Shown: piece by piece, positions 1-64,000 of the stretch | Layout: every line of letters starts with the position of its first letter | How positions within the stretch are numbered: the stretch's first letter is position 1 | Position numbers and translations under genes: made by a program | Notes under the pieces: model-generated | What the model saw: the letters and a program-made list of their open reading frames with translations, nothing else | The model's database searches: none | Told to the model about the DNA's origin: nothing | From: a bacterium | Lineage (GTDB): Bacteria > CSSED10-310 > JAFGSJ01 | DNA length: 64,000 bases | Assembly (NCBI GenBank): GCA_016934675.1 | Contig: JAFGSJ010000024.1 | Coordinates: forward strand, 1-64,000 | Direction of reading: 5' to 3'

Positions 1-985
1 ACATGGTAATGGTTTGGGCGGTCAGTGAGCCGCGGACCAGGGCATTGTCCGTGCAGAATATTTCGCCGCTGAGCGCATAGAGCTGACTGTTCAGAATGGT
101 ACCGCCGGCACAGAATATGTTCCCGGCCGAATAGATGGCCAGGTCCAGAGGGTCACCCCCATCATGTATCCGGGCCGATCCGGCAATATGGACATCACCG
201 CTCGAGAAAATCATGACCCGGCCTTTGAGCACAATCGTGGTTTGGCCGCCCAGGAATAGATTATCGACGGCATAGAGCCCTTCTTCAAGTTCGATGTAAC
301 CATTGTCTGTCTCGTCAAAAAGCTGGTTAATGCCGCCGGTCTTATCGTTATCATTGATCTGTTGGGCCAGGGCGAAGGCCTGGTCCACCTCAGTCTCGAA
401 CCAGGGCAGCGGCTGGTCTGCCTCGTTCAGGGAGCCGGTATACGAAGCGGTGCCGGACAGGTCTATCTCCGGAGCATTCAGGCTGCCTTCGAGCAGGACG
501 TTATCCTCAAGCGAAATGAGGCTGTTGGCATAGACCCGGCAATCCTGTCCGGGTGACCATTCACTCTCGCTGACCTCGATACTGTTCAGATGAGCATTGT
601 CCTCGAGGATAACCGCATCACGGGCAAAAAGGCCGGTTGTGGTTACGGGAGAGCGTTTATGGAACAGCTTGAAGTCGATCGGGGGCTGGTCCTTGCAGAT
701 TTCGTAGTATGTTTCGAGATTATCGTAGTCAGAAATACCCTGCATCTGGGTGAATAGGCGGACACGATAACCGTAGGACAAACAATCCGTGGGATAGTCC
801 GGGTCGACTACGACCCGATAATGCAGGCTGGCATCAAGATGGGCCGGCTCGTCAGTCAGCTCCCGATAAGCCAGGTCTTCAATCGTGATACTCATAGCCC
901 AGAGCGGGGACCAGGAAAGAATGGTGAGAGAGAAGAGAAGAGAAGAGAAGAGAAGAGAAGTATAAACACTACCGAAACATTTCAT
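1..985 (-). CDS. Secreted protein, 3' part missing (off window edge); phase-variable leader
   Basis: An open frame of 328 codons runs from an ATG at 985 to the window edge with no stop, so the C-terminus is missing. A strong Shine-Dalgarno (AGGAGGG) lies 5 bases upstream. The first 30 or so residues are a signal peptide (MKCFGSVYTSLLF..., cleavage likely after SPLWA). The mature part has short polar beta-type repeats with phrases such as GNIFCAGG and LYALSGEIFCTDNALV, which read like a repetitive beta-helix or adhesin-like surface protein; no enzyme motif is seen. Part of the signal-peptide coding sequence is a perfect pentanucleotide tandem repeat, so the reading frame depends on repeat number; the present number keeps it open. 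A near-consensus promoter sits upstream. The function is unknown; export is confident. Confidence 0.8.
   Translation of the reverse strand, partial: MKCFGSVYTSLLFSSLLFSLTILSWSPLWAMSITIEDLAYRELTDEPAHLDASLHYRVVVDPDYPTDCLSYGYRVRLFTQMQGISDYDNLETYYEICKDQPPIDFKLFHKRSPVTTTGLFARDAVILEDNAHLNSIEVSESEWSPGQDCRVYANSLISLEDNVLLEGSLNAPEIDLSGTASYTGSLNEADQPLPWFETEVDQAFALAQQINDNDKTGGINQLFDETDNGYIELEEGLYAVDNLFLGGQTTIVLKGRVMIFSSGDVHIAGSARIHDGGDPLDLAIYSAGNIFCAGGTILNSQLYALSGEIFCTDNALVRGSLTAQTITM
931..960 (-). repeat. (CTTCT)6 pentanucleotide tandem repeat inside signal-peptide codons
   Basis: On the minus strand six perfect CTTCT units run without interruption, followed by an imperfect CTCTC. They encode codons 9 to 19 of the secreted protein, giving the LLFSSLLFSL hydrophobic core. 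Because the unit is 5 bases, gain or loss of one unit shifts the frame. The same arrangement (CTCTT units in the leader) is the classical phase-variation switch of Neisseria opa genes. Confidence 0.9.
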
Positions 986-1068
986 GAGGACCCTCCTCTG
1001 AAAAGGTTTGGAGAATGTTTGACTTGCGGGTATTACTTCCATGGGCAAGTCATGTTTTGTTTAATCCA

Positions 1069-1096
1069 ATCATACCATCAAAAACGGACCTGTCAA
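1069..1096 (-). promoter_or_regulatory. Sigma-70-type promoter for the phase-variable secreted protein
   Basis: Minus strand: -35 TTGACA (6/6) at 1096-1091, 16-base spacer, -10 TATGAT (5/6) at 1074-1069. This leaves a 5' leader of about 75 bases before the ATG at 985. Confidence 0.7.
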
Positions 1097-1309
1097 GAAA
1101 AAAAACAATCGGGAAAATGATAAAAGACATGACGAAAAAGCCGGACCGGTTCAATCCTCAGAAATCAGTATTTCTTGATTTTTAATGTAAAAAGGGAGAC
1201 ATACACAAATATATCGTAGCCCGAACACAAGTAATGCACACACAAAAGAACATTGTTGCGCTGTCCTTTATTAGACCTGATATTTCAGAGCTGATTAGAC
1301 CGATTCCGG

Positions 1310-1338
1310 TTGAAATTCTCGATAAGAATTGATATTAC
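1310..1338 (+). promoter_or_regulatory. Candidate promoter for the serA-gdhA run
   Basis: TTGAAA at 1310-1315, a 17-base spacer, and TATTAC at 1333-1338. The -35 matches 5/6 and the -10 matches 4/6; it would give a leader of about 125 bases. Confidence 0.45.
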
Positions 1339-1469
1339 TATCTTCTCAATTTATTGAAATCGGGTCATGAGGGAGATATAGACACTCAAAGACATAGGAC
1401 ATTGTTTTTCATAAAATATCATCGCAGGAGACATGAAGCGAGTAGTGTCTCATGCTGAAGGAGGAACTC

Positions 1470-2396
1470 ATGAAAGTCCTGATCGCTACCGAGAAACCTT
1501 TTGCTCCGGCTGCTCGTGATGCTACGGCTAAGATATTGAAGGAAGCGGGGCATGAAGTGGTTTTATTGGAATCGTATACGGACAAGTCAGAGCTGCTGAA
1601 AGCGGTGACAGATGTGGATGCGCTTGTGGTCCGCAGCGATAAGGTTACCGCTGAAGTGCTAGCCGCGGCCAAACAATTGAAAATAGTCGTGCGTGGCGGC
1701 GCCGGTTATGACAATATCGATTGTGGCAAGGCCAAGGAAAACGGTATAGTCGTCGAAAACACACCGGGTCAGAACTCGAACGCTGTGGCTGAATTGGCTT
1801 TTACGATTATGCTCAACCTGGCCCGCAACAATTTTCAGGGCAAGACCGGTTCGGAACTCAAAGGCAAGACCCTGTGTCTGCATGCTTTCGGTTATGCGGC
1901 CCAAGCGGTAGCTGCTTTGGCCCGGGGTTTCGAGATGAAGCTTTATAGTTATGATCCTTATGTTGATGTTTCGGTCATGTCCAGATACAATGTCAAGTCC
2001 TGTTCCTCGGTCGAGGAACTCTTTGGGTTGGGTGATTATGTTTCGCTGCATATTCCAGCCATTCCGGAAACGATCAAATCGATCAATTACGGTTTGCTTT
2101 CGAAGTTAAAAGACAAAGCGACCCTGATCAACACTGCCCGCAAGGAAGTGATCAACGAGGCGGACCTGCTTACATTCTGTGCTGAGCGGCCCAACTTCAA
2201 ATACGGTGCGGATGTGGCTCCTTCGGATGAGGTTAAAAAGGAATTACTCGAGAAGTATCCGACTCGCATATTCTTTACGCCGAAGAAGATGGCAGCCGAG
2301 ACGGCGGAAGCCAATTACAATGCTGCGTGTGCGGCGGGTCAGCAGATTGTGGCTTTTTTCGAATCAGGCGATACTACATTTCAGGTCAACAAATAG
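1470..2396 (+). CDS. serA: D-3-phosphoglycerate dehydrogenase-like (short, Lys-type) protein
   Basis: This 308-residue D-2-hydroxyacid dehydrogenase family protein probably makes 3-phosphohydroxypyruvate for serine synthesis. The start at 1470 is chosen over an ATG 18 bases upstream because AAGGAGGAA sits just before it. The substrate domain carries VVRGGAGYDNID (residues 73-84) and the catalytic Arg is R224 (INTARKEV). Two oddities stand out. The usual catalytic His (TPHxGG) is Lys, K272 in TPKKMAAET. The Rossmann GxGxxG has become A139-F-G-Y-A-A144. Lys at the His position is known from short type III PGDH forms, for example that of Entamoeba. There is no C-terminal ACT regulatory domain. 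It sits 130 bases upstream of gdhA. The substrate is inferred. Confidence 0.8.
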   Translation: MKVLIATEKPFAPAARDATAKILKEAGHEVVLLESYTDKSELLKAVTDVDALVVRSDKVTAEVLAAAKQLKIVVRGGAGYDNIDCGKAKENGIVVENTPGQNSNAVAELAFTIMLNLARNNFQGKTGSELKGKTLCLHAFGYAAQAVAALARGFEMKLYSYDPYVDVSVMSRYNVKSCSSVEELFGLGDYVSLHIPAIPETIKSINYGLLSKLKDKATLINTARKEVINEADLLTFCAERPNFKYGADVAPSDEVKKELLEKYPTRIFFTPKKMAAETAEANYNAACAAGQQIVAFFESGDTTFQVNK

Positions 2397-2526
2397 GAGC
2401 AAGACAAGAGTCTTTTCCCGGTCGAATGTTGGATCATACTGACCTTTTCGGAAAAGAGAGTTTCACAGGTAACGATATTTTTTCACCATAACCACATTAA
2501 GTATTTACAGACAAGGAGATGTCGTC

Positions 2527-3813
2527 ATGTCAACAGGAGTTAACCCGTTCCAGATGGCCCAGCAGCAGTTTGATGAAGTTGCAGATCAGTTACAGTTATC
2601 TGACAATATTCGCAAGATCTTGCGTTGGCCTTTACGAGAGTTCCATTTTCAAATTCCGGTCCAGATGGATGATGGGACCATGCAGGTTTTTCGTGGTTAC
2701 CGGGTCCAACATAACGATGCCCGTGGTCCGGCTAAGGGTGGCATTCGCTTCCATCCCGCTGAGACAGTTGATACAGTCAGGGCCTTGGCCACATGGATGA
2801 CCTGGAAATGCGCCGTGGCCGATATTCCTCTGGGCGGTGGCAAAGGCGGGGTCATTCTTGATCCGTCGAGTTTGAGTGATTCCGAGAAGCAGCGTGTGTG
2901 TCGCGGCTGGGTCGATCAGATGTGGCGTAATATCGGGCCGCGTCTGGATGTGCCCGCGCCCGATGTCGGCACCACGGCCCAGATGATGGGTTGGATGATG
3001 GATGAATATTCCAAGCTGATCGGACAGTATACTCCGGGGGTCATCACCGGTAAACCCCTTGGCGGTGGCGGCTCGAAAGGTCGAACAGAAGCGACCGGTT
3101 TCGGCGTGATCGTGACCGTACGAGAAGCCCTGAAAAGACTAGGGATCGATCCCAAAACCTGTACAGCGGCCCTACACGGTTTCGGCAATGTTTCCCAATA
3201 TGCCGCCCAGAATTTTATCAATATGCTCGGTGGTAAAGTCGTGGCTGTCTCCTGCTGGGATTGGCATGAAAAAACAGCATATACTTTTTCAGCGAATGAA
3301 GGCCTTGATCCTGAATTCTTGAAGAGTATTACCGACCAATATGGTACGATTGACAAAGAGAAAGCCAAAAAAGCCGGGATTAAGATCGAGGACGGCAATG
3401 CCTGGCTTAAAAAGGACGTAGATATTCTAATTCCTGCGGCCATCGAGGGCGTGATTACCAAAGAGACGGCCCCCATGATTAGCTCGAAGGTCAAGGTCCT
3501 GGCTGAAGGTGCCAATGGTCCTTGTACACCGGACGCTGATGCTTATTTCAAGAAAACTAACATATATGTTATCCCTGATTTCCTGTGTAATTCGGGCGGG
3601 GTTATCTGTTCTTATTTCGAAGGTGTTCAGAACGACATGAACTACTATTGGGAACTCGAGGAAGTGGTCCGAAATCTCGATAAGAAGATGACCAGTGCCT
3701 TTGCCAGTGTCCATGACATGTCGATCGATCGTAAGGTCTACACCCGCAATGCGGCATACATGGTCGCCATTGACCGAGTGGTCAGGGCCATGCAGCTCCG
3801 CGGTTGGATTTAA
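2527..3813 (+). CDS. gdhA: Glutamate dehydrogenase (hexameric type)
   Basis: This 428-residue Glu/Leu/Phe/Val dehydrogenase reversibly converts glutamate to 2-oxoglutarate and ammonia. The dimerisation domain begins with an amphipathic N-terminus. GPAKGGIRFHP (about 67-77) is the substrate-binding signature and PLGGGKGGV carries the catalytic lysine (K106). The Rossmann domain follows (LHGFGNVSQYAA, about 218-229), and the length matches the family. An AAGGAGA ribosome site precedes the ATG. It lies between a serine-pathway dehydrogenase and a PEP-synthase-type protein, whose start is 17 bases after this stop, so the three probably form one transcript linking amino-nitrogen and C3 metabolism. 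Confidence 0.96.
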   Translation: MSTGVNPFQMAQQQFDEVADQLQLSDNIRKILRWPLREFHFQIPVQMDDGTMQVFRGYRVQHNDARGPAKGGIRFHPAETVDTVRALATWMTWKCAVADIPLGGGKGGVILDPSSLSDSEKQRVCRGWVDQMWRNIGPRLDVPAPDVGTTAQMMGWMMDEYSKLIGQYTPGVITGKPLGGGGSKGRTEATGFGVIVTVREALKRLGIDPKTCTAALHGFGNVSQYAAQNFINMLGGKVVAVSCWDWHEKTAYTFSANEGLDPEFLKSITDQYGTIDKEKAKKAGIKIEDGNAWLKKDVDILIPAAIEGVITKETAPMISSKVKVLAEGANGPCTPDADAYFKKTNIYVIPDFLCNSGGVICSYFEGVQNDMNYYWELEEVVRNLDKKMTSAFASVHDMSIDRKVYTRNAAYMVAIDRVVRAMQLRGWI

Positions 3814-3830
3814 GCAAGAATAGAGGTTAC

Positions 3831-6245
3831 ATGGCAGGTGAAACATATCGTGAGGATTTCCTTCCTCCTTCACCGAAAGTATTGGCCATCCATCTAGAAC
3901 TGATGGAATATCCCCTGCTCGGGAAAAAAATCAGGGAGCGGATGCGCAAGGAGATTGTGAACCGCGGAATCATCGATCTGATTACTTTCGAAAATGAGGT
4001 TAAGGAGAAGGCACTCAGGTCGCAACAACGGGAACATCTCGCTGATCCCTATACTGAGGAAAGTGAAGAGGATTGGATCGAGCGTCTGGACAAGATGCGT
4101 GATATCCTGACCGAGTTTTACTATGCTATGAATTTTGAGCACAAACACTTCCTGGACATTGTCCAGGAAGTGTTGTCTCATAAAAACAAGAAAAACTTTC
4201 AAGGGAATTTTTTTCCCTCCATTAATCCCGAAATTGCCCCCTGGAAAATGCTTTTTGCTCAGGCCAATCAGATCGAGAACCTGCCCGAGGATCAAAAACA
4301 GGCCTTGCAACATCATCTTCGAGAGATCATAGTGGTCCTGACCAAAGGCATGCTGAGTGATCAGCTTTCATTTGTCGGAATTGCCAAAAATGTCCTGAAA
4401 ATAAGTGATCTCGAGTGGATATTTCGTCATCGGATCGGTCGGGGTAAGATCGGCGGCAAAGCCGGCGGTATGATGCTGGCCAAAAGTATTCTCCATAATC
4501 CTGACCCCGATGATCCGGTCGATTTCCAGAAAATGGTTACTATCCCGGATTCCTATTTTCTCGGTTCGGATGTTATCTACGATTTTGTCCAGGAAAATAA
4601 TATCATCGAGATGGTCCAGATCAAATACAAACCGTTCGATCAGATCAACGCCGAGTATCCGGAGCTAGTCGAAAAATTCGTGGCTGCCCATATCCCGGAA
4701 CGCTACCGTAATCAACTGCATAAACTATTGCAGGAAGTTGGGCAGGTCCCACTGATTGTTAGGTCCTCGAGCCTCCTCGAAGATAATTTCGGGATTGCTT
4801 TCGCGGGAAAGTATGAAAGTTATTTCTGCCCGAATCAGGGCAGCATCGAAGAGAATTTAACTGCACTTTGTGAAGCCATTAAGAAAGTCTACGCCAGTAT
4901 TGTGTCGCCGACAGCCATAGCCTATCGTATCCAGAAGGGCCTAATCGATTATGATGAACGAATGGCCATTTTGATTCAGAAAGTCGAGGGGCAACGCTTC
5001 GGTGATTATTTTTTTCCGGTCATTGCCGGGGTCGGTTTCAGCCATAATCCCTTTGTCTGGAATGCCCGGATCGACCGCAACTCGGGTTTTCTTCGCATCG
5101 TCACCGGTCTGGGGACCAGGGCAGTGGACCGATTGGGTAATGATTATGCCAAGATGGTCGCCCTGTCTCACCCAACACTACAACCTGTGAAAAGCAGTTT
5201 CGAAAAGCTCCAGTATTCCCAAAAATTCATGGATGTGATCAATCTTAAAGCAAATACCATGGAAACCGTTCACTTTTCCGAAGTCATCGACTGGCATTTT
5301 CCACATCTGCCCATGATCGGTTCGGTGCACTATGATCGCGAATTGCACCCGATCCTGATGCTCGGTCCCGGCACTATCGACGGGCAGATTGTGATTACGC
5401 TTGAAAACCTCTTGAAAAACGTGCAGTTCGTCGCGGTAATGAACGGTATTCTCAGGAAACTCGAGCGTCACTATCAGCGTCCGGTCGATATCGAATTCAC
5501 CGTAGAAATACTCTCCCAGGTCCCATTCAAGTTTCAAATCCATTTGTTACAATGTCGTCAGCAATCAAAACGGATCGAGGAACACGAATTTTTAATACCC
5601 ACTACTATTCCCAAACACAAACTCGTTTTAGTGTCGAAGCGTATGGTCACAACCGGTCGAATCATAAATATCCGGTATGTGATCTATATCGATCCCGAAA
5701 AATATAACACGATTGAAAGCGATTTTACTCGGATTCAATTAGCCCGAACGGTCGGACAATTGAATACTATTCTTGGGAAGGAGATTTTTATCTTGGTTGG
5801 GCCGGGCCGTTGGGGCAGTTCGAACCTGAACCTGGGTGTTCCGGTCACCTATGCAGACATTTTTAATGCCCGGGCTTTGGTCGAGATCGCCATCCCTTAT
5901 GGTGACGCCGCGCCGGAAGCTTCATATGGCACGCATTTTTTTCAGGACCTGGTCGAGTCGAACATCTATCCACTGCCCATCTATCCGGATGAACAGGGCT
6001 CACGTCTGGAGTATGATTTTTTTAGGTCGAGTCCTAACATTCTGTCCAGCTTTATTCCTGGACTCGATGATTTTTCCGAATTCATATCGGTGATCGATGT
6101 GAAAGCCGTCACAAACGGATGTGTCCTTGAAATTATTATGAATGCGCAGCAAGAGGAAGCAGTCTGTTTTATCACCTGTGAAATCAAGGAGGGTGATTTG
6201 AACGATTATGGCCCGTACAAAAGAGTCAGACCGGCCACGAGTTAA
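3831..6245 (+). CDS. PEP/pyruvate-binding ATP-grasp protein (lone PEP-synthase N-domain type)
   Basis: This 804-residue protein is related to the ATP-grasp nucleotide-binding domain of PEP synthase and pyruvate phosphate dikinase. A helical N-terminal region of about 200 residues is followed by the glycine-rich IGGKAGGMMLAK loop and the typical VRSSSLLEDN...FAGKYESY segment (about 310-335). I do not see the swivelling phosphohistidine domain (G-TSHAA) or the TIM-barrel PEP site, so it is not a complete PPDK or PEP synthase. A conserved tail has GPGRWGSSNLNLGVPV. The ATG at 3831 is preferred to a TTG at 3804 that would overlap gdhA. The reaction is unknown; phosphoryl transfer or ATP-dependent regulation is inferred. 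Confidence 0.8.
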   Translation: MAGETYREDFLPPSPKVLAIHLELMEYPLLGKKIRERMRKEIVNRGIIDLITFENEVKEKALRSQQREHLADPYTEESEEDWIERLDKMRDILTEFYYAMNFEHKHFLDIVQEVLSHKNKKNFQGNFFPSINPEIAPWKMLFAQANQIENLPEDQKQALQHHLREIIVVLTKGMLSDQLSFVGIAKNVLKISDLEWIFRHRIGRGKIGGKAGGMMLAKSILHNPDPDDPVDFQKMVTIPDSYFLGSDVIYDFVQENNIIEMVQIKYKPFDQINAEYPELVEKFVAAHIPERYRNQLHKLLQEVGQVPLIVRSSSLLEDNFGIAFAGKYESYFCPNQGSIEENLTALCEAIKKVYASIVSPTAIAYRIQKGLIDYDERMAILIQKVEGQRFGDYFFPVIAGVGFSHNPFVWNARIDRNSGFLRIVTGLGTRAVDRLGNDYAKMVALSHPTLQPVKSSFEKLQYSQKFMDVINLKANTMETVHFSEVIDWHFPHLPMIGSVHYDRELHPILMLGPGTIDGQIVITLENLLKNVQFVAVMNGILRKLERHYQRPVDIEFTVEILSQVPFKFQIHLLQCRQQSKRIEEHEFLIPTTIPKHKLVLVSKRMVTTGRIINIRYVIYIDPEKYNTIESDFTRIQLARTVGQLNTILGKEIFILVGPGRWGSSNLNLGVPVTYADIFNARALVEIAIPYGDAAPEASYGTHFFQDLVESNIYPLPIYPDEQGSRLEYDFFRSSPNILSSFIPGLDDFSEFISVIDVKAVTNGCVLEIIMNAQQEEAVCFITCEIKEGDLNDYGPYKRVRPATS

Positions 6246-6322
6246 AGTGAGCAGAACTGTATCAAGATACCTTTGAGCTGTCATGAATGTGCTCCTTGCC
6301 ATATTCCTGATGGGGGGAAAAA

Positions 6323-7441
6323 ATGAAGATTATCCGGTATTACCGGGCCTTATGGAATAGCATGATCGGGCTGATATTGCTCTTGATAGCCGGTTTTCTA
6401 GTGATTGTATTGGCGGAATTCGGGATCATTTCCGAGCGGGAGACGTCCTATGCTGGTCTGCCGGATTACGATTATGTGGCGGACATCAGGAGCTTGAAGG
6501 CGGAAGGTAAGTTGAGCGAGGCTTTGGAAATGGCCCGTTATGTTGTTCGTCAGGGCGACATGCCGGGACATGAGCAAGCACAGCTACTGGCTTTGGAATT
6601 GGAAAGCGAGCTTAGTTCATTATGGGGCAGAGCCTGGCGTGTCGCCAATGGCTTTATCAAAGGTTCAGGCAATTCAATTGAAGAACTATCCGGTGGTATT
6701 GCCTCAGATCTGATCGTGTGGGGAGACATTCGCGATTTATTCAAGCAGGGTTACTATCGGATCACCGGTCAAGAGACCGATCCGCTTATCGTTGTCTTAG
6801 CGGGTGTCGGGTTGTTGACTGAGGTGGTCGATGCCGCGGATTGGGCCCCGGCTGTGCTCAAAGCGTTCCGCAAGACAGGCGCTTTGTCGCGTCAACTGGC
6901 TGATTATATCATCAACGCGGGTAAGCAATCAGTGAAAGTTGGTAAACTGGACGGGGCTTTAAAAACGGTATTCACAAACCTGCGAGGAGTAATCGATCAC
7001 GTGGGCTTGGCCCGGACGGCTGCAATTCTCAAACATGTCGATACGCCGGCCGATCTTGGGGCCTTGACCAAGGTGGCCCGTAAGAATGCCGATGCGGCTT
7101 ATTTTACTGTAAAAAATGGTGGCAGGGAAGGCCTGGATATCATTAAAGGCCTGGGTGACAGTGAGGCGGGAATCGAAGCCATGGCCAAGGCGGCTCGGAA
7201 AGGACCTGCCGGTATTCAGTGGCTCAAACGGAGCGGCTCGGGACATAAATATGTTCTCCTGACTCGGGTTGGTGCTAGAATTTTCAAGAATATCCGTCTT
7301 GATCGTCCCCAGCAAATCCTCATTGAATTGGCCAAGAAATACAAATACTTTCAGACACTGCTCTGGATCGTTACGATTACATGTTTGGCCGGGGCCTTTC
7401 TAGCCTTTATCCGGTCGGGTTGGATCGTTTTTCACAAGTAG
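6323..7441 (+). CDS. Bitopic membrane protein, unknown function
   Basis: A 372-residue protein with one transmembrane helix at the N-terminus (about 14-36) and one at the C-terminus (about 343-366), enclosing a helical soluble domain of about 300 residues. The soluble part is rich in Ala, Lys and Gly and begins with a TPR-like helix pair (LKAEGKLSEALEMARYVVRQGD). I recognise no family. A GGGGGG ribosome site precedes the ATG. It follows the PEP-synthase-like gene by 77 bases and could share its transcript, but a role in that pathway is not supported. Confidence 0.75.
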   Translation: MKIIRYYRALWNSMIGLILLLIAGFLVIVLAEFGIISERETSYAGLPDYDYVADIRSLKAEGKLSEALEMARYVVRQGDMPGHEQAQLLALELESELSSLWGRAWRVANGFIKGSGNSIEELSGGIASDLIVWGDIRDLFKQGYYRITGQETDPLIVVLAGVGLLTEVVDAADWAPAVLKAFRKTGALSRQLADYIINAGKQSVKVGKLDGALKTVFTNLRGVIDHVGLARTAAILKHVDTPADLGALTKVARKNADAAYFTVKNGGREGLDIIKGLGDSEAGIEAMAKAARKGPAGIQWLKRSGSGHKYVLLTRVGARIFKNIRLDRPQQILIELAKKYKYFQTLLWIVTITCLAGAFLAFIRSGWIVFHK

Positions 7442-7551
7442 GATTCACAAAAACAGGTCACTATCAGGGTTATGACAACGCTTCATTTCCACACGATTCA
7501 TATCTGCATCCGACGCGGAGCGCATCACCGTACTATTTCATAATAAAAGTA

Positions 7552-7582
7552 TTGACAAAAAAAAGACAGTTTGATACATAAT
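7552..7582 (+). promoter_or_regulatory. Sigma-70-type promoter for the selenothioredoxin-like gene
   Basis: TTGACA (6/6) at 7552-7557, then TACATA after a 17-base spacer, or CATAAT after 19 bases. It lies about 92 bases upstream of the ATG at 7674. Confidence 0.6.
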
Positions 7583-7673
7583 TGCCAATTTCAGTTTGGT
7601 TAGTAAAAACGTTTTTCGTTAGAGTGACCTTATTATTCAGTGGGAATTCAACCTATTTCAAGTCAAGGAGGTC

Positions 7674-9764
7674 TTGATGAGAAGGACATATGTTCTGGGG
7701 CTCATCTGTATTTTCATGTTTAGTCTGATGGTCTGTCAGGGTTTTGCCTTGACGAACCGCCAGAACGATGTATTGAGAGCAGAGCCTGCTTCCGAGCAGG
7801 GAGGGATGGCGATTGGCACAAAAGGTTCGGTCCACGTGGGAGATACTGCACCTGATTTCACCAATCCGATTGTGCCCTCACCACAGACCTTCACACTTTA
7901 TGACTATAGCGGTTACGTTATTATGCTGAATTTTTGGACCAATACCTGAGGGTCATGTAAGGCGGAGGCTCCGCTTGTCCAAAACAATATTTGGCACCCC
8001 TATCAATCTCAAGGTGTGATGGTTGCATCATTTGATGTCGGTTCACAGACTCTAACGAACGCAACGAATTGGAAGAATACGTATGGATTAACCCATCCGG
8101 TCGGATACGACCAGGGTTACGTGGCTTGGGGCATGTATGGTGAAGGGTATGTCCCTCATAATGTCCTGATCGGTCAGGACATGACCGTTCTTTATTCTGA
8201 ATCCGGTTATGATGAGTCGGTCCTGATCTCAATAATCGAGGCCGAGTTGAATAAAGCCCCGACCAAGCCGACCAATTTTCATATTGTTAATGAAACTAAC
8301 TCGACCATATCGCTGGCTTGGGACCACAATCCCGAATCCGATGTCGAGGGTTATCGTCTGAATTACACGATTTATACCAAAGGCCCGCGGGTATTCAAAG
8401 CGACAGTGGATGTTGGTTATGTGAATGCATATACCTTAACAGGTTTACAAAGCAACTCGATCTATGAGCTGACGCTCGAAGCGTATGATCAGCGGGAAGC
8501 CCAACCGGCCGTACCGACAGAACCGCTGTATGCCGAAACGCAGGGCACTTGTGCCAATAATCCCACGGTCAATGTCACGCCCAACGGACCGTTTCATGTC
8601 TGTGTGGATACTGATATCGTCCTGACGGCGAATACAAGCGGAGGGACCGGACCATTCAGTTATCAGTGGCTCGAAGATACCAATGAAATCCCCGGTGCGA
8701 CTAATGCGACCTACACAGCCAGTTCAACCGGAACGCATCTCTATAACTGCAGTGTGTCCGGTAGCGGTTGCAGTGACGACAACCATGATGTGCAACGGGT
8801 CGTCATAACCTGGCAGGTGGTCCCGGACTTTGAAGGTATCATGTCGGTGACAGATGGGACAGAACAGACCTGTACCATTGATCTCGCCTGGTCCCCGGCC
8901 AGTTCGGTCTGCCCCGGTCCTTTTTTATACTCGATCTACCGCGATACGACCTCACCGGTATCTCTCATTCCGGCGAATTTGATTGCCTCGGGAATAACCG
9001 CCACGACCTATTCGGATGCCTTTAATCTCGAATATGGCCAGACCTATTATTATGTCGTCCACGTTACTGACCAAGTGACGGGGGGTGAGGACGATAATAC
9101 AATTGAGTTATCGGGTTCTCCGCATGGTCCGGGTAGTGGGGATATCACTTTTTATGAATTCGATTTTCAAAATGTGACGGAATGGAACCGTTGGGTAGTC
9201 ACAACCGGTCCTGGTCAACATACATGTGGGGCCTGGGCCCGGGTAAACACAGACAATCAGCGTCCTCCGAACAGCACCGGCTACTATGCTCTTTCCGATT
9301 CAGATGCGTGTGGTTCGGGTTCATGGACTTCCACAATCGTGACTTCACCCCGAATCAACTGTTCTGCGGATAATCTGGCCACAGTCACTCTTGAATGCGA
9401 TCTCTTTTATCGTCGTTACAATGGTGGCGATGCCGCAACAGTCGAGGTGTTCAACGGTTCATCCTGGCAGACAATCTGGACAAACCCAGCCGATTCAGTC
9501 GAGGAGCATTTTGCTTGGGATGTCACTTCTCAATTGGCCGGTGTCGGGATGGCCAAAATTCGTTTTAGTTATCAGAATGCCAATTATGATTATTGGTTCT
9601 CGGTCGATAATGTTAGCTTGACTGGATATATTTCTATGCCCTGTGAAACAGGAAACGATGTTCCAGCCCTTTCACCTCTGGCTTTGATCGGATTGGTTGC
9701 TTTACTGTCCGTGATGCTTATCATGTTTATCAAGAGAGGGAGACGTTTCGGCTTTAAGAATTAA
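7674..9764 (+). CDS. Secreted thioredoxin/FnIII/Ig protein with in-frame TGA (probable selenoprotein)
   Basis: The frame from 7674 to 9764 encodes 696 residues if TGA at 7947-7949 is read as residue 92. Residues 1-24 are a signal peptide. Residues about 45-190 are a TlpA/AhpC-like thioredoxin fold: GDTAPDFTNP, then NFWTNT-U-GSCKAEAP aligned with the usual NFWATWCGPCRAEMP, and a cis-Pro at YVP161HNVLI. The TGA therefore replaces exactly the first Cys of CxxC, giving UxxC. An FnIII domain (about 198-290), an Ig/PKD-like domain, another FnIII-like domain and a jelly-roll module follow. The C-terminus has a VPALS motif, a hydrophobic helix and KRGRR, like an IPTL-CTERM sorting tail. The start has an AAGGAGG site. 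TGA is an ordinary stop elsewhere here. The alternative is a nonsense-mutated pseudogene. Confidence 0.8.
7947..7980 (+). promoter_or_regulatory. UGA(Sec) codon with bacterial SECIS-like hairpin
   Basis: Directly after the UGA, bases 7960-7966 (AGGCGGA) pair with 7970-7976 (UCCGCUU) in a 7-bp stem with one G-U pair, leaving the loop GGC at 7967-7969. The apical loop starts 18 bases after the UGA and opens with two Gs. This agrees with the described bacterial SECIS pattern: a loop about 16-37 nt downstream with a G in the first two loop positions. Confidence 0.65.
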
Positions 9765-9799
9765 GTATTGACCGGATCGTATGCGAATGATGCAATGTT

Positions 9800-9843
9800 C
9801 GAGGACCTTGGCATTTTAGACAGACCAGAGTCCTCGTTTTTTT
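9800..9843 (+). terminator. Rho-independent terminator after the selenothioredoxin-like gene
   Basis: CGAGGAC (9800-9806) pairs with GTCCTCG (9830-9836) and is followed by seven Ts (9837-9843). The loop is long, about 23 bases. It lies 36 bases after the stop at 9764. Confidence 0.7.
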
Positions 9844-9871
9844 AAAGCGGTACTGGTACGCAGACTACGAG

Positions 9872-10231
9872 ATGATTGGGATTATTGTCGTTATGCACAA
9901 GACAGGCAGTCTTTACGATCGAATCTATGAATGTGTCAGACGAATACCGCCTGGTCGCGTAGCGACCTATGGTCAGATTGCTCATCTGATCGGGACATGT
10001 TCTCCACGCAACGTGGGGTATGCCATGGCTTCAGTTCAACCAGACCAGGATGTCCCCTGGCACCGGGTCATCAATGCACAAGGCAGGATCAGCCTGAGAA
10101 GTGATGGTGGTCCCTGTTCCGAACAGCGAAGGCTGCTTGAACAGGAGGGTGTCTGCTTCACTGAAGACGGCCGAGTCAACCTCGAACTCTATGGCTGGAA
10201 AGTTCCCCTCGATTTACTTAGAGAGATTTAG
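9872..10231 (+). CDS. atl: Alkyltransferase-like protein (MGMT-like, PWHR)
   Basis: This 119-residue protein has the DNA-binding domain of O6-alkylguanine-DNA alkyltransferase: IPPGRVATYGQIA, then GYAMA and PWHRVINAQGRIS. The alkyl-acceptor Cys of PCHR is Trp, the hallmark of ATL proteins. These cannot repair alkylguanine directly; they bind and flip O6-alkylguanine and recruit nucleotide excision repair. The start is uncertain: ATG at 9872, or ATG at 9893 (MHKTGSLYDRIYE), which fits the family better; neither has a clear ribosome site. It converges with the cytochrome gene, the two stops overlapping by four bases. Confidence 0.88.
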   Translation: MIGIIVVMHKTGSLYDRIYECVRRIPPGRVATYGQIAHLIGTCSPRNVGYAMASVQPDQDVPWHRVINAQGRISLRSDGGPCSEQRRLLEQEGVCFTEDGRVNLELYGWKVPLDLLREI

Positions 10232-10611
10232 TCGGATGTTTTTGGGTCACCTTTCTTATGACATTCTCTGCAACTGAGGGGACCTTTTGATTCAGCCTTA
10301 TGACATCCCCGACACGATTTATGAAAGGCGGTTTTGGCAGAGGGGATGGTAACACCATCCTTTTTAACCTTTTTGGGGGCATGGCAATTCGAGCATTTTT
10401 GGTAATCCTGGGCATCAACAGTCGAGGTGTGGTGACAGGTCGAGCATTTTTCGGGGCCCAGGCGTTTGGCGTGACCGGCATGGTCCAGGGTAACCGTGCC
10501 GTGTGAATTCTCGAGATTGATCGTATCAGGGCTTTGTGTCTGTGCAAGGACCAGACTGAGAGCGAACAAGGTCGTGGTCAGCGCGAGTAGTATCGCAGTG
10601 GATTTCGTCAT
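10228..10611 (-). CDS. Periplasmic four-haem cytochrome c (cytochrome c3-like)
   Basis: This 127-residue protein has a cleavable signal peptide (about 1-23, ending SLVLA) and four CxxCH haem sites: CSTCHH, CSNCHA, CRGCHK and CRECHK. Other His residues (DHAGHA, AFHKSC) can serve as distal ligands. Size and spacing fit the class III cytochrome c3 family, small periplasmic electron carriers of anaerobic respiration. A CGAGGTAA ribosome site precedes the ATG. It is 13 bases downstream of the secreted SGNH-like gene and likely co-transcribed. Its partner oxidoreductase is not in the window. Confidence 0.92.
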   Translation of the reverse strand: MTKSTAILLALTTTLFALSLVLAQTQSPDTINLENSHGTVTLDHAGHAKRLGPEKCSTCHHTSTVDAQDYQKCSNCHAPKKVKKDGVTIPSAKTAFHKSCRGCHKAESKGPLSCRECHKKGDPKTSD

Positions 10612-10624
10612 AGGTTACCTCGGC

Positions 10625-12133
10625 TCAATTTGAGCAATCCCCCGAACTATCTAATTGTCGGGGTCCTGAAGTTGCATCTCCGGCGGGCCCAAAGCCTTGG
10701 GTGCTGTTTTCACCCAGGACGATAAACCAGTAAAATGAATCTACAGCGGGTACCAGGTCCAAGACGCCCTCACCTGTTTGCGTCGTGGAGCCTGACCATT
10801 TCAGACAGGAATCGAGGTTGCTGTCCAGGAGGTTGGGCAGGTCCGAGGGGGTCCCACGGTATACATGATATGTGTCTGCATTGGGGGTCGTCGCCCAACT
10901 CAGATTGGTCGTGCTCGAAGCTGCCCAGCCGACATCGGTCACTTCTGTCAAAGCTGAGCCGCCTTCCCATCGATTGACCACGGCATTGATCCAACAACTG
11001 TATTCCCGTCCGGTATTACCGGTGTAGGGTGGGCTGTAACTATCCGTACCGCCGCAAAAAATGACAGCGGTCCTGTGGTTTAGCCAGCTATCCGGATGGT
11101 CCTGGCTGCCCGCATTCCGGCCGACAAGGTTGGGATCCGTTGTATCCATCGAATCGTCGGTAAAGCCACCAACCGGAAACCAGAAGTATTCGGCATCGAG
11201 TCCGGCATCATTGGCTGTCCAGGCGACTGAATTATGGAAATCGCTCGGCACGACATTGGGCAAAGGGTAATCCTCGAATTGGTCCGTTCCGGTCGGATCG
11301 AACTGATGCAGCCAATCCTCACGCATCCAACGGGCGAATTCACGGCAGCCTGCTGCTTGTGTATCGGACAGGGAAACCATGGGTGGTGCCTGCATGGCAA
11401 TAAAAAGAATCTGGGGGTGTTCTTTAAAAATATTGAGCATGCCCCGATAGGCTGCTTTCATTTGGGCCAGGGAAGAGCCCGAGCCAGACCAACTGCCGTA
11501 TGACCAATAGGTCGTTCCGTAGCTCGCACTGACCGAAGTGGATGAGTTCAGATACGTAAAATTGTTATTGCCGTTATCGGAATAGGGCGTCCCGGACAGC
11601 ACAGCACCGTAACCATTGTTGTCGGGACCGCCGGCATAGGTCGTATCATAGGTCGAAACTGCAGAGCCGGGGTAACATGGCTTGAACATGATAATATCCA
11701 TGGTCTCAGCCTGATATTCGTACCAGGTCAACATGAAACCGTCCTGATCAATCGCTGCGCCCAATATAGGCTCTCCATATGCATCAGGACCTTCATACCG
11801 GTAATACACTCCCCCTGATTCTATACCCAATTCACGTTGAAATCGTTTATACCAATGCCGGTAATCCGTGTAGTTATTCTCATACACATACTGATTGTAT
11901 GTTTGTGAGTGCAAAGTGTAACCCAGATTGGTCAAACCTGAGGCCAAACCGTTACTCAAAAGGTTTCCGCCACAGGAATGATGAAAAAAATTGAAAACAT
12001 GGTCAACTTGACCGGCTGGTGTCGAGAAATCAGGATCGGCAAATTCCTCGTCCAACAATGAGGCTGATGCAGGTGATCCTGCACAGAGCATTACTGCAAG
12101 CGAAAAAGTAATAATGAGTTGAGCCGACTTCAT
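10625..12133 (-). CDS. Secreted SGNH-hydrolase-like protein with FnIII-like tail
   Basis: This 502-residue protein has a signal peptide (about 1-24, ...GSPASA). The segment FNFFHHSCGGNLL (about 48-60) resembles the block I region of SGNH-like proteins in which His-Ser replaces GDS. Tyr, Trp and Gly-rich stretches follow, then WLNHRTAVIFCGG. The last 110 residues are an FnIII-like domain ending in GPAGDATSGPRQLDSSGDC. An esterase role is only a guess. The ATG has a GGAGGT site. It leads a two-gene unit with the tetrahaem cytochrome and has a promoter 43 bases upstream of its ATG. Confidence 0.75.
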   Translation of the reverse strand: MKSAQLIITFSLAVMLCAGSPASASLLDEEFADPDFSTPAGQVDHVFNFFHHSCGGNLLSNGLASGLTNLGYTLHSQTYNQYVYENNYTDYRHWYKRFQRELGIESGGVYYRYEGPDAYGEPILGAAIDQDGFMLTWYEYQAETMDIIMFKPCYPGSAVSTYDTTYAGGPDNNGYGAVLSGTPYSDNGNNNFTYLNSSTSVSASYGTTYWSYGSWSGSGSSLAQMKAAYRGMLNIFKEHPQILFIAMQAPPMVSLSDTQAAGCREFARWMREDWLHQFDPTGTDQFEDYPLPNVVPSDFHNSVAWTANDAGLDAEYFWFPVGGFTDDSMDTTDPNLVGRNAGSQDHPDSWLNHRTAVIFCGGTDSYSPPYTGNTGREYSCWINAVVNRWEGGSALTEVTDVGWAASSTTNLSWATTPNADTYHVYRGTPSDLPNLLDSNLDSCLKWSGSTTQTGEGVLDLVPAVDSFYWFIVLGENSTQGFGPAGDATSGPRQLDSSGDCSN

Positions 12134-12175
12134 ATCTAACCTCCATTTTTAAATAAATGCGTTTAAAGCATCTCT

Positions 12176-12205
12176 ATTGTACCACAATACAATGTAAAAA
12201 TGCAA
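12176..12205 (-). promoter_or_regulatory. Candidate promoter for the SGNH-like/cytochrome pair
   Basis: Minus strand: TTGCAT at 12205-12200, an 18-base spacer, and TACAAT (5/6) at 12181-12176. The -35 is weak and the -10 is good. Confidence 0.45.
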
Positions 12206-12302
12206 ATCATAAAATGATTGGGTAGACCTCCGTAATTCTTATCTTGAATTCCTTTTTCAATAATGTGGCGGTTCGAGTTTGACTGTCCCTCCATCTCTCT
12301 TC

Positions 12303-12390
12303 ACCACGAAGTTGTGACAGAGGTCAGCCAGGGGCAGAGCCATTTGTCGAAGTGTAACTCGACGAATGCGCCGCCCCTGGTCAATGAACA
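12303..12390 (+). repeat. Structured repeat, left copy of an inverted pair
   Basis: It starts with CACCACGAAGTTGTG and contains an 8-bp stem CCAGGGGC (12328-12335) pairing with GCCCCTGG (12373-12380), with an inner GTCGA/TCGAC stem. The copy at 12540-12621 matches it in reverse complement, sharing the order CACCACGAAGT, GTCAGCC, GGGGCA. Confidence 0.6.
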
Positions 12391-12539
12391 GGAAAAGACC
12401 GAGCTCTGAAGGAGCGGCAGCAACACACACATAATCCGAAATCATGTCACCGGTTGGGTTTCAATCCCAGACAAATTTCCCGTCGAAGAGGTAATGCAAG
12501 TCTCTGACGCTCTTTACAGCGCTTCGATCATGATTATCC

Positions 12540-12621
12540 TGAACCTGGGGCGGCGTCCCGTCTTCGCTAAAGCTTCGACGCGACTGTGCCCCAGGCTGAC
12601 TCCTTTCACCACTTCGTGGTG
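12540..12621 (-). repeat. Structured repeat, right copy (inverted)
   Basis: Read on the minus strand it begins CACCACGAAGTGGTG and contains the 8-bp stem CCTGGGGC (12544-12551) / GCCCCAGG (12588-12595) with an inner GCGTC/GACGC stem. It is diverged from, but clearly related to, the left copy about 150 bases away. Confidence 0.6.
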
Positions 12622-13006
12622 TATGACTATTCTGAATTGACCGTTGGTTAATGGAATATCAGTTCTTGTCTCAGGATCAGGAAAAGCCGTATGGCATATG
12701 TCGGGATAGGTTGGGATTTTAACGCAGAGAATGCAGAGCCGCGAGGAAAAGCGAAAGGGAAATAGAGACATAAAAATATGGATATTGAGTGGTGTTCGTC
12801 ATGGTCATGCTGATTTGAGATACATTGCTAGCAATTGATATCAAGAGAGCTTCATGTGGTAGTGATCATAGATTTTCATGAATCGCCATTGATATTCATT
12901 CGATCTCGATCGGGCATTCCTAAGTGATCGGAAACATGTCCACAGATGTCAAGGATGGGTAATAAAAAGTGCACAACATATCAGTGAAACAGTAATCTCA
13001 TTTGGA

Positions 13007-13255
13007 TTACAATTTATGGGTGTGCCTGAAATACTGGTATTCGAGATCTCCGACTTCACCGAGGAGGATCGAAAAGAGATGGCAAAATGACATGTAGGTC
13101 GATTTGCATGTGATGCATTTATATTTTTTCAAGCCGGGTATATAGTGCATCCAGGAATCCCGGCGAGCTCTCTTTACATGCTTGGTATTACAGAAGGGAC
13201 ACTGTCGGCCAAAGGTAAAACGTGAAATTTTGGTTTTTCTCCTTTTTCCGAACAC
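13007..13255 (-). CDS. Small zinc-ribbon protein
   Basis: An 82-residue basic protein with two Cys pairs, CPFC (about 19-22) and CITC (about 47-50), a spacing typical of a four-Cys zinc ribbon. The region between is rich in Arg and Lys. It starts at GTG; an in-frame TAA two codons upstream excludes an earlier start, and AGGA lies 5 bases before the GTG. It probably binds nucleic acid or acts as a structural zinc knuckle. The function is unknown. Confidence 0.6.
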   Translation of the reverse strand: MFGKRRKTKISRFTFGRQCPFCNTKHVKRARRDSWMHYIPGLKKYKCITCKSTYMSFCHLFSILLGEVGDLEYQYFRHTHKL

Positions 13256-13356
13256 GGATTATCCTATTTTCTCTCCCTCTTTTCATAATCCAGAGCCATT
13301 TCCTTATTCGGCTGATTTAGAACGCTGTTCAAAAAATAACAATTCAGGTCCCAAAA

Positions 13357-13710
13357 TTAAGGGAGGAGCCATTTGAGGAAACTCGAAAGGCATTCATGAA
13401 AACCAGGTAAAATATGGACAGTCATCACAATTATAAAAATGAGGGCGGCTGAATGATTAACGAAAGTCGGAATACCCGCAGGGTCCCATTGTGTAATGTG
13501 CCGGTGCTGGCATAGTATGGTCATCAGCGTCGCACACACGGCCCAAATACCTGAAAGACAAAATGTGCTGATCAGATAAGGAAAAGTAGCCGGTTGTATT
13601 TTCAGGAGAGAAGGGCCAAAGAGCAGGAAAAGCACAATCCAGGCCAGCAGAATGAGTACAGCACTGCCGGCGTTAATGAGTGATAGTAAGGTCATCAGGT
13701 TCTTGTTCAT
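13357..13710 (-). CDS. Small three-helix membrane protein, unknown
   Basis: A 117-residue protein starting at MNKNLMTLL with three hydrophobic segments (about 8-31, 42-66 and 85-103). The ATG at 13710 lies inside the end of the upstream (alpha/alpha)6-barrel gene, a 38-base overlap, which suggests translational coupling. An upstream in-frame ATG at 13767 is less likely because it would lie deeper in that gene. I recognise no family. Confidence 0.6.
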   Translation of the reverse strand: MNKNLMTLLSLINAGSAVLILLAWIVLFLLFGPSLLKIQPATFPYLISTFCLSGIWAVCATLMTILCQHRHITQWDPAGIPTFVNHSAALIFIIVMTVHILPGFHECLSSFLKWLLP

Positions 13711-15451
13711 AATTGGTCCATTCAAGCAGATATAATAAAGATGAAATATTATGCTGTGTGTAATCAATCCTGAGCTGGGGTTCGACGATTGATTTTCTGA
13801 AGCCGCCTCGGGCCTTTTCCGGGCAGGGCAGATAATAGCTGTTGTCCGGTCTGAACGCTTGTCGTAATTGAAAGCGACCGGAATTCATGAGTGCAGTTCG
13901 ATAGAAATCAGAGAGGTGCCCTGTATGAGAGAGCATAGTGCAGAAGGCACCAAGTCCTTCGGCCCGGGCCCCGGTCGGCGTGGATTGGGGAAAGACGGGA
14001 TCGAAAGCCCCGCCGCAAAAATCGGGGTTTCGATTAGCACCTGGACCGAATTGATACAGGACCATTCGACGGGCAATTGTGGAAGCATAATCATAGAGCC
14101 AGGGCTGTCGGGTCTGCTCAAAGAGTTCCGACAGGGCATACAGCAGCCAGGCATCGAAAGGGACAAACCAGTCGATGCCCAGAAAGCTCCAGCGCCGGGA
14201 CAGAGCCCGGGCACCTTTGAGAGCGGCGTCTAACCAGTGCTGCTCGCCGGTCAGCCCAGCCAATCGGGTCAGGGCAAAGGTGGCCTCACCCGGGTAATAA
14301 ATTGACTTTTCCAGTTCAGCCTTACGGGTTGGATTATAGGGATCGAACCGAATAAAATCACCATCATCTCGTTGCGAGCGTTCGATAAAGCGGGCAAAAG
14401 CATGGATTTTGGGCAGATCACGTCCGTCCCGGACATGTGTCTCCCGTTCGACCATAGCCAGTACAGCCAGAGCAGCTCCACCGAGTTTGGCGTAGTTGTT
14501 CTCGATAATGAAACGAAAGCCATCCTTGATTGTAGTCAATCGATCAAGATAATTCAGGGCCCGATCTCCTGCTTCGAGATATTTCGAGTCACTGGTCAAA
14601 CCGTAGACCTGAAAGAGGGCAAAAGTGGTGCCTGCATGTCTCAAGGCATTATAATGACTTGAATTGCTTTGATCTATCGGATCATATTCATAGACGAACT
14701 TGCCCGAAGGGGCGGTCTGTCTTACCAAGTAATCAGCCGCTTCGATTATCGCAGCTCTGATATTGGCCTGATTGAGTTCGGGTGGGGGAGGCTCGCCACG
14801 TTCGAGAGCTACGAGTGCGCTAGCGCCCGGCAGGTATACATAAGAATGAGTAATGAAACGGTAGAGTATCGGACGAATATCCGTCCAATGAGGACTGTAA
14901 TGGGACCAGGTTTTGTTCGGGCCTATTCCCTGCTCGATCGGCTGACCCGGACTGAGATAGCCCTCCTGACCACCATTATCCCAGAAAACACCCGTTTTAC
15001 CCGGCTCGTAGACCCAAAACCAATAATACTTGTTCTTGAACCATATCCTGTGCAAAGGTGAAGCCTGAACATCGATCCGGAGTGATGTATCAGGTCCGGC
15101 TTCATGTAAAATCGTCCGGATTTTTCTGGATTGGTCCTGTTCGATGAATCCTTTCCTGAACAGATAACGTTGGATGGGCCGGTCCGGTTTATAGAGAGTG
15201 AGGATTACTAATGGATGAGTAATCAATGCTTCAGGGCACATCGTCACAGATTGCGCAGGTTGACTGGAGGTCTCATGCAAGCCCGACAGCACAAATTCGT
15301 TGAGCCAATCCAGGGCTTCTGGCGTTACTTCAACGGTAACGGGCAGGGCGCGATGATGACGAAAAAAGAGAACGAGCAGGATGAGACAACTCGCGATGAT
15401 TGCTGTTCTCAAGAGTTTGGGCCAGCAAAAAGACCTGCAATTCGTTCTCAT
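13673..15451 (-). CDS. Membrane-anchored (alpha/alpha)6-barrel protein
   Basis: A 592-residue protein with an uncleaved N-terminal transmembrane anchor (about 12-30) and a large periplasmic part. From about residue 220 it shows the repeated helix pattern of six-hairpin glycosidase/epimerase toroids (YLVRQTAPSGKFVYEYDP; HAGTTFALFQVY; YPGEATFALTRLAGLTG; FDAWLLYALSELFEQT). This resembles D-glucuronyl C5-epimerase or related polysaccharide enzymes, but I see no catalytic set I can name. An AAAGGAGAGG site precedes the ATG. The small membrane protein overlaps its 3' end. A role in cell-surface polysaccharide or glycan processing is inferred. Confidence 0.7.
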   Translation of the reverse strand: MRTNCRSFCWPKLLRTAIIASCLILLVLFFRHHRALPVTVEVTPEALDWLNEFVLSGLHETSSQPAQSVTMCPEALITHPLVILTLYKPDRPIQRYLFRKGFIEQDQSRKIRTILHEAGPDTSLRIDVQASPLHRIWFKNKYYWFWVYEPGKTGVFWDNGGQEGYLSPGQPIEQGIGPNKTWSHYSPHWTDIRPILYRFITHSYVYLPGASALVALERGEPPPPELNQANIRAAIIEAADYLVRQTAPSGKFVYEYDPIDQSNSSHYNALRHAGTTFALFQVYGLTSDSKYLEAGDRALNYLDRLTTIKDGFRFIIENNYAKLGGAALAVLAMVERETHVRDGRDLPKIHAFARFIERSQRDDGDFIRFDPYNPTRKAELEKSIYYPGEATFALTRLAGLTGEQHWLDAALKGARALSRRWSFLGIDWFVPFDAWLLYALSELFEQTRQPWLYDYASTIARRMVLYQFGPGANRNPDFCGGAFDPVFPQSTPTGARAEGLGAFCTMLSHTGHLSDFYRTALMNSGRFQLRQAFRPDNSYYLPCPEKARGGFRKSIVEPQLRIDYTQHNISSLLYLLEWTNYEQEPDDLTITH

Positions 15452-15522
15452 CCAGCCTCTCCTTTCCCGGTTTTATAAAGAACTGTGTCGGAATTCCTAC
15501 GTTTTCTGTTGAAAAAAAAGTA

Positions 15523-15550
15523 ACCACAGATTTCGCAGATAACGCAGATT
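15523..15550 (+). repeat. Half copy of the ACCACAGATTTCGCAGAT repeat
   Basis: Identical over 18 bases to each arm of the palindrome at 17771-17827, followed by a second, related unit, AACGCAGATT. It occupies an intergenic site. Confidence 0.75.
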
Positions 15551-15590
15551 TTTATCGGTGATATTCTACTCTTTATTAGTACTGGGGAAA

Positions 15591-15619
15591 AATATATCGG
15601 AAATACGGGTTTTTGTCTA
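15591..15619 (-). promoter_or_regulatory. Candidate promoter for the barrel protein gene
   Basis: Minus strand: TAGACA (5/6) at 15619-15614, a 17-base spacer, and TATATT (5/6) at 15596-15591, about 140 bases upstream of the ATG at 15451. Confidence 0.5.
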
Positions 15620-15657
15620 GCACGAACCCGTTGTTCTCAGTTGAATTTTTGAGTTCC

Positions 15658-15686
15658 TTGACATCGGGGACTTGTTATGATAATTT
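15658..15686 (+). promoter_or_regulatory. Weak candidate promoter for the HD-GYP gene
   Basis: TTGACA (6/6) at 15658-15663 with a 17-base spacer, but a poor -10 (TAATTT) at 15681-15686. Confidence 0.3.
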
Positions 15687-15958
15687 TTTATTTTAATCTG
15701 CTTGCATTGTTCATATGAACTGACTACACGACTCCACAACAGGTTTGGATCGTGTTACAGGTTGCAGCCTGTTGGAGCTGCGAGTCAATTCAGGGTTGAA
15801 TGCAGGCAGACAATGATGGATTTTCTTCCGGGGGTATGATTGTATTTGCTTGCCTCTGTTTTCTCCTGATACTACATAGGCCCAATAATTATCTTCCTTT
15901 GACCCCATTTGTAAATATGTTTTTCAGGTAACAATCAAATCGTTGAGAGTACTCTTTC

Positions 15959-17617
15959 ATGGTTAAAGAGAATGTTTATCGCGAACATATTCTGGATTTT
16001 AAGCAAAGATTCAGAGGCATGTGCGGACAATCGCAACGTGAAGGCGAGTGGTTGAGAAGTTATAGTTATTCATTACTCAATTATTTGGACATTCTCGATG
16101 AATTGCCGGAACACCAGTATACAAAAGAAGCAGGGCTCGCCGAGCATATCCACGAAACAGCCCTTTTACTCACAGAACTGGGCGATTATTTCACGGCAAT
16201 CGATGTATTTCAACGCCTGGCGACGCGATGTCTTTCAGCCAGGAATTACAATCAGGCCGGTCGATCATTCAACGAGATTGGTAGCATATACGAGCAACTC
16301 AGTCTTTTTGATAAAGCTGAGACTTCCTTTGAATGGGCACTTCGTATTTATAAAAAGCAAATCCAGGACGAGCTGGGCACAATATTGACCATGAATAATA
16401 TCGGTCTCAGTCTTATCCGGACAAATCAATGGGAAGAAGCGGAGCAAACCTTTACAGAAGTGATAAAACAAATAAAAAAATCACCCGAGCATCTTACGCT
16501 CAATGGATCTGGCTATTCAAAGTTAGGGCTTATGGCTTCACTTCATCAGAATTTCGGTCGATTATATCTGGCCAGGGCCAGTATTGCTCATGCTCAAAGA
16601 GCCCCATACCGTGAATTCGCGACTCGATCATGCCAATATTTCGATGAAGCTATGGAACTGCATTCCGATCCCTTCCGGCGGTTTGAGGCCCAATCTGGTT
16701 TTGCCGAAGCCCTCTATTATCTCGAGCAGTTTCCCGAGGCGGAACGTCAATTGAAATACCTTGAGAAAAAATGCCTTGGAATGCCTGCATATAAAAAACT
16801 GCTTCCCACTATATACCGTCGTTTAGCTTTACTCGAACTGGTCGATTCAAATGTTGATGAGGCCATGGGGCTCTGTTTTCAGGCACTCGAAGTCAGTTTA
16901 CTCTTTGGTAATCCGGTCGAGGAGATGGAGATCGTCACAACATATCTTGATACGCTCAAAATGATCGCGAAAAAGCTGTTCGAACACGTCACCGATCGGA
17001 CTCAGAGAATTAGAATTGCCAGTTCACAAGGTTATAAACTGGTCGATCATCTGGTCGGATTCCTTGAAAAAAAAGATCTGTATACGGGTTTAAACCATTC
17101 CTTTAATGTGTGTCAGCTTTCCGTGCGGATGGGGGAGATCATCTCCTGTCATCCACACGATTTCGGTCTTAATCCTGAGCACAATGATCCTGAAGACTCA
17201 ATTCAGACCGATCTCCTTGGGTTGGCGGGGATGTTGCACGATATCGGCAAACTGCTGGTCCCCTGGGTTATCATCAATAAAATCCTGCCCCTGAAAGATG
17301 AAGAATGGCAACTCATTAAACAACATCCCATCAACGGTTATCGTATTCTCAATTCCTTCTATCTCGAAGATGTCGGGAAAATCGTGCTTGAACATCATGA
17401 GAAAATCGACGGGTCAGGTTATCCCAGAGGCCGAAAAAAACTGTCCCTTATGGGGAGCATTATTGCTTTGGCGGATGTCTATGAAGCAATGACGACCATA
17501 GACCGTTTCTATCGAAGAGCAAAACCCAAGCAGGTCGCTCAGGCAGAAATTAATGAACTTGCCGGTATTCATTATGATCCTCGCGCCGTTAAAGCGTTCA
17601 ATCAGGCCATGAGCTAA
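15959..17617 (+). CDS. TPR-HD-GYP domain protein (putative c-di-GMP phosphodiesterase)
   Basis: A 552-residue cytoplasmic protein. Residues about 60-320 are TPR helices (for example SFNEIGSIYEQLSLFDKAE and NNIGLSLIRTNQWEEAEQTF). Residues about 350-552 are an HD-GYP domain with metal ligands in LHDIGK, the HHEKIDGSGYP signature and LADVYEAMT. HD-GYP proteins hydrolyse cyclic di-GMP (or cGAMP) and often control motility, adhesion or secretion. Here a TPR module, not a receiver, is the sensor or scaffold. The ribosome site is weak (GAGAG). It is followed by a stand-alone receiver gene 368 bases downstream with its own promoter. Confidence 0.9.
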   Translation: MVKENVYREHILDFKQRFRGMCGQSQREGEWLRSYSYSLLNYLDILDELPEHQYTKEAGLAEHIHETALLLTELGDYFTAIDVFQRLATRCLSARNYNQAGRSFNEIGSIYEQLSLFDKAETSFEWALRIYKKQIQDELGTILTMNNIGLSLIRTNQWEEAEQTFTEVIKQIKKSPEHLTLNGSGYSKLGLMASLHQNFGRLYLARASIAHAQRAPYREFATRSCQYFDEAMELHSDPFRRFEAQSGFAEALYYLEQFPEAERQLKYLEKKCLGMPAYKKLLPTIYRRLALLELVDSNVDEAMGLCFQALEVSLLFGNPVEEMEIVTTYLDTLKMIAKKLFEHVTDRTQRIRIASSQGYKLVDHLVGFLEKKDLYTGLNHSFNVCQLSVRMGEIISCHPHDFGLNPEHNDPEDSIQTDLLGLAGMLHDIGKLLVPWVIINKILPLKDEEWQLIKQHPINGYRILNSFYLEDVGKIVLEHHEKIDGSGYPRGRKKLSLMGSIIALADVYEAMTTIDRFYRRAKPKQVAQAEINELAGIHYDPRAVKAFNQAMS

Positions 17618-17770
17618 AGGTTGTTCTCTTTTAACTTTCCGCTGCAAAGAGCTGGATACATTTTGTACAATCTCTTTACCAACCAAGTAATGGGAAGGAA
17701 CGTCATAGTAACAGCAGAGACATTCCTTTCTCAAGAACAGAGCTTCACACGTTGATTAATGATAAACTTG

Positions 17771-17827
17771 ACCACAGATTTCGCAGATTTCACAGATAAA
17801 ATCTGTGTTATCTGCGAAATCTGTGGT
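17771..17827. repeat. 57-base near-perfect palindromic repeat
   Basis: ACCACAGATTTCGCAGAT and its exact reverse complement ATCTGCGAAATCTGTGGT flank an inner CACAGAT-AAA-ATCTGTG hairpin. Only a TT/TT bulge breaks the symmetry. Without a T-run directly after it, it is more like a dispersed REP-type element than a terminator. A half copy lies at 15523-15550. Confidence 0.85.
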
Positions 17828-17900
17828 GATCTTTTGTTTTTCTTCTATAACTTTAAAATTCCGATACAGTAAAATACCCTTAGCTCACTGAATGTTTATC

Positions 17901-17929
17901 TTGACATGAGGGATGATTTACCATATATC
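17901..17929 (+). promoter_or_regulatory. Promoter for the response regulator/glycosyltransferase cluster
   Basis: TTGACA (6/6), a 17-base spacer, and TATATC (4/6), about 57 bases upstream of the ATG at 17986. Confidence 0.6.
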
Positions 17930-17985
17930 TGTTTAAAAGTTTGGGCTTGGATGGGGGGAGAAGAGGTATGGGATAGGTAGGCAGC

Positions 17986-18396
17986 ATGACTGAAGAGAAA
18001 CGGCATATTTTGGTCGTTGAAGATTCGGAGACGATGAGGAACTTTATCATATTCAGCTTATCCCGGATAGATGATGTGGAGATTGAACCAGCTATCAATG
18101 GTGTCGATGCACTCAGGAAGATAGAGAAGCAGTTTTTTCATTTGATCATAACCGATATCAATATGCCGATCATGGATGGTCTTAAATTGGTTAGTTATAT
18201 ACGTAAGAAGACCGAGTATAATGAAGTACCGATCATCATCATCACGACAAAAGGGACGAATGAGGACAGGGAACGTGGTCTGCGTCTGGGTGCGAATACG
18301 TATATCACCAAGCCCATCAAGACCTTCGAGCTGACCAAGACAGTCTCAGAATATTTAAAGCAGAATAAGTATCCGGGCGTTCTCGAGCAAACATAA
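17986..18396 (+). CDS. Stand-alone CheY-like response regulator
   Basis: A 136-residue single receiver domain: acidic pair ED (residues 12-13), phospho-acceptor Asp in ITDINMPIMDG (about D57), Thr in IIITTKG and Lys in YITKPIK. There is no output domain. The gene directly precedes a glycosyltransferase (3-base gap) and follows an HD-GYP gene, so it may regulate surface-glycan synthesis or motility. A GGTAGG ribosome site precedes the ATG. The cognate kinase is not in the window. Confidence 0.93.
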   Translation: MTEEKRHILVVEDSETMRNFIIFSLSRIDDVEIEPAINGVDALRKIEKQFFHLIITDINMPIMDGLKLVSYIRKKTEYNEVPIIIITTKGTNEDRERGLRLGANTYITKPIKTFELTKTVSEYLKQNKYPGVLEQT

Positions 18397-18399
18397 ATC

Positions 18400-19647
18400 A
18401 TGCAGGTTCACACGGGGGAATCATCGCAGGGAGCAACTGAGTCGTCACATGCGCTGTCAATTATTATTCCTGCTTTGAATGAATATCCGGGTATTATGGA
18501 GGTGTTGGCCGATCTTCGGCAGGTCATCTCAACATCGCTCATGAGTAATCTGTATGAGCATGTGCAGATCATCGTTGTGAATGATGGTTCGACCGATCAG
18601 ACTGCTGAAGAGGTTGGGCGATGCTCTGATGTGCATCTGATCAATTTTTCACGGAATCGGGGTTATGGTGCGGCGTTAAAAGCTGGTTTTGCAGCGGCTG
18701 AATCCGGGCACTTAGCATTCCTTGATGCAGATGGGACCTATCCTCCCTCTGAATTACCCCGTTTATGTTCGACGCTGTGTTCGACTGATGCAGACATTGT
18801 CGTTGGGTCCCGCATGTCGGGCGCACTCACAGGGATGCCCCGGGTCAGATACTGGGGGAACCGACTCTTTGCGGCCTTGACCAGTTGGGCAGCCGGGGTG
18901 CATGTTCAGGACTGTGCTTCCGGTTTGCGGGTATTCCGGAAGGACACACTGTCGAAAATCTATCCTTTGCCTGATGGTTTGAATTTTACCCCGGCCATGA
19001 CCACACGTGCTCTTCATGAAGGCTTGAAAATTGTGGATGTTCCGATCACTTATCATGAAAGGGTTGGGGCTTCCAAATTGAATGCTGTTCGAGATGGTTT
19101 CAAGTTTTTAGGTTCAATTCTCAGGATGACCACTCATTACAATCCATTGAAATTTTTCGGATTGCTAGGTTTCGGATTAATCGCCCTGGGATTCCTTTAT
19201 GGTCTTGGGCCCATCTATCATTATTTCAGGTTTCAGCAGGTGCCCGAGGACTCGATCTATCGATTATTGGCCATCTTGACTTTCTGTTTGGGAGGCCTCC
19301 AGATTCTCGCGTTTGGTATTCTGGCCAATTTCACGCTCGGGGTCTTTCATAAGGTCAAGCACACCAAGAGCAAGGTGATGGCTTTTTTTTCGCACAAAAG
19401 CTGGTTTAATCGTTTGGATATTGTCGGTTTATTCATGGTCCTGTGCTCGTTCATATTAAATTACGGCAATGTGGTTGAATATCTGACCCGGGGGACTGTA
19501 TCCGGTCACTGGTCCTATGTTGTGGTCGGTGCCCTGCTCACGTTGAGTGGCCTGCAATTGTTCACGGTTCAGGTCCTGATCCGGTTATTGAATGAAGTGC
19601 GGGGGCGTGAGGCGGAAATCGCGAAGGACCTGGGGTCCGAGCGGTGA
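18400..19647 (+). CDS. Membrane glycosyltransferase, family 2 (DPM1/ArnC-like)
   Basis: A 415-residue protein with a GT-A domain (IIIPALNEYPG; VVNDGSTDQT; LDADGTYPPSE with the DxD metal motif; VVGSRM; SGLRVFRK) like polyprenyl-phosphate sugar transferases. Four transmembrane helices follow from about residue 245. It probably transfers a sugar from a nucleotide sugar to a lipid carrier. It begins 3 bases after the response-regulator stop without a good ribosome site, and its stop overlaps the GTG start of the radical SAM gene by four bases, so the genes are translationally coupled. Confidence 0.9.
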   Translation: MQVHTGESSQGATESSHALSIIIPALNEYPGIMEVLADLRQVISTSLMSNLYEHVQIIVVNDGSTDQTAEEVGRCSDVHLINFSRNRGYGAALKAGFAAAESGHLAFLDADGTYPPSELPRLCSTLCSTDADIVVGSRMSGALTGMPRVRYWGNRLFAALTSWAAGVHVQDCASGLRVFRKDTLSKIYPLPDGLNFTPAMTTRALHEGLKIVDVPITYHERVGASKLNAVRDGFKFLGSILRMTTHYNPLKFFGLLGFGLIALGFLYGLGPIYHYFRFQQVPEDSIYRLLAILTFCLGGLQILAFGILANFTLGVFHKVKHTKSKVMAFFSHKSWFNRLDIVGLFMVLCSFILNYGNVVEYLTRGTVSGHWSYVVVGALLTLSGLQLFTVQVLIRLLNEVRGREAEIAKDLGSER

Positions 19648-21107
19648 GAATCCTGGTCGTTAACGAGCCGTTTCAGAAGGGTTTTTGCCGGACGCAACGA
19701 TGGGCAGCCCGCACGCGGGGCCGGGTCATGAGACCACCGGACTGGTTGGCGTATATCACCGCAGTGCTCGAGCACGATGGTCATGCGGTCCGCTTCTATG
19801 ATTTTCCAGCCCAGGATTGGGAGCGGGGCCATTTCGTTCAACTGATAAACAAGCACAAACCGGATGCGGTCGTTCTGGATTCGACCACCCCTTCAATCTA
19901 TTCCGATCTCGAGTACGCTGCTCTGGTCAAGGCCTATTCCGGATCACAGGTAATCATGGTGGGCCCCCATGCCAGCGTTTTATCCGAGGAGACCCTCGAA
20001 TTGGGGCAGGGTGCGGTTGACATTATTATCAGGGGTGAGCCGGAGCAGACTGCGGTCGAAGTTTTTGGGGCACTCGAGCGTGGTCAGTCATTGAAGACAA
20101 TACAGGGGATTACCTATTACGAACAGGGGCACATCGTGCACAATCCTGACCGGGCTTTTATGGAAGATTTAGACAAACTGCCCTTTCCCGCCTGGCATCA
20201 TCTCGATCTGAGGCGTTACTTCGATGGTATAAAGCTGTATCCGTTTATTGACATTATCGGAGGGCGCGGCTGTCCCTATCAGTGTATGTTCTGTCTTTGG
20301 CCGCAAGTCATGCATGGGAACAGGTATCGTCTTCGTTCGCCCGACAATATTGTTTCCGAAATGGTCTATGATTTGGACCTCTGGCCATGGCTCAGAAAGG
20401 GGGAATTCTTTTTTGAGGACGATACGTTTACCGTCCATCACCACAGGGCCCTCGAGATTTGTTCTGAGATACAACGTCTGCGACCGCCGGTAACCTGGTC
20501 GGTCAACGCTCGGGCCGACCATGGCGACCCGGAACTCTTTCGGGCGATGAAACGAGCGGGTTGCAGAATGCTGCTGATTGGCTATGAATCCGGTGATCAA
20601 GCCATCCTTGACCGTATCGGTAAACGCCTGCGTGTGACAGATGCCCGCGAACGTGCTTGTGAAGCTCATCAAGCAGGACTCAAGCTCCACGGTTGTTTCG
20701 TTTTTGGTTTACCGGGCGAAACCAGAGAAACCATGGAAAAAACCATTGATTATGCCCTGTCTCTCCCTCTGGATACTGTCCAGTTTTCGGCTGCTGTTCC
20801 GTTCCCCGGGACACACTATTATGAATACTGCCAAGAGAACGGTTTGTTACAAGCACTCAGGTGGGATGATTGGCTCACCGCCGGTGAGCAAACAGCCGTG
20901 GTGGACTACCCCCAACTCAGTCGACAGGATATTACCTTGAAAGTTGACGAAGCCTTAAAGCGTTTCTATTTCCGGGCCGGTTATCTGGCCCGTTTCATAG
21001 GGGATACACGTTCTTTAGGGGATTTGTACCGCAAATTGCGCGGTGGATCGAATTTCATCCGTTATTTGTTTACCAAGAGAACCGAGAGCCGTCAAAAATC
21101 AGGTTAA
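19644..21107 (+). CDS. B12-binding-type radical SAM protein (HpnJ-like architecture)
   Basis: A 487-residue protein. The N-terminal cobalamin-binding-type domain contains FCRTQRW and MVGPHASV. The radical SAM core has the 4Fe-4S motif CPYQCMFC (about 218-225), then FFFEDDTFT and GYESGDQ. The C-terminus is about 100 residues of helical extension. Relatives act on lipids, tetrapyrroles or hopanoids; the substrate here is unknown. It starts with GTG overlapping the upstream glycosyltransferase and lies among three glycosyltransferases, so a lipid or glycolipid substrate is plausible. Its N-terminal RTQRW motif is shared with the protein at 43144-44625. Confidence 0.85.
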   Translation: MRILVVNEPFQKGFCRTQRWAARTRGRVMRPPDWLAYITAVLEHDGHAVRFYDFPAQDWERGHFVQLINKHKPDAVVLDSTTPSIYSDLEYAALVKAYSGSQVIMVGPHASVLSEETLELGQGAVDIIIRGEPEQTAVEVFGALERGQSLKTIQGITYYEQGHIVHNPDRAFMEDLDKLPFPAWHHLDLRRYFDGIKLYPFIDIIGGRGCPYQCMFCLWPQVMHGNRYRLRSPDNIVSEMVYDLDLWPWLRKGEFFFEDDTFTVHHHRALEICSEIQRLRPPVTWSVNARADHGDPELFRAMKRAGCRMLLIGYESGDQAILDRIGKRLRVTDARERACEAHQAGLKLHGCFVFGLPGETRETMEKTIDYALSLPLDTVQFSAAVPFPGTHYYEYCQENGLLQALRWDDWLTAGEQTAVVDYPQLSRQDITLKVDEALKRFYFRAGYLARFIGDTRSLGDLYRKLRGGSNFIRYLFTKRTESRQKSG

Positions 21108-21149
21108 GGTTAAGATGAACAGTGTTAGTGGCAGAGGATTGGTCTGAGG

Positions 21150-22238
21150 ATGACACAGCCGACCGTAACCATTATTATCCCGGTTTATAATGAGGAAAAG
21201 ATAATCGGAGCATGTCTTGATGCGCTGATGGCACTTAATTTTCCAAAAGAGGCTCGGGAGATCATCATTGTGGATGATGGCTCCACAGACCGGACCCGAG
21301 AGATCGTTCAGCACTATGAAGTAACTCTGTTATCAACAGAACACGCCGGTCCATCGGTCGCACGGAACCTGGGTATTGCCCGGGCGAACTCGGAATATAT
21401 TGCCGTGACCGATGCAGACTGTATTGTCCATCAGGATTGGCTAACTCGACTGATCAGGGTATTGGAAGACAATCCTGATGCCGCTGCTGTGGGTGGGGCA
21501 CAGCAGGCGGTCCCTGACGATCCCCATCTTGCCAGATGTATTCAACGGTTCCTCGAGATGCTCGGTTTTTTAGGCGGATATACCAAAGACTATCGGACCT
21601 TGACTGCGGTCGAACACAATGCTTCCTGCAATGCCATGTATCGCCGCCAATGCCTGCTCGAAGTGGGCGGTTTTCTTCCCGGTTTGTTCCCGGGGGAGGA
21701 TGTCGAGCTGGACTATCGCATGAGAAAATGTGGTTACCGCATTCTCTATGATCCGGAGGCATTAGTCGATCATCATCGTCCGCGGACATATTCGGATTTC
21801 TTTAAGATGATAATGGGTTATGGCAAGGGTTCGGGCGGGTTCCTGCTGCGTCGTCATGGCCTGATCCGGACCTTTCAATTGCTCTTCCCGCTTTTCTTGA
21901 CGCTTTTTATCGCTGATATCTTCATTCTGTATCATCAGCCCGCCCTCCTGATTGTATCACATCTGATACTGCTCATCGTGCTCTGGCTGGTTATTCTGAT
22001 CAGAGTCAGAGACTTGAGGGCAGCACTGACCATACTCATTTTATTTGTCATCACGTTGTTTGCCTGGTCAGTAGGGTTTATCAGGGGCTTATTCTGGACG
22101 GGGCCGGCAGAACAGTATCATCGTTTTCAGTCACACGAAAAGCAGGAAACAGCATCATCACAAGGGCTGGATGAAGATACTGCGTCCCAAAGCATTGAAG
22201 ATAAAGGGCGTGAATCGAGTCTCAATTTTCAAAGGTAA
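21150..22238 (+). CDS. Glycosyltransferase family 2 with C-terminal membrane helices
   Basis: A 362-residue protein: GT-A domain with IIPVYNEEKII, VDDGSTDRT, a DxD-type VTDADC, and the acceptor/catalytic GEDVELDYRM. From about residue 235 it has three transmembrane helices, then a hydrophilic tail of about 40 residues. This is the architecture of processive or membrane polysaccharide transferases. It lies 42 bases after the radical SAM gene and 8 bases before a GT-B transferase. Confidence 0.9.
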   Translation: MTQPTVTIIIPVYNEEKIIGACLDALMALNFPKEAREIIIVDDGSTDRTREIVQHYEVTLLSTEHAGPSVARNLGIARANSEYIAVTDADCIVHQDWLTRLIRVLEDNPDAAAVGGAQQAVPDDPHLARCIQRFLEMLGFLGGYTKDYRTLTAVEHNASCNAMYRRQCLLEVGGFLPGLFPGEDVELDYRMRKCGYRILYDPEALVDHHRPRTYSDFFKMIMGYGKGSGGFLLRRHGLIRTFQLLFPLFLTLFIADIFILYHQPALLIVSHLILLIVLWLVILIRVRDLRAALTILILFVITLFAWSVGFIRGLFWTGPAEQYHRFQSHEKQETASSQGLDEDTASQSIEDKGRESSLNFQR

Positions 22239-22246
22239 AGCAGATA

Positions 22247-23380
22247 ATGAATATCCTGGTGTTCAATACCCTGGCAGAAACTTTCGGTTCCACTGTCCGT
22301 TGCAGACTCATGGTCAGATGTTTACGAGAGATGGGGCATCAGGTTTTTTACAGCGAAGCCCGACCCAGCAGTCAGACACATGAAATCCTGATCGATCAGC
22401 ACGATTCGCTGTGGGGCTACTTGGGCTCGACCTGGACCAGGCGAGCAGTGTTGAAGAAACATGCCTTTTGTGACCTGATCATTTTTTCAAAGCTGAACCC
22501 GCTTATAGTCCCGCTTCTCCATCAGGCTGCCCGGATGAGACTGACTTATCTTGTGGATTGGGATGATCTGGATTCCTGGTTTCAGACGTCAATCCTTCGG
22601 TCCTGGTTGACCAGAATGGTCGAAACACGATGGCCGGCTAAAATACCGCTGCTGACCACTCATAACGATGAATTGAAGCGTTATGCCGAGGAATTGCGGT
22701 GTTCCAGGGTTTTTCTTGTGCCTCAGGTAGTGGATACTGAGCTGTTCAATCCAGCTCGATATGATCGGAATGAGACCCGGAGCCGTCTGGGAATAAAACC
22801 CGATCAGCCCTGCGTGGGTCTGTCTCTGACTTTCACCCAGGGGGGCGCTCGAGACCTTGGACTTGTTTTGAAAGCGTTTTCCAGACTCGAAGCAGAGCAT
22901 ATCCCGCTTTCGTTACTGATCATCGGAGACGGACCGCATAAAAAATTCTATCAACAGCTCGCGATGTCTCTGGGTTTGACTCGGGTAATCTGGTCGGGCT
23001 GGGTGCCTTGGCAGGACATGCCCCGTTTTCTGAATGTGTGTGATCTGGGGCTCATCATGATGCGTGATGATCCGGGTAATCACTATCGCTTTTCATTGAA
23101 AATTCTGGAATACATGTCTATGAATATTCCCATACTGGGTCATCTCACGGGAGCAACCGCTACGGCATTTGATCGTTTCCTCACTGAATCGGTCCGGCCT
23201 GATGAAAGGGCCCTTGCGGAAGCATTGGAACGCTGGTATAAACGATTCTGTAACCAGGGCACGCCGAGTAGGGAAGGAGCAACGGGAACACGGGCTGAGA
23301 TCAGCCGTCATTACGGTTTGATGGCAATGAAAGAAGCTTTGCAACTGGTCCTTGATCATGTGGTCAACATACGGAAATGA
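22247..23380 (+). CDS. Glycosyltransferase group 1 (GT-B, GT4-like)
   Basis: A 377-residue GT-B enzyme with an N-terminal acceptor domain. The C-terminal donor domain has GDGPHKKFYQQL, SGWVPWQDMPRFL and the donor-site FSLKILEYMSMNIPILG (E-x7-type region). It probably adds a sugar from a nucleotide sugar to a lipid-linked glycan. An AAAGG site precedes the ATG. It is the last gene of the 18.0-23.4 kb glycan run. Confidence 0.88.
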   Translation: MNILVFNTLAETFGSTVRCRLMVRCLREMGHQVFYSEARPSSQTHEILIDQHDSLWGYLGSTWTRRAVLKKHAFCDLIIFSKLNPLIVPLLHQAARMRLTYLVDWDDLDSWFQTSILRSWLTRMVETRWPAKIPLLTTHNDELKRYAEELRCSRVFLVPQVVDTELFNPARYDRNETRSRLGIKPDQPCVGLSLTFTQGGARDLGLVLKAFSRLEAEHIPLSLLIIGDGPHKKFYQQLAMSLGLTRVIWSGWVPWQDMPRFLNVCDLGLIMMRDDPGNHYRFSLKILEYMSMNIPILGHLTGATATAFDRFLTESVRPDERALAEALERWYKRFCNQGTPSREGATGTRAEISRHYGLMAMKEALQLVLDHVVNIRK

Positions 23381-23455
23381 GGTCATATTCAAGCGATCTT
23401 CACACATTAATATTCGTTGTTCACATAGTATTGTGAAGAAAGGAAGCACGAACTC

Positions 23456-24256
23456 ATGAGACAAATCCTTTTTCAGATCGGTCCCCTGAAATTTTATTCA
23501 TACGGACTCATGCTCGGAATATCATTCGCTCTGGGTATCTACGTATCTCTTTGGCGTGCCAAACGTGAACAGGTTTCTCAGGATCAAATCTTCACTATTG
23601 CAGTGGGTATCGTCATTTCTGCTCTGCTCGGTTCAAAGATTCTGCACCTGCTTATACATATCCGAAATATCATCGAATCTCCGCTCTCGATGTTCAAAAA
23701 TTTTGGCGGTGGTTTTGTGTTTCTGGGTGGATTATTAACCGCCATGCTTTTTTTAGTGATCATGGATAGGTACTATCGGATCGGGATTTTGAGGATGTTT
23801 GATATTTTTACACCGGGTCTGGCCCTGGGTTTGGGTCTGACCAGGATCGGCTGTTTTTTGAGCGGTTGCTGCTTTGGCTTGCCGACAACCAAGCCCTGGG
23901 GGGTCATTTTCCCCGAGGGCAGTTTTGCTTTCAAACAATATCATGGGGCCGTGCCGGTGCACCCAACCCAATTGTATTCCTCCCTGAACGGTTTTCTCCT
24001 GTTCATTCTGCTCCTGCTCTTCCTGAAATTCGTGGGAAAGCGTTTCCATGGTCAGTTATTCGCCATCTTTATCAGTTGTTATTCAGTATTCAGGTTTCTG
24101 GTCGAATTCATTCGCGGTGATGCAGGTCGAGGCATATATTTCGGTTTGTATACATCGCAGATTCTGTCAATCCTGCTGTTTTTTCTGGGAGTGGGGATTC
24201 TGGTCTGGAAATCCTTTATCTCTCGCGATTATCTCGAGACAACGGTATACTTATAG
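23456..24256 (+). CDS. lgt: Prolipoprotein diacylglyceryl transferase
   Basis: A 266-residue polytopic inner-membrane enzyme (about seven helices) that transfers diacylglycerol from phosphatidylglycerol to the lipobox Cys of prolipoproteins. Diagnostic motifs: GGGFVFLGGLLTA, the signature RIGCFLSGCCFGLPT (about 126-140) and VPVHPTQLYSSL. It is needed for the lipobox proteins elsewhere in this window (sulfatase-like, 58.8 and 59.5 kb). An AAGGAAG site precedes the ATG. Confidence 0.96.
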   Translation: MRQILFQIGPLKFYSYGLMLGISFALGIYVSLWRAKREQVSQDQIFTIAVGIVISALLGSKILHLLIHIRNIIESPLSMFKNFGGGFVFLGGLLTAMLFLVIMDRYYRIGILRMFDIFTPGLALGLGLTRIGCFLSGCCFGLPTTKPWGVIFPEGSFAFKQYHGAVPVHPTQLYSSLNGFLLFILLLLFLKFVGKRFHGQLFAIFISCYSVFRFLVEFIRGDAGRGIYFGLYTSQILSILLFFLGVGILVWKSFISRDYLETTVYL

Positions 24257-24340
24257 AGACGGGACCTCAGTCCTTTAATTCAAAACATGTGTCGGTCCAT
24301 GCCAGCGGGCATATCTCTCCGACGAGGGAGCGGAAGGACT

Positions 24341-24898
24341 ATGTCATCACAACGATTAACGCGGTTTGAATCGGGAGGAACGGGGCGAGGACCGGGGACG
24401 GCAAGGAACATACAGCAAGTCGAACAACAGATCAGGAATTGCAATTTTCTGATCGGCTTCATCGTTATTCTATTGTCAGTTACCGTGATCAATGCCCTAA
24501 CGCGAACACCGCTTTCAACACCGACCTCACTCGAGCATTGTTCGATTTCAGTAGAGCAGGAAGCAGATCGGGTCATCAGCGAAACTGTTAACAGAAAAGC
24601 CCGCTATATGCCAATTGTGCTCGAATATGATCGTATCGGGGGCCAACAATTCAAGATCGAGCAATTCGTTCCGTTCCAAGGTCAGTTCGATTTGAACACG
24701 GTCGGATTGCATACTTTGGCTATGGTCCGTGGTATCGGACAGGGCACGGCCCGCTCTATTATCGACTATCGCAAGAACAATCGCGGATTCAAACATGTGA
24801 GCGAATTATTACGGGTGGATGGTATCGGTCAGACCACGTACTTACGGATCGCTCATCTCTTTTTCGTATCGCCGGAGGAGGGTCCAACCGATGACTGA
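24341..24898 (+). CDS. comEA: ComEA-like helix-hairpin-helix protein
   Basis: A 185-residue protein with one N-terminal transmembrane helix (about 36-55) and a C-terminal DNA-binding double HhH: FDLNTVGLHTLAMVRGIGQGT and FKHVSELLRVDGIGQTTYLRI. It matches the ComEA periplasmic DNA receptor of natural transformation. The start at 24341 is preferred over an ATG 54 bases upstream because GGAAGG lies just before it. Its stop overlaps the comEC start by 8 bases. Confidence 0.85.
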   Translation: MSSQRLTRFESGGTGRGPGTARNIQQVEQQIRNCNFLIGFIVILLSVTVINALTRTPLSTPTSLEHCSISVEQEADRVISETVNRKARYMPIVLEYDRIGGQQFKIEQFVPFQGQFDLNTVGLHTLAMVRGIGQGTARSIIDYRKNNRGFKHVSELLRVDGIGQTTYLRIAHLFFVSPEEGPTDD

Positions 24899-27290
24899 TC
24901 CCTTCTTCTTACCGGTAGTCAGTTTTGCCCTGGGCATGATCATCGGGACCCGATTGCCTCCGACCGGCTACTATCCGCTCATCCCGTTTGGCCTCATCCT
25001 TTTTTCTGCGATGATACTAAGGACGAAGCTAAGGCAGGAACACAGCATACAAATGACGCGATTGACCATGATCAGTCTCTTTTTTCTGACAGGTCTTTTT
25101 ATGCTGCAGACCGCAATGTTCACACGCTCAGACCATGATGTTTCTTCTTTGATCGGAGATCGGATGCGTCTGATCAGTGGGACGGTTAGCAGCGATTATC
25201 AACTCGGTGACTATTCGGTTACGGTCATTGTTTCCAAACTGATGGACCAGACAGATGGGGTCGAACAGGCCCTCTCCGGGCGATTGAGGTTGACTATCGG
25301 CTATCAGGACGAGCAGGAACGGGCCCAGCTTTTGGCAGCGATGCAACCAGGCACTGTTCTGACATTTCGCAGTCAAATTCAGGGCTTTACCGAACACAGT
25401 AATTTCAGCGGTTTTAATGCAACTTTATTCCATGCTTCGAATAATACTCAGGCCAGGGTTTATCTACCGGAGCTGGAGGGACTTAAAGTAATGAAGCCTG
25501 CGGATACATACAGCCCTTCAACGCTGATCATTCATTTCCGCCGGCAGTTGAAATCTTTTTTCGAGGAATGGGCGGAAAAGAACACATTCAACCCGGACTG
25601 TCAGCGAGTGGCCTCATTTTTATTGGCCTTGTTGCTGGGTGACCGTTCCGAACTTGATTATGACATTCGGGCTGAATTCCAGAGGACCGGACTGTACCAC
25701 ATTCTGGCTATCTCTGGCCTTCATGTCGGCATCTTGGCCGGGATCATCTACATCCCCATGCTTTTTTTCCTGCGAAACAGGTTGAGACTGAGAGCAGCCA
25801 TCCTGATACTCTTCATGCTCTTATATAGTAGTATTACCAGTTTTCAACCATCCGTGCTTCGAGCAACCCTGATGTTGGTAATCCATCTGACAGGTATCCT
25901 GCTGTTTCGTGAGAGCCGTTTTCTGAATACGGTCAGCATTGCGGCTTTCGTTTTACTGATGTATCAGCCGTTGTACATTATCCAGGCGGGTTTCCAATTG
26001 ACTTTCCTGGCGGTCCTGTCGATCTATTTCCTGACCGAACAGGTCCGTTACAATCTCTTGCCGAGCATCTCGAAGGGTTTTTTAGGACCAACTATCTCAT
26101 TGTCATTGGCCGTGCAACTGGGTATGGGACCATACCTGGCTTTGCTGTTCGGTCTCGTGCCGATACTGAGCTTTATCCCGTTTCTGATCATCCTGCCCCT
26201 GCTTACCATCGTCCTGTTTGTGGGTTTCTTGACCATTGTTGTGCTCCCGTTGTCATCGGGTTTGGCATACCTGTTGATGAAACCGCTCCATCTTTCAAGT
26301 CTGGTCCTGTTGGATTTGATCAATCGCTTCTCTGACTTGCCTTTTAACACAGTTGTGGTCGGAAAGCCTTCATTCGCTGTGCTGTTTTTTTATTATAGCA
26401 TCCTGGTCCTGGCCATATTTCCCTATTTCCGCCCGGGACTCTATCGCTGGGTCCGGGCAGGCCTTCTCTGCGGTCTTTTTTTGGCGATTGCTCTCCCTTC
26501 AATCAAGAAAGTCCTTTCACCACAACTGGAACTGGTGTTTTTTGATGTTGGTGATGGTGACAGTGCCTTGGTCACCTTTCCCGATGGACGTAGACTCTTG
26601 ATCGATGGCGGAGGGACCGAAGAGAACCGATTCGATACCGCACGCTCTATCCTGCAACCGGCATTCGCTCGACTGGGAGTCCGCTCACTCGATCAGGTCC
26701 TGGTAACCCACGCTCACGCAGATCATATCATGGGCATCATCAACCTGTTTACTATTTTTCCTATACAACAGGCTTATCTCAGCCAGAGAAAGAGCTTACC
26801 CGATCTTTACTCTCGTTATAGACAGAGTGTCTATTCCAGGAATGTCAGCCCGATAAGGCTCCACCATTTCCCAGAGAATCCACTGCTCTCGGTGAACGAG
26901 AACAACCAATCCGTGGTCTTGAAAATAAGCTATGGCCGTTTTTCAGTCCTTTTTACGGGCGATATCGAACGAGAAGTCGAAGAGAATTTACTCGAGTACG
27001 GCCCCTCTCTTCAGGCGACTGTCCTGAAAGTCGCTCATCATGGCAGCCGCACTTCCTCGATCACACCCTTCCTTCGGCAGGTGAATGCTCGATTTGCCGT
27101 TATTTCGACTTCACCGGATAACAGGCATGGACACCCTCATCCGGAAATTTTGGAGCGTTTATCAACCGAAATGCGGCCATGCCAAACCTTTATAACCGGC
27201 TTGAGCGGTGCTCTGATCTTTACCTCGGACGGGACATCCTGTCAAGTCAGAGCTGACAATCAAAAAGTGCTGACAAAAATAAATTTATAG
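24891..27290 (+). CDS. comEC: DNA uptake channel ComEC
   Basis: A 799-residue polytopic membrane protein. The N-terminal periplasmic/OB-like region is followed by the ComEC competence domain (QRTGLYHILAISGLHVG, about 258-274) and several transmembrane helices. The C-terminal metallo-beta-lactamase-like nuclease domain starts around FFDVGDGDSALV with the metal motif VTHAHADHIMG and LKVAHHGSR. It imports single-stranded DNA across the inner membrane. The start is the ATG at 24891 with GGAGGG upstream; a GTG frame start at 24819 would lie inside comEA. Confidence 0.95.
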   Translation: MTDPFFLPVVSFALGMIIGTRLPPTGYYPLIPFGLILFSAMILRTKLRQEHSIQMTRLTMISLFFLTGLFMLQTAMFTRSDHDVSSLIGDRMRLISGTVSSDYQLGDYSVTVIVSKLMDQTDGVEQALSGRLRLTIGYQDEQERAQLLAAMQPGTVLTFRSQIQGFTEHSNFSGFNATLFHASNNTQARVYLPELEGLKVMKPADTYSPSTLIIHFRRQLKSFFEEWAEKNTFNPDCQRVASFLLALLLGDRSELDYDIRAEFQRTGLYHILAISGLHVGILAGIIYIPMLFFLRNRLRLRAAILILFMLLYSSITSFQPSVLRATLMLVIHLTGILLFRESRFLNTVSIAAFVLLMYQPLYIIQAGFQLTFLAVLSIYFLTEQVRYNLLPSISKGFLGPTISLSLAVQLGMGPYLALLFGLVPILSFIPFLIILPLLTIVLFVGFLTIVVLPLSSGLAYLLMKPLHLSSLVLLDLINRFSDLPFNTVVVGKPSFAVLFFYYSILVLAIFPYFRPGLYRWVRAGLLCGLFLAIALPSIKKVLSPQLELVFFDVGDGDSALVTFPDGRRLLIDGGGTEENRFDTARSILQPAFARLGVRSLDQVLVTHAHADHIMGIINLFTIFPIQQAYLSQRKSLPDLYSRYRQSVYSRNVSPIRLHHFPENPLLSVNENNQSVVLKISYGRFSVLFTGDIEREVEENLLEYGPSLQATVLKVAHHGSRTSSITPFLRQVNARFAVISTSPDNRHGHPHPEILERLSTEMRPCQTFITGLSGALIFTSDGTSCQVRADNQKVLTKINL

Positions 27291-27368
27291 GGCACTGAGT
27301 ATAATACCTATGGACTCGTTCCTGATGAGAGAGCCGAGCTTCGTCCTACGACAAAAGCAGTTAGCACG

Positions 27369-27932
27369 CTAGATTTCCTTGCCAATCGAAAATGAGAGGG
27401 CCAGTTTCTGGCCGATGCCATAATAACTGCTACTGGTCATATCGTAGATGAAAGGTTTGATCTTTTGTATATCGGGCTGATCTCCATCAAACATTGTTTC
27501 CTCGACTTTCACATCGAGTATCTCACCAATGAATTGCGTGTGCAGGCCGATCTCGTGAGTGTGAATACAAGTGCATTCCAGAACTAAGGGAAATTCCGCG
27601 ATATAGGGTGCATCAACCAACTCACTTCGAACTGCTGTCAGACCACTTTTCTCGAACTTGTTCTCATCTCTTCCGGAAACCATCCCAAAATAATCCGATT
27701 GTATGATGAGTTTCTCTGACGGAATATTCACGGTGAATGCTTTTCGAGCCATTATATTACCATAGCTGTAGGTTGCTTTTCTGAGAGAAATTGCCACACA
27801 GGGTGGTTTCGAACAGCAAATGCCACCCCAGGCGACTGCCATGGCATTCGGTTTTCCGGCTTGATCATATGAACCTATAATGAAAACCGGACTAGGATAC
27901 ACGATTGTATGGGCTCCTAATGACTTTTTCAT
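27369..27932 (-). CDS. Flavin reductase-like (flavoredoxin) protein
   Basis: A 187-residue protein of the FMN-binding split-barrel (DIM6/NTAB) family: YPSPVFIIGSYD, NAMAVAWGGICCSKPPCVAISLRKATYSYGNI and FTVNIPS. Flavoredoxins bind FMN and carry electrons or reduce flavin in anaerobes. An AGAAGGA site precedes the ATG. A 15-base inverted repeat lies 54 bases upstream. It converges with comEC. Confidence 0.9.
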   Translation of the reverse strand: MKKSLGAHTIVYPSPVFIIGSYDQAGKPNAMAVAWGGICCSKPPCVAISLRKATYSYGNIMARKAFTVNIPSEKLIIQSDYFGMVSGRDENKFEKSGLTAVRSELVDAPYIAEFPLVLECTCIHTHEIGLHTQFIGEILDVKVEETMFDGDQPDIQKIKPFIYDMTSSSYYGIGQKLALSFSIGKEI

Positions 27933-27985
27933 GAGATATCCTTCTATTTTGAGTCTGATCTATGCTAAAAGGCTGTTCCGAATCT

Positions 27986-28000
27986 ACCAGATCATCTGGT
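27986..28000. promoter_or_regulatory. Candidate operator palindrome upstream of the flavoredoxin gene
   Basis: ACCAGAT-C-ATCTGGT, a perfect 7-1-7 inverted repeat, 54 bases upstream of the flavoredoxin ATG and just beyond the end of the C25 gene. Confidence 0.35.
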
Positions 28001-28031
28001 TCAGCCAACAGAGTATCTTCTTTCGAGGCAG

Positions 28032-29996
28032 TTATGACTCATTTGTATTCTCAACCTTTTTTGGTCGGGTCAGCGGTATCATGAAGGCGAGTGACAGGAG
28101 TATCAGCAGAAAAGCCAGGCCAAGGGTCGATAAAGTTGGTGTCGAGGTTACCGGTACAGTCATGCCCAGACACGGATTGCCCCATAAGGTCCATTCACAC
28201 ATCTCATACTTGTTATAATTCCATAATCCATGCGTATACAAATACCGCAAAGCCATCTGATGAGCTTCACCCTGCTTGTAATCACCCGAAGTCACATAAT
28301 TGGTAAAATAATAGTCGCAAGACTGACTTGAACCATCATCAGAACTATTCCAACCCGGGCAACCCAGCGCGACTTTGGTGGCCCCGACAAAACCGACTGC
28401 TCCCCTGGCTAACATAGCCTTGCCTATATTGAGATCATCTGTATCCGAATTCGAACAGGCATCGGCAAAGATGATGGCGGGATAAGAATCATTGAGGATC
28501 GAACAATCACCTGAATCTATAAAAGCTGGCGAACCGAGACCGAGAATATGTGCGGAAGTTGGCGAACCATGTCCGGCCCAGTTGACAAAACCATACATGC
28601 CAGCGGACCAATGGGTACGGACATTCGAGCGGAGCAGGGGATGATCGCATGAGAAAGACGATGTGTAATCAGCATTCTTTTCGTACATTTTTTTCTTGCT
28701 CCAGTTGGACATCCAGGGAAGATCATCAATGGCTTCCATCAATTCGGCATTATCGGTGTCATCCCAGAAATATGCGCCAAGATACAAAATGTTCTTTTTA
28801 TAATTAGGATTTCTCATTTGCTCATACAGAATTGATTTTTCACAGATGGACTCGATTGTGCTGTAATTACTCCAGGGAATGCGGCCCACATTGATCTCGG
28901 AATAGAAATCGGTAGAATCCGAATAATCTTCAAGATATTTGCCATCGCCATCCTGGTCCCAAGACTGATTATCAGTTTTCGAGAGTTCGGCAAAATAGAA
29001 ATCGGTCCGGGGTTTTCCATAGCCGATATCCTGCCAGACCGTCCTCATGGGGACTTGGGCATAATCGCCGACAAATAAGACATTCTCGATACCCCATTGT
29101 CCCGAGGGATATTTCTCTCGCAAGAAATTCCTCATTTTCTGGGCCAGATCGACCCCGGTATAATTGGTGTTGATCCACTCAGTCGTAACCACGGTTGGGT
29201 TGTTCCCTTTTGAGGCCTCCCAGATCAGTAAGGAATCGAGCGCACCTTCCAATGCTTCGGTCGTAATAAACACGAGTGGGTGCGTAACGGCTTTATTGTC
29301 TCTTTGTTCGACGGGATACCATTCCTGGCAATCATGGTAATTATAGATAAGTTCGCTCGCAATCATTTCAGTCTTGGGCAGATAATCGACAATAAGCTCA
29401 TCAGCCATGGACCGGGAAGAATATTCGTATTCGACGGTCAGCTCGATCTTGCGGTGAAAAGTCAAAGAACCGGATAGCGGTTTATACGTAAAAGGGGTAA
29501 TGCGAACATCGGCGAGATTATAGCGTCGATACTGGGCGGTCCGGACGAATTCACCTGTTTGGGCGGGATAGGGAACATCCGAACCATAGACGGTTTCATG
29601 GTTGTTTTGATATAAGCGCATTCCATTTTCATCATGAGTTTCACGATCGCTAATAATACGGGTATGCGGGACCGGCGAAACAGCATAACGACCCGGAAGC
29701 AGCTCTGATTCCAGACATTTGACCTGGATTCCGAGAACATCTGCACCGGGCGGCACTGCAATTGCAAAAATACGCGAAGGAAGACGAGGTTTACCCGGTT
29801 CGAAAATGGTCCCGAAATCATCGATCTTGAGATCGACTCCCTGATCGGTCTGAGTAAGGCTGTACTCGGGAATCGTGAATGAGACCGATACAGAGTCAAC
29901 GGCTGAGAAACATGGGGCAGCAAACGCAAGACAAACAAAAGCAATCATTAAAGTTACGAAGGAACTGGTCCTCTGCGAGATGAACAAGTGCATCAT
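28032..29996 (-). CDS. Secreted C25-family (gingipain-type) cysteine protease
   Basis: A 654-residue exported protease. The ATG at 29996 is preferred, with GAGG six bases upstream; a TTG four codons earlier is possible. Signal peptide about 1-31. A prodomain of about 200 residues precedes the C25 caspase-like domain (HPLVFITTEALEG onward). Catalytic His is H476 in NWAGHGSP and Cys is C514 in FADACSNSD. A Ca-binding-like DQDGDGKYLED lies between. The C-terminus has TPTLSTLG, a hydrophobic helix and TRPKK, resembling an IPTL-CTERM sorting tail. It probably degrades extracellular protein at the cell surface. Confidence 0.93.
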   Translation of the reverse strand: MMHLFISQRTSSFVTLMIAFVCLAFAAPCFSAVDSVSVSFTIPEYSLTQTDQGVDLKIDDFGTIFEPGKPRLPSRIFAIAVPPGADVLGIQVKCLESELLPGRYAVSPVPHTRIISDRETHDENGMRLYQNNHETVYGSDVPYPAQTGEFVRTAQYRRYNLADVRITPFTYKPLSGSLTFHRKIELTVEYEYSSRSMADELIVDYLPKTEMIASELIYNYHDCQEWYPVEQRDNKAVTHPLVFITTEALEGALDSLLIWEASKGNNPTVVTTEWINTNYTGVDLAQKMRNFLREKYPSGQWGIENVLFVGDYAQVPMRTVWQDIGYGKPRTDFYFAELSKTDNQSWDQDGDGKYLEDYSDSTDFYSEINVGRIPWSNYSTIESICEKSILYEQMRNPNYKKNILYLGAYFWDDTDNAELMEAIDDLPWMSNWSKKKMYEKNADYTSSFSCDHPLLRSNVRTHWSAGMYGFVNWAGHGSPTSAHILGLGSPAFIDSGDCSILNDSYPAIIFADACSNSDTDDLNIGKAMLARGAVGFVGATKVALGCPGWNSSDDGSSQSCDYYFTNYVTSGDYKQGEAHQMALRYLYTHGLWNYNKYEMCEWTLWGNPCLGMTVPVTSTPTLSTLGLAFLLILLSLAFMIPLTRPKKVENTNES

Positions 29997-30034
29997 GATT
30001 GACCTCAATTCTGTTGTGGTCCATTATACCGGAA

Positions 30035-31573
30035 TCAATGACGGTGGAGACTTCTATGCATAATCTTTCGCGTCTCGAACAAGCGATCATCGGCTGGTAA
30101 ATCGACCAAATGTTGATTGATATTTTCATCGTTTTCCGATTTGAGCAGTTGGATCATATAATCGATAACGCTGGTCGGAAAAATATGTGCCCGTTCATAC
30201 AGGTCCCTTTTTCTATTGAGTAACTCCGCCGATGCTACACAACTTGTCGGCAAGGCAGGTAGTTTTTGCAGCAATTTTTTATTTTCAAAAATATTCCCCT
30301 CGACATAAGAGTCCCGACATATTTCGAGTGCTTTTTTGGAGCTTAAACCCCACTGGGCTGCCATGGCAATTCCGGCCAGAAGTAAATGAATGTTGGCGCT
30401 GCCGTCTGGCGTACGCAATTCTACGGTCTGGCGGTTATCACTTTCTGGTGACGGCCCTTTCTGCTGTGGGTTGAGTAGTTTGGCCAGGTCCCTTTTCGCG
30501 GACCAACCTAAGGGGACCCGGACCATGGCACTCCGATTCAAATGGCTCCAACATATCCGTGTCGGCGCTTCCTGATTTGGGACAAGTCGAAGATAGGCCG
30601 ATGTCACCGTATTACCGAATGCTGTCAGGGAATCAGCGTAGGTGCAAAGCCCCCCGATCAGCTTTTTCGCTTCTTGCGATAGTTGTCCGTTTGTATCGGT
30701 CATAATATTGTGGCCCTGTTTCATCAATTGAACATGGACATGCATCCCGTTTCCCGCTACGCCTTCTTCGAGTTTTGGAGCAAACGTAGCAATCAAGCCA
30801 TATTTATAGGCTATATTTCGAATCAACCAGCGGGCCAGCACAAGATTATCGCCAGCCTCCACGATCGGTGTCGGTAAGAACTCAATCTCGAGCTGTTCCG
30901 CTTCCTTTTCCTTGATCTCCTCAAAATTGCTCCGGACCCTTGCAATATAACCAACTTCACTATGACCATATTTGACCGCACCGGTTATCTGCGTAATATG
31001 CTTGATCATTTCATTGAGGACCGGACCCGATTTCATGAAGGGCGATGAAGCGTGATAGCCCCGTTGCTTCGGTGAAGGGTACAAACATTCCCCGGGCGTA
31101 CTCAATATAAAGAACTCGAGTTCACCCATGGCGTAAAGCTCATTTTTACTGGTCTTGCGGAAATACTCAGCAGCGTTGTAAAGGATAGTGTCGCTTGCAA
31201 AACTGGCCATTTCCCCCTTTTCGGTTATATAACGACAAATAAAATCAAGACTGCCACTATCAAAGGGGTTCAGAAAGGCAGTCCGATAGACGGGTACGAC
31301 ATACAAATCTGATAATGAAGAATCAACCATGTTTTTAAACAAGGAAGAGCCATCAACACGTTCGCCATCAGCTAAAATCCGCTCAGCCTGGACCTGGTTG
31401 GCTATGGGGAGCTTGAGTTCTTTTAACTTTCCATCCAGGGCCGTATAATGAAACGTGATCCGTTCAATCTGTTTTTCCGAAATGATCCTGATCAGATCAC
31501 CCCGGGTAAAATCCTGACACGGCTTATCCAAGAACCGAGTTATCGGATTTGTTAATGCATAGTGAGATGCCAT
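30035..31573 (-). CDS. Glutamine synthetase family protein
   Basis: A 512-residue GS-family enzyme: ELEFFI metal ligand region, GNGMHVHVQL (family GSGMHxHxS), LRLVPNQEAPTRICWSHLNRSAMVRVPL, and VELRTPDGSAN. The ATG at 31573 is chosen because TGAGGGAGA lies upstream; an earlier in-frame ATG at 31669 has none. It is longer than GSI (about 470 residues) and diverged, with HVHV in place of HxHxS. It may therefore be a gamma-glutamyl ligase rather than the housekeeping GlnA. It sits head to head with tldD. Confidence 0.85.
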   Translation of the reverse strand: MASHYALTNPITRFLDKPCQDFTRGDLIRIISEKQIERITFHYTALDGKLKELKLPIANQVQAERILADGERVDGSSLFKNMVDSSLSDLYVVPVYRTAFLNPFDSGSLDFICRYITEKGEMASFASDTILYNAAEYFRKTSKNELYAMGELEFFILSTPGECLYPSPKQRGYHASSPFMKSGPVLNEMIKHITQITGAVKYGHSEVGYIARVRSNFEEIKEKEAEQLEIEFLPTPIVEAGDNLVLARWLIRNIAYKYGLIATFAPKLEEGVAGNGMHVHVQLMKQGHNIMTDTNGQLSQEAKKLIGGLCTYADSLTAFGNTVTSAYLRLVPNQEAPTRICWSHLNRSAMVRVPLGWSAKRDLAKLLNPQQKGPSPESDNRQTVELRTPDGSANIHLLLAGIAMAAQWGLSSKKALEICRDSYVEGNIFENKKLLQKLPALPTSCVASAELLNRKRDLYERAHIFPTSVIDYMIQLLKSENDENINQHLVDLPADDRLFETRKIMHRSLHRH

Positions 31574-31695
31574 TGTCACATTCTCCCTCAAGACAGATGT
31601 TTGTTGGTCTGCCCCAGACAACCATATCCATAATGCACCGGTAACCACAATGCAATGTACTCTTTTCATTACATTACAAAGCTTATTAAAAGGAG

Positions 31696-31724
31696 TATAT
31701 AAAAGATCGACTGAAAAAATTCAA
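31696..31724 (-). promoter_or_regulatory. Candidate promoter for the glutamine synthetase gene
   Basis: Minus strand: TTGAAT at 31724-31719, a 17-base spacer, and TATATA at 31701-31696, about 120 bases upstream of the preferred ATG. Confidence 0.4.
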
Positions 31725-31874
31725 GGCAGGACCCCTATTCCGGGAGCGACACTTATGCTGGACCGCAAATCCTCAGTGAAAATGTATAGCCCAGATTGGT
31801 AGACTTGATTTTATCGCACCGGGGATACTATTCATCTGCATAATTCAATCATATAGGAGCCTGAGGAGCTGGTC

Positions 31875-33323
31875 ATGAAGGGAATAACGAACGAGGCATT
31901 GCAAGCAGCACATGATGCAGGTGCAGATTATGCCGAGACGAGAATAGTCGAGAATCAATCGGAACGATTCGATGTTAAGAATGGCAGGCTTGAAACATCG
32001 TCCCAGCGCTATTCACTGGGGTTGGGCATACGGGTATTGGTGGGGGGTAGTTGGGGATTTGCTGCGACCTCGCTACTCGAACAGGACCGGATTATTCAGA
32101 CTGCACGTTCAGCAGTGGAGATTGGCCGGGCCAGTGCCCGTATTAATCGAGAAATGATCGAATTAACTCCGGTCGAGATTCATCGGGACAAATGGTCAGG
32201 AGTGTGTGTTTTGGACCCGCGTCGTGTTCCATCAACACAAAAAATCGAATATTTGATGGACGTGGATGCACGGATACGAAGTGTTCAAGGTATCAGTATC
32301 TCCGAGAGTTTTATGGAGTTTCATTGGATACATACATGGTTTGCGAATTCGGCTGGGTCCTGGATCGAGCAGGAATATCCCGTATCGGGCGTAGGTCTCG
32401 AGGCAACGGCAATTCGTGGCCATGACCTTCAGGTCAGATCGTATCCCAATTCCATGACGGGTCAATTCGAGGGATGCGGTTACGAGCTTATTGAAAAATG
32501 GCGCATGACGGAACATGCTCAAAGAATAGCCAGCGAAGCTGTCCAGTTGCTTGATGCCCGGACCTGCCCCGAAGGCATCAGAACCGTGATCATCGATTCC
32601 ACGCAACTTGCCTTGCAGATACATGAATCATGCGGACATGCAGTCGAACTTGATCGAGTGCTTGGCAGCGAGATCAACGATTACGGTACCAGCTTTCTTA
32701 CTCCAGATAAACTGGGGACATTTCACTATGGTTCTCAATTGGTGAATTTGACGGCAGACCCGACAATACTGGGAGGATTGGGCAGTTTCGGTTACGATGA
32801 TGAAGGCGTTAAAGCTGAACGCTGCCCCATTGTTCAACACGGCATCTTTTTGAACTATCTGAGTTCACGTGAGACAGCGGCCCGTATTGGTCTGGACAAA
32901 TCAAACGCCTCGATGCGGGCCCAGAATTATAATTACATACCATTGGTCCGGATGACCAATCTGAATCTTGAGCCTGGCCGATCATCAACAGCAGAGATGA
33001 TCTCGACCACCCAAGACGGCGTTTTAGTAAGTACCAACAAAAGTTTCAGTATCGACGATCGGCGTTGGCAATTCCAATTCGGGACCGAGATTGGTTGGTT
33101 GATCAAAAACGGTCGGATCACAGATATGGTCAAAAATCCCATCTATTCTGGAGTAACACCTGAATTCTGGCGGTCGTGCGATGCCATCGCCAATCAGGAT
33201 GAATGGGTCCTGTGGGGTATTCCCAATTGCGGTAAAGGGCAACCCGACCAGGGTGCCCGGGTCAGTCATGGTTGCTCACCGGCACGATTTGTCAATATCA
33301 GGACAGGAGGCATTCGTGCGTGA
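31875..33323 (+). CDS. tldD: TldD metalloprotease
   Basis: A 482-residue TldD subunit. The zinc motif HESCGHAVELDRVLG (HExxGHxxExD) lies at about residues 252-266. TldD/TldE heterodimers cut unfolded or modified peptides, for example in microcin maturation and CcdA degradation. GAGGAG lies 8 bases before the ATG. The downstream tldE start overlaps its end by 8 bases, as expected for a stoichiometric heterodimer. Confidence 0.95.
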   Translation: MKGITNEALQAAHDAGADYAETRIVENQSERFDVKNGRLETSSQRYSLGLGIRVLVGGSWGFAATSLLEQDRIIQTARSAVEIGRASARINREMIELTPVEIHRDKWSGVCVLDPRRVPSTQKIEYLMDVDARIRSVQGISISESFMEFHWIHTWFANSAGSWIEQEYPVSGVGLEATAIRGHDLQVRSYPNSMTGQFEGCGYELIEKWRMTEHAQRIASEAVQLLDARTCPEGIRTVIIDSTQLALQIHESCGHAVELDRVLGSEINDYGTSFLTPDKLGTFHYGSQLVNLTADPTILGGLGSFGYDDEGVKAERCPIVQHGIFLNYLSSRETAARIGLDKSNASMRAQNYNYIPLVRMTNLNLEPGRSSTAEMISTTQDGVLVSTNKSFSIDDRRWQFQFGTEIGWLIKNGRITDMVKNPIYSGVTPEFWRSCDAIANQDEWVLWGIPNCGKGQPDQGARVSHGCSPARFVNIRTGGIRA

Positions 33324-34653
33324 ACAGAAACGGATAATCCAGAATTTGGAAGCATTCCTAGAGCAGTCTCCGGTTGCGGATACGGAGGTGATCTATAATG
33401 GCTGGACAGAAGCCACGACCCGTTTTGCCCATAATATCATCCACCAGAATGTATCCGACAAAAATAGCTCGGTGACCATCCGGACCATGGAGGATGGACA
33501 CATTGGTGTATTGACGACCAATCAACTGGACCAGACCAGAGTCCGGGATGTGATCGCTCGTGTCGTCACCAGGATGAGAGAAAATCCTCGGATGGAGCCG
33601 GAATATGTATTGCGCGGGGCAGAACAGTATCGGGCCCTTCACAATTTCAGTGAGCAGACTGCTCACATGACGGCCGATCACAGGGCCTCGATCGTTGAGG
33701 CCATTATTCATCAAGTCACACAAGCCGGTTTGATGGCAGCCGGTGCACTGGTAACCGGTTATCACATCACCAGTATCGTGAACAGTAAAGGATTACGTGC
33801 CTATCATCGTCGGAGCACATTTGAATTGACTCTGACGCTCATCGATAATCAAGGTGGCAGCGGTTGGACAATCTTCAGCGGCAGCAATGTTGATGGTGAT
33901 TGTGTTCAGGACAGGGTCAACCGGTGCATCCAGCGAACGCTCGCCACCAGAAATCCCCAAAAAATCGAACCGGGCCGCTATACCGTCATACTGGAGCCTC
34001 CGGCAACGGGTGTCATGCTTGAGTTTTTAGGTTATCTTGCCTTCAGTGCCAAGGAATATCTTCGCGGACGCAGCGTCCTCTCTGATCGGCTCGGTCAAGC
34101 GGTTACCGGTAAGCATGTTACAATTCACGACGATGCCTATCATCCCCTGACCACCGGTATTCCGTTTGATTACGAAGGAGCAGCCCGTCAGAAAGTGACC
34201 TTGATCGACAAGGGTGTGGCCACCGGTCTGGTGCATGATAGTCTCACGGCCCGGACCATGAATACGGTAACGACCGGGCACAGCCTCCCCCAACCCAATA
34301 CAATTGGACCATTACCACTGAACCTCGTCATGGATCCCGGTCAGAATGCACTCGAACATATCATTGCTCAGACCGATAATGGCATTCTGGTCACTCGCTT
34401 TCATTATAATCGTGTGGTTGACCGAAAAAACTCGGTTCTTACCGGTTTGACCAGGGACGGCACATTTGCTATTCGAAATGGCGAGATAGCATTCCCGATC
34501 AATAACCTGCGCTACAATACCAATATCCTTGAGGCATTCTCACGGATCGAGCACATATCATCCGAGCACTATCTGGTTGGTGAATATGCCAAAGTCGTTG
34601 CACCTGCATTGAAGCTCGATGATTTCTTGTTTACGGACGTCTCGGACCATTGA
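33316..34653 (+). CDS. pmbA: TldE/PmbA partner subunit
   Basis: A 445-residue TldE (PmbA) family protein lacking the zinc motif, the non-catalytic partner of TldD. It contains FDYEGAARQKVTLIDKGVATGLVHD and GHSLPQPNTIGP, typical of the family. GTG at 33316 is chosen because GGAGG stands 5 bases upstream; the open frame extends 45 codons further into tldD. It ends 25 bases from the convergent alcohol dehydrogenase gene. Confidence 0.92.
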   Translation: MREQKRIIQNLEAFLEQSPVADTEVIYNGWTEATTRFAHNIIHQNVSDKNSSVTIRTMEDGHIGVLTTNQLDQTRVRDVIARVVTRMRENPRMEPEYVLRGAEQYRALHNFSEQTAHMTADHRASIVEAIIHQVTQAGLMAAGALVTGYHITSIVNSKGLRAYHRRSTFELTLTLIDNQGGSGWTIFSGSNVDGDCVQDRVNRCIQRTLATRNPQKIEPGRYTVILEPPATGVMLEFLGYLAFSAKEYLRGRSVLSDRLGQAVTGKHVTIHDDAYHPLTTGIPFDYEGAARQKVTLIDKGVATGLVHDSLTARTMNTVTTGHSLPQPNTIGPLPLNLVMDPGQNALEHIIAQTDNGILVTRFHYNRVVDRKNSVLTGLTRDGTFAIRNGEIAFPINNLRYNTNILEAFSRIEHISSEHYLVGEYAKVVAPALKLDDFLFTDVSDH

Positions 34654-34677
34654 GTGATGACGGTAATCAGATGATGA

Positions 34678-35682
34678 TCAGCACGATCTGGAAAGGACGG
34701 CTGCCGCTTTCAAGGTGCTGTTCTTGAGCATTTTCAGGACCTGATTGACCTGGTCGAAGCGGAACACCTCGATTTCGGTGTGAAGCTTCTTCTGTGAAGC
34801 GATTTCGAGAAAATCATGACCGTCTTGTCGGGTGGCATTGGCTACAGAATTGAGGCACCGTTCTTCCCAGAGCAGGGCATAGGGGAATTGAGGAATATCA
34901 CTCATGTGAATGCCGCCGCTGGTGACCACACCGCCTGGTCCGCAATCTTTAAGGGCTTCGACCATGATCCAACCAGCGGGAGCATAGATAACGGCCCGAT
35001 GCAATTGCCGCGGTGGCCGTTCACCGGCCTGTCCGGTCCAGAACGCGCCCAGTTCTCGGGCCAGACGGCGATGCTGTTCGCTCCTCGAGAATACATATGT
35101 TTCGCATTGCCAATGCTCCAGGATTTGTAGGGCCAGATGAGCTGATGCACCGAAACCGTAGAGTCCAACCCTTTCGCCCGGGCGTACACCAGCAACGCGC
35201 AGGGCCCTGAAACCCACTATTCCTGCACAGAGCAGGGGTGCGGCTTGAACATCATCATATTGATCAGGAATGGCGTAGGCATAATCCTGATGAATGACGA
35301 TCTGTTCGGTAAAACCGCCGGGGACATGAAAACCGGTGAAAAGGGCCGAAGAACATAGATTTTCTCGACCATTTTGACATGCTTCGCACTGTTGACAGGA
35401 CCAGTTCAGCCAGGCGATTCCAACCCGGTCAGATAGATGAAAACGATCGGACCCAGGACCCAATTCAGTGACCCGGCCCACGATTTGATGACCAGGCAGC
35501 ACAGGCAATCCTGGTAAAACAAGATCGCCTTCGACAATATGGACATCAGTGTGACATACACCACACGCAGAGATAGTGACTCTGATCTGACCAGGACCGC
35601 AATCCGGCTCAGGAATAGAGGAGCGGACCAACGGTTGATACTCGACGGACTGTGGCTTATGAAGTAACCAGGCTTCGATCAT
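34678..35682 (-). CDS. Zinc-dependent alcohol dehydrogenase
   Basis: A 334-residue medium-chain dehydrogenase. Catalytic-zinc ligands lie in CGVCHTDVH and PGHQIVGRV, plus a later Cys in PLLCAGIVG. The structural zinc lobe is CQQCEACQNGRENLC. The NAD(P) motif is GLYGFGASAHLALQ. It fits the AdhA/AdhP-like GHQ subfamily acting on primary alcohols or aldehydes. Its start overlaps the stop of the upstream radical SAM gene by 4 bases. Confidence 0.93.
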   Translation of the reverse strand: MIEAWLLHKPQSVEYQPLVRSSIPEPDCGPGQIRVTISACGVCHTDVHIVEGDLVLPGLPVLPGHQIVGRVTELGPGSDRFHLSDRVGIAWLNWSCQQCEACQNGRENLCSSALFTGFHVPGGFTEQIVIHQDYAYAIPDQYDDVQAAPLLCAGIVGFRALRVAGVRPGERVGLYGFGASAHLALQILEHWQCETYVFSRSEQHRRLARELGAFWTGQAGERPPRQLHRAVIYAPAGWIMVEALKDCGPGGVVTSGGIHMSDIPQFPYALLWEERCLNSVANATRQDGHDFLEIASQKKLHTEIEVFRFDQVNQVLKMLKNSTLKAAAVLSRSC

Positions 35683-36611
35683 CGTAGACTCCTCTCTCGA
35701 TATGTCCTTCCTTGATAACTCTTCCTTTCGGAAAATTCCCGTTCGATGGCAGACAGGACTGCCTGTTTTGATTCAAGCCAAAGTGGGGCGATGAGATACG
35801 GTCTGTGTGCATCAGCAGTCATCCTTTGAATGCAGATTGTCGCCGGGGTCCGTTCCAGGAAGGAGACGAGCATGGCCGCGTATTCATGCATACTCGAGAG
35901 CACTATTCTTCCCGAGGCATAATCATGTTCAGATCGTGTGTTCGTTAATACATGAAAAACATGGATTTTGAGCGCATCTATCGGTAATTGAGCCAGAGCA
36001 TCCGCGGTAGCTAACATGTCCGCAGTGGTTTCGCCGGGAAATCCCAGGATCAGATGAACACAGATACGCAGGTTTCGAGAGCTGGTCAACTCCACCGCCC
36101 TGATGAAATCAGCGTAAGTATGATGTCTGTTCATGTTTTGCAGAGAGGCATCATGGATGGACTGGAGGCCATATTCGACCCAGACGACATAATCGGAAGA
36201 ATACGACTCAAGCAGGTCCAATTTGTCCGGATCGATACAATCGGGCCTGGTACTGACTGACAAACCAACGATGTCATCAACCTGTTTGATGACATCATAG
36301 CGTTCTTTCAGGAGATCGACCGGACCATAGGTATTGGTGTACGTCTGGAAATAGGCAATGAATTTGCGAGCATTATATTTTTTTTTGGCCCCTTGTATTC
36401 CAGCATCGAGTTGTTGAATCAGTGACTGACGAGGCAGTCGGGTTACAGGACTGAAAGCCTCGTTATTGCAAAAGGCACAACCAGCCGTATCAAGGAGCCC
36501 ATCACGATTTGGGCAACTGAAACCGGCATCAAGCGAAATTTTTTGGACGCGACAACCGAAGATTTGACGTAATTGCTGCGAAAAAAGATAACAGTAAGCT
36601 TCGAGGGACAT
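35679..36611 (-). CDS. TIGR01212/YhcC-type radical SAM protein
   Basis: A 310-residue radical SAM protein. Its iron-sulfur motif is the family form with a long gap: FSCPNRDGLLDTAGCAFCNN (about 32-51). YGLQSIHDASLQNMNRHH and ILGFPGETTADML are conserved. The family (YhcC) is widespread and of unclear function; YtqA-type relatives are linked to tRNA or heme. It is distinct from the four B12-type radical SAM proteins here. It is coupled to the alcohol dehydrogenase gene. Confidence 0.92.
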   Translation of the reverse strand: MSLEAYCYLFSQQLRQIFGCRVQKISLDAGFSCPNRDGLLDTAGCAFCNNEAFSPVTRLPRQSLIQQLDAGIQGAKKKYNARKFIAYFQTYTNTYGPVDLLKERYDVIKQVDDIVGLSVSTRPDCIDPDKLDLLESYSSDYVVWVEYGLQSIHDASLQNMNRHHTYADFIRAVELTSSRNLRICVHLILGFPGETTADMLATADALAQLPIDALKIHVFHVLTNTRSEHDYASGRIVLSSMHEYAAMLVSFLERTPATICIQRMTADAHRPYLIAPLWLESKQAVLSAIEREFSERKSYQGRTYRERSLR

Positions 36612-36641
36612 GTGTTCTGCTCATCCGAATCGTTTTGATGT

Positions 36642-37040
36642 TCAGACGACAAATGGTTGCTCGGGACCGGTTGATGAATTCAAGGCAGTTTGGATTGCGG
36701 TCAATAAACTGGCGATTTCAACCGGCTTACAAAACGATCCGACCAGGTTCTGGGGCCGAAAACGGGGATCGCTTTCTTCAAAGAAACCTCCGGTCAGGAA
36801 AATGATTTTGGCATCAGGCTGCTGAGTGACAATATGTAAAGCCAATTCGATCCCATTGATCCCGGGTAGTTCAAGATCAATAATATAAAGCTGTGCGGCT
36901 GAACATCTGAACGCTTCCAGAAGGTCCTCGCCCGATTTCGCGGTCACAACAGAATAGCCGTTTTTTATCAGAATGATCTCAAGCGATTTTCTGATAATGG
37001 CCTCATCATCAATAATTGAAATGGTTGGCTTAGCGATCAT
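36642..37040 (-). CDS. Stand-alone response regulator receiver
   Basis: A 132-residue CheY-like domain: IIDDEAIIRK acidic pair, phospho-acceptor in IIDLELPGING (about D55), Thr in FLTGG and Lys in FCKPVE. A short Ser/Pro tail follows; there is no output domain. Its ATG overlaps the stop of the 797-residue orphan gene by 4 bases, which ties the two products together. Confidence 0.92.
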   Translation of the reverse strand: MIAKPTISIIDDEAIIRKSLEIILIKNGYSVVTAKSGEDLLEAFRCSAAQLYIIDLELPGINGIELALHIVTQQPDAKIIFLTGGFFEESDPRFRPQNLVGSFCKPVEIASLLTAIQTALNSSTGPEQPFVV

Positions 37041-39430
37041 AAAAATTTGATACCATAGTCGTTACTGACAAGCTTGAATATGATAAACATGAAGTCCTTT
37101 TTGATTTTCTGGAATGAGTCAGGATCGTCACTCAATGTCGTTGGATCTTTGAAAAACACTGTTTTGGTAAAGGTCCCTTTGAAGCCGTTCTTGGGAATGG
37201 CTTGTTTTGCGTAGACATTTTTCCAGGCCAGATTTTCCTTAATGGCCAGATCAAAAGAGTCAGATGAAAGGGTAATCTTGATATCTGCTTCAGCCATGGT
37301 GCTATTGAGAATGCGGCCTTGCCAATCATTACAGAAGGTCGTGCCTTGTTCAAGCACAAAATCGGGCTCTTCATCCTGTTGCCGATCATTAGATACTTTA
37401 CGTTCAGCAATCAGAGCATTATATTGTTCGATCGTTATCAAATCATCGAGCAAGGCTTGGCTGATTTCTGCCACAGACATGGCACGATACTCATCCAGAT
37501 TTTCAATTGCCGTATCATTTGGTGCGGTCTGAGAGATCACAACCTCTGCTTGCTCCTGATCGGCTTCCCGAGAGTGCTTCAACTGGACCAAAAGTTCCTG
37601 ATCAGCCAGATAGAAGAAGAAAACCTGGGAGTCCGAACGCCTTCTGATTGTGGCAGTCCATAAGCCCTGTTCATTTTTATTCAATGAAGAAGGTTGCTGC
37701 CAATTACTCTCTTTTTTGGCCAGAAAACGGGTTTTGCCGTGCTCGAAAATAATTTTAAAAGCTGCCTTTTTTGCTGTGGTCAGCTGTAATTTGTAATGAG
37801 GCCCCTGAGCAGAATCGCTGAGATACAGTTCCCCCTGATCGGGCAGAGAACACGCACCGAAGAGATAAGGAGTTTTCAAGTTCAGCATTGACAGGTCTTG
37901 ATCAGAAGCAGCCATTGGGAGCTGTTTTTCGGACTCCTGTGAGTGTTGACCGGCGGAAACTTCGGCCGCTTTTTCGGATGATTCGGTCAGGATTTCCTGA
38001 CGGACCTCATCTATGGCTGTTTCCACATCGACCAATGAAGTAACTTGCTCGAATCGGGATTGGCCATCCTGGTCAACTCTCATCTGATCGGATGGGGCTT
38101 TTGAAGGTATTTCCGTTTGAGGTGATTGTTCGAGCAGATCAGCGGTCGGCCTGTCATCGTCTGTATCGGCTGGTGTCTGTCCGATTGTAGCTACCAGTTT
38201 CTCGCGTAATTCTTTCATATCGATGTCGACGAGCACAGTCTCGTCTTGATCAAAGTCTGATTCACGATCGATCTGACTCTCTTGAGCAGTTGTTTCCGTT
38301 CCGGCTTTGGCAGGGACTTCCTTGGTTTCTTGGATATGAGTCGGATCATAGATAAAGGGCGGAGTAATGGTATAAAGTGTATATTCATGCAACAAATCGG
38401 CAAAACCCGAGGGATGCTCGCGCGGATCAGGCAGAATGATGTAATTGGTTATTTTTCTCAACACCTCTGCATCCAAAGCAAATGAAAAGAACCGTGACAG
38501 GGGAAAACGGCTGGCACAAATCGCAAATTCATCCAGTAATTTATCGAGAAACTCCTGTTTCGATAATTTCTTGGGAATATCTTCAGTTAAAAACTGCTTT
38601 TTGATTTCACGATGTTTAAACATCTCACGCAACAAACTCGCATCGTCCTGGATGCTATTCACGATTTCAACAGCATTGTCTTCTGAAAAATCAGCCTGAC
38701 GTGCTTTAATGATTCGATAGGTTTTCTGTAAAGCGACTCCACGTGAGGTAAGGGACACTCCGATTAAGCTTTTGAGTCCATACTTGACCGATTCGATGAG
38801 TAAATCCCGAAACAGGTCAAAACGGTCTTTGTTCCAGAGTGGAGACTTCAGATCGAGATAACAGAAATAATCGGAGAGAAAGTATTCGGGAAAAGAACCT
38901 GATAAAAAAATAGGATTGAATAAACGGGCATACTCATGGAAATCGACATCTTGCAGAAAGTAGGGCATTTGATAGGTAAATATTGATTCAAAAATGCGGG
39001 CGATCGATAGACCAATCTGGAATCGCAAACTTTTACGATCGACAGGAGTCAGGTCTTTCTTCGTTTTCTGCAACTCGATATTATACTTGTAAATACTTTC
39101 ACGAAAGAGGATCAGATATTCGAGTACTATGAGCGGAAACCAACCCGGGTATTTTTTATAGAAGTTTAAAAACCTGTTTTTTGTTGTTTCTTGAAACTTT
39201 TTGGGATCATCACTGGGTTTGCGGTCAATCAAAGATTTGATCTGTATCCGGCATAGTTCGCTGATTTCGTGTTTTAATCGCTCATCAATCAGAATATTGA
39301 TGTGGAAATTGTCATTTTCCTTGATGGGAGGAGGTAAACTAATATCAGGCACCAGAGCTAACAGCTCGTCTTCGCTGCCCGTAAAAAACAGGAAATCTTT
39401 GGCTTTTATCTCAGCGGTAAATCGTTTCAT
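37037..39430 (-). CDS. Large orphan protein coupled to a receiver gene
   Basis: A 797-residue cytoplasmic protein without a signal or transmembrane segment. Residues about 1-370 are helical and rich in aromatic and charged residues. An acidic, Gln/Ser-rich linker follows (about 375-500), with TTAQESQIDRESDFDQDE. Residues about 500-620 look beta-rich (TPYLFGACSLPDQGELYLSD). After a helical segment, a C-terminal module of about 90 residues ends at the stop. I recognise no family. Overlapping genes suggest it is a partner or target of the receiver at 36642-37040. Confidence 0.75.
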   Translation of the reverse strand: MKRFTAEIKAKDFLFFTGSEDELLALVPDISLPPPIKENDNFHINILIDERLKHEISELCRIQIKSLIDRKPSDDPKKFQETTKNRFLNFYKKYPGWFPLIVLEYLILFRESIYKYNIELQKTKKDLTPVDRKSLRFQIGLSIARIFESIFTYQMPYFLQDVDFHEYARLFNPIFLSGSFPEYFLSDYFCYLDLKSPLWNKDRFDLFRDLLIESVKYGLKSLIGVSLTSRGVALQKTYRIIKARQADFSEDNAVEIVNSIQDDASLLREMFKHREIKKQFLTEDIPKKLSKQEFLDKLLDEFAICASRFPLSRFFSFALDAEVLRKITNYIILPDPREHPSGFADLLHEYTLYTITPPFIYDPTHIQETKEVPAKAGTETTAQESQIDRESDFDQDETVLVDIDMKELREKLVATIGQTPADTDDDRPTADLLEQSPQTEIPSKAPSDQMRVDQDGQSRFEQVTSLVDVETAIDEVRQEILTESSEKAAEVSAGQHSQESEKQLPMAASDQDLSMLNLKTPYLFGACSLPDQGELYLSDSAQGPHYKLQLTTAKKAAFKIIFEHGKTRFLAKKESNWQQPSSLNKNEQGLWTATIRRRSDSQVFFFYLADQELLVQLKHSREADQEQAEVVISQTAPNDTAIENLDEYRAMSVAEISQALLDDLITIEQYNALIAERKVSNDRQQDEEPDFVLEQGTTFCNDWQGRILNSTMAEADIKITLSSDSFDLAIKENLAWKNVYAKQAIPKNGFKGTFTKTVFFKDPTTLSDDPDSFQKIKKDFMFIIFKLVSNDYGIKFL

Positions 39431-39545
39431 AACGTATGGTAGACCGTACAGTCCAAAGCGTTAATTGAAGCAACACTCTTTCCATGACCGGGATTAACTA
39501 TCCATATCATTAGTCAGCCGCTCTGGGATTGTCAATGTAATCCCA

Positions 39546-41051
39546 TCAATCACCCAGATAACCCAGGCTTCTTAATTTATCCTTGGTATCTTCATCCTGA
39601 GAAGTCAGCATCACATCTGAGTCATCAATTTCAGATTTAAGCTGTTTCAACGTATTCAGAGACTGTTTCAATTCTTTGATTACCTGGGATTGCTTGCCGG
39701 CGAGATCAAGTAATTCGCCGGGGTCGTCATTCAGATCATACAAAGATTCCCTGACTTCGTTCTCTGAATGGGTTATCATCAGTTTCCAAGGGTCGGAGAC
39801 GATCGCTTCATTTCTCGTTTCCGGGACCTTGGCCTGAACAACTTTACCTTCGAGCAATACCGGCTCAGAGAAGACTCCAGTACCATCCAATATAGGTTTC
39901 ATACTCCGACCGGTCCTGTCATCCTGTGCTCGAGAATAGCCCAGATAATCATCAAGGGTTGGCCAGAGGTCGACATGTCGACAGACATGGTTGATAACCT
40001 GACTGTTATGGGGCTCGACCTGCTGTCCGAATGAAAACAAACAGGGCACTCGCGTGGTCGTATTATAGAGCTGAAGACCATGATCAAAGAACTCGAAATG
40101 TTCGATCAAACCCTCGCCATGATCGGAAGTCACAATCATGAAATTCCTTTTTGGACTTAATTGACGGATAAGCCTCCGTTGGACCTGGGCGATCTGGGTA
40201 TCAATCCATGAGATTGAAGCAGCATATCTGGCGATGGTTTGATTGACTGCTGTGACCGGATTCTGTTCATTCGTTATGTTTTGAATCCGGGTGCGGTCAT
40301 ACTGGCAATCCTTTGGCAGAATTGAAACGTATCTACTATCCTGATAGAGTAAAGAACATGGGCCTTCGACCTGATAAGGAAAGTGTGTATCGAAGAAATG
40401 AAGCCAGCAAAAAAGGGGCTGATTTTTCTGAGCCGCAAGCTGTCGTTCAATGCCGTCAATGAGAATTTCTCCTGAGCGGAAAAGCTGATCTGTGGCCTGA
40501 TCATAGTACATAAAACCACTATTCAAACCCGAAAAAGCACTGGTGACAGTAAACCCACCTACTGAAGCAATCGTCGTATAACCCCTCTCCTTCATGAAGG
40601 CGGCCCACGTTTTCACTTTTTCCTGTAAAGGCAAATCAACTATTTCAGACGAAATTGTAGCGGTGGCCGTATTCTTCTGTTCGAGAAGGACATTACGGGC
40701 ATTGTGCTGTTGCGGATACAGGGAGGTCATGATCGAGGCCAGAGCAGGGACCGTATAGGGCGATTGATTGTACATGGCTGTAAATGTATGGCCTTTCCGG
40801 GAGATCTGGTCCATATTTGGTGTTTTGATCCAGTGATTACCATAACAGCCAAGAAAATCTGACCGGACAGAATCTGTAGTGATCAGGAAGATATTTGGTC
40901 GAGGGTCAACGCGGACTGACTCGGTTTTGTCTTTTGGAGAGCATGATCCCAAACCGACAAGGAGACAACAGGCATACGCAAACACAAAAATTGAGGAGAG
41001 CCAAAGATGTGCTGACAATCTGTATTGATGATATCCCACTCGCTCGATCAT
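39546..41051 (-). CDS. Sulfatase-family lipoprotein
   Basis: A 501-residue alkaline phosphatase-superfamily protein with a lipobox (LVGLGSC) for lipid attachment. Metal and substrate motifs: IFLITTDSVRSDFLGCYG, FFDTHFPYQ, VTSDHGEGLIEH and SDPWKLM. At the usual formylglycine site the sequence is TVPALASIMT, where Thr takes the place of the Cys or Ser of CxPxR. A Thr nucleophile is known in phospho- and phosphoethanolamine-transfer relatives. It may thus be a phosphotransferase or phosphodiesterase rather than a sulfatase. An AAAGGGG site precedes the ATG. Confidence 0.85.
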   Translation of the reverse strand: MIERVGYHQYRLSAHLWLSSIFVFAYACCLLVGLGSCSPKDKTESVRVDPRPNIFLITTDSVRSDFLGCYGNHWIKTPNMDQISRKGHTFTAMYNQSPYTVPALASIMTSLYPQQHNARNVLLEQKNTATATISSEIVDLPLQEKVKTWAAFMKERGYTTIASVGGFTVTSAFSGLNSGFMYYDQATDQLFRSGEILIDGIERQLAAQKNQPLFCWLHFFDTHFPYQVEGPCSLLYQDSRYVSILPKDCQYDRTRIQNITNEQNPVTAVNQTIARYAASISWIDTQIAQVQRRLIRQLSPKRNFMIVTSDHGEGLIEHFEFFDHGLQLYNTTTRVPCLFSFGQQVEPHNSQVINHVCRHVDLWPTLDDYLGYSRAQDDRTGRSMKPILDGTGVFSEPVLLEGKVVQAKVPETRNEAIVSDPWKLMITHSENEVRESLYDLNDDPGELLDLAGKQSQVIKELKQSLNTLKQLKSEIDDSDVMLTSQDEDTKDKLRSLGYLGD

Positions 41052-41233
41052 GTACTACCCCTTTCCTGGTCTGAATTCACGACAGCATTTACACAGATAT
41101 TTCAGTGTTTCTTGCAAATTCTATTGTATCACACTTACTATTCCCCGCCAAATCAGTACCATAACAAAAGGACAACGGTCCTGGGATAAACACAATGAAA
41201 TCAACGTGGGCAGGAAAATGCTCTTGATCATAC

Positions 41234-42967
41234 TCAAGGACATTTCTGATTATCAATAATACCCTGAGCGATAGTGTGGGCCATGCGATCGCGGAATGAA
41301 ACATCCTGAAGCAATCTGAAATCATAATCATGGCTTATAAACGATGTTTCCACAAGGACCCCTGGATTCAGACAGTTTTTCAAAAGACCAAGATGACTGT
41401 TACCAGGTGAGAAGAACCGCCTGCCATCAATTATACCTTTATTGTAACTCTTCAAATAGAGGATCGAGGCGGTTGAGTTGTAGATACTTTTAGCCAGAGG
41501 CAGCGACTGATCATCATTATAAAAAACGGAGAAACCGTGGGCCTCACGATTACTCCAGATCGGATGGGCGTTCAGGTGTATCGAAACAAGACAGGATTGG
41601 GGAAAACGATTGGCCAATTCTCGACGCTGGACCAACGATACGAAACGATCAGTACGACGGGTCATGACAACATGGGCCCCCATCGCAGTGAGATATTTTT
41701 CGATTTGCAGACTCATCTCGAGTGTAAAATCCGATTCCCGCCAACCATCCTTATTCTTGGCACCGGGATCATATCCTCCGTGTCCGGGGTCCAAAACAAC
41801 GACCGGAAAATGCAATTGATGATAGGATGCTAACCATCGAGACGTGATGCCATGAGGAGTTACCATCGTATCAGTCAATGGAGGGCAATACTCGATCGGA
41901 CGAAGCAGGTCAGGAGACTTGTGTAACTCGAATGGTCTCAAATGACTGAAAAGATCGGTCGTCCCGAATGTGGTCAGAACAAAAAAGAGTAATAACATCG
42001 AAATCTTGCCCCATCTTGGCTTTTTGGTAATGTGCTTCTTGTTTTCATGTGACGCGGATAGACGAACGATTTTTTCCCGGAAGAGCCGGGTCAAAGAGGA
42101 TGAGGAAATTTCGCGATCTTGTTTGGGACTGGAAGCCGCTTCCTCTTCCTGCTCTTCCGAACCAACGGGCGTGTCCTGTGTGGTGATTGAGTCGAGCAGT
42201 TGAATAGGCGGGAGTTGAGAGAGGTCTCCCGATCTGAAAACAAGCGCGCTTAATGGAGCAAAAGCAGCTTTTATTTCTTTAAACAGACGCTGATACAGCG
42301 ACACTTTCTGACGCAATTCAACCAGCTCTTCATTTTGTTTGGCAATGATTTCTTCCTGGTTCAGAATGTACTCTTTTAAGTGCTGTTGCTCCTGCTGGCT
42401 CTGTTCGAACTCGCTCTCGACCAGACCCCCGTAAACGATTTCTTCCTGGTAAAGCCTGAACAATTCTTCCTGGGCCGAGCTGTTAAGTTGTGAAGAAGTC
42501 AGGAGCTGTTGCAGAGCCAGATCGAGGTCTCGTTCACGGGCGGTAGCCTTTGAACGCTCACATCCCAGTTCACCTTTCAATGTCCTGATCTGCTGTCTCA
42601 GAAAAATTATCGTTTCGTAAGCCCGATCACGCTCTTTCAGTTGCTCGGTCAGGACCTGACGCTGCGTCCGCTCTTCCTTTAACTCCTGATTTCGTAAACG
42701 AAGTTGCTTCTTCAGAAAATACAATGTCTCGAGTTCAACCGCCTGTTGTGAATAATGCTCAGATAAAAAGCCCAGTCGCTGGACAAGCTGGGACATCCGA
42801 GCTTCCGGACTGCGCTCGAGGGCCGCTGATGATCGCGGGACAAGCATACGGTTCTGAGAGGTCAATGCATTGGTAGAGCTTAAAGCCCAATGCAAATTGG
42901 GTAAAATCGGGACCGTACCCTGATGATTGGTAATCAGTAATGCTTGTCCAGTCGTGGAATCAATCAT
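41234..42967 (-). CDS. N-acetylmuramoyl-L-alanine amidase with cytoplasmic coiled coil
   Basis: A 577-residue protein: an N-terminal coiled coil (about residues 70-245), a Ser/Glu-rich linker, one transmembrane helix (about 320), and a periplasmic Amidase_3 domain: VLDPGHGGYDPGAKNKDGWRE, MTRRTDRFVSL, VSIHLNAHP and VLVETSFISH with the catalytic Glu. It cleaves the peptide stem from peptidoglycan. The coiled coil ahead of the membrane helix resembles activation modules of cell-division amidases, so regulation from the cytoplasm is likely. Confidence 0.88.
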   Translation of the reverse strand: MIDSTTGQALLITNHQGTVPILPNLHWALSSTNALTSQNRMLVPRSSAALERSPEARMSQLVQRLGFLSEHYSQQAVELETLYFLKKQLRLRNQELKEERTQRQVLTEQLKERDRAYETIIFLRQQIRTLKGELGCERSKATARERDLDLALQQLLTSSQLNSSAQEELFRLYQEEIVYGGLVESEFEQSQQEQQHLKEYILNQEEIIAKQNEELVELRQKVSLYQRLFKEIKAAFAPLSALVFRSGDLSQLPPIQLLDSITTQDTPVGSEEQEEEAASSPKQDREISSSSLTRLFREKIVRLSASHENKKHITKKPRWGKISMLLLFFVLTTFGTTDLFSHLRPFELHKSPDLLRPIEYCPPLTDTMVTPHGITSRWLASYHQLHFPVVVLDPGHGGYDPGAKNKDGWRESDFTLEMSLQIEKYLTAMGAHVVMTRRTDRFVSLVQRRELANRFPQSCLVSIHLNAHPIWSNREAHGFSVFYNDDQSLPLAKSIYNSTASILYLKSYNKGIIDGRRFFSPGNSHLGLLKNCLNPGVLVETSFISHDYDFRLLQDVSFRDRMAHTIAQGIIDNQKCP

Positions 42968-43143
42968 CTTACATTCCCATGCCCAAAAGGCACTACACCA
43001 CCAGTTTTTAAGGCGTGATTTTTACGAGACACGACACAGCCATATTCCATGCCTCATCACGGACCTTCAGAACAGTAATTTCCTTATCTCGGTGCTACAT
43101 TAACGTCTTTTTTCGTTCGAAAAAAAACGTTCCCCATAAGCTA

Positions 43144-44625
43144 TTATACTACAAAAAAGCTTTTTTGTCTAGAAAAAAAACAGAAGAGGGCTTTATGATA
43201 TCGTCTGTAGAAACGAATGAGCAAGTCGATATTCTGGAGCCATTGTGAGAGAATATCCGGTCCAACCAGGGAACGATACAGGCGTTTCATCAGATAGGCG
43301 AATCTTAAATAATACTGCTTATAACCATTCAAGACTGCCGCTCTGACTTCGGCCCTGGTGAGATACTCGGTTTCGATGACGCCGCCCCAGGCCCCATCAA
43401 AGTCTTCCCAACAATCGTATGCCAGCAGCTTGGAAGTCAGGCAGCTATCATACAATTTTGTTCCGGGAAAGGGGATGCAGATCGAGAATTGGACATAATC
43501 AGGGCTGATATGTCTGAGGAATTTGTGGGTTGTGGCAATGGTCTGGGCAGTGTCACCCGGAAAACCGAACATAACCGTTGCATGCGAATACATGCCGACT
43601 CGATGGGTGTTATGGAAAGCCTGTTCAATCTCATCAATGGAAAACCCTTTGCGGGCTTTATCAAGTAGGTCTTGTTCTCCAGACTCGACTCCGAACTTGA
43701 TCAGGTAACAGCCGGCCTTTCGCATCAATTTCAGATTGTCGAGACTTGCCCCGGAAACGCGTCCAAGACATCCCCAGCTCACATTAACTTTACTTTCGAT
43801 CAGGGCTTGACACATTTCCCTGACCCGTCTCCAATCAGCGGTGAAGGTATCGTCTTCGAAATAAATGAAGCGGACCCCATACTGCTCGACCAGATGCTGT
43901 ATTTCTGCGATGACATTGCTGATGCTCCGCTGACGCAATGCATGCCCGAACATAACTTGAGGATAAAGGCAGAAGCTGCAATGAAAAGGGCAACCTCGAC
44001 TGGTCATGATCGTCGCGATTGGACGCTGGCGGAGGGGGAATAAAAACTCATGGTAGCGTTCGAGTTCGACCAGGGAGTAATCTGGCCAAGGGAGCAGATC
44101 GAGATCATATTTTGGGGCAGTCGGCCTGGAACAAGTTTGCCCTGCTCTGTCTCGATAGGCAATGCCGGCGAGCCCACTCGGCTCGAATCCGGCTGCGCAC
44201 AAGTCCCTGATAAGAAAATCATACTCACCAATACCAATAAAATCCAGGGCTGCTTTTTGTTCAATCAGCTCCCGCCAGAAAACAGTAGCATGTGGCCCGA
44301 CCAGCATGGTTTTTGTGGCCGGTTGCCGTTCACGCAGATGATCGATAAAGCCTAGATCATGGTCGATGCTTGGGGTTGAACTGTTCACCACGGCCAGGTC
44401 CGGTTGCCAGATGTGCAATTCTTCAAGGAGATCGATCAGGTCGAGTCGTTGGGCAGGCGCATCCCATAGCCTGACTTGGTGCCCGATCTGTTTCACTGCT
44501 GCGGCCGCAATCATTTGAAAAAGCGGGGGCGGATTGATATCACCATGCAGATTCTTGTGGGGCCAGCGTTGGGTTCTATGCCCGTGATCGGGCCAGGGAG
44601 CATCAATGAAAGCGACCTTCAACAT
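43144..44625 (-). CDS. B12-binding-type radical SAM protein, last gene of the gsp run
   Basis: A 493-residue protein. The N-terminal B12-type domain contains HRTQRWPHKN and MLVGPHATVF. The radical SAM core has CPFHCSFC, YFEDDTFT and KFGVESGEQ. The ATG at 44625 is preferred over a TTG 6 bases upstream and lies 2 bases after the gspH stop, so it is part of the gspEFGH transcript. The last residues (FFSRQKSFFVV) are read through an A/T-rich inverted repeat, ACAAAAAAGCTTTTTTGT, near the stop. The substrate is unknown. Confidence 0.82.
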   Translation of the reverse strand: MLKVAFIDAPWPDHGHRTQRWPHKNLHGDINPPPLFQMIAAAAVKQIGHQVRLWDAPAQRLDLIDLLEELHIWQPDLAVVNSSTPSIDHDLGFIDHLRERQPATKTMLVGPHATVFWRELIEQKAALDFIGIGEYDFLIRDLCAAGFEPSGLAGIAYRDRAGQTCSRPTAPKYDLDLLPWPDYSLVELERYHEFLFPLRQRPIATIMTSRGCPFHCSFCLYPQVMFGHALRQRSISNVIAEIQHLVEQYGVRFIYFEDDTFTADWRRVREMCQALIESKVNVSWGCLGRVSGASLDNLKLMRKAGCYLIKFGVESGEQDLLDKARKGFSIDEIEQAFHNTHRVGMYSHATVMFGFPGDTAQTIATTHKFLRHISPDYVQFSICIPFPGTKLYDSCLTSKLLAYDCWEDFDGAWGGVIETEYLTRAEVRAAVLNGYKQYYLRFAYLMKRLYRSLVGPDILSQWLQNIDLLIRFYRRYHKALFCFFSRQKSFFVV

Positions 44626-44627
44626 GG

Positions 44628-45203
44628 TCAATACAGGGTCCTTGTCTCGTGAATTGTGACCCGACCGGTTATCTGCTCAATGATTATCAGATAATAAAAA
44701 TTGGGACGATTGCCCTGAATGATGACCTCACCGCCATCAGAGTTACCGAGCGGATAAAAATTAATGGAAATGGTGCCTGACTGAACAACCGGTTTATCAG
44801 CTTCCTGCCTGAATCCGACGATGTCATAAGGCAGCGTTTCACTTCTTTCTTGCCAGAAATCGATGCCGATTGGTTCTGGCTCAACCTCTGGCCCGTCGCC
44901 TTCTTCGGACCTGACGCCCTGATCATCGGCGAGACGTTGCTTTTCACTGACCGGTTCCCGCAATGTATAACTGTTCTGATCAAGATTTAAGGTAACGGAA
45001 ACACGAGATTTAGTTGTGACTGCCTGGGACCGGGCAAAACGAAGCGTCGCCGACAACTCCCGGACATAGGCGTTCAAACGGGTCTTGGACAACCCGGTCC
45101 AGATAGCGGGGATGGTTATGGACAGGGCCAGGACCATGATCGTAATGACTACCAGAATTTCAATCAGGGTAAATCCCCGGCTAACGATAGACGATCGGCT
45201 CGC
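44628..45203 (-). CDS. gspH: Minor pseudopilin GspH/FimT-like
   Basis: A 191-residue pseudopilin with a prepilin peptidase site (SRG|FTLIEILVV), a hydrophobic helix with Glu5, and a beta-rich C-terminal domain. The start is the ATG at 45203 inside the end of gspG (23-base overlap), chosen because it puts 11 residues before the cleavage Gly; an upstream start would give an implausibly long leader. No strong ribosome site; coupling to gspG is likely. Confidence 0.88.
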   Translation of the reverse strand, partial: ASRSSIVSRGFTLIEILVVITIMVLALSITIPAIWTGLSKTRLNAYVRELSATLRFARSQAVTTKSRVSVTLNLDQNSYTLREPVSEKQRLADDQGVRSEEGDGPEVEPEPIGIDFWQERSETLPYDIVGFRQEADKPVVQSGTISINFYPLGNSDGGEVIIQGNRPNFYYLIIIEQITGRVTIHETRTLY

Positions 45204-45588
45204 CATTGTTGTTGCTGCAGCTGAGTTTGAAATCTCTACCTCCATCACTGACCGAATAGATGTATTCATTACCCCAGGGATCAATCGGCATTTTGCCATC
45301 GGCCAGATAGGGTCCGTCCCAGTTTTCACCGCTGCCCCTGATCAAGTCATCAAGATTGTTCGGATACTGGTTCATGTCCAGACGGTACAGATCAAGAGCA
45401 GCATGTATTGAAGCCATTTGGGCTTTCGCTGTCTTTTCCTGGGCCGAGGAGAGTCGTTTCCAGATTTCCGGGCCAACCAGGCCGACCAGCAAACCGAGAA
45501 TGACCACAACGACCATGATTTCAACCAAGGTAAACCCGCGTTGTCGGGAATTATTTTCCTCGTGTGTATTGAAGCGTCTAACATTCAT
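45181..45588 (-). CDS. gspG: Major pseudopilin GspG
   Basis: A 135-residue type II secretion major pseudopilin: cleavage site RQRG|FTLVEIMVVVVILGLL, and the GspG family core QMASIHAALDLYRLDMNQYPNN, WDGPYL, PIDPWGNEYIY. It forms the pseudopilus driven by GspE. It matches GspG rather than PilA in length and in the calcium-site-type C-terminus. It lies 29 bases after gspF. Confidence 0.96.
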   Translation of the reverse strand: MNVRRFNTHEENNSRQRGFTLVEIMVVVVILGLLVGLVGPEIWKRLSSAQEKTAKAQMASIHAALDLYRLDMNQYPNNLDDLIRGSGENWDGPYLADGKMPIDPWGNEYIYSVSDGGRDFKLSCSNNNGEPIVYR

Positions 45589-45617
45589 TCCGTATACCTC
45601 CTGCTATTCTTGATGGA

Positions 45618-46835
45618 TTAAAAAGGAATTTCATTAACCGAAAAGATGGCCAGGAGCATCGAGATGACGATGAAACCGATAAAAAGGCCCATCAGCAGAA
45701 TGAGGGCCGGCTCGATGAGTGACATCATTTTCTTGACCGTGGATTTGACTTCTTTTTCGTATGTATCTGCGATCTTGAGGAGCATGGCTTCGAGATTACC
45801 TGTTTCCTCTCCGACGATAATCATATGAATGGCCATGGGCGGAAAGACATTGCTGGTTTTGAGCGGTTGTGCCACGCCGCTTCCTTCCTTGATCCCACCA
45901 TAGACCTCGACTAGTGACAGCGAGATGCGACGGTTGGTCAAGGTGTCCTTGACGATGGCCAGAGCCTGTAAGATCGGCACACCGCTATTGATCAAGGTGC
46001 CAAATGTCCTGGCAAAACGGGAAATTTCAAGCTTCCGGATCAGATCACCCCACAATGGTATGCGTAATTTGAACGAATCCCATTTGTACCGGCCTTCTTC
46101 CTTGGCCAGATAGCTGCGTATACTGAAGATCACGATCCCGATTGTCAGCAAAATAAAATACCAGTAGTCCTTGATGAAGTTGGAAAACAGGAGCAATACC
46201 TGTGTAGGTAGGGGGAGAGTAGTACCCATATCCTCGAATATTCTCGTGAATTTTGGTAAGACGAACGTGAGTAACAGAGTGACCGCGATGGCACCGACGA
46301 CCATCAACAGTAATGGATACATCATGGCTTGGACAATGTATCCCTTTAATTCCTCGGCACTTTCCAGGAAATCGGCCAAACGTAAGAGGATTTTATCCAG
46401 AACGCCACCGGTTTCGCCCGATTTGACCATGTTGATGTACAAACGTGTGAAATAACGAGGATTGCGGGCTAATGAGTCCGCAAAGGTCGCCCCGCTGTGA
46501 ACGTTTTTACGGACCGTTCCGATCAGCTCTTTGAGTTTTTCTTTTTCACACATTTCTTCGAGGATAAACAGGCTTTTATCAAGCGGGATACCGGCATCGA
46601 TCAGGGTGGCTAACTGCAGGGTGAAATCTTTGATATCACTGCTTTTAATCCGTTGAAAATAGGATTTAAACGAGTATTCAGTGGACAAACCGGCACTCTG
46701 TTTGGGATTGACATCCAGGGGCAGGAAATTCATCTCCCGGAGGCGATGCAATGCTCCGGCCAAATCCTTGGCTTCGAGAACACCCTCCTGGATCGTTCCC
46801 CCACGATCGGCTGCACGATAGACAAATGTGGCCAT
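45618..46835 (-). CDS. gspF: Inner-membrane platform protein GspF/PilC
   Basis: A 405-residue protein with two repeated T2SSF helical domains (about 66-190 and 270-395) and three or four transmembrane helices. Conserved blocks: LATLIDAGIPLDKSLFILEE, MVKSGETGGVLDKIL, GTLINSGVPILQALAIV, IIVGEETGNLEAMLL. It is the polytopic platform that couples the ATPase to pilin assembly. GGTGGAG lies before the ATG; it follows gspE by 20 bases. Confidence 0.97.
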   Translation of the reverse strand: MATFVYRAADRGGTIQEGVLEAKDLAGALHRLREMNFLPLDVNPKQSAGLSTEYSFKSYFQRIKSSDIKDFTLQLATLIDAGIPLDKSLFILEEMCEKEKLKELIGTVRKNVHSGATFADSLARNPRYFTRLYINMVKSGETGGVLDKILLRLADFLESAEELKGYIVQAMMYPLLLMVVGAIAVTLLLTFVLPKFTRIFEDMGTTLPLPTQVLLLFSNFIKDYWYFILLTIGIVIFSIRSYLAKEEGRYKWDSFKLRIPLWGDLIRKLEISRFARTFGTLINSGVPILQALAIVKDTLTNRRISLSLVEVYGGIKEGSGVAQPLKTSNVFPPMAIHMIIVGEETGNLEAMLLKIADTYEKEVKSTVKKMMSLIEPALILLMGLFIGFIVISMLLAIFSVNEIPF

Positions 46836-46855
46836 GCCCGCTACTCCACCTGTTC

Positions 46856-48661
46856 CTATTCGAGCATCAGCATCTCATCCTGAGTGACCCGGATGACCTC
46901 ATCGATCGAGGTGATGCCGGCCATTGCTTTATTGAAGCCGTCCATCCTCAGGGAGAGCATGCCATGCTCGATGGCGGTTTTTTTGATCTCGGAACTGTTT
47001 GTTTTTTTCAGGATCAAGTCTTCAATTTCATCTTCGACGATCATGAGTTCGAAGATACCGCTTCGTCCCCGGAAACCAGTCTGACCGCAATGTTCGCAAC
47101 CGATGCCCTTGTAGGTTACAATCGTGCCGGTTGTGGTCATTTTATGCTTGATTTCATCGAGCACTTGGGGATCGATCTTGGTTTTTACTTTACATTCAGG
47201 GCAAATGACCCGGATGAGACGTTGGGCCAATACCCCTTCAAGGCAGGATGAGATCAGGAAGCTTTCAACGCCCATATCCTGGAGTCGGGTTATAGCACTG
47301 GGCGCATCGTTGGTATGCAGGGTCGAGAAGACAAGATGTCCGGTCAAAGCTGATTGGACTGCTATCTCAGCAGTCTCGAAATCACGAATTTCACCGATCA
47401 TCATCACGTCAGGGTCCTGGCGGACAATCGAGCGAAGTCCGCTGGCAAAAGTCAGACCGATTTTGGGCTTGATCTGGATCTGATTGACCCCGCGCAATTG
47501 ATACTCGACCGGGTCCTCGATCGTAATGATTTTTTTATCAGGTGAATTGATTTTGTCGAGGGCAGCATAGAGTGTCGTGGTTTTTCCGCTCCCGGTTGGG
47601 CCCGTAACCAGCAGAATACCATGAGGTTGGGAGATGATCCGTTGAAAAGCTTTCAGTGATGTTTTGGGAAAACCAAGACCATCCAGGTCCAGCATGATGC
47701 TTTCCTTATCGAGAATACGCATGACAATGCTTTCGCCATACATGGTCGGAACGGTCGAGACACGAAGGTCTATTTTCTTGCCGGAAACCCTGATCCGGAT
47801 ACGGCCATCCTGCGGCAAACGCCTTTCTGCTATATTCATCTCGGCCATGATTTTCACGCGAGAAATAATGGCGGCTTGCAGACGCGAGGGAGGCGATTCT
47901 TCATCATGGAGCACGCCATCGATCCGATAACGCAGACGAAGTTCACCTTCGAAGGGTTCGATATGGATATCTGAAGCACCGCGTTCAACCGCCTGGGTGA
48001 TAAAAAGATTGACGAGTTTAATGACCGGTGCTTCCTGGGCCATATCCCGGAGCGCGTCGATGCTCTCTTCTTCGTTGACACTGATCAGGTCGAGCTCCTC
48101 TTCGGCCATATTATCGATAATCATTTCCATGGCCGAAGCTCCGGAACCCATATAGAGCTCGATCGCCTTGATTATGTCCGATTCCAGGCAGAGAAGAGGG
48201 ATAATGGTTTTTCCGGTCGTCAGAGCCAGATCATCCAGTAAATATTTATCAAGAGGATCAGCCACGGCAATGACCAACTGGTGGTCGTTATCACTGATCG
48301 GGAAAAAAAGATAATGTTTCAGAAAATCCTTGGTCAGAAGCGGTAGTACCGGCGGCTCACTCGGCAACGATTCGAACGGAATCAAGGGCAGATCGAGCTG
48401 AAATGAAAGGGCTTTGAACAAGTTTATCTCTGAGAGCAGACCCAGTTCGAGCGCCTTTTGACCAAATCTTTTTTTCCCGGGAGGATTATAGCTGAGTATC
48501 TTCGCCAGGTCTTCATCGGTCATCAGGCCAGCTTCCACCAGGATCTGACCGATACGTTTCCGTGACCGTGTCATTGTCGTGACACTGCTTGATTGCTTGA
48601 AAGTTTCACCCGTCATGTTCTGATCGATCTGAAAAATGTCTTGTCCCGACCGGTTCCCCAC
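46856..48661 (-). CDS. gspE: Assembly ATPase GspE/PilB
   Basis: A 601-residue traffic ATPase. An N-terminal MshEN/GspE-N domain (about 40-190) often binds c-di-GMP, which is of interest beside an HD-GYP gene in the same window. The ATPase has GPTGSGKTTT Walker A (about 370), MIGEIRDFETAEIAVQSALTGH and the zinc module CPECK...CEHCG. The GTG start at 48661 is only moderately supported; later Met codons lack ribosome sites. First gene of gspEFGH. Confidence 0.95.
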   Translation of the reverse strand: MGNRSGQDIFQIDQNMTGETFKQSSSVTTMTRSRKRIGQILVEAGLMTDEDLAKILSYNPPGKKRFGQKALELGLLSEINLFKALSFQLDLPLIPFESLPSEPPVLPLLTKDFLKHYLFFPISDNDHQLVIAVADPLDKYLLDDLALTTGKTIIPLLCLESDIIKAIELYMGSGASAMEMIIDNMAEEELDLISVNEEESIDALRDMAQEAPVIKLVNLFITQAVERGASDIHIEPFEGELRLRYRIDGVLHDEESPPSRLQAAIISRVKIMAEMNIAERRLPQDGRIRIRVSGKKIDLRVSTVPTMYGESIVMRILDKESIMLDLDGLGFPKTSLKAFQRIISQPHGILLVTGPTGSGKTTTLYAALDKINSPDKKIITIEDPVEYQLRGVNQIQIKPKIGLTFASGLRSIVRQDPDVMMIGEIRDFETAEIAVQSALTGHLVFSTLHTNDAPSAITRLQDMGVESFLISSCLEGVLAQRLIRVICPECKVKTKIDPQVLDEIKHKMTTTGTIVTYKGIGCEHCGQTGFRGRSGIFELMIVEDEIEDLILKKTNSSEIKKTAIEHGMLSLRMDGFNKAMAGITSIDEVIRVTQDEMLMLE

Positions 48662-48753
48662 TAATCCTGTTCAAGTCATTGAATTACTCAGAAATTATTA
48701 ACCTTAACCTGTGAATTCGGTAAAAGTTCCCGATCAACCCGGATTTATCTCAA

Positions 48754-49656
48754 TTACAGCTCCTTGTTTGCGACAACTTCCTTGATTCCCTGTTCAAAGG
48801 AGCGTGGCTGAAAATCAAGAAGGCGTTGAGCTCGAGTGATGTCCCAATGCTTCGCTACCAGAACGCGTTGGATTTGTTCTTTATCGATAAAGGCAGCCAG
48901 ATGTAGTTTTTGAGTCAGGCTGGCCACAGCCATGGCCCAAGGGACCGGGAGACTTACCGTTCGGCCTTTTCTGTCAAGTGCAGCAGCGATGTGTTTGATC
49001 AGGTCCCTGTAACTCAAGACATCCGGTCCAGCCAGATTGATGATTTGACCACGACAGGTTTCGAACCGTTCGATACATCTGACGATTGCCCAGGCTAAAT
49101 CCTCGACATGCAAGGGTTGCAATGTGTATAAACCGTCGCCGATTATGGGGAAAACAGGCCAGTGTGCGATTTTCGATACCAGGGTTGTGATCCCGGCCCG
49201 GTCTCCGGGGCCGTAAATTTCAGAGGGCCTAACGATCACCCACTCGAGACCACTCGATTTAACTAATTGTTCTGCTTCACCTTTCGAGCGAGCGTATTCC
49301 CCCTTAAGAAAATCCACAGCACCCGAGGAAACATAGATAATTCTCCGAACACCCTGATTTCGAGCCTGATCAAGAAGATTCTGGGTCCCTTCGCGATTGA
49401 TCCGAAAGACGTGATTGGCTGTGGTCGCCTTGACGGTCCCGGCTATATGTACGATAATCGTAGCCCTTGCACAGAAAGAAGTGAGCGTCTCAGGTTCGAG
49501 CAGATCACCCTGGATCAGATCGATAGTGTTCTTTTGTGGAGTTACCGGCCCAATCCGATTATCGCGGACCAGGACCTTGAGAGGTATCCCTGAGGGGACC
49601 AGCATCCTGAGAACATGCCTGCCGATAAAACCTGAGCAACCCGTGAGGGCGATCAT
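48754..49656 (-). CDS. NAD-dependent epimerase/dehydratase (extended SDR)
   Basis: A 300-residue extended SDR: TGCSGFIGRHV nucleotide motif (about 5-15), VHIAGTV, SSGAVDFLKGEYARSK with the catalytic Tyr-x3-Lys, and RPSEIYGPGD. Such proteins act on NDP-sugars or as NDUFA9-like quinone-pathway factors; the substrate is unknown. The ATG overlaps the end of the upstream radical SAM gene by 4 bases, and gspE follows 92 bases later. Confidence 0.88.
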   Translation of the reverse strand: MIALTGCSGFIGRHVLRMLVPSGIPLKVLVRDNRIGPVTPQKNTIDLIQGDLLEPETLTSFCARATIIVHIAGTVKATTANHVFRINREGTQNLLDQARNQGVRRIIYVSSGAVDFLKGEYARSKGEAEQLVKSSGLEWVIVRPSEIYGPGDRAGITTLVSKIAHWPVFPIIGDGLYTLQPLHVEDLAWAIVRCIERFETCRGQIINLAGPDVLSYRDLIKHIAAALDRKGRTVSLPVPWAMAVASLTQKLHLAAFIDKEQIQRVLVAKHWDITRAQRLLDFQPRSFEQGIKEVVANKEL

Positions 49657-50957
49657 GAGCTTAACAGCCTTCTAAAGAAGGAATAAAAATAGCGAGGGCG
49701 ATAATAATACTTCAAATAGGCCCGCTCCTTACATGCGATAAGCTCACGCGCATCCAGATGCGGATGTTTATACACCGGATTCATCACATCGAAACGTGAC
49801 CAATCATCGGTGATCAATCGTGTCTCATACTCCGAGAAAGCGGGTGTGCCTGGAAAGGGAGTAAAAAGGGTAAATGTGGCAATATGAGGATTCAAACTGA
49901 TCGCATAATCGATTGTGGCCCTGATTGAATCGATCGTATCGTCGGGCCAGCCGAGAATAAAAAAAGCTGCGACCTTGACCCCGTTATGATCGCAGAAGTT
50001 GACCAAATCTCTGACTTGTTCCGCGTCATAGACCGTTCGACCAGCTCTTTCGAGTATCTCGGCTTTGGCTGACTCGATCCCGACATTGATCGTTCTCAAG
50101 CCCGTCCTTTTCAAAAGAAGGACCAACTCCCGGTCCAGACTCTCGATTTTCGTCTCACATACCCAGGGCACTCTGATGTTCTGTTCAAGGAGTAATTGGG
50201 CCAGTTTCTCAGTCCGGGAACGACTGAAAGAAAAGAAAGGATCGCGAAACAGAAATCCAGCGGCAGCACGCTTTTGATGAAGCATTTTCATCTCAGCAAC
50301 CACATTTTCAGGTGAACGGGCCCTGAATTTTTTATATTGGACCTTATACGGGCAATAGACACATGTATCCGGACACCCCCGGCTCGACAGAATCGGAAAA
50401 ACCGGTCGTCGCAGCAGGGAGGGAAAATAGGAAAACCGAAGAGTGGAAAACGGACTCCAATCGGGAAAGGGCAGTGTATCCAGTTTTTGGATCGGTGAGC
50501 TGTCGATCAGGCCGCTCAATTGCTCTCCCTGGGCCAATCGCTGCGCTGCCTGTTCGGGCTCCCCTTCAATAATGAAATCCGCTGTGTCGAGGAAGAGTTC
50601 CGCTTTAACGGCGGAGAAGGGGCCAATAAAGCCGACCCGTGCTTTGCCAGATGCTTTGACCTTGCGGGCATACTTAATCTGATTCCGCCAACCGGTCATG
50701 GAACTATGAATGATAATCAGATCTGCTTCCGGGACGATATTACGCCCGGTCAAAACAGTATGACCAGCCTGTCCAAATATGGCAGCCAGGTAGCCAAAAC
50801 TCATCAAGGGCAAATCGAGCCCGTGATGTTTGGCGAAACCAACCAAACGGGTCAGTATACCCCGCCCAGGTTCAAAACCCGCACCAAATCCACCGGCGAA
50901 ATCATTGTAGACATTCGGATGATGTGTATCTTCGACTTGTATTAATGCGATCTTCAT
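49653..50957 (-). CDS. B12-binding-type radical SAM protein
   Basis: A 434-residue protein with an N-terminal B12-type domain (RVGFIGPFSAV, IIEGEPEQAAQRL) and a radical SAM core: SSRGCPDTCVYCPYK (CxxxCxxC about 187-194), NVGIESAKAEILERAGR and FILGWPDDTID. Helical C-terminus. It is coupled to the epimerase gene (ATGA overlap) and is separated from the upstream radical SAM gene by 33 bases. The substrate is unknown. Confidence 0.83.
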   Translation of the reverse strand: MKIALIQVEDTHHPNVYNDFAGGFGAGFEPGRGILTRLVGFAKHHGLDLPLMSFGYLAAIFGQAGHTVLTGRNIVPEADLIIIHSSMTGWRNQIKYARKVKASGKARVGFIGPFSAVKAELFLDTADFIIEGEPEQAAQRLAQGEQLSGLIDSSPIQKLDTLPFPDWSPFSTLRFSYFPSLLRRPVFPILSSRGCPDTCVYCPYKVQYKKFRARSPENVVAEMKMLHQKRAAAGFLFRDPFFSFSRSRTEKLAQLLLEQNIRVPWVCETKIESLDRELVLLLKRTGLRTINVGIESAKAEILERAGRTVYDAEQVRDLVNFCDHNGVKVAAFFILGWPDDTIDSIRATIDYAISLNPHIATFTLFTPFPGTPAFSEYETRLITDDWSRFDVMNPVYKHPHLDARELIACKERAYLKYYYRPRYFYSFFRRLLSS

Positions 50958-50990
50958 TGTGCAATGCGTGTTGATGTTGAAATCACCCTG

Positions 50991-52409
50991 CTATTTAAAC
51001 ATACCCCGGATCATGAAATAGATACCCCGGACATGCGTTTCCAATTGATAAAAATTATGAATGCCCCTTAATCGTTGGATTATATAGGATGGACGGAGAT
51101 AGAATTCTATGATCGCCTGATTTCTCAACTTCCAGATTTTCTCACGTGGTAATTGATCTGTGCCCATGACAGGATAGGTATATGCCTGACACATGGGTTC
51201 CAGTTTACTATCGGTCCAGCCCTCAGCGATTGCCTCTTCGCGAAAGGTGGTCCCGACCCGTGGGACTGGAACATTGAAGGAAGCATAATCACATTTGAGT
51301 TCACAGGCCAATTTTATGGTTTTTAAACATGTTTCCTCAGTCTCTCCCGGGAGTCCGATGATGAATGTTCCGACCGTTGCTATCTTTGCCTGGCGGCATA
51401 GGTGAAATGCTGTCCGGACTTGTTCCAGGGTAATCCCTTTCCGATATCGGTCAAGAATCTGTTGATGAGCGGACTCGACCCCGAACAAGATTGTGTGACA
51501 ACCTGCCTGTTTCAGCAGTGTTACTGTTTTCTGGTCAATCAAGTCAACCCGACTGAAACAGAGCCAATCCATCTTAAGGTCCTGAGTGATCATCCGATTA
51601 CAGATTTCATGGAGTCTTTTCTTGTTGGCCCCAAAAGTCTGATCGGCGAAATAGATCTCACGAATGCCGGCTTGATGATACATGACCAATTCGTCTATGA
51701 CATTATCGACGCTTCGCTGTCGAAAACCAAGTGTATTCATGATACAGAAATGACAGTGATAGGGACAGCCATAATCAGTGAGTACAGTCGCAAATCGCCT
51801 ATGATGGGCAAAAGGATACTTGTATTTCCGGTTTGGAAAATAATGGTAACAAGGGAGAGGCACTTCGAACAAACCATTCTTGCGCTGAATGTTACCTCGA
51901 ATCTGACCGTTTTCTGCTCGATACATAACATTGGTCAGACCTTCTCGTTCACCCAAAAGAAAACGTCTCACCGAGTCATCAAAAAAATCAAGAATGACGC
52001 CATCCAGAAAAGGATTTTGCTCGAGCAGCTCCTTGGCCCCATCCATGAAAACATCCCCACTGCCCAGAAGAATCACATCCGTCTGGGCCTTGAGCCGTTC
52101 CAAAAATAGTCGGTCCTCTCGCCAGGAAACAGCCCCTGTCAAAAAAATTATCGCCTTCGATCCCATTGTCCTGATCCGGGTCAAACATTGTTGCTCGTTG
52201 AGCTCTTCGGCTATGGCATCAATGACTTCAAGCTCGAATTCTGCACCAAGCATGCCACTGATATAGAGCAGATCAATGGGATGATAGATGTAATCTGTTT
52301 TAGAAACCTTGGAACAATAATAATCGCGGATATATACTTCATCACCGGGCGGGTTGAGTAGGATGACACGATCATGAATAGTCGTCTTCAAAGTCTTCAT
52401 CCCTTTCAT
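50991..52409 (-). CDS. B12-binding-type radical SAM protein
   Basis: About 472 residues with N-terminal B12-type domain (VILLNPPGDE, YISGMLGAEFELEVIDAIAE) and radical SAM core: DYGCPYHCHFCIMN (CxxxCxxC), IYFADQTFGANK and FGVESAHQQILDRYRKG. The start is uncertain: the open frame runs back to a TTG at 52490 beside AGGAGG, but that spacing is too short; the ATG at 52409 fits relatives better. First gene of the run that leads into gspE. Confidence 0.82.
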   Translation of the reverse strand: MKGMKTLKTTIHDRVILLNPPGDEVYIRDYYCSKVSKTDYIYHPIDLLYISGMLGAEFELEVIDAIAEELNEQQCLTRIRTMGSKAIIFLTGAVSWREDRLFLERLKAQTDVILLGSGDVFMDGAKELLEQNPFLDGVILDFFDDSVRRFLLGEREGLTNVMYRAENGQIRGNIQRKNGLFEVPLPCYHYFPNRKYKYPFAHHRRFATVLTDYGCPYHCHFCIMNTLGFRQRSVDNVIDELVMYHQAGIREIYFADQTFGANKKRLHEICNRMITQDLKMDWLCFSRVDLIDQKTVTLLKQAGCHTILFGVESAHQQILDRYRKGITLEQVRTAFHLCRQAKIATVGTFIIGLPGETEETCLKTIKLACELKCDYASFNVPVPRVGTTFREEAIAEGWTDSKLEPMCQAYTYPVMGTDQLPREKIWKLRNQAIIEFYLRPSYIIQRLRGIHNFYQLETHVRGIYFMIRGMFK

Positions 52410-52578
52410 ATTAAAAAAATCTCGGATTGAAACTGAATGGAATGCGAATGGACGCTTGTTCTTTTTTTGCAGAGCAGGTTTTTCAGTCAAGTCCTCCTGT
52501 CTAGTAGGACCTTTTTCCCATCAGTCAATGTTCCGTCAACTTTTTCAGAATACGGGCAACTTTTCAGGCAACTCTGAC

Positions 52579-52607
52579 TTGACTTTCATTAACCGTTTGT
52601 TTATGCT
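52579..52607 (+). promoter_or_regulatory. Candidate promoter for the response regulator at 52704
   Basis: TTGACT (5/6) at 52579-52584, a 17-base spacer, and TATGCT (4/6) at 52602-52607, about 97 bases upstream of the ATG. Confidence 0.5.
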
Positions 52608-52703
52608 ATATCCAAAAAGAGAAACCATGCAGCCATACTCATACTGACCAGAACAACTCTTTGTCGCGTCTGGCTCATAATGGGTTATGGGGAGGTTAAG
52701 CTC

Positions 52704-53072
52704 ATGCCAAATGCTAAAATCCTGGTTGCTGATGATGATAAAAGCACACGGGAATTGATCTCGATCGTCCTCGAAGATGAGGGATATGAGGTTATTACGG
52801 CCATTAATGGGATCGAAACTATTGAAAAGGCTGCAAAGGAAAAACCGGACCTTATTGTCCTGGATATTATGATGCCACAAATGGATGGCTATGAAGCCTT
52901 GAATAAAATCAAGGAAAATGAAGAATTAACTGCTATTCCTATTCTGGTCATTACAGCCCGAACCATTAAAATCTATGAGAAAATTTCAAAAGGTCTGGGC
53001 GCGGTAGACCATATTACCAAACCTTTTTCACCCGATGAATTGCTCGAAAAGATCAAGATGTTTTTAGGTTGA
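52704..53072 (+). CDS. Stand-alone response regulator receiver
   Basis: A 122-residue receiver: VADDDKSTRE acidic residues, phospho-acceptor in VLDIMMPQMDG (about D53), Thr in VITAR and Lys in ITKPFSPDEL. No output domain. The ATG at 52704 is preferred because GGAGG precedes it. It lies divergent to the radical SAM/gsp run and close to pil genes, so PilG/PilH-like control of the pilus machine is possible but unproven. Confidence 0.93.
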   Translation: MPNAKILVADDDKSTRELISIVLEDEGYEVITAINGIETIEKAAKEKPDLIVLDIMMPQMDGYEALNKIKENEELTAIPILVITARTIKIYEKISKGLGAVDHITKPFSPDELLEKIKMFLG

Positions 53073-53158
53073 TTGGCAGGGATGAATCACGCCGATTAAC
53101 TTCCTCAGGTGAAAACATGCCTTTCCTTCGAATACCAAACGTACTGCTTTGTTTTGTA

Positions 53159-53377
53159 CTAAGTCTGGGATGTTAATGAAGGCCGCGGAACTGCCTTTTT
53201 CACCCGACCCGAACGAATACAGGAAGTACAAACACGCATTCGTTGGACCCGGTTGTCATGAACGACCTTTACCCGTTGCAAATTGACTTTGAAACGGCGT
53301 TTGGTCAAATTATGGGCATGGCTGATGTTATGGCCGACCTGCGGTTTTTTGCCGCATATTGCACATTCTTGAGACAT
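53159..53377 (-). CDS. rpmB: 50S ribosomal protein L28
   Basis: A 72-residue L28 with the zinc-binding (C+) form: CAICGK near the N-terminus and CTSCIRSG near the C-terminus; [22 protein letters not shown] is the family core, split here by no gaps. An AAGGGAG site precedes the ATG. The four Cys residues are retained, so it should bind zinc. It stands alone between a receiver gene and the pil operon. Confidence 0.95.
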
Positions 53378-53842
53378 AATCGTACTCCCTTAAAAGATAC
53401 TTATTCATTTTTCGTTAATCCATTCGATCTCAGTGACCTGTTTGGATCACATCTCAATCATTCGCAGGCAGTGATAGTACATCATGATCGTGAATGCAAC
53501 ATTGATCGTTTTTTTTTCTTGGACCGACAAACCCGAGCATCTGACCTTTACATCGCGAGCTTCCTGCGTTGGCGGACCAGGCAAAAGCCATGCTCCGAGC
53601 CCATTCCGACAGGTATTCTCCTGCTCAACCGTTTGAATTTCGTTTTTATATTGTCAGAAAATCCGACTTCCACATTAAGCAAAAAATTAAAAAAATGGCC
53701 TGTGAACGAATTTTTCCTTGACAGGACGGTTTTTTTTTAGTAAAATCTTGTTAATCAAAAATATTATCCCTTTGATCTGGAAAGGGTCCGAATAAACACT
53801 AAACGTTGAACGAAAATAACATCTCAAGGTGGTAAGGATATC
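53378..53842. other. 465-base divergent region upstream of the pil operon
   Basis: It contains a near-consensus promoter (53718-53746) for pilM. The middle (53440-53640) is GC-richer, with a poly-T run at about 53509-53517, and could hold a structured RNA, but I cannot assign one. A plus-strand open frame here overlaps rpmB and is not a gene. Confidence 0.5.
53718..53746 (+). promoter_or_regulatory. Sigma-70-type promoter of the pilMNOPQ operon
   Basis: TTGACA (6/6) at 53718-53723, a 17-base spacer, and TAAAAT (5/6) at 53741-53746; transcription would start about 90 bases before the pilM ATG. Confidence 0.75.
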
Positions 53843-54901
53843 ATGGGCATATTCTCAAAAGCTAGGCCGGTCGTCGGACTTGATATTGGTACAAGCTCGG
53901 TGAAGGCAGTCGTTCTGAAAGGTAGCTCCAAGGGCTATCAATTGCAAAATCTCGGGATTGAGACATTACCGCCCGAGGTTATTGTTGACGGGGCAATCAT
54001 GGATGCTGAAGTTGTGGTTGAAGCGATTCAAACAGTCTTCAACAAGGCGAAAATCAAATTGCGTGATGTCGCAGTTGCTGTTTCAGGGACATCAGTCATT
54101 GTGAAAAAAATCACCTTGCCTGATATGGATCCCAAGGAACTGTCCGAATCGATCCAATGGGAAGCTGAACAATATATTCCTTTTGATATCGAAGACGTCA
54201 ACCTTGACTTCCAGATATTAAACCGGGGCGTTGGCGATGGTTCTGAGATGGATGTCATACTGGTTGCCGTGAAAAAGGACAAAATCCATGACTATATTGG
54301 ACTGGTGGCTCAAGCAGGTCTTGATACCAAAATTGTTGATGTCGATGGTTTTGCACTCAGTAACCAGTTCGAAGTGAACTATCCGTCTGAAAGCGGTGAA
54401 ACTGTGGCCCTGATCGACATGGGCTCCGGAGTGATGAATATCAATATACTCCAAGACGGGCAACATGTTCTCTATCGCGATATTTCATTGGGTGGAAACC
54501 AGTTCACTGACGCAATTCAGAAAGAATTGAACGTCTCCTATGAACAGGCAGAAGCTCTTAAAAAAGGAGAGGAAGTCGAAGGAATCAACCCGAGTGATGT
54601 TACAGATATCATCAATTCGGTCATCGAAGATATCTCAATGGAAATTCAACGTTCCTTCGATTATTATCGAGCTACAACTTCAAGCGAAACAGTCGATAAG
54701 GTCGTGCTTACCGGTGGCTGCTCAAAGATTGCCGGTATCGATTCGTTTCTTGCTTCCAAGTTAAGCACAAAAATCGAGCTGGGGAACCCATTTCGTAACA
54801 TCGCCTTTCCCAAGAAGTTTGATCCAGCTTATCTTCAGGATGTGGCACCCTTATGTGCCATAGCCGTCGGGCTTGCTGCTAGGAAGGTAGGGGATAAATG
54901 A
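53843..54901 (+). CDS. pilM: Type IV pilus actin-like protein PilM
   Basis: A 352-residue actin-fold ATPase: GLDIGTSSVKAVVLKG (phosphate 1), ALIDMGSGVMNINIL (phosphate 2) and VVLTGGCSKIAGID (adenosine site). It is cytoplasmic, binds the N-terminal tail of PilN and links the platform to the motor. First gene of pilMNOPQ with a promoter about 100 bases upstream; AAGGTGGTAAGGA lies before the ATG. Full length. Confidence 0.96.
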   Translation: MGIFSKARPVVGLDIGTSSVKAVVLKGSSKGYQLQNLGIETLPPEVIVDGAIMDAEVVVEAIQTVFNKAKIKLRDVAVAVSGTSVIVKKITLPDMDPKELSESIQWEAEQYIPFDIEDVNLDFQILNRGVGDGSEMDVILVAVKKDKIHDYIGLVAQAGLDTKIVDVDGFALSNQFEVNYPSESGETVALIDMGSGVMNINILQDGQHVLYRDISLGGNQFTDAIQKELNVSYEQAEALKKGEEVEGINPSDVTDIINSVIEDISMEIQRSFDYYRATTSSETVDKVVLTGGCSKIAGIDSFLASKLSTKIELGNPFRNIAFPKKFDPAYLQDVAPLCAIAVGLAARKVGDK

Positions 54902-55521
54902 TAAAAATAAACCTATTACCGAGTGAGGGACCTGGTACATCAAAAGTCTATTTTGAAATAATGCTGGGACTCATCCTTATCGCTGTCGCGGCTAGTGCTA
55001 TCGGTCTATATTGGAACTATCTTAACGGAATCATCGCGAAGCGCCAGGAGGAAATCCGTATCAAGGAGGAGCAGGTCAGTAAACTGCAAAATATAATTGA
55101 CAGTGTCAAAAAATTCGAGGAAGAAAAAGCAGTCCTCCAGAAAAAAATTGACCTTATTAAAAAGCTCAGGGAACAACAGAAGGCTCCCGTTTTCTTACTC
55201 GATCAATTAAGTAAAAGTCTGCCGGATAACGTGTGGTACTTTGAATTGAAAACAAAAGGCACGACCATGACTCTAAAGGGAGCCGCCCTTTCCATGATGA
55301 GTATTGGTGATCTCATCAACCAACTGAAGCAACCTGAAAATCTGTTTAAGACTGTTCATTTGAAGAAAACATCAATGAAAGACCTCAAAGGCCGTGAAAT
55401 ATATACCTTTGAGATGAATCTAGGCCTTGAGCCACAAGAAAAACCGGCTGAGCAGAGTACATCATCGCGAGCACAAAAACGCGGTGGGAAACCTGCTCGA
55501 GGCCAAGCAAAGGGCAAATGA
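54898..55521 (+). CDS. pilN: Type IV pilus inner-membrane protein PilN
   Basis: A 207-residue bitopic protein with the PilM-binding INLLPSEG motif at residues 4-11, one transmembrane helix (about 20-42), a coiled coil (about 45-95) and a periplasmic fold; a basic Gln/Arg/Gly tail. ATGA overlap with pilM. Confidence 0.93.
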   Translation: MIKINLLPSEGPGTSKVYFEIMLGLILIAVAASAIGLYWNYLNGIIAKRQEEIRIKEEQVSKLQNIIDSVKKFEEEKAVLQKKIDLIKKLREQQKAPVFLLDQLSKSLPDNVWYFELKTKGTTMTLKGAALSMMSIGDLINQLKQPENLFKTVHLKKTSMKDLKGREIYTFEMNLGLEPQEKPAEQSTSSRAQKRGGKPARGQAKGK

Positions 55522-55619
55522 TGCGGTCACGACTTCCATTAATTTTTCGATTATATCGGCCGTGTGCCTTAACGTTGTCCCCTGTGCAGGTGACAGACTC
55601 TCAGAGGAGCAGATAGATT

Positions 55620-56198
55620 ATGAAGGCAATAATTGACCGTCTTATGACAATTCCTTTCTGGCAGAAAGCACTAGGTGTCGGTGTGATTATTGTTCTAATG
55701 GTCGGTCTCTTCTACTTCATGGTGTATACAGAGAAGGTAGCAGAGATTAACAATATGAACAATAAAATCGAGGAATTGGTCAAAAAAATCAGCAAAGCCA
55801 AAGAAATGAGTGAGAAGCTCGAACAATTTCGTAAAGAGCATTTCCTGCTATCTCGCCGATTGGGTTTAACCATTGCGATCCTGCCTAATCAGGAGGAAAT
55901 GGATCGATTGGTTATAACTACAGAGGGTTTGGCTACTCAATCTGGTTTACAGATTTTGACCTTTGAACCGAAAGCACCACAACCAAAGGATTTCTATGGT
56001 GAGACTCAGATCAAAATAGAAGTAGTTGGATCTTATCATGATTTGGGTTATTTTTTTGAAAAAATTGCAAATGAATCGCGAATTATTAATATAAGTGAAA
56101 TTGAAATGAAAACAGTTTCCATAAAGAAGGTAGATAAGCAAGCAATCCGCGCTAAATTTGTGGCATCAGCTTTCTACTTCATGGAATCAAAAACCTAG
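55620..56198 (+). CDS. pilO: Type IV pilus inner-membrane protein PilO
   Basis: A 192-residue bitopic protein: transmembrane helix about 16-36, coiled coil about 40-75, periplasmic ferredoxin-like domain. It pairs with PilN. AGAGGAG lies before the ATG; a 98-base gap separates it from pilN. Confidence 0.9.
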   Translation: MKAIIDRLMTIPFWQKALGVGVIIVLMVGLFYFMVYTEKVAEINNMNNKIEELVKKISKAKEMSEKLEQFRKEHFLLSRRLGLTIAILPNQEEMDRLVITTEGLATQSGLQILTFEPKAPQPKDFYGETQIKIEVVGSYHDLGYFFEKIANESRIINISEIEMKTVSIKKVDKQAIRAKFVASAFYFMESKT

Positions 56199-56229
56199 AA
56201 CTCACAACACTGCCTAGGAGGAATCCTGT

Positions 56230-56793
56230 ATGTTTTTATCATGGTGCATAAGGAAAAAAACAGGCGCCCGGATATGTCTCGAGTGTGTCTTTTTTCTTGT
56301 TTTGACCTTCGTCACTATAGCGGTATATGCTCAAGATTCGCAAAATCCGCTTGACTTGCCAATCACCTTGACGAAAGAGGAAGAAGAAAGTCTACAAAGG
56401 GAAACACTGGAAGACATTTTACCGGGTATCGACGAATCACAACGGTTTCTGTATGAACCAGAGGGAAGGAGAGACCCTTTTCAATCCTTGCTTTTTGGAA
56501 TGAATCTCGAAAATGTTATTCGACCTGCGGGAATTGAAGGTATGAATATTGCCGAGATTATTCTAGTTGGCATTTTAAACTGGGGAGAGAAAGGAAGAAT
56601 TGCACTCTTTCTAGGATCGGATGATAAAACGTATCAGCGTAAAGTCGGCGATTCCGTTTTTGACGGTAAAATCATCGCAATTGACAAAGGAACGGTATTG
56701 TTCGAACAAAAGGTATACGACCCTTTTGGTAATGAGAAACCACCTAAACGGATCGAGATCAAACTCCATCCTAAGAAAGAGGAGGGTCTCTAA
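56230..56793 (+). CDS. pilP: Type IV pilus assembly protein PilP
   Basis: A 187-residue periplasmic protein with an N-terminal membrane or signal helix (about 17-35), no clear lipobox, an acidic linker, YEPEGRRDPFQSLL (PilP homology motif) and a small beta domain (EIILVGILNWG). It joins PilN/O to PilQ. AGGAGG precedes the ATG; its stop overlaps the pilQ start in TAATG. Confidence 0.88.
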   Translation: MFLSWCIRKKTGARICLECVFFLVLTFVTIAVYAQDSQNPLDLPITLTKEEEESLQRETLEDILPGIDESQRFLYEPEGRRDPFQSLLFGMNLENVIRPAGIEGMNIAEIILVGILNWGEKGRIALFLGSDDKTYQRKVGDSVFDGKIIAIDKGTVLFEQKVYDPFGNEKPPKRIEIKLHPKKEEGL

Positions 56794-58784
56794 TGAAAAA
56801 GCAAACCTGGCAATTATCTCTTGAGATTTCAGCAGTACTTTTTATAGTCCTATGCGTGTTCACGGTGAATACGACAACAGTATTGGCTACGACTCATGAA
56901 AATTCGGAGAGTACCTATCAGCATGCTCTAAAAATTTCAAACATTGAGACACAAACGATCAACAACGGCCTTGAAATCCTGATCAAAGGCAACAAAACTC
57001 TGAACTACAAGACCTATACATTCGAAAGTCCCACCCGAATTGCTATTGATTTTAAGGGCTTCGGACTGAACAATGTTCAGGATGCTATCTCAGTTAATCA
57101 GGGCTATGTGAGCACTATCAGCAACAAGGAATTTTCAAACGAAAGGGAGATTCTGACCCGCGTTGAAATTTTTCTGACTGCAGATATAAGTGATAAGGTA
57201 TCGTTCGATCAGAGGGACACGACGTTATCGATATTTATTCCCAATGATCTAACTGCTGTCGCTGGAACGCGATCAAAGATTTCAGGGTCCGAGTCTGAAT
57301 CAGTCCGCGATGTTTTAAGCGAAATTGAAGCTTCATCGCCGAGTATTAGCATTCCCGAGCCCAAGACTATGAGTCCACGTGATATACCCTTCGTTCAATT
57401 GGCACAGCAATCAAGTATGCCTCAAACTGCGACCGCGGGGACTTATATCGAGAAAACCATTGGAACAGATGATATTCATCAATCTTCAGAATTGCCTATT
57501 TATGAGGGTATCCCAATTTCGCTCGATTTAAAGAATGCGGATATTATTGATATTTTCCTCACTATTTCTGAATTAACGGGCTACAATGTGATTATCGATC
57601 CCAAGGTAAAAGGAAAGATTAACATTCGAATGAACGAAGTCCCTTGGGACCAGGCTCTGGATATTATTCTTCGACAAATGGAACTGGGCAAGGAATATAC
57701 GGGAACTAAATCACCTGAGTTTCCTCGAGGTAATATCATTCGGATTGCTTCAGTTTCTTCGTTACGCAAGGAAGCAAATGAAAGGAAGGCCCTGCTTGAT
57801 GCTCAAAAAGTAGCTGAACCATTAATTACCAAGATAATCTATCTCAGCTATTCAAAAGCTCAACAAATGCAATCAATTGTGAAGAAACTTCTTTCCAGGC
57901 GGGGTGAAATCATTGTAGACAAGAGGACCAATTCGCTTTTGATTACGGACATTCCCGCTAATCTGGATAAAGTGAGGAATATGATCACTTTGTTGGATGT
58001 CAGAACAAAGCAGGTCTTGATTATGTCAAAAATTATCACCACGAAAAAGGATTTTTCACGAGAATTAGGTATTACTTGGGGCGCGAATGTTGTCGGTGAT
58101 GCAATCCATGGCAATACAACCGGTTATCGATTCCCTAATAACTATAACATGGATTATGCCGTTTCTTTACCGTCAGGTAATAACATTCTCGGAGTATCTT
58201 TGGGTAATATTCTGGACACCTTCAATTTATCCGCTATTTTAAGTGCCAGTGAAGCGGAAGGTTTAACGAAAGTGATTTCAAACCCTCGAGTCTTGACTTC
58301 AGATAATGTTGAAGCAATGATCAAATCAGGAACGCAAATTCCCTATATCATTGAAACAGATGAAGGATTCAGATACGCCTTTAAAGAGGCAGTTATCCAA
58401 CTTAAGGTAACACCTCATGTTACCCATGATAATTTCATCCAGATGGATGTCGAGATCAAAAAAGATGCACCGGATTATACATTTGATCCCCCTGGTATTT
58501 TAACCAATCGGGCCTCTACCGATGTTTTGGTCAAGGATGGTGATACCTTCGTTATTGGCGGCTTGAATCAAACCACTACTGGTTGGGACAGCAGTCGGAT
58601 ACCGTTTGTTCATAACATTCCCATTATCGGTTGGCTTTTTAAGAACAAGAGAATCAAAAATGAATATGACGATCTTCTTGTTTTTATTACGCCCAAACTT
58701 GTCCAGCAGGAACAAACACAGGTCAAGGCAGTTTCATTTGATGAAAGCATTCTTCCCTCGGAAGAAAAGAAATCGAAAAAATAA
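56793..58784 (+). CDS. pilQ: Type IV pilus/secretion secretin PilQ
   Basis: A 663-residue outer-membrane secretin: signal peptide about 1-33, one AMIN domain (about 45-135), a linker, an N0/STN domain (ISLDLKNADIIDIFLTISE), an N1-type domain and the secretin beta-barrel (VISNPRVLTSDN, VLVKDGDTFVIGGL, PIIGWLFKNK). It forms the outer-membrane gate. AMIN domains bind peptidoglycan. The GGAGGG site precedes the ATG. Confidence 0.96.
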   Translation: MKKQTWQLSLEISAVLFIVLCVFTVNTTTVLATTHENSESTYQHALKISNIETQTINNGLEILIKGNKTLNYKTYTFESPTRIAIDFKGFGLNNVQDAISVNQGYVSTISNKEFSNEREILTRVEIFLTADISDKVSFDQRDTTLSIFIPNDLTAVAGTRSKISGSESESVRDVLSEIEASSPSISIPEPKTMSPRDIPFVQLAQQSSMPQTATAGTYIEKTIGTDDIHQSSELPIYEGIPISLDLKNADIIDIFLTISELTGYNVIIDPKVKGKINIRMNEVPWDQALDIILRQMELGKEYTGTKSPEFPRGNIIRIASVSSLRKEANERKALLDAQKVAEPLITKIIYLSYSKAQQMQSIVKKLLSRRGEIIVDKRTNSLLITDIPANLDKVRNMITLLDVRTKQVLIMSKIITTKKDFSRELGITWGANVVGDAIHGNTTGYRFPNNYNMDYAVSLPSGNNILGVSLGNILDTFNLSAILSASEAEGLTKVISNPRVLTSDNVEAMIKSGTQIPYIIETDEGFRYAFKEAVIQLKVTPHVTHDNFIQMDVEIKKDAPDYTFDPPGILTNRASTDVLVKDGDTFVIGGLNQTTTGWDSSRIPFVHNIPIIGWLFKNKRIKNEYDDLLVFITPKLVQQEQTQVKAVSFDESILPSEEKKSKK

Positions 58785-58814
58785 GGACATTCTAACCGCG
58801 AGGAGGTTATGAAT

Positions 58815-59453
58815 ATGGCCAGAAACCTATTGATACTTATATGCAGTATTGCCCTTCTTTTCACTCTTGTTTTAGTGCAAAGTTGTGAAGAGGTCGGGGT
58901 TGATGAAACAAAATCACCTGTTTGGCTTCATATCGAGGCAGTATGGTGGTCAAGTGAATATGCTGATGCATTAAGTGAGATCGCTTTTGTCGATGTCTGT
59001 GATCATGAAGAGGACACCGATACGGGTACCACTTCTTGTACATATTGGGATGAAACGCTCCTTATCAGTATGACAACGCTTACCGTCGATCCAAATGGGG
59101 TAGGTGGCAGTTCTGCTTATATGGATATTCATATCTTACATTACCGTATTTCTTTTACCAGATCGGACGGTGGCATTAATGTGCCGGCAAGTTTCGACAT
59201 CTACTGTGATCTCTATTGTCCCTATGGTCAAACCGTTGAGCATACTTTTAAATTACTGCACGCCAACCAGAAACTCGATCCGCCTTTGGTCTGGTTGAAC
59301 GGCATCGAATCAAACGGGTATGATCCTGAAACAGGTGAGGGTATAATTGTTGCCGTAGCCCACATCAATATCTGGGGCAAAGACAATTCCGGAAATAATA
59401 TCGAAGCTGAAACCCGAATTCCCGTGCAATTTGCAGATTGGGGTGATGATTAG
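58815..59453 (+). CDS. Lipoprotein downstream of pilQ, unknown
   Basis: A 212-residue protein with a lipobox (LVLVQSC, Cys about residue 24). It then reads as a beta-rich domain with Cys pairs and Asp-rich stretches (VDVCDHEEDTDTGT). The start at 58815 is preferred: the ATG 6 bases upstream is too close to AGGAGG. It may help secretin assembly (pilotin-like) or be cargo; no family recognised. Confidence 0.7.
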   Translation: MARNLLILICSIALLFTLVLVQSCEEVGVDETKSPVWLHIEAVWWSSEYADALSEIAFVDVCDHEEDTDTGTTSCTYWDETLLISMTTLTVDPNGVGGSSAYMDIHILHYRISFTRSDGGINVPASFDIYCDLYCPYGQTVEHTFKLLHANQKLDPPLVWLNGIESNGYDPETGEGIIVAVAHINIWGKDNSGNNIEAETRIPVQFADWGDD

Positions 59454-59494
59454 AATGATCATGTTTCTATCCTCGGAAAGGAGTCGATAAAACC

Positions 59495-60709
59495 ATGAAA
59501 GAGATAAAACAGAATAAAAAGTTGGTCTTGTATTTGACCGCTTTGCTCGGAATTGTCTGTGCCGTATTTTATATAACCTGTTCAGGGCCACTTGAAGATA
59601 CTGGTGACGAACCACCAATTGGTTCAATTAAACCGGCAATTGATGTGCTCATCGAATTTCATGAAATAAATGGTGATTATTCCTGTGATGCTGATGGTCA
59701 GTCGACCTTGACTTTTGTTGCCACTGTTACAGACCAATACGGTAATCCATGGAAAAATGTCAATGTTGAATTTCAAACTGAACTTGGTTCAGTAAATCCA
59801 CCAAATCAAAGCACAGATAGTAACGGACAAGCACACACAACGTATACGGCAAGTTGTATTCCAGGAAGTACTAGCGTACAAGCTTATGCAATTGGAAGAT
59901 TGGTTTTTAAAAATGTTAACCTTTACGGTGATTATCCTTGGTTGGATGTTGAAGCTTCCGTTATGAATATCGGCGGGGCAGGATATAATACATCCGCCAC
60001 TATTATTGCCCAATTCTGGTGTTCACAGAACACTTCAATACAAGGTGCCGATATAGGATTTTGGAGTGAATACGGTTGTTTCGATTTTAAAGAATGTCCG
60101 GATATGCGGGAAACTGGTATAAACGGCGTAGCATCTGCTGTCTGGTTCCCCCCAATGTACGGCAGTTATGAGGATAACTGGTCAGATTTCAATGCACCGC
60201 TTAGTTCTGTTGTCAAAGCTACTCTCTATGAAGGAGAAACGGAGTTTCCCGAATACTATGATTATGACGAGATTTTCATTTATCCGCTCCATGCTGATCT
60301 GTGGATCCAAGGTATTGACGGTGAAGAAGTCTATGATCATGAAACTGACACATTTCTGTTATGCGATGGCACTGAATTTATTTACTGGGTTTACGTCTTC
60401 TGGTATACAAATGAAGGTTTTTATCCACAGATAGGAATCAATGTAACCTTTAGTACTGAGGGTCTTACTATAAGCAGTTCCTCTGGAACAACTGACGCTA
60501 CCGGTTATGCCGGCGGTTTTATCACTCTTGATTATGAACAGGGAGTCTCTTGTAATGCCAACACGACTTTCAGCTATGGTTCTTTATCGGCTAGTATTAA
60601 TCAAAGTGGAACACCAAACTGTTGTCAGAATACTACTGAAACAAAATGGACCTGGTCTCGAAAACTGAGAGTTGGTATTCCGGATGAACCTGATGGCAAT
60701 CTACCTTAA
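59495..60709 (+). CDS. Ig-like (BIG1-type) lipoprotein
   Basis: A 404-residue protein with a lipobox-like ITCS near residue 29 and, at about 60-130, an intimin/invasin BIG1-type repeat: VTDQYGNPWKNVNVEFQT, STDSNGQAHTTYTA. A second related repeat lies near the C-terminus (VTFSTEGLTISSSSGTTDA). Several Cys pairs suggest disulfides. Surface or periplasmic adhesin-like protein. An AAAGGAG site precedes the ATG. Confidence 0.75.
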   Translation: MKEIKQNKKLVLYLTALLGIVCAVFYITCSGPLEDTGDEPPIGSIKPAIDVLIEFHEINGDYSCDADGQSTLTFVATVTDQYGNPWKNVNVEFQTELGSVNPPNQSTDSNGQAHTTYTASCIPGSTSVQAYAIGRLVFKNVNLYGDYPWLDVEASVMNIGGAGYNTSATIIAQFWCSQNTSIQGADIGFWSEYGCFDFKECPDMRETGINGVASAVWFPPMYGSYEDNWSDFNAPLSSVVKATLYEGETEFPEYYDYDEIFIYPLHADLWIQGIDGEEVYDHETDTFLLCDGTEFIYWVYVFWYTNEGFYPQIGINVTFSTEGLTISSSSGTTDATGYAGGFITLDYEQGVSCNANTTFSYGSLSASINQSGTPNCCQNTTETKWTWSRKLRVGIPDEPDGNLP

Positions 60710-60759
60710 TCGTATAGGCATAGCTTTTTACTGTCACAAGATATAGAGATATTCAGTTG

Positions 60760-60789
60760 GCTGGGGAACTACTGTTGTAGTTCCCCAGC
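60760..60789 (+). terminator. Strong 13-bp hairpin after the BIG1 lipoprotein gene
   Basis: GCTGGGGAACTAC (60760-60772), loop TGTT, GTAGTTCCCCAGC (60777-60789): perfectly paired. There is no T-run after it, so it may be a U-less terminator or an mRNA stability structure. Confidence 0.55.
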
Positions 60790-60827
60790 ATTGTATTACG
60801 AGGTCTATTTTAGAATGAGGTTGTGGA

Positions 60828-62141
60828 ATGGCAAAATCGTCACAACTTGAAAAACTGGAGAAGCAATTCCGTAAAAATCCAGAATCTCGTCTTTTTTTCC
60901 CTGTAGCCGAAGCGTATCGCAATGACGGAGATTACGAGCAAGCTATAGAGATTTATCAACAAGGTTTGCAACATCATCCGAATTACATCAGTGCCCGCGT
61001 CAGTCTTGGTCGGGCCCTCATTGCCCTGAATAGATATGATGAGGCTCAGCGAGAACTCGAGATCGTCATTCATTCTGTCGCTGATAATCTGATGGCCCAA
61101 AAATTACTCGCGGAGATATATACTATCAAAGGAAATCTCGGAGCTGCACTTGAGCGATACAATGAGATACTGGTTTTTAATCCCGAGGACCAGGAGGCCC
61201 AAACGCGAGTGGCGGAATTGTCAAAAGCCACAGGGCAGGTATTTCAGAAAGATCAGGAAGATCAGGAAGATGTCGCAGCATTAGAAGAATCTGAAGATGA
61301 AGCGACTGTATCTGAGTCGATCATGATAGATCAGGATTTACCAACATCCGACTTGCAGAAATCCGAACCTGACGTTGTGATCGCGCAGATTGATTCTCGG
61401 CAACCTGAACCAGTCGAACACGAACTATGGACCATTCCTGATGAAGTGAAAGATACAGACAATAAAACCATTTCAAATGAGACTTCCCATACTCAAAAAG
61501 AACATTATGGAACTTCAAAAGCGGACGAATTGGATACGGCAAGTCAAACCGAAGAAGACATAGCAACATTTGACTGGGAAAGCCGTGAGAAAGAGACTGT
61601 CGTCGATCAAGTAGAGAAAATGGATCAGGACGACATTTTCTTTGATGTGAAAGATGAGCCTGGTCCAACTGAGAAATTGATTCGGACAGAAAAGATTTTT
61701 ACCGTGAAAAAGCAGCGTCGGACACAAGAATTACCAGAAAAAGCGCCGAAATCAATTCTAGCTACAGGTACAAAACATGAATCACATAAAGAGACAACTC
61801 ATGCAGACACTGAGTTGTCTTCAAAAGAAAAGCTCGAGGACAAGTCCTTAGAAACAAAAACCATGGCTGATTTGTATGAACAGCAAGGGCACTACCAGGA
61901 TGCCTTGGATATTTATCAAAAACTGGTCGATGCGCATCCAAACCGCACAGAATATCTCAAAAAGATTACTGAGATCACGCAAAAAATGCGGAAACAGAAC
62001 GAGATGACAACTGTTAAGGATAAATTTACAATCGAACCAGCCGAGGTCGATCTTGATTTTGACCGATACGCACTATTGAGTAAACTCGAGAAAATGCTCC
62101 AAGCGGTCGAATCTATCAGGATGGAACGTGAACTAAAATAG
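60828..62141 (+). CDS. TPR protein with acidic linker
   Basis: A 437-residue cytoplasmic protein: N-terminal TPRs (about 5-135; LFFPVAEAYRNDGDYEQAIEIYQQG, LIALNRYDEAQRELE), a long Glu/Asp/Thr/Ser-rich disordered linker (about 140-345), one more TPR (MADLYEQQGHYQDALDIYQKL, about 346-366) and a C-terminal helix. Such FimV- or PilF-like scaffolds often sit with pilus and Roadblock genes. GAGGT precedes the ATG. No single function is assigned. Confidence 0.82.
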   Translation: MAKSSQLEKLEKQFRKNPESRLFFPVAEAYRNDGDYEQAIEIYQQGLQHHPNYISARVSLGRALIALNRYDEAQRELEIVIHSVADNLMAQKLLAEIYTIKGNLGAALERYNEILVFNPEDQEAQTRVAELSKATGQVFQKDQEDQEDVAALEESEDEATVSESIMIDQDLPTSDLQKSEPDVVIAQIDSRQPEPVEHELWTIPDEVKDTDNKTISNETSHTQKEHYGTSKADELDTASQTEEDIATFDWESREKETVVDQVEKMDQDDIFFDVKDEPGPTEKLIRTEKIFTVKKQRRTQELPEKAPKSILATGTKHESHKETTHADTELSSKEKLEDKSLETKTMADLYEQQGHYQDALDIYQKLVDAHPNRTEYLKKITEITQKMRKQNEMTTVKDKFTIEPAEVDLDFDRYALLSKLEKMLQAVESIRMERELK

Positions 62142-62175
62142 CTTAACGAGAGAGTTATGAACACGAGGTGAGACA

Positions 62176-62532
62176 ATGCTGAAAAAAGGTTTGGTTTCGA
62201 TCATCGAAAATGTGGAGGGCTCACTTGGTGCTGTTTTATTGGGTCTTGACGGTTTACCCATTGTCGAAGTCAACAAGAAAGAAGGACTCGATATTAGTAT
62301 TCTCGGTGCTGAACTAACCGGTTTATTTAAAAACTCCATAAAATTCTGTCAGGATATGAAATTCGGGGCCATGCATGAAGTTATCATGGTCACCGATGCC
62401 GCAGTCATCCTGTGCAGGGCTATCACTGATGAATATTTTCTGCTTCTGGCGGTCTCTCCTGATTCTCTTTTTGGTAAGGGACGCTATCAATTAAAAAAAT
62501 CCGTTGAAACTTTCCGTAAGCAATTGATCTAA
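62176..62532 (+). CDS. Roadblock/LC7 domain protein
   Basis: A 118-residue single Roadblock/LC7 domain (IENVEGSLGAVLLGLDGLPIVE; KFGAMHEVIMVTDAAVILCRAI; FLLLAVSPDSLFGKGRYQLKK). Relatives such as MglB control small GTPases that set pilus polarity. It follows the TPR gene by 34 bases and shares its transcript. No small GTPase is in the window. Confidence 0.9.
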   Translation: MLKKGLVSIIENVEGSLGAVLLGLDGLPIVEVNKKEGLDISILGAELTGLFKNSIKFCQDMKFGAMHEVIMVTDAAVILCRAITDEYFLLLAVSPDSLFGKGRYQLKKSVETFRKQLI

Positions 62533-62587
62533 ACAACGGAGAGCGTGAAGTATTCTTGCCGAGTGTCGAGGCCTTGGAGTCAGACCA

Positions 62588-63043
62588 ATGATTGAAACCA
62601 AGAGTGGAAAAAAGGCGGTTCTGGTCATACATGGGCCAAATCTGGCCAAACTAGGTCAACGCGAACCTGATCTTTACGGTTCGACCAATCTCGATGATAT
62701 CAATCGTCAACTCGAAGAAATGGCCTTATTGTCCGGTTGGTCATTCGAAGCGGTTCAGAGCAATCATGAAGGCAAGTTGATCGATGTTTTGGAGACAGCC
62801 GACCAGAATTTCAATGCGGTGATCATCAATCCCGGCGGCTTGACCCATACGAGTGTTTCTCTTCGTGATGCCATCAAAGCATGTCCTTTGCCGGTGATCG
62901 AAGTGCATATTACCAATATTCACTCCCGTGAAAACTTCCGTCAACAGTCGATAATTGCTCCGGTTTGTCGGGGCAGTGTGAGTGGTTTCGGTTATCACAG
63001 CTATTTGATGGCCCTCTGGTTTTTTATTTCAACTATCGAATGA
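62588..63043 (+). CDS. aroQ: 3-dehydroquinate dehydratase, type II
   Basis: A 151-residue enzyme of the shikimate pathway: IHGPNLAKLGQREPDLYG (about 14-31), FEAVQSNHEGKLID, INPGGLTHTSVSLRDAI, EVHITNIHSRENFR and GSVSGFGYHSY. It dehydrates 3-dehydroquinate. The usual Ala of INPGAxTHTS is Gly here. GGAG lies upstream of the ATG. Confidence 0.96.
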   Translation: MIETKSGKKAVLVIHGPNLAKLGQREPDLYGSTNLDDINRQLEEMALLSGWSFEAVQSNHEGKLIDVLETADQNFNAVIINPGGLTHTSVSLRDAIKACPLPVIEVHITNIHSRENFRQQSIIAPVCRGSVSGFGYHSYLMALWFFISTIE

Positions 63044-63056
63044 AGCAGCAGAGTAT

Positions 63057-64000
63057 TTATTGGCAACTCTCAAGTATTTCCTGCAGGTAAATACCGATAC
63101 TGCCCCCATTGATCACATAGGTCATCATTTGACCCTGTCGCTCGATTTCGATTTCAACTGGTTCAAGTAGTGAAGTCGAGCTGACTAATTGTTGCAACTC
63201 TGGAGCATGGGTCGTTTCCTGATGATTGTAGGAGCGGATGATATCGCCGGGTTGTAATCCTATCCTCGCAGCCTGCGAATCGGGAATGATATTCGAGATC
63301 GAGATGCCCTTTTGATAAGAATCGAGTATGGTCCTGGTCCCAGGTCCGCCTATCTCTGCCACAGCATCGTAGGCAGCCATGGCAAGAGGCGTACCTGTTT
63401 GAATCTCTCGAATCAGAGCAGAAAATGCTTGTTCACCGAAATTCTGTTGTAAGGCTTCTATTGCTGCCCAGCGAATATATTCTGGATTTTGTTGCGCTAG
63501 AAGCGATTCCAAAAATTGCACACTATCAGGAGAGGGAATTGAGCCAATTGCTTCGATGAGATCGAGTCTGTTCAAATGAGTATTTCGTCTGGCATAGAGT
63601 TCCCGAAGAAGTGGCCCGGCTTCCTCTTTTCCGGAATCCCTGTAGTACTCGACTAATTGACTCAGCATGAAATTGTCCGAAATTTGGTGAGTTTTCAGGA
63701 GTCGAGTGACCTGATCGAATATTTCGGTTTCATCGAGAAACAGAATTTCTTGAGGACCAAGATGATTTAACTCGGCAGCCTGATCTGAATCAGTCAGGGA
63801 CATCAGAATTGTTATTCCTTTATTACCAAGAAGTTCACCTATTGTCCCGTATAAAACGTGCTGCAACTGGTGTTGTTTCAATACAGGCAGTAGTGAGATC
63901 AATTGCGAAACCGTGGTTTTATCTCCGGTCTGGGACAACCCTCTCAGTGCCAGAGCAAGTGTTTGGCGATTTGAAGAAGTCCGGATGAGGTCGAACATCG
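63057..64000 (-). CDS. HEAT-repeat and PDZ protein, 5' end off the window
   Basis: At least 313 residues; the frame reaches the window edge, so the visible Met at 63998 is probably internal. HEAT-like helical repeats (about 1-215; for example PDSVQFLESLLAQQNPEYIRW... AAIEALQQNFGEQ) are followed by a PDZ domain (DSQAARIGLQPGDIIRSYNH, about 239-258). There is no protease domain in the visible part. It converges with aroQ. Function unknown. Confidence 0.75.
   Translation of the reverse strand, partial: MFDLIRTSSNRQTLALALRGLSQTGDKTTVSQLISLLPVLKQHQLQHVLYGTIGELLGNKGITILMSLTDSDQAAELNHLGPQEILFLDETEIFDQVTRLLKTHQISDNFMLSQLVEYYRDSGKEEAGPLLRELYARRNTHLNRLDLIEAIGSIPSPDSVQFLESLLAQQNPEYIRWAAIEALQQNFGEQAFSALIREIQTGTPLAMAAYDAVAEIGGPGTRTILDSYQKGISISNIIPDSQAARIGLQPGDIIRSYNHQETTHAPELQQLVSSTSLLEPVEIEIERQGQMMTYVINGGSIGIYLQEILESCQ

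Follow-up and report, generated by a model that had tools for sequence, protein, structure and literature searches.

The gene starting at position 7677 of the DNA analysed here very probably encodes a selenoprotein, probably exported, in which an in-frame UGA is read as selenocysteine (Sec) by means of a bacterial SECIS (bSECIS) hairpin and forms part of the UGSC active site of a thiol-disulfide oxidoreductase. The window, i.e. the whole stretch of 64,000 nucleotides that was analysed, comes from contig C162 of a 5.45 Mb draft assembly (G000; 169 contigs, 96% complete). Conservation of the UGA, presence of the Sec machinery, covariation of the hairpin and the redoxin fold of the product were all computed in this work.

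An earlier note on this DNA, made from the letters alone, had claimed a long readthrough at this locus. The TGA is the sole in-frame stop before the TAA that ends the gene, and 604 codons follow it (Table 1). The alignment with TlpA-type proteins proposed in the same note also holds, the TGA being residue 91 and the first Cys of the CxxC within AhpC-TSA (PF00578; 47.8 bits, cut-off 26) and Redoxin (38.3 bits) matches, both over their cut-offs and covering residues 54-180. The gene thus shows an in-frame UGA opposite the Cys of its homologs, as expected of a bacterial selenoprotein. Pooling all searches, UGA occupies this column in 40 distinct genes, the window's included, and TGC or TGT in 94.

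Table 1. Features of the predicted selenoprotein gene, in window positions
Feature	Positions	Strand	Basis and remarks
Shine-Dalgarno-like AAGGAGG	7665..7671	+	5 nt before ATG 7677; read in the sequence, putative function
Predicted selenoprotein CDS	7677..9764	+	695 residues, Sec at residue 91
Signal-peptide-like N terminus (MRRTYVLGLICIFMFSLMVCQGFA)	7677..7748	+	n/h/c pattern by eye; cleavage point guessed
ResA/TlpA-like redoxin domain, residues 54-180	7836..8216	+	Pfam, AlphaFold, Foldseek
UGA codon, predicted selenocysteine, UGSC motif	7947..7949	+	Frame reading and homolog alignment
TGT, residue 94, second active-site Cys of UxxC	7956..7958	+	Invariant in 20-row alignment
bSECIS-like hairpin, 7 bp, loop GGC 7967-7969	7960..7976	+	Fold, covariation, covariance model, bSECIS rule
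Conserved Pro at thioredoxin-fold cis-Pro position (YVPHN)	8154..8156	+	At least 90% conserved in 20 rows
Fibronectin type III domain, residues 197-273	8265..8495	+	Pfam PF00041, 42 bits
C-terminal region, residues 384-665	8826..9671	+	Mostly strands, poor AlphaFold model (pLDDT 50.4)
Hydrophobic C-terminal tail resembling IPTL-CTERM (VPALSPLALIGLVALL...)	9660..9725	+	17.0 bits, below cut-off 20.5

We infer from these data the insertion of Sec, the export and anchoring of the product, and the redox direction and substrate of the enzyme. In the proposed mechanism SelB and Sec-tRNA(Sec) would decode the UGA as selenocysteine, with the hairpin acting as the bacterial SECIS. The product would carry a signal peptide followed by the ResA/TlpA-like domain with its UGSC, the fibronectin type III domain and a C-terminal region with a membrane-anchor-like end. 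Sec91, in the place of the attacking cysteine, would most likely engage in thiol-disulfide exchange outside the cytoplasm, i.e. the reduction or isomerisation of disulfides in partner proteins, Cys94 would resolve the Sec91 intermediate, and the tail may hold the enzyme at the surface.

Domain architecture and relation to known selenoproteins

For the redoxin domain, modelled with AlphaFold at pLDDT 88.3, the best Foldseek matches were a Bacillus thiol-disulfide oxidoreductase and DsbE and ResA structures, and we take the Pro of YVPHN to play the cis-Pro role. From what is known of TlpA and ResA, a UxxC motif combined with a conserved Pro favours thiol-disulfide exchange; this combination likewise favours exchange in the window protein, for which reduction, isomerisation and peroxide removal are otherwise indistinguishable here.

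The protein had also been described as decorated with fibronectin type III and Ig domains and as sortable. The first of these attributes was recovered by an fn3 match over cut-off, whereas Pfam gave no confirmation of Ig, an SprB repeat staying at 18.9 bits (cut-off 28). Sortability is no more than suggested: both the tail, scored with the IPTL-CTERM model (TIGR04174; Table 1), and the XrtH-like sortase of the genome (TIGR04177; 79.2 bits, cut-off 86) fall below their cut-offs. Elsewhere in the genome two further tails exceed the IPTL-CTERM cut-off, and a search of open-licence PubMed Central returned no paper on IPTL-CTERM with exosortase. Surface anchoring through the tail is plausible on this evidence, and export is probable from the N terminus; a signal-like hydrophobic stretch opens, by eye, all nine UGA genes of the same phylum among the matches listed. 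The region comprising residues 384-665 recurs in other long ORFs of the genome. Among six UGA proteins scanned with Pfam, matches over cut-off were to fn3 in the window's, to CBM_56 in two and to dockerin in two, and some other UGA proteins end in what we take to be T9SS-type tails.

The alternative that survives best accepts the selenoprotein as such and denies its novelty: it would be an ordinary Prx-like UxxC selenoprotein whose long tail is nothing special. PMC13188914 already tabulates UxxC selenoproteins of PF00578, PF08534 and cd02966, PMC9312934 the PF00578 UxxC kind, and PMC1088965 and PMC1794560 respectively describe Prx-like UXXC selenoproteins and list Prx-like thiol:disulfide oxidoreductase selenoproteins in Geobacter; fusions of thioredoxin-fold selenoproteins were reported in 2008 (PMC2398784). 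In addition, 14 of the 40 UGA genes are without a demonstrated long tail. Against it, counted from the active site, 26 of the 40 UGA genes continue for some 160 residues or more (four of the 26 being cut by the end of the fetched stretch), compared with 7 of the 94 Cys genes (Fisher p 1e-11, a test that ignores kinship and sampling). We regard this alternative, compatible as it is with our explanation of the gene, as unlikely, albeit as a contender to be taken seriously.

Comparison with the described groups leads to a similar picture. With the Prx-like thiol:disulfide oxidoreductase selenoproteins (named representative WP_010940744.1) the window protein shares PF00578 and UxxC (as UGSC), a likeness of Pfam family and motif that would place it in that group; it differs in its length of 695 residues, its fn3 domain and its long C-terminal region. 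The TlpA-type fold and UxxC are common to it and to the thiol-disulfide isomerase-like and TlpA/redoxin selenoproteins (cd02966, PF08534) that appear in PMC1088965 and PMC13188914, but its architecture is different. With ResA, TlpA and DsbE (CcmG) it has fold and conserved Pro in common, and ResA is its best NCBIfam match, at 63.9 bits well under the cut-off of 170 (NF002854); unlike them, it has Sec for the first Cys and long extra domains. No NCBIfam model reached its cut-off in the five proteins scanned, and the highest score of the model NF041054 (WAxxUGC_long), 46.4 bits against a cut-off of 300, was that of a relative, the model not being listed for the window protein. The suggestion of the earlier note that such a protein may be new therefore stands in part: UxxC redoxin selenoproteins are catalogued in PMC13188914 and PMC9312934, and it is the long, probably exported multidomain form that is newer, our search of open-licence PubMed Central having retrieved no exported fn3-bearing redoxin selenoprotein. 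The kind is known and its large exported form seems to be little described. The prediction, drawn from sequence, is well supported, and its interest lies in the large, probably exported architecture and in its occurrence across uncultured phyla.

Selenocysteine is costly to make. Its predicted use in large extracytoplasmic proteins of several uncultured lineages raises the questions of which extracellular redox job needs Sec and what reduces it. Automatic annotation easily cuts such genes at the UGA, so that the class is easy to miss.

UGA and Cys homologs

The read-through protein was searched against 145 genomes, and the matches listed include 24 rows with TGA. In 22 of these, the window's gene included, the TGA falls at the aligned column; in the remaining two (from G067 and G041) that column is Cys and the TGA lies elsewhere. 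At least 22 genes in 15 of the 145 genomes thus carry UGA at this position. Aligning homologs was one of the checks that the earlier note had proposed, and they hold either Cys or UGA at this column. UGA forms were found in records of CSSED10-310, KSB1, Krumholzibacteriota, Neomarinimicrobiota and Calditrichaeota, and, among the matches listed, in six of the eight genomes searched from the window's own phylum, presumably CSSED10-310; in the other two (G001 and G003) no stop lies inside the rows listed, though tRNA-Sec is present in both. Overall, 14 of the 15 genomes with the UGA form have tRNA-Sec over cut-off, compared with 65 of the remaining 130 (Fisher p 0.0016, kinship ignored). The one UGA-form genome in which it was not detected (G005) is 60% complete, and the 65 others with tRNA-Sec have no UGA form among the matches listed. 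A scan of a larger collection with a 10-row alignment, giving the best 80 of at least 182 relatives, found UGA at 9 of 88 places, a figure that under-samples UGA genes because the scan patterns coded Cys at the Sec site; five of these loci are on the same contigs as in G002, G005, G007 and G008. A plasmid collection yielded weak matches only (21 records, each spanning less than 80% of the query).

These homologs bear directly on the possibility that the gene is a pseudogene, or that the TGA is a true stop which yields a short secreted peptide. TGA is indeed a normal stop here, as had been claimed, and closes 13 of the 33 open stretches longer than 900 nt in the window (some of which may not be genes). 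However, the residues downstream of the UGA are conserved across 20 aligned UGA genes, and the frame, open over its 604 codons in the window, stays so for at least 98 codons past the UGA in the 21 UGA genes from relatives, which makes a pseudogene or a short peptide very unlikely indeed.

The idea that the Sec form arose only once was set aside. On a tree of 134 rows at least 14 Sec/Cys changes are needed and the UGA genes do not form one clade, although they cluster beyond what shuffling produces (0 of 500); the starred branches force at least three changes. The tree was made with a quick method and is weakly resolved, with 56 of 131 inner branches drawn open and several long branches. Two adjacent UGA redoxin genes occur in G005 (L054:4214-6283 and 6313-7377, with 601 and 282 residues after Sec), and likewise in G058 (L059). 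Also encoded in the genome of the window is a Cys paralog from this redoxin subgroup (L050, contig C157), with WCGPC and a lipoprotein-like appearance by eye; it is without a hairpin fitting the bSECIS rule, and hence provides a natural internal control.

Selenocysteine machinery and the hairpin after UGA

The earlier note had further proposed a search for the sel genes. The genome encodes all four of the components expected where a bacterial selenoprotein is made, each over its cut-off: tRNA-Sec (selC; 78.4 bits, cut-off 47), SelA (547.4, cut-off 267.9), SelB (395.7, cut-off 242.25) and SelD (363.5, cut-off 125). In SelD the motif GGCSAK presumably places Cys where some SelDs have Sec. A second selenoprotein is encoded on another contig (C29:9777-11786; L188), a formate dehydrogenase alpha subunit (768.5 bits, over cut-off) whose single TGA lies at a classical Sec site, CART-U-HAPTVAG, and is followed by a hairpin. 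Given the sel genes and this UGA-containing formate dehydrogenase, decoding of UGA as Sec is very likely used here independently of the redoxin gene.

The 7-bp hairpin with a GG-starting loop that had been noticed in the sequence is present, beginning 10 bases after the UGA. The bSECIS rule, as given in PMC13188914, asks for a loop of 3-9 nt, a stem of 4-16 bp, G in loop positions 1-2, a distance of 16-37 nt from the UGA and an MFE of at most -7.5; the window hairpin fits it with 7 bp, the loop GGC, a distance of 17 nt from the UGA and -8.9 kcal/mol for a 23-nt core. As a single sequence this core folds better than most shuffles (z -2.03; 6 of 200 fold as well), and a 45-nt fold is not unusual (z -0.45; 60 of 200). 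Such a fold is weak evidence for the hairpin, the strong evidence being covariation. In 15 aligned UGA genes 92.4% of the cells of the 7-bp helix are paired, five of the seven pairs have changes on both sides, and cells changed on both sides number 22, where shuffles give 6.3 and slid controls 1-5. At the fixed position 25 UGA genes form a mean of 5.68 of the 7 pairs and the 94 Cys genes 2.86. Leaving out the energy term, the bSECIS rule with a stem of at least 6 bp is satisfied by 30 of the 40 UGA genes and 8 of the 94 Cys genes, and in its loose 4-bp form by all 40 and by 36, respectively, counts that lean towards the hairpin since it was the hairpin model that supplied 15 of the 40 UGA genes.

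That covariance model (R1), built from the 15 UGA genes, was scanned against 386 genomes under strict filters and gave 31 matches at E<=0.01 in 23 of them, 15 being the training genes and 16 new. Each of the 30 matches that were fetched, 15 of them new, begins with TGA and has TGY as the third codon after it, i.e. UxxC, in a frame that is redoxin-like by eye. The model includes coding positions and is therefore not evidence from structure alone. In the genome of the window its one match at E<=1 is the window site, which says little on absence elsewhere because the site is in the training set and 150 of 756 first-look candidates were scored.

Together, machinery and hairpin also weigh on the idea that the UGA is read as Cys or Trp, through a changed code or a suppressor tRNA, rather than as Sec. 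A Cys reading would fit the protein, as relatives have Cys at the column, but many open stretches in the window terminate at UGA, the genome has the complete set of Sec genes along with a formate dehydrogenase bearing UGA at a classical Sec site, and a code change gives no reason for a covarying hairpin after the UGA; we give this idea very little credence. A misread or misassembled TGC or TGT in an ordinary Cys protein, as the codons of the 94 Cys homologs and the 169-contig draft might suggest, is a practically negligible possibility, because 39 other distinct genes share the UGA at this column, with a covarying hairpin.

RNA signal and protein sequence

The hairpin spans codons +4 to +9 after the UGA, and its codons GAG-GCU-CCG encode the Glu-Ala-Pro that follows the active site. 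At codon +6 GAG and GAA stand at 34:1 in the 40 UGA genes versus 41:47 in the 94 Cys genes. Among the same UGA genes Ala occupies residue +7 in 19 (GCU in 14) and Met in 1; among the Cys genes the figures are 13 for Ala and 32 for Met, kinship being ignored in these three comparisons. Met, Leu or His replaces the Ala of Glu-Ala-Pro in 60 of the 94 Cys relatives. In one relative (L058) the top pair A-U is flipped to U-A, with Glu changed to Val. These biases suggest that RNA structure shapes the protein along the hairpin stretch, and the Glu-Ala-Pro under the hairpin is a case in which the double use of a single mRNA segment, for RNA structure and for protein, could be tested. It is tempting to speculate, as a proposal that we advance tentatively and hold to be rather less than probable, that large selenoenzymes, exported or kept at the surface, form a broad class across uncultured phyla, absent from the catalogues cited above, in which the SECIS also shapes the protein (Glu-Ala-Pro).

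Genomic context

No electron donor was evident among the eight neighbouring ORFs scanned. The upstream neighbour (6323-7441) is an ORF of 372 residues for which neither Pfam nor NCBIfam gave a match at E<=0.001, and the other adjoining ORF is O6-methylguanine methyltransferase-like. Next to selB on contig C66, and divergent from it, lies an ORF of 1311 residues (L049:10531-14466) that is peptidase-like by eye and carries a tail, VPTLSWTG, in the style of that of the window protein.
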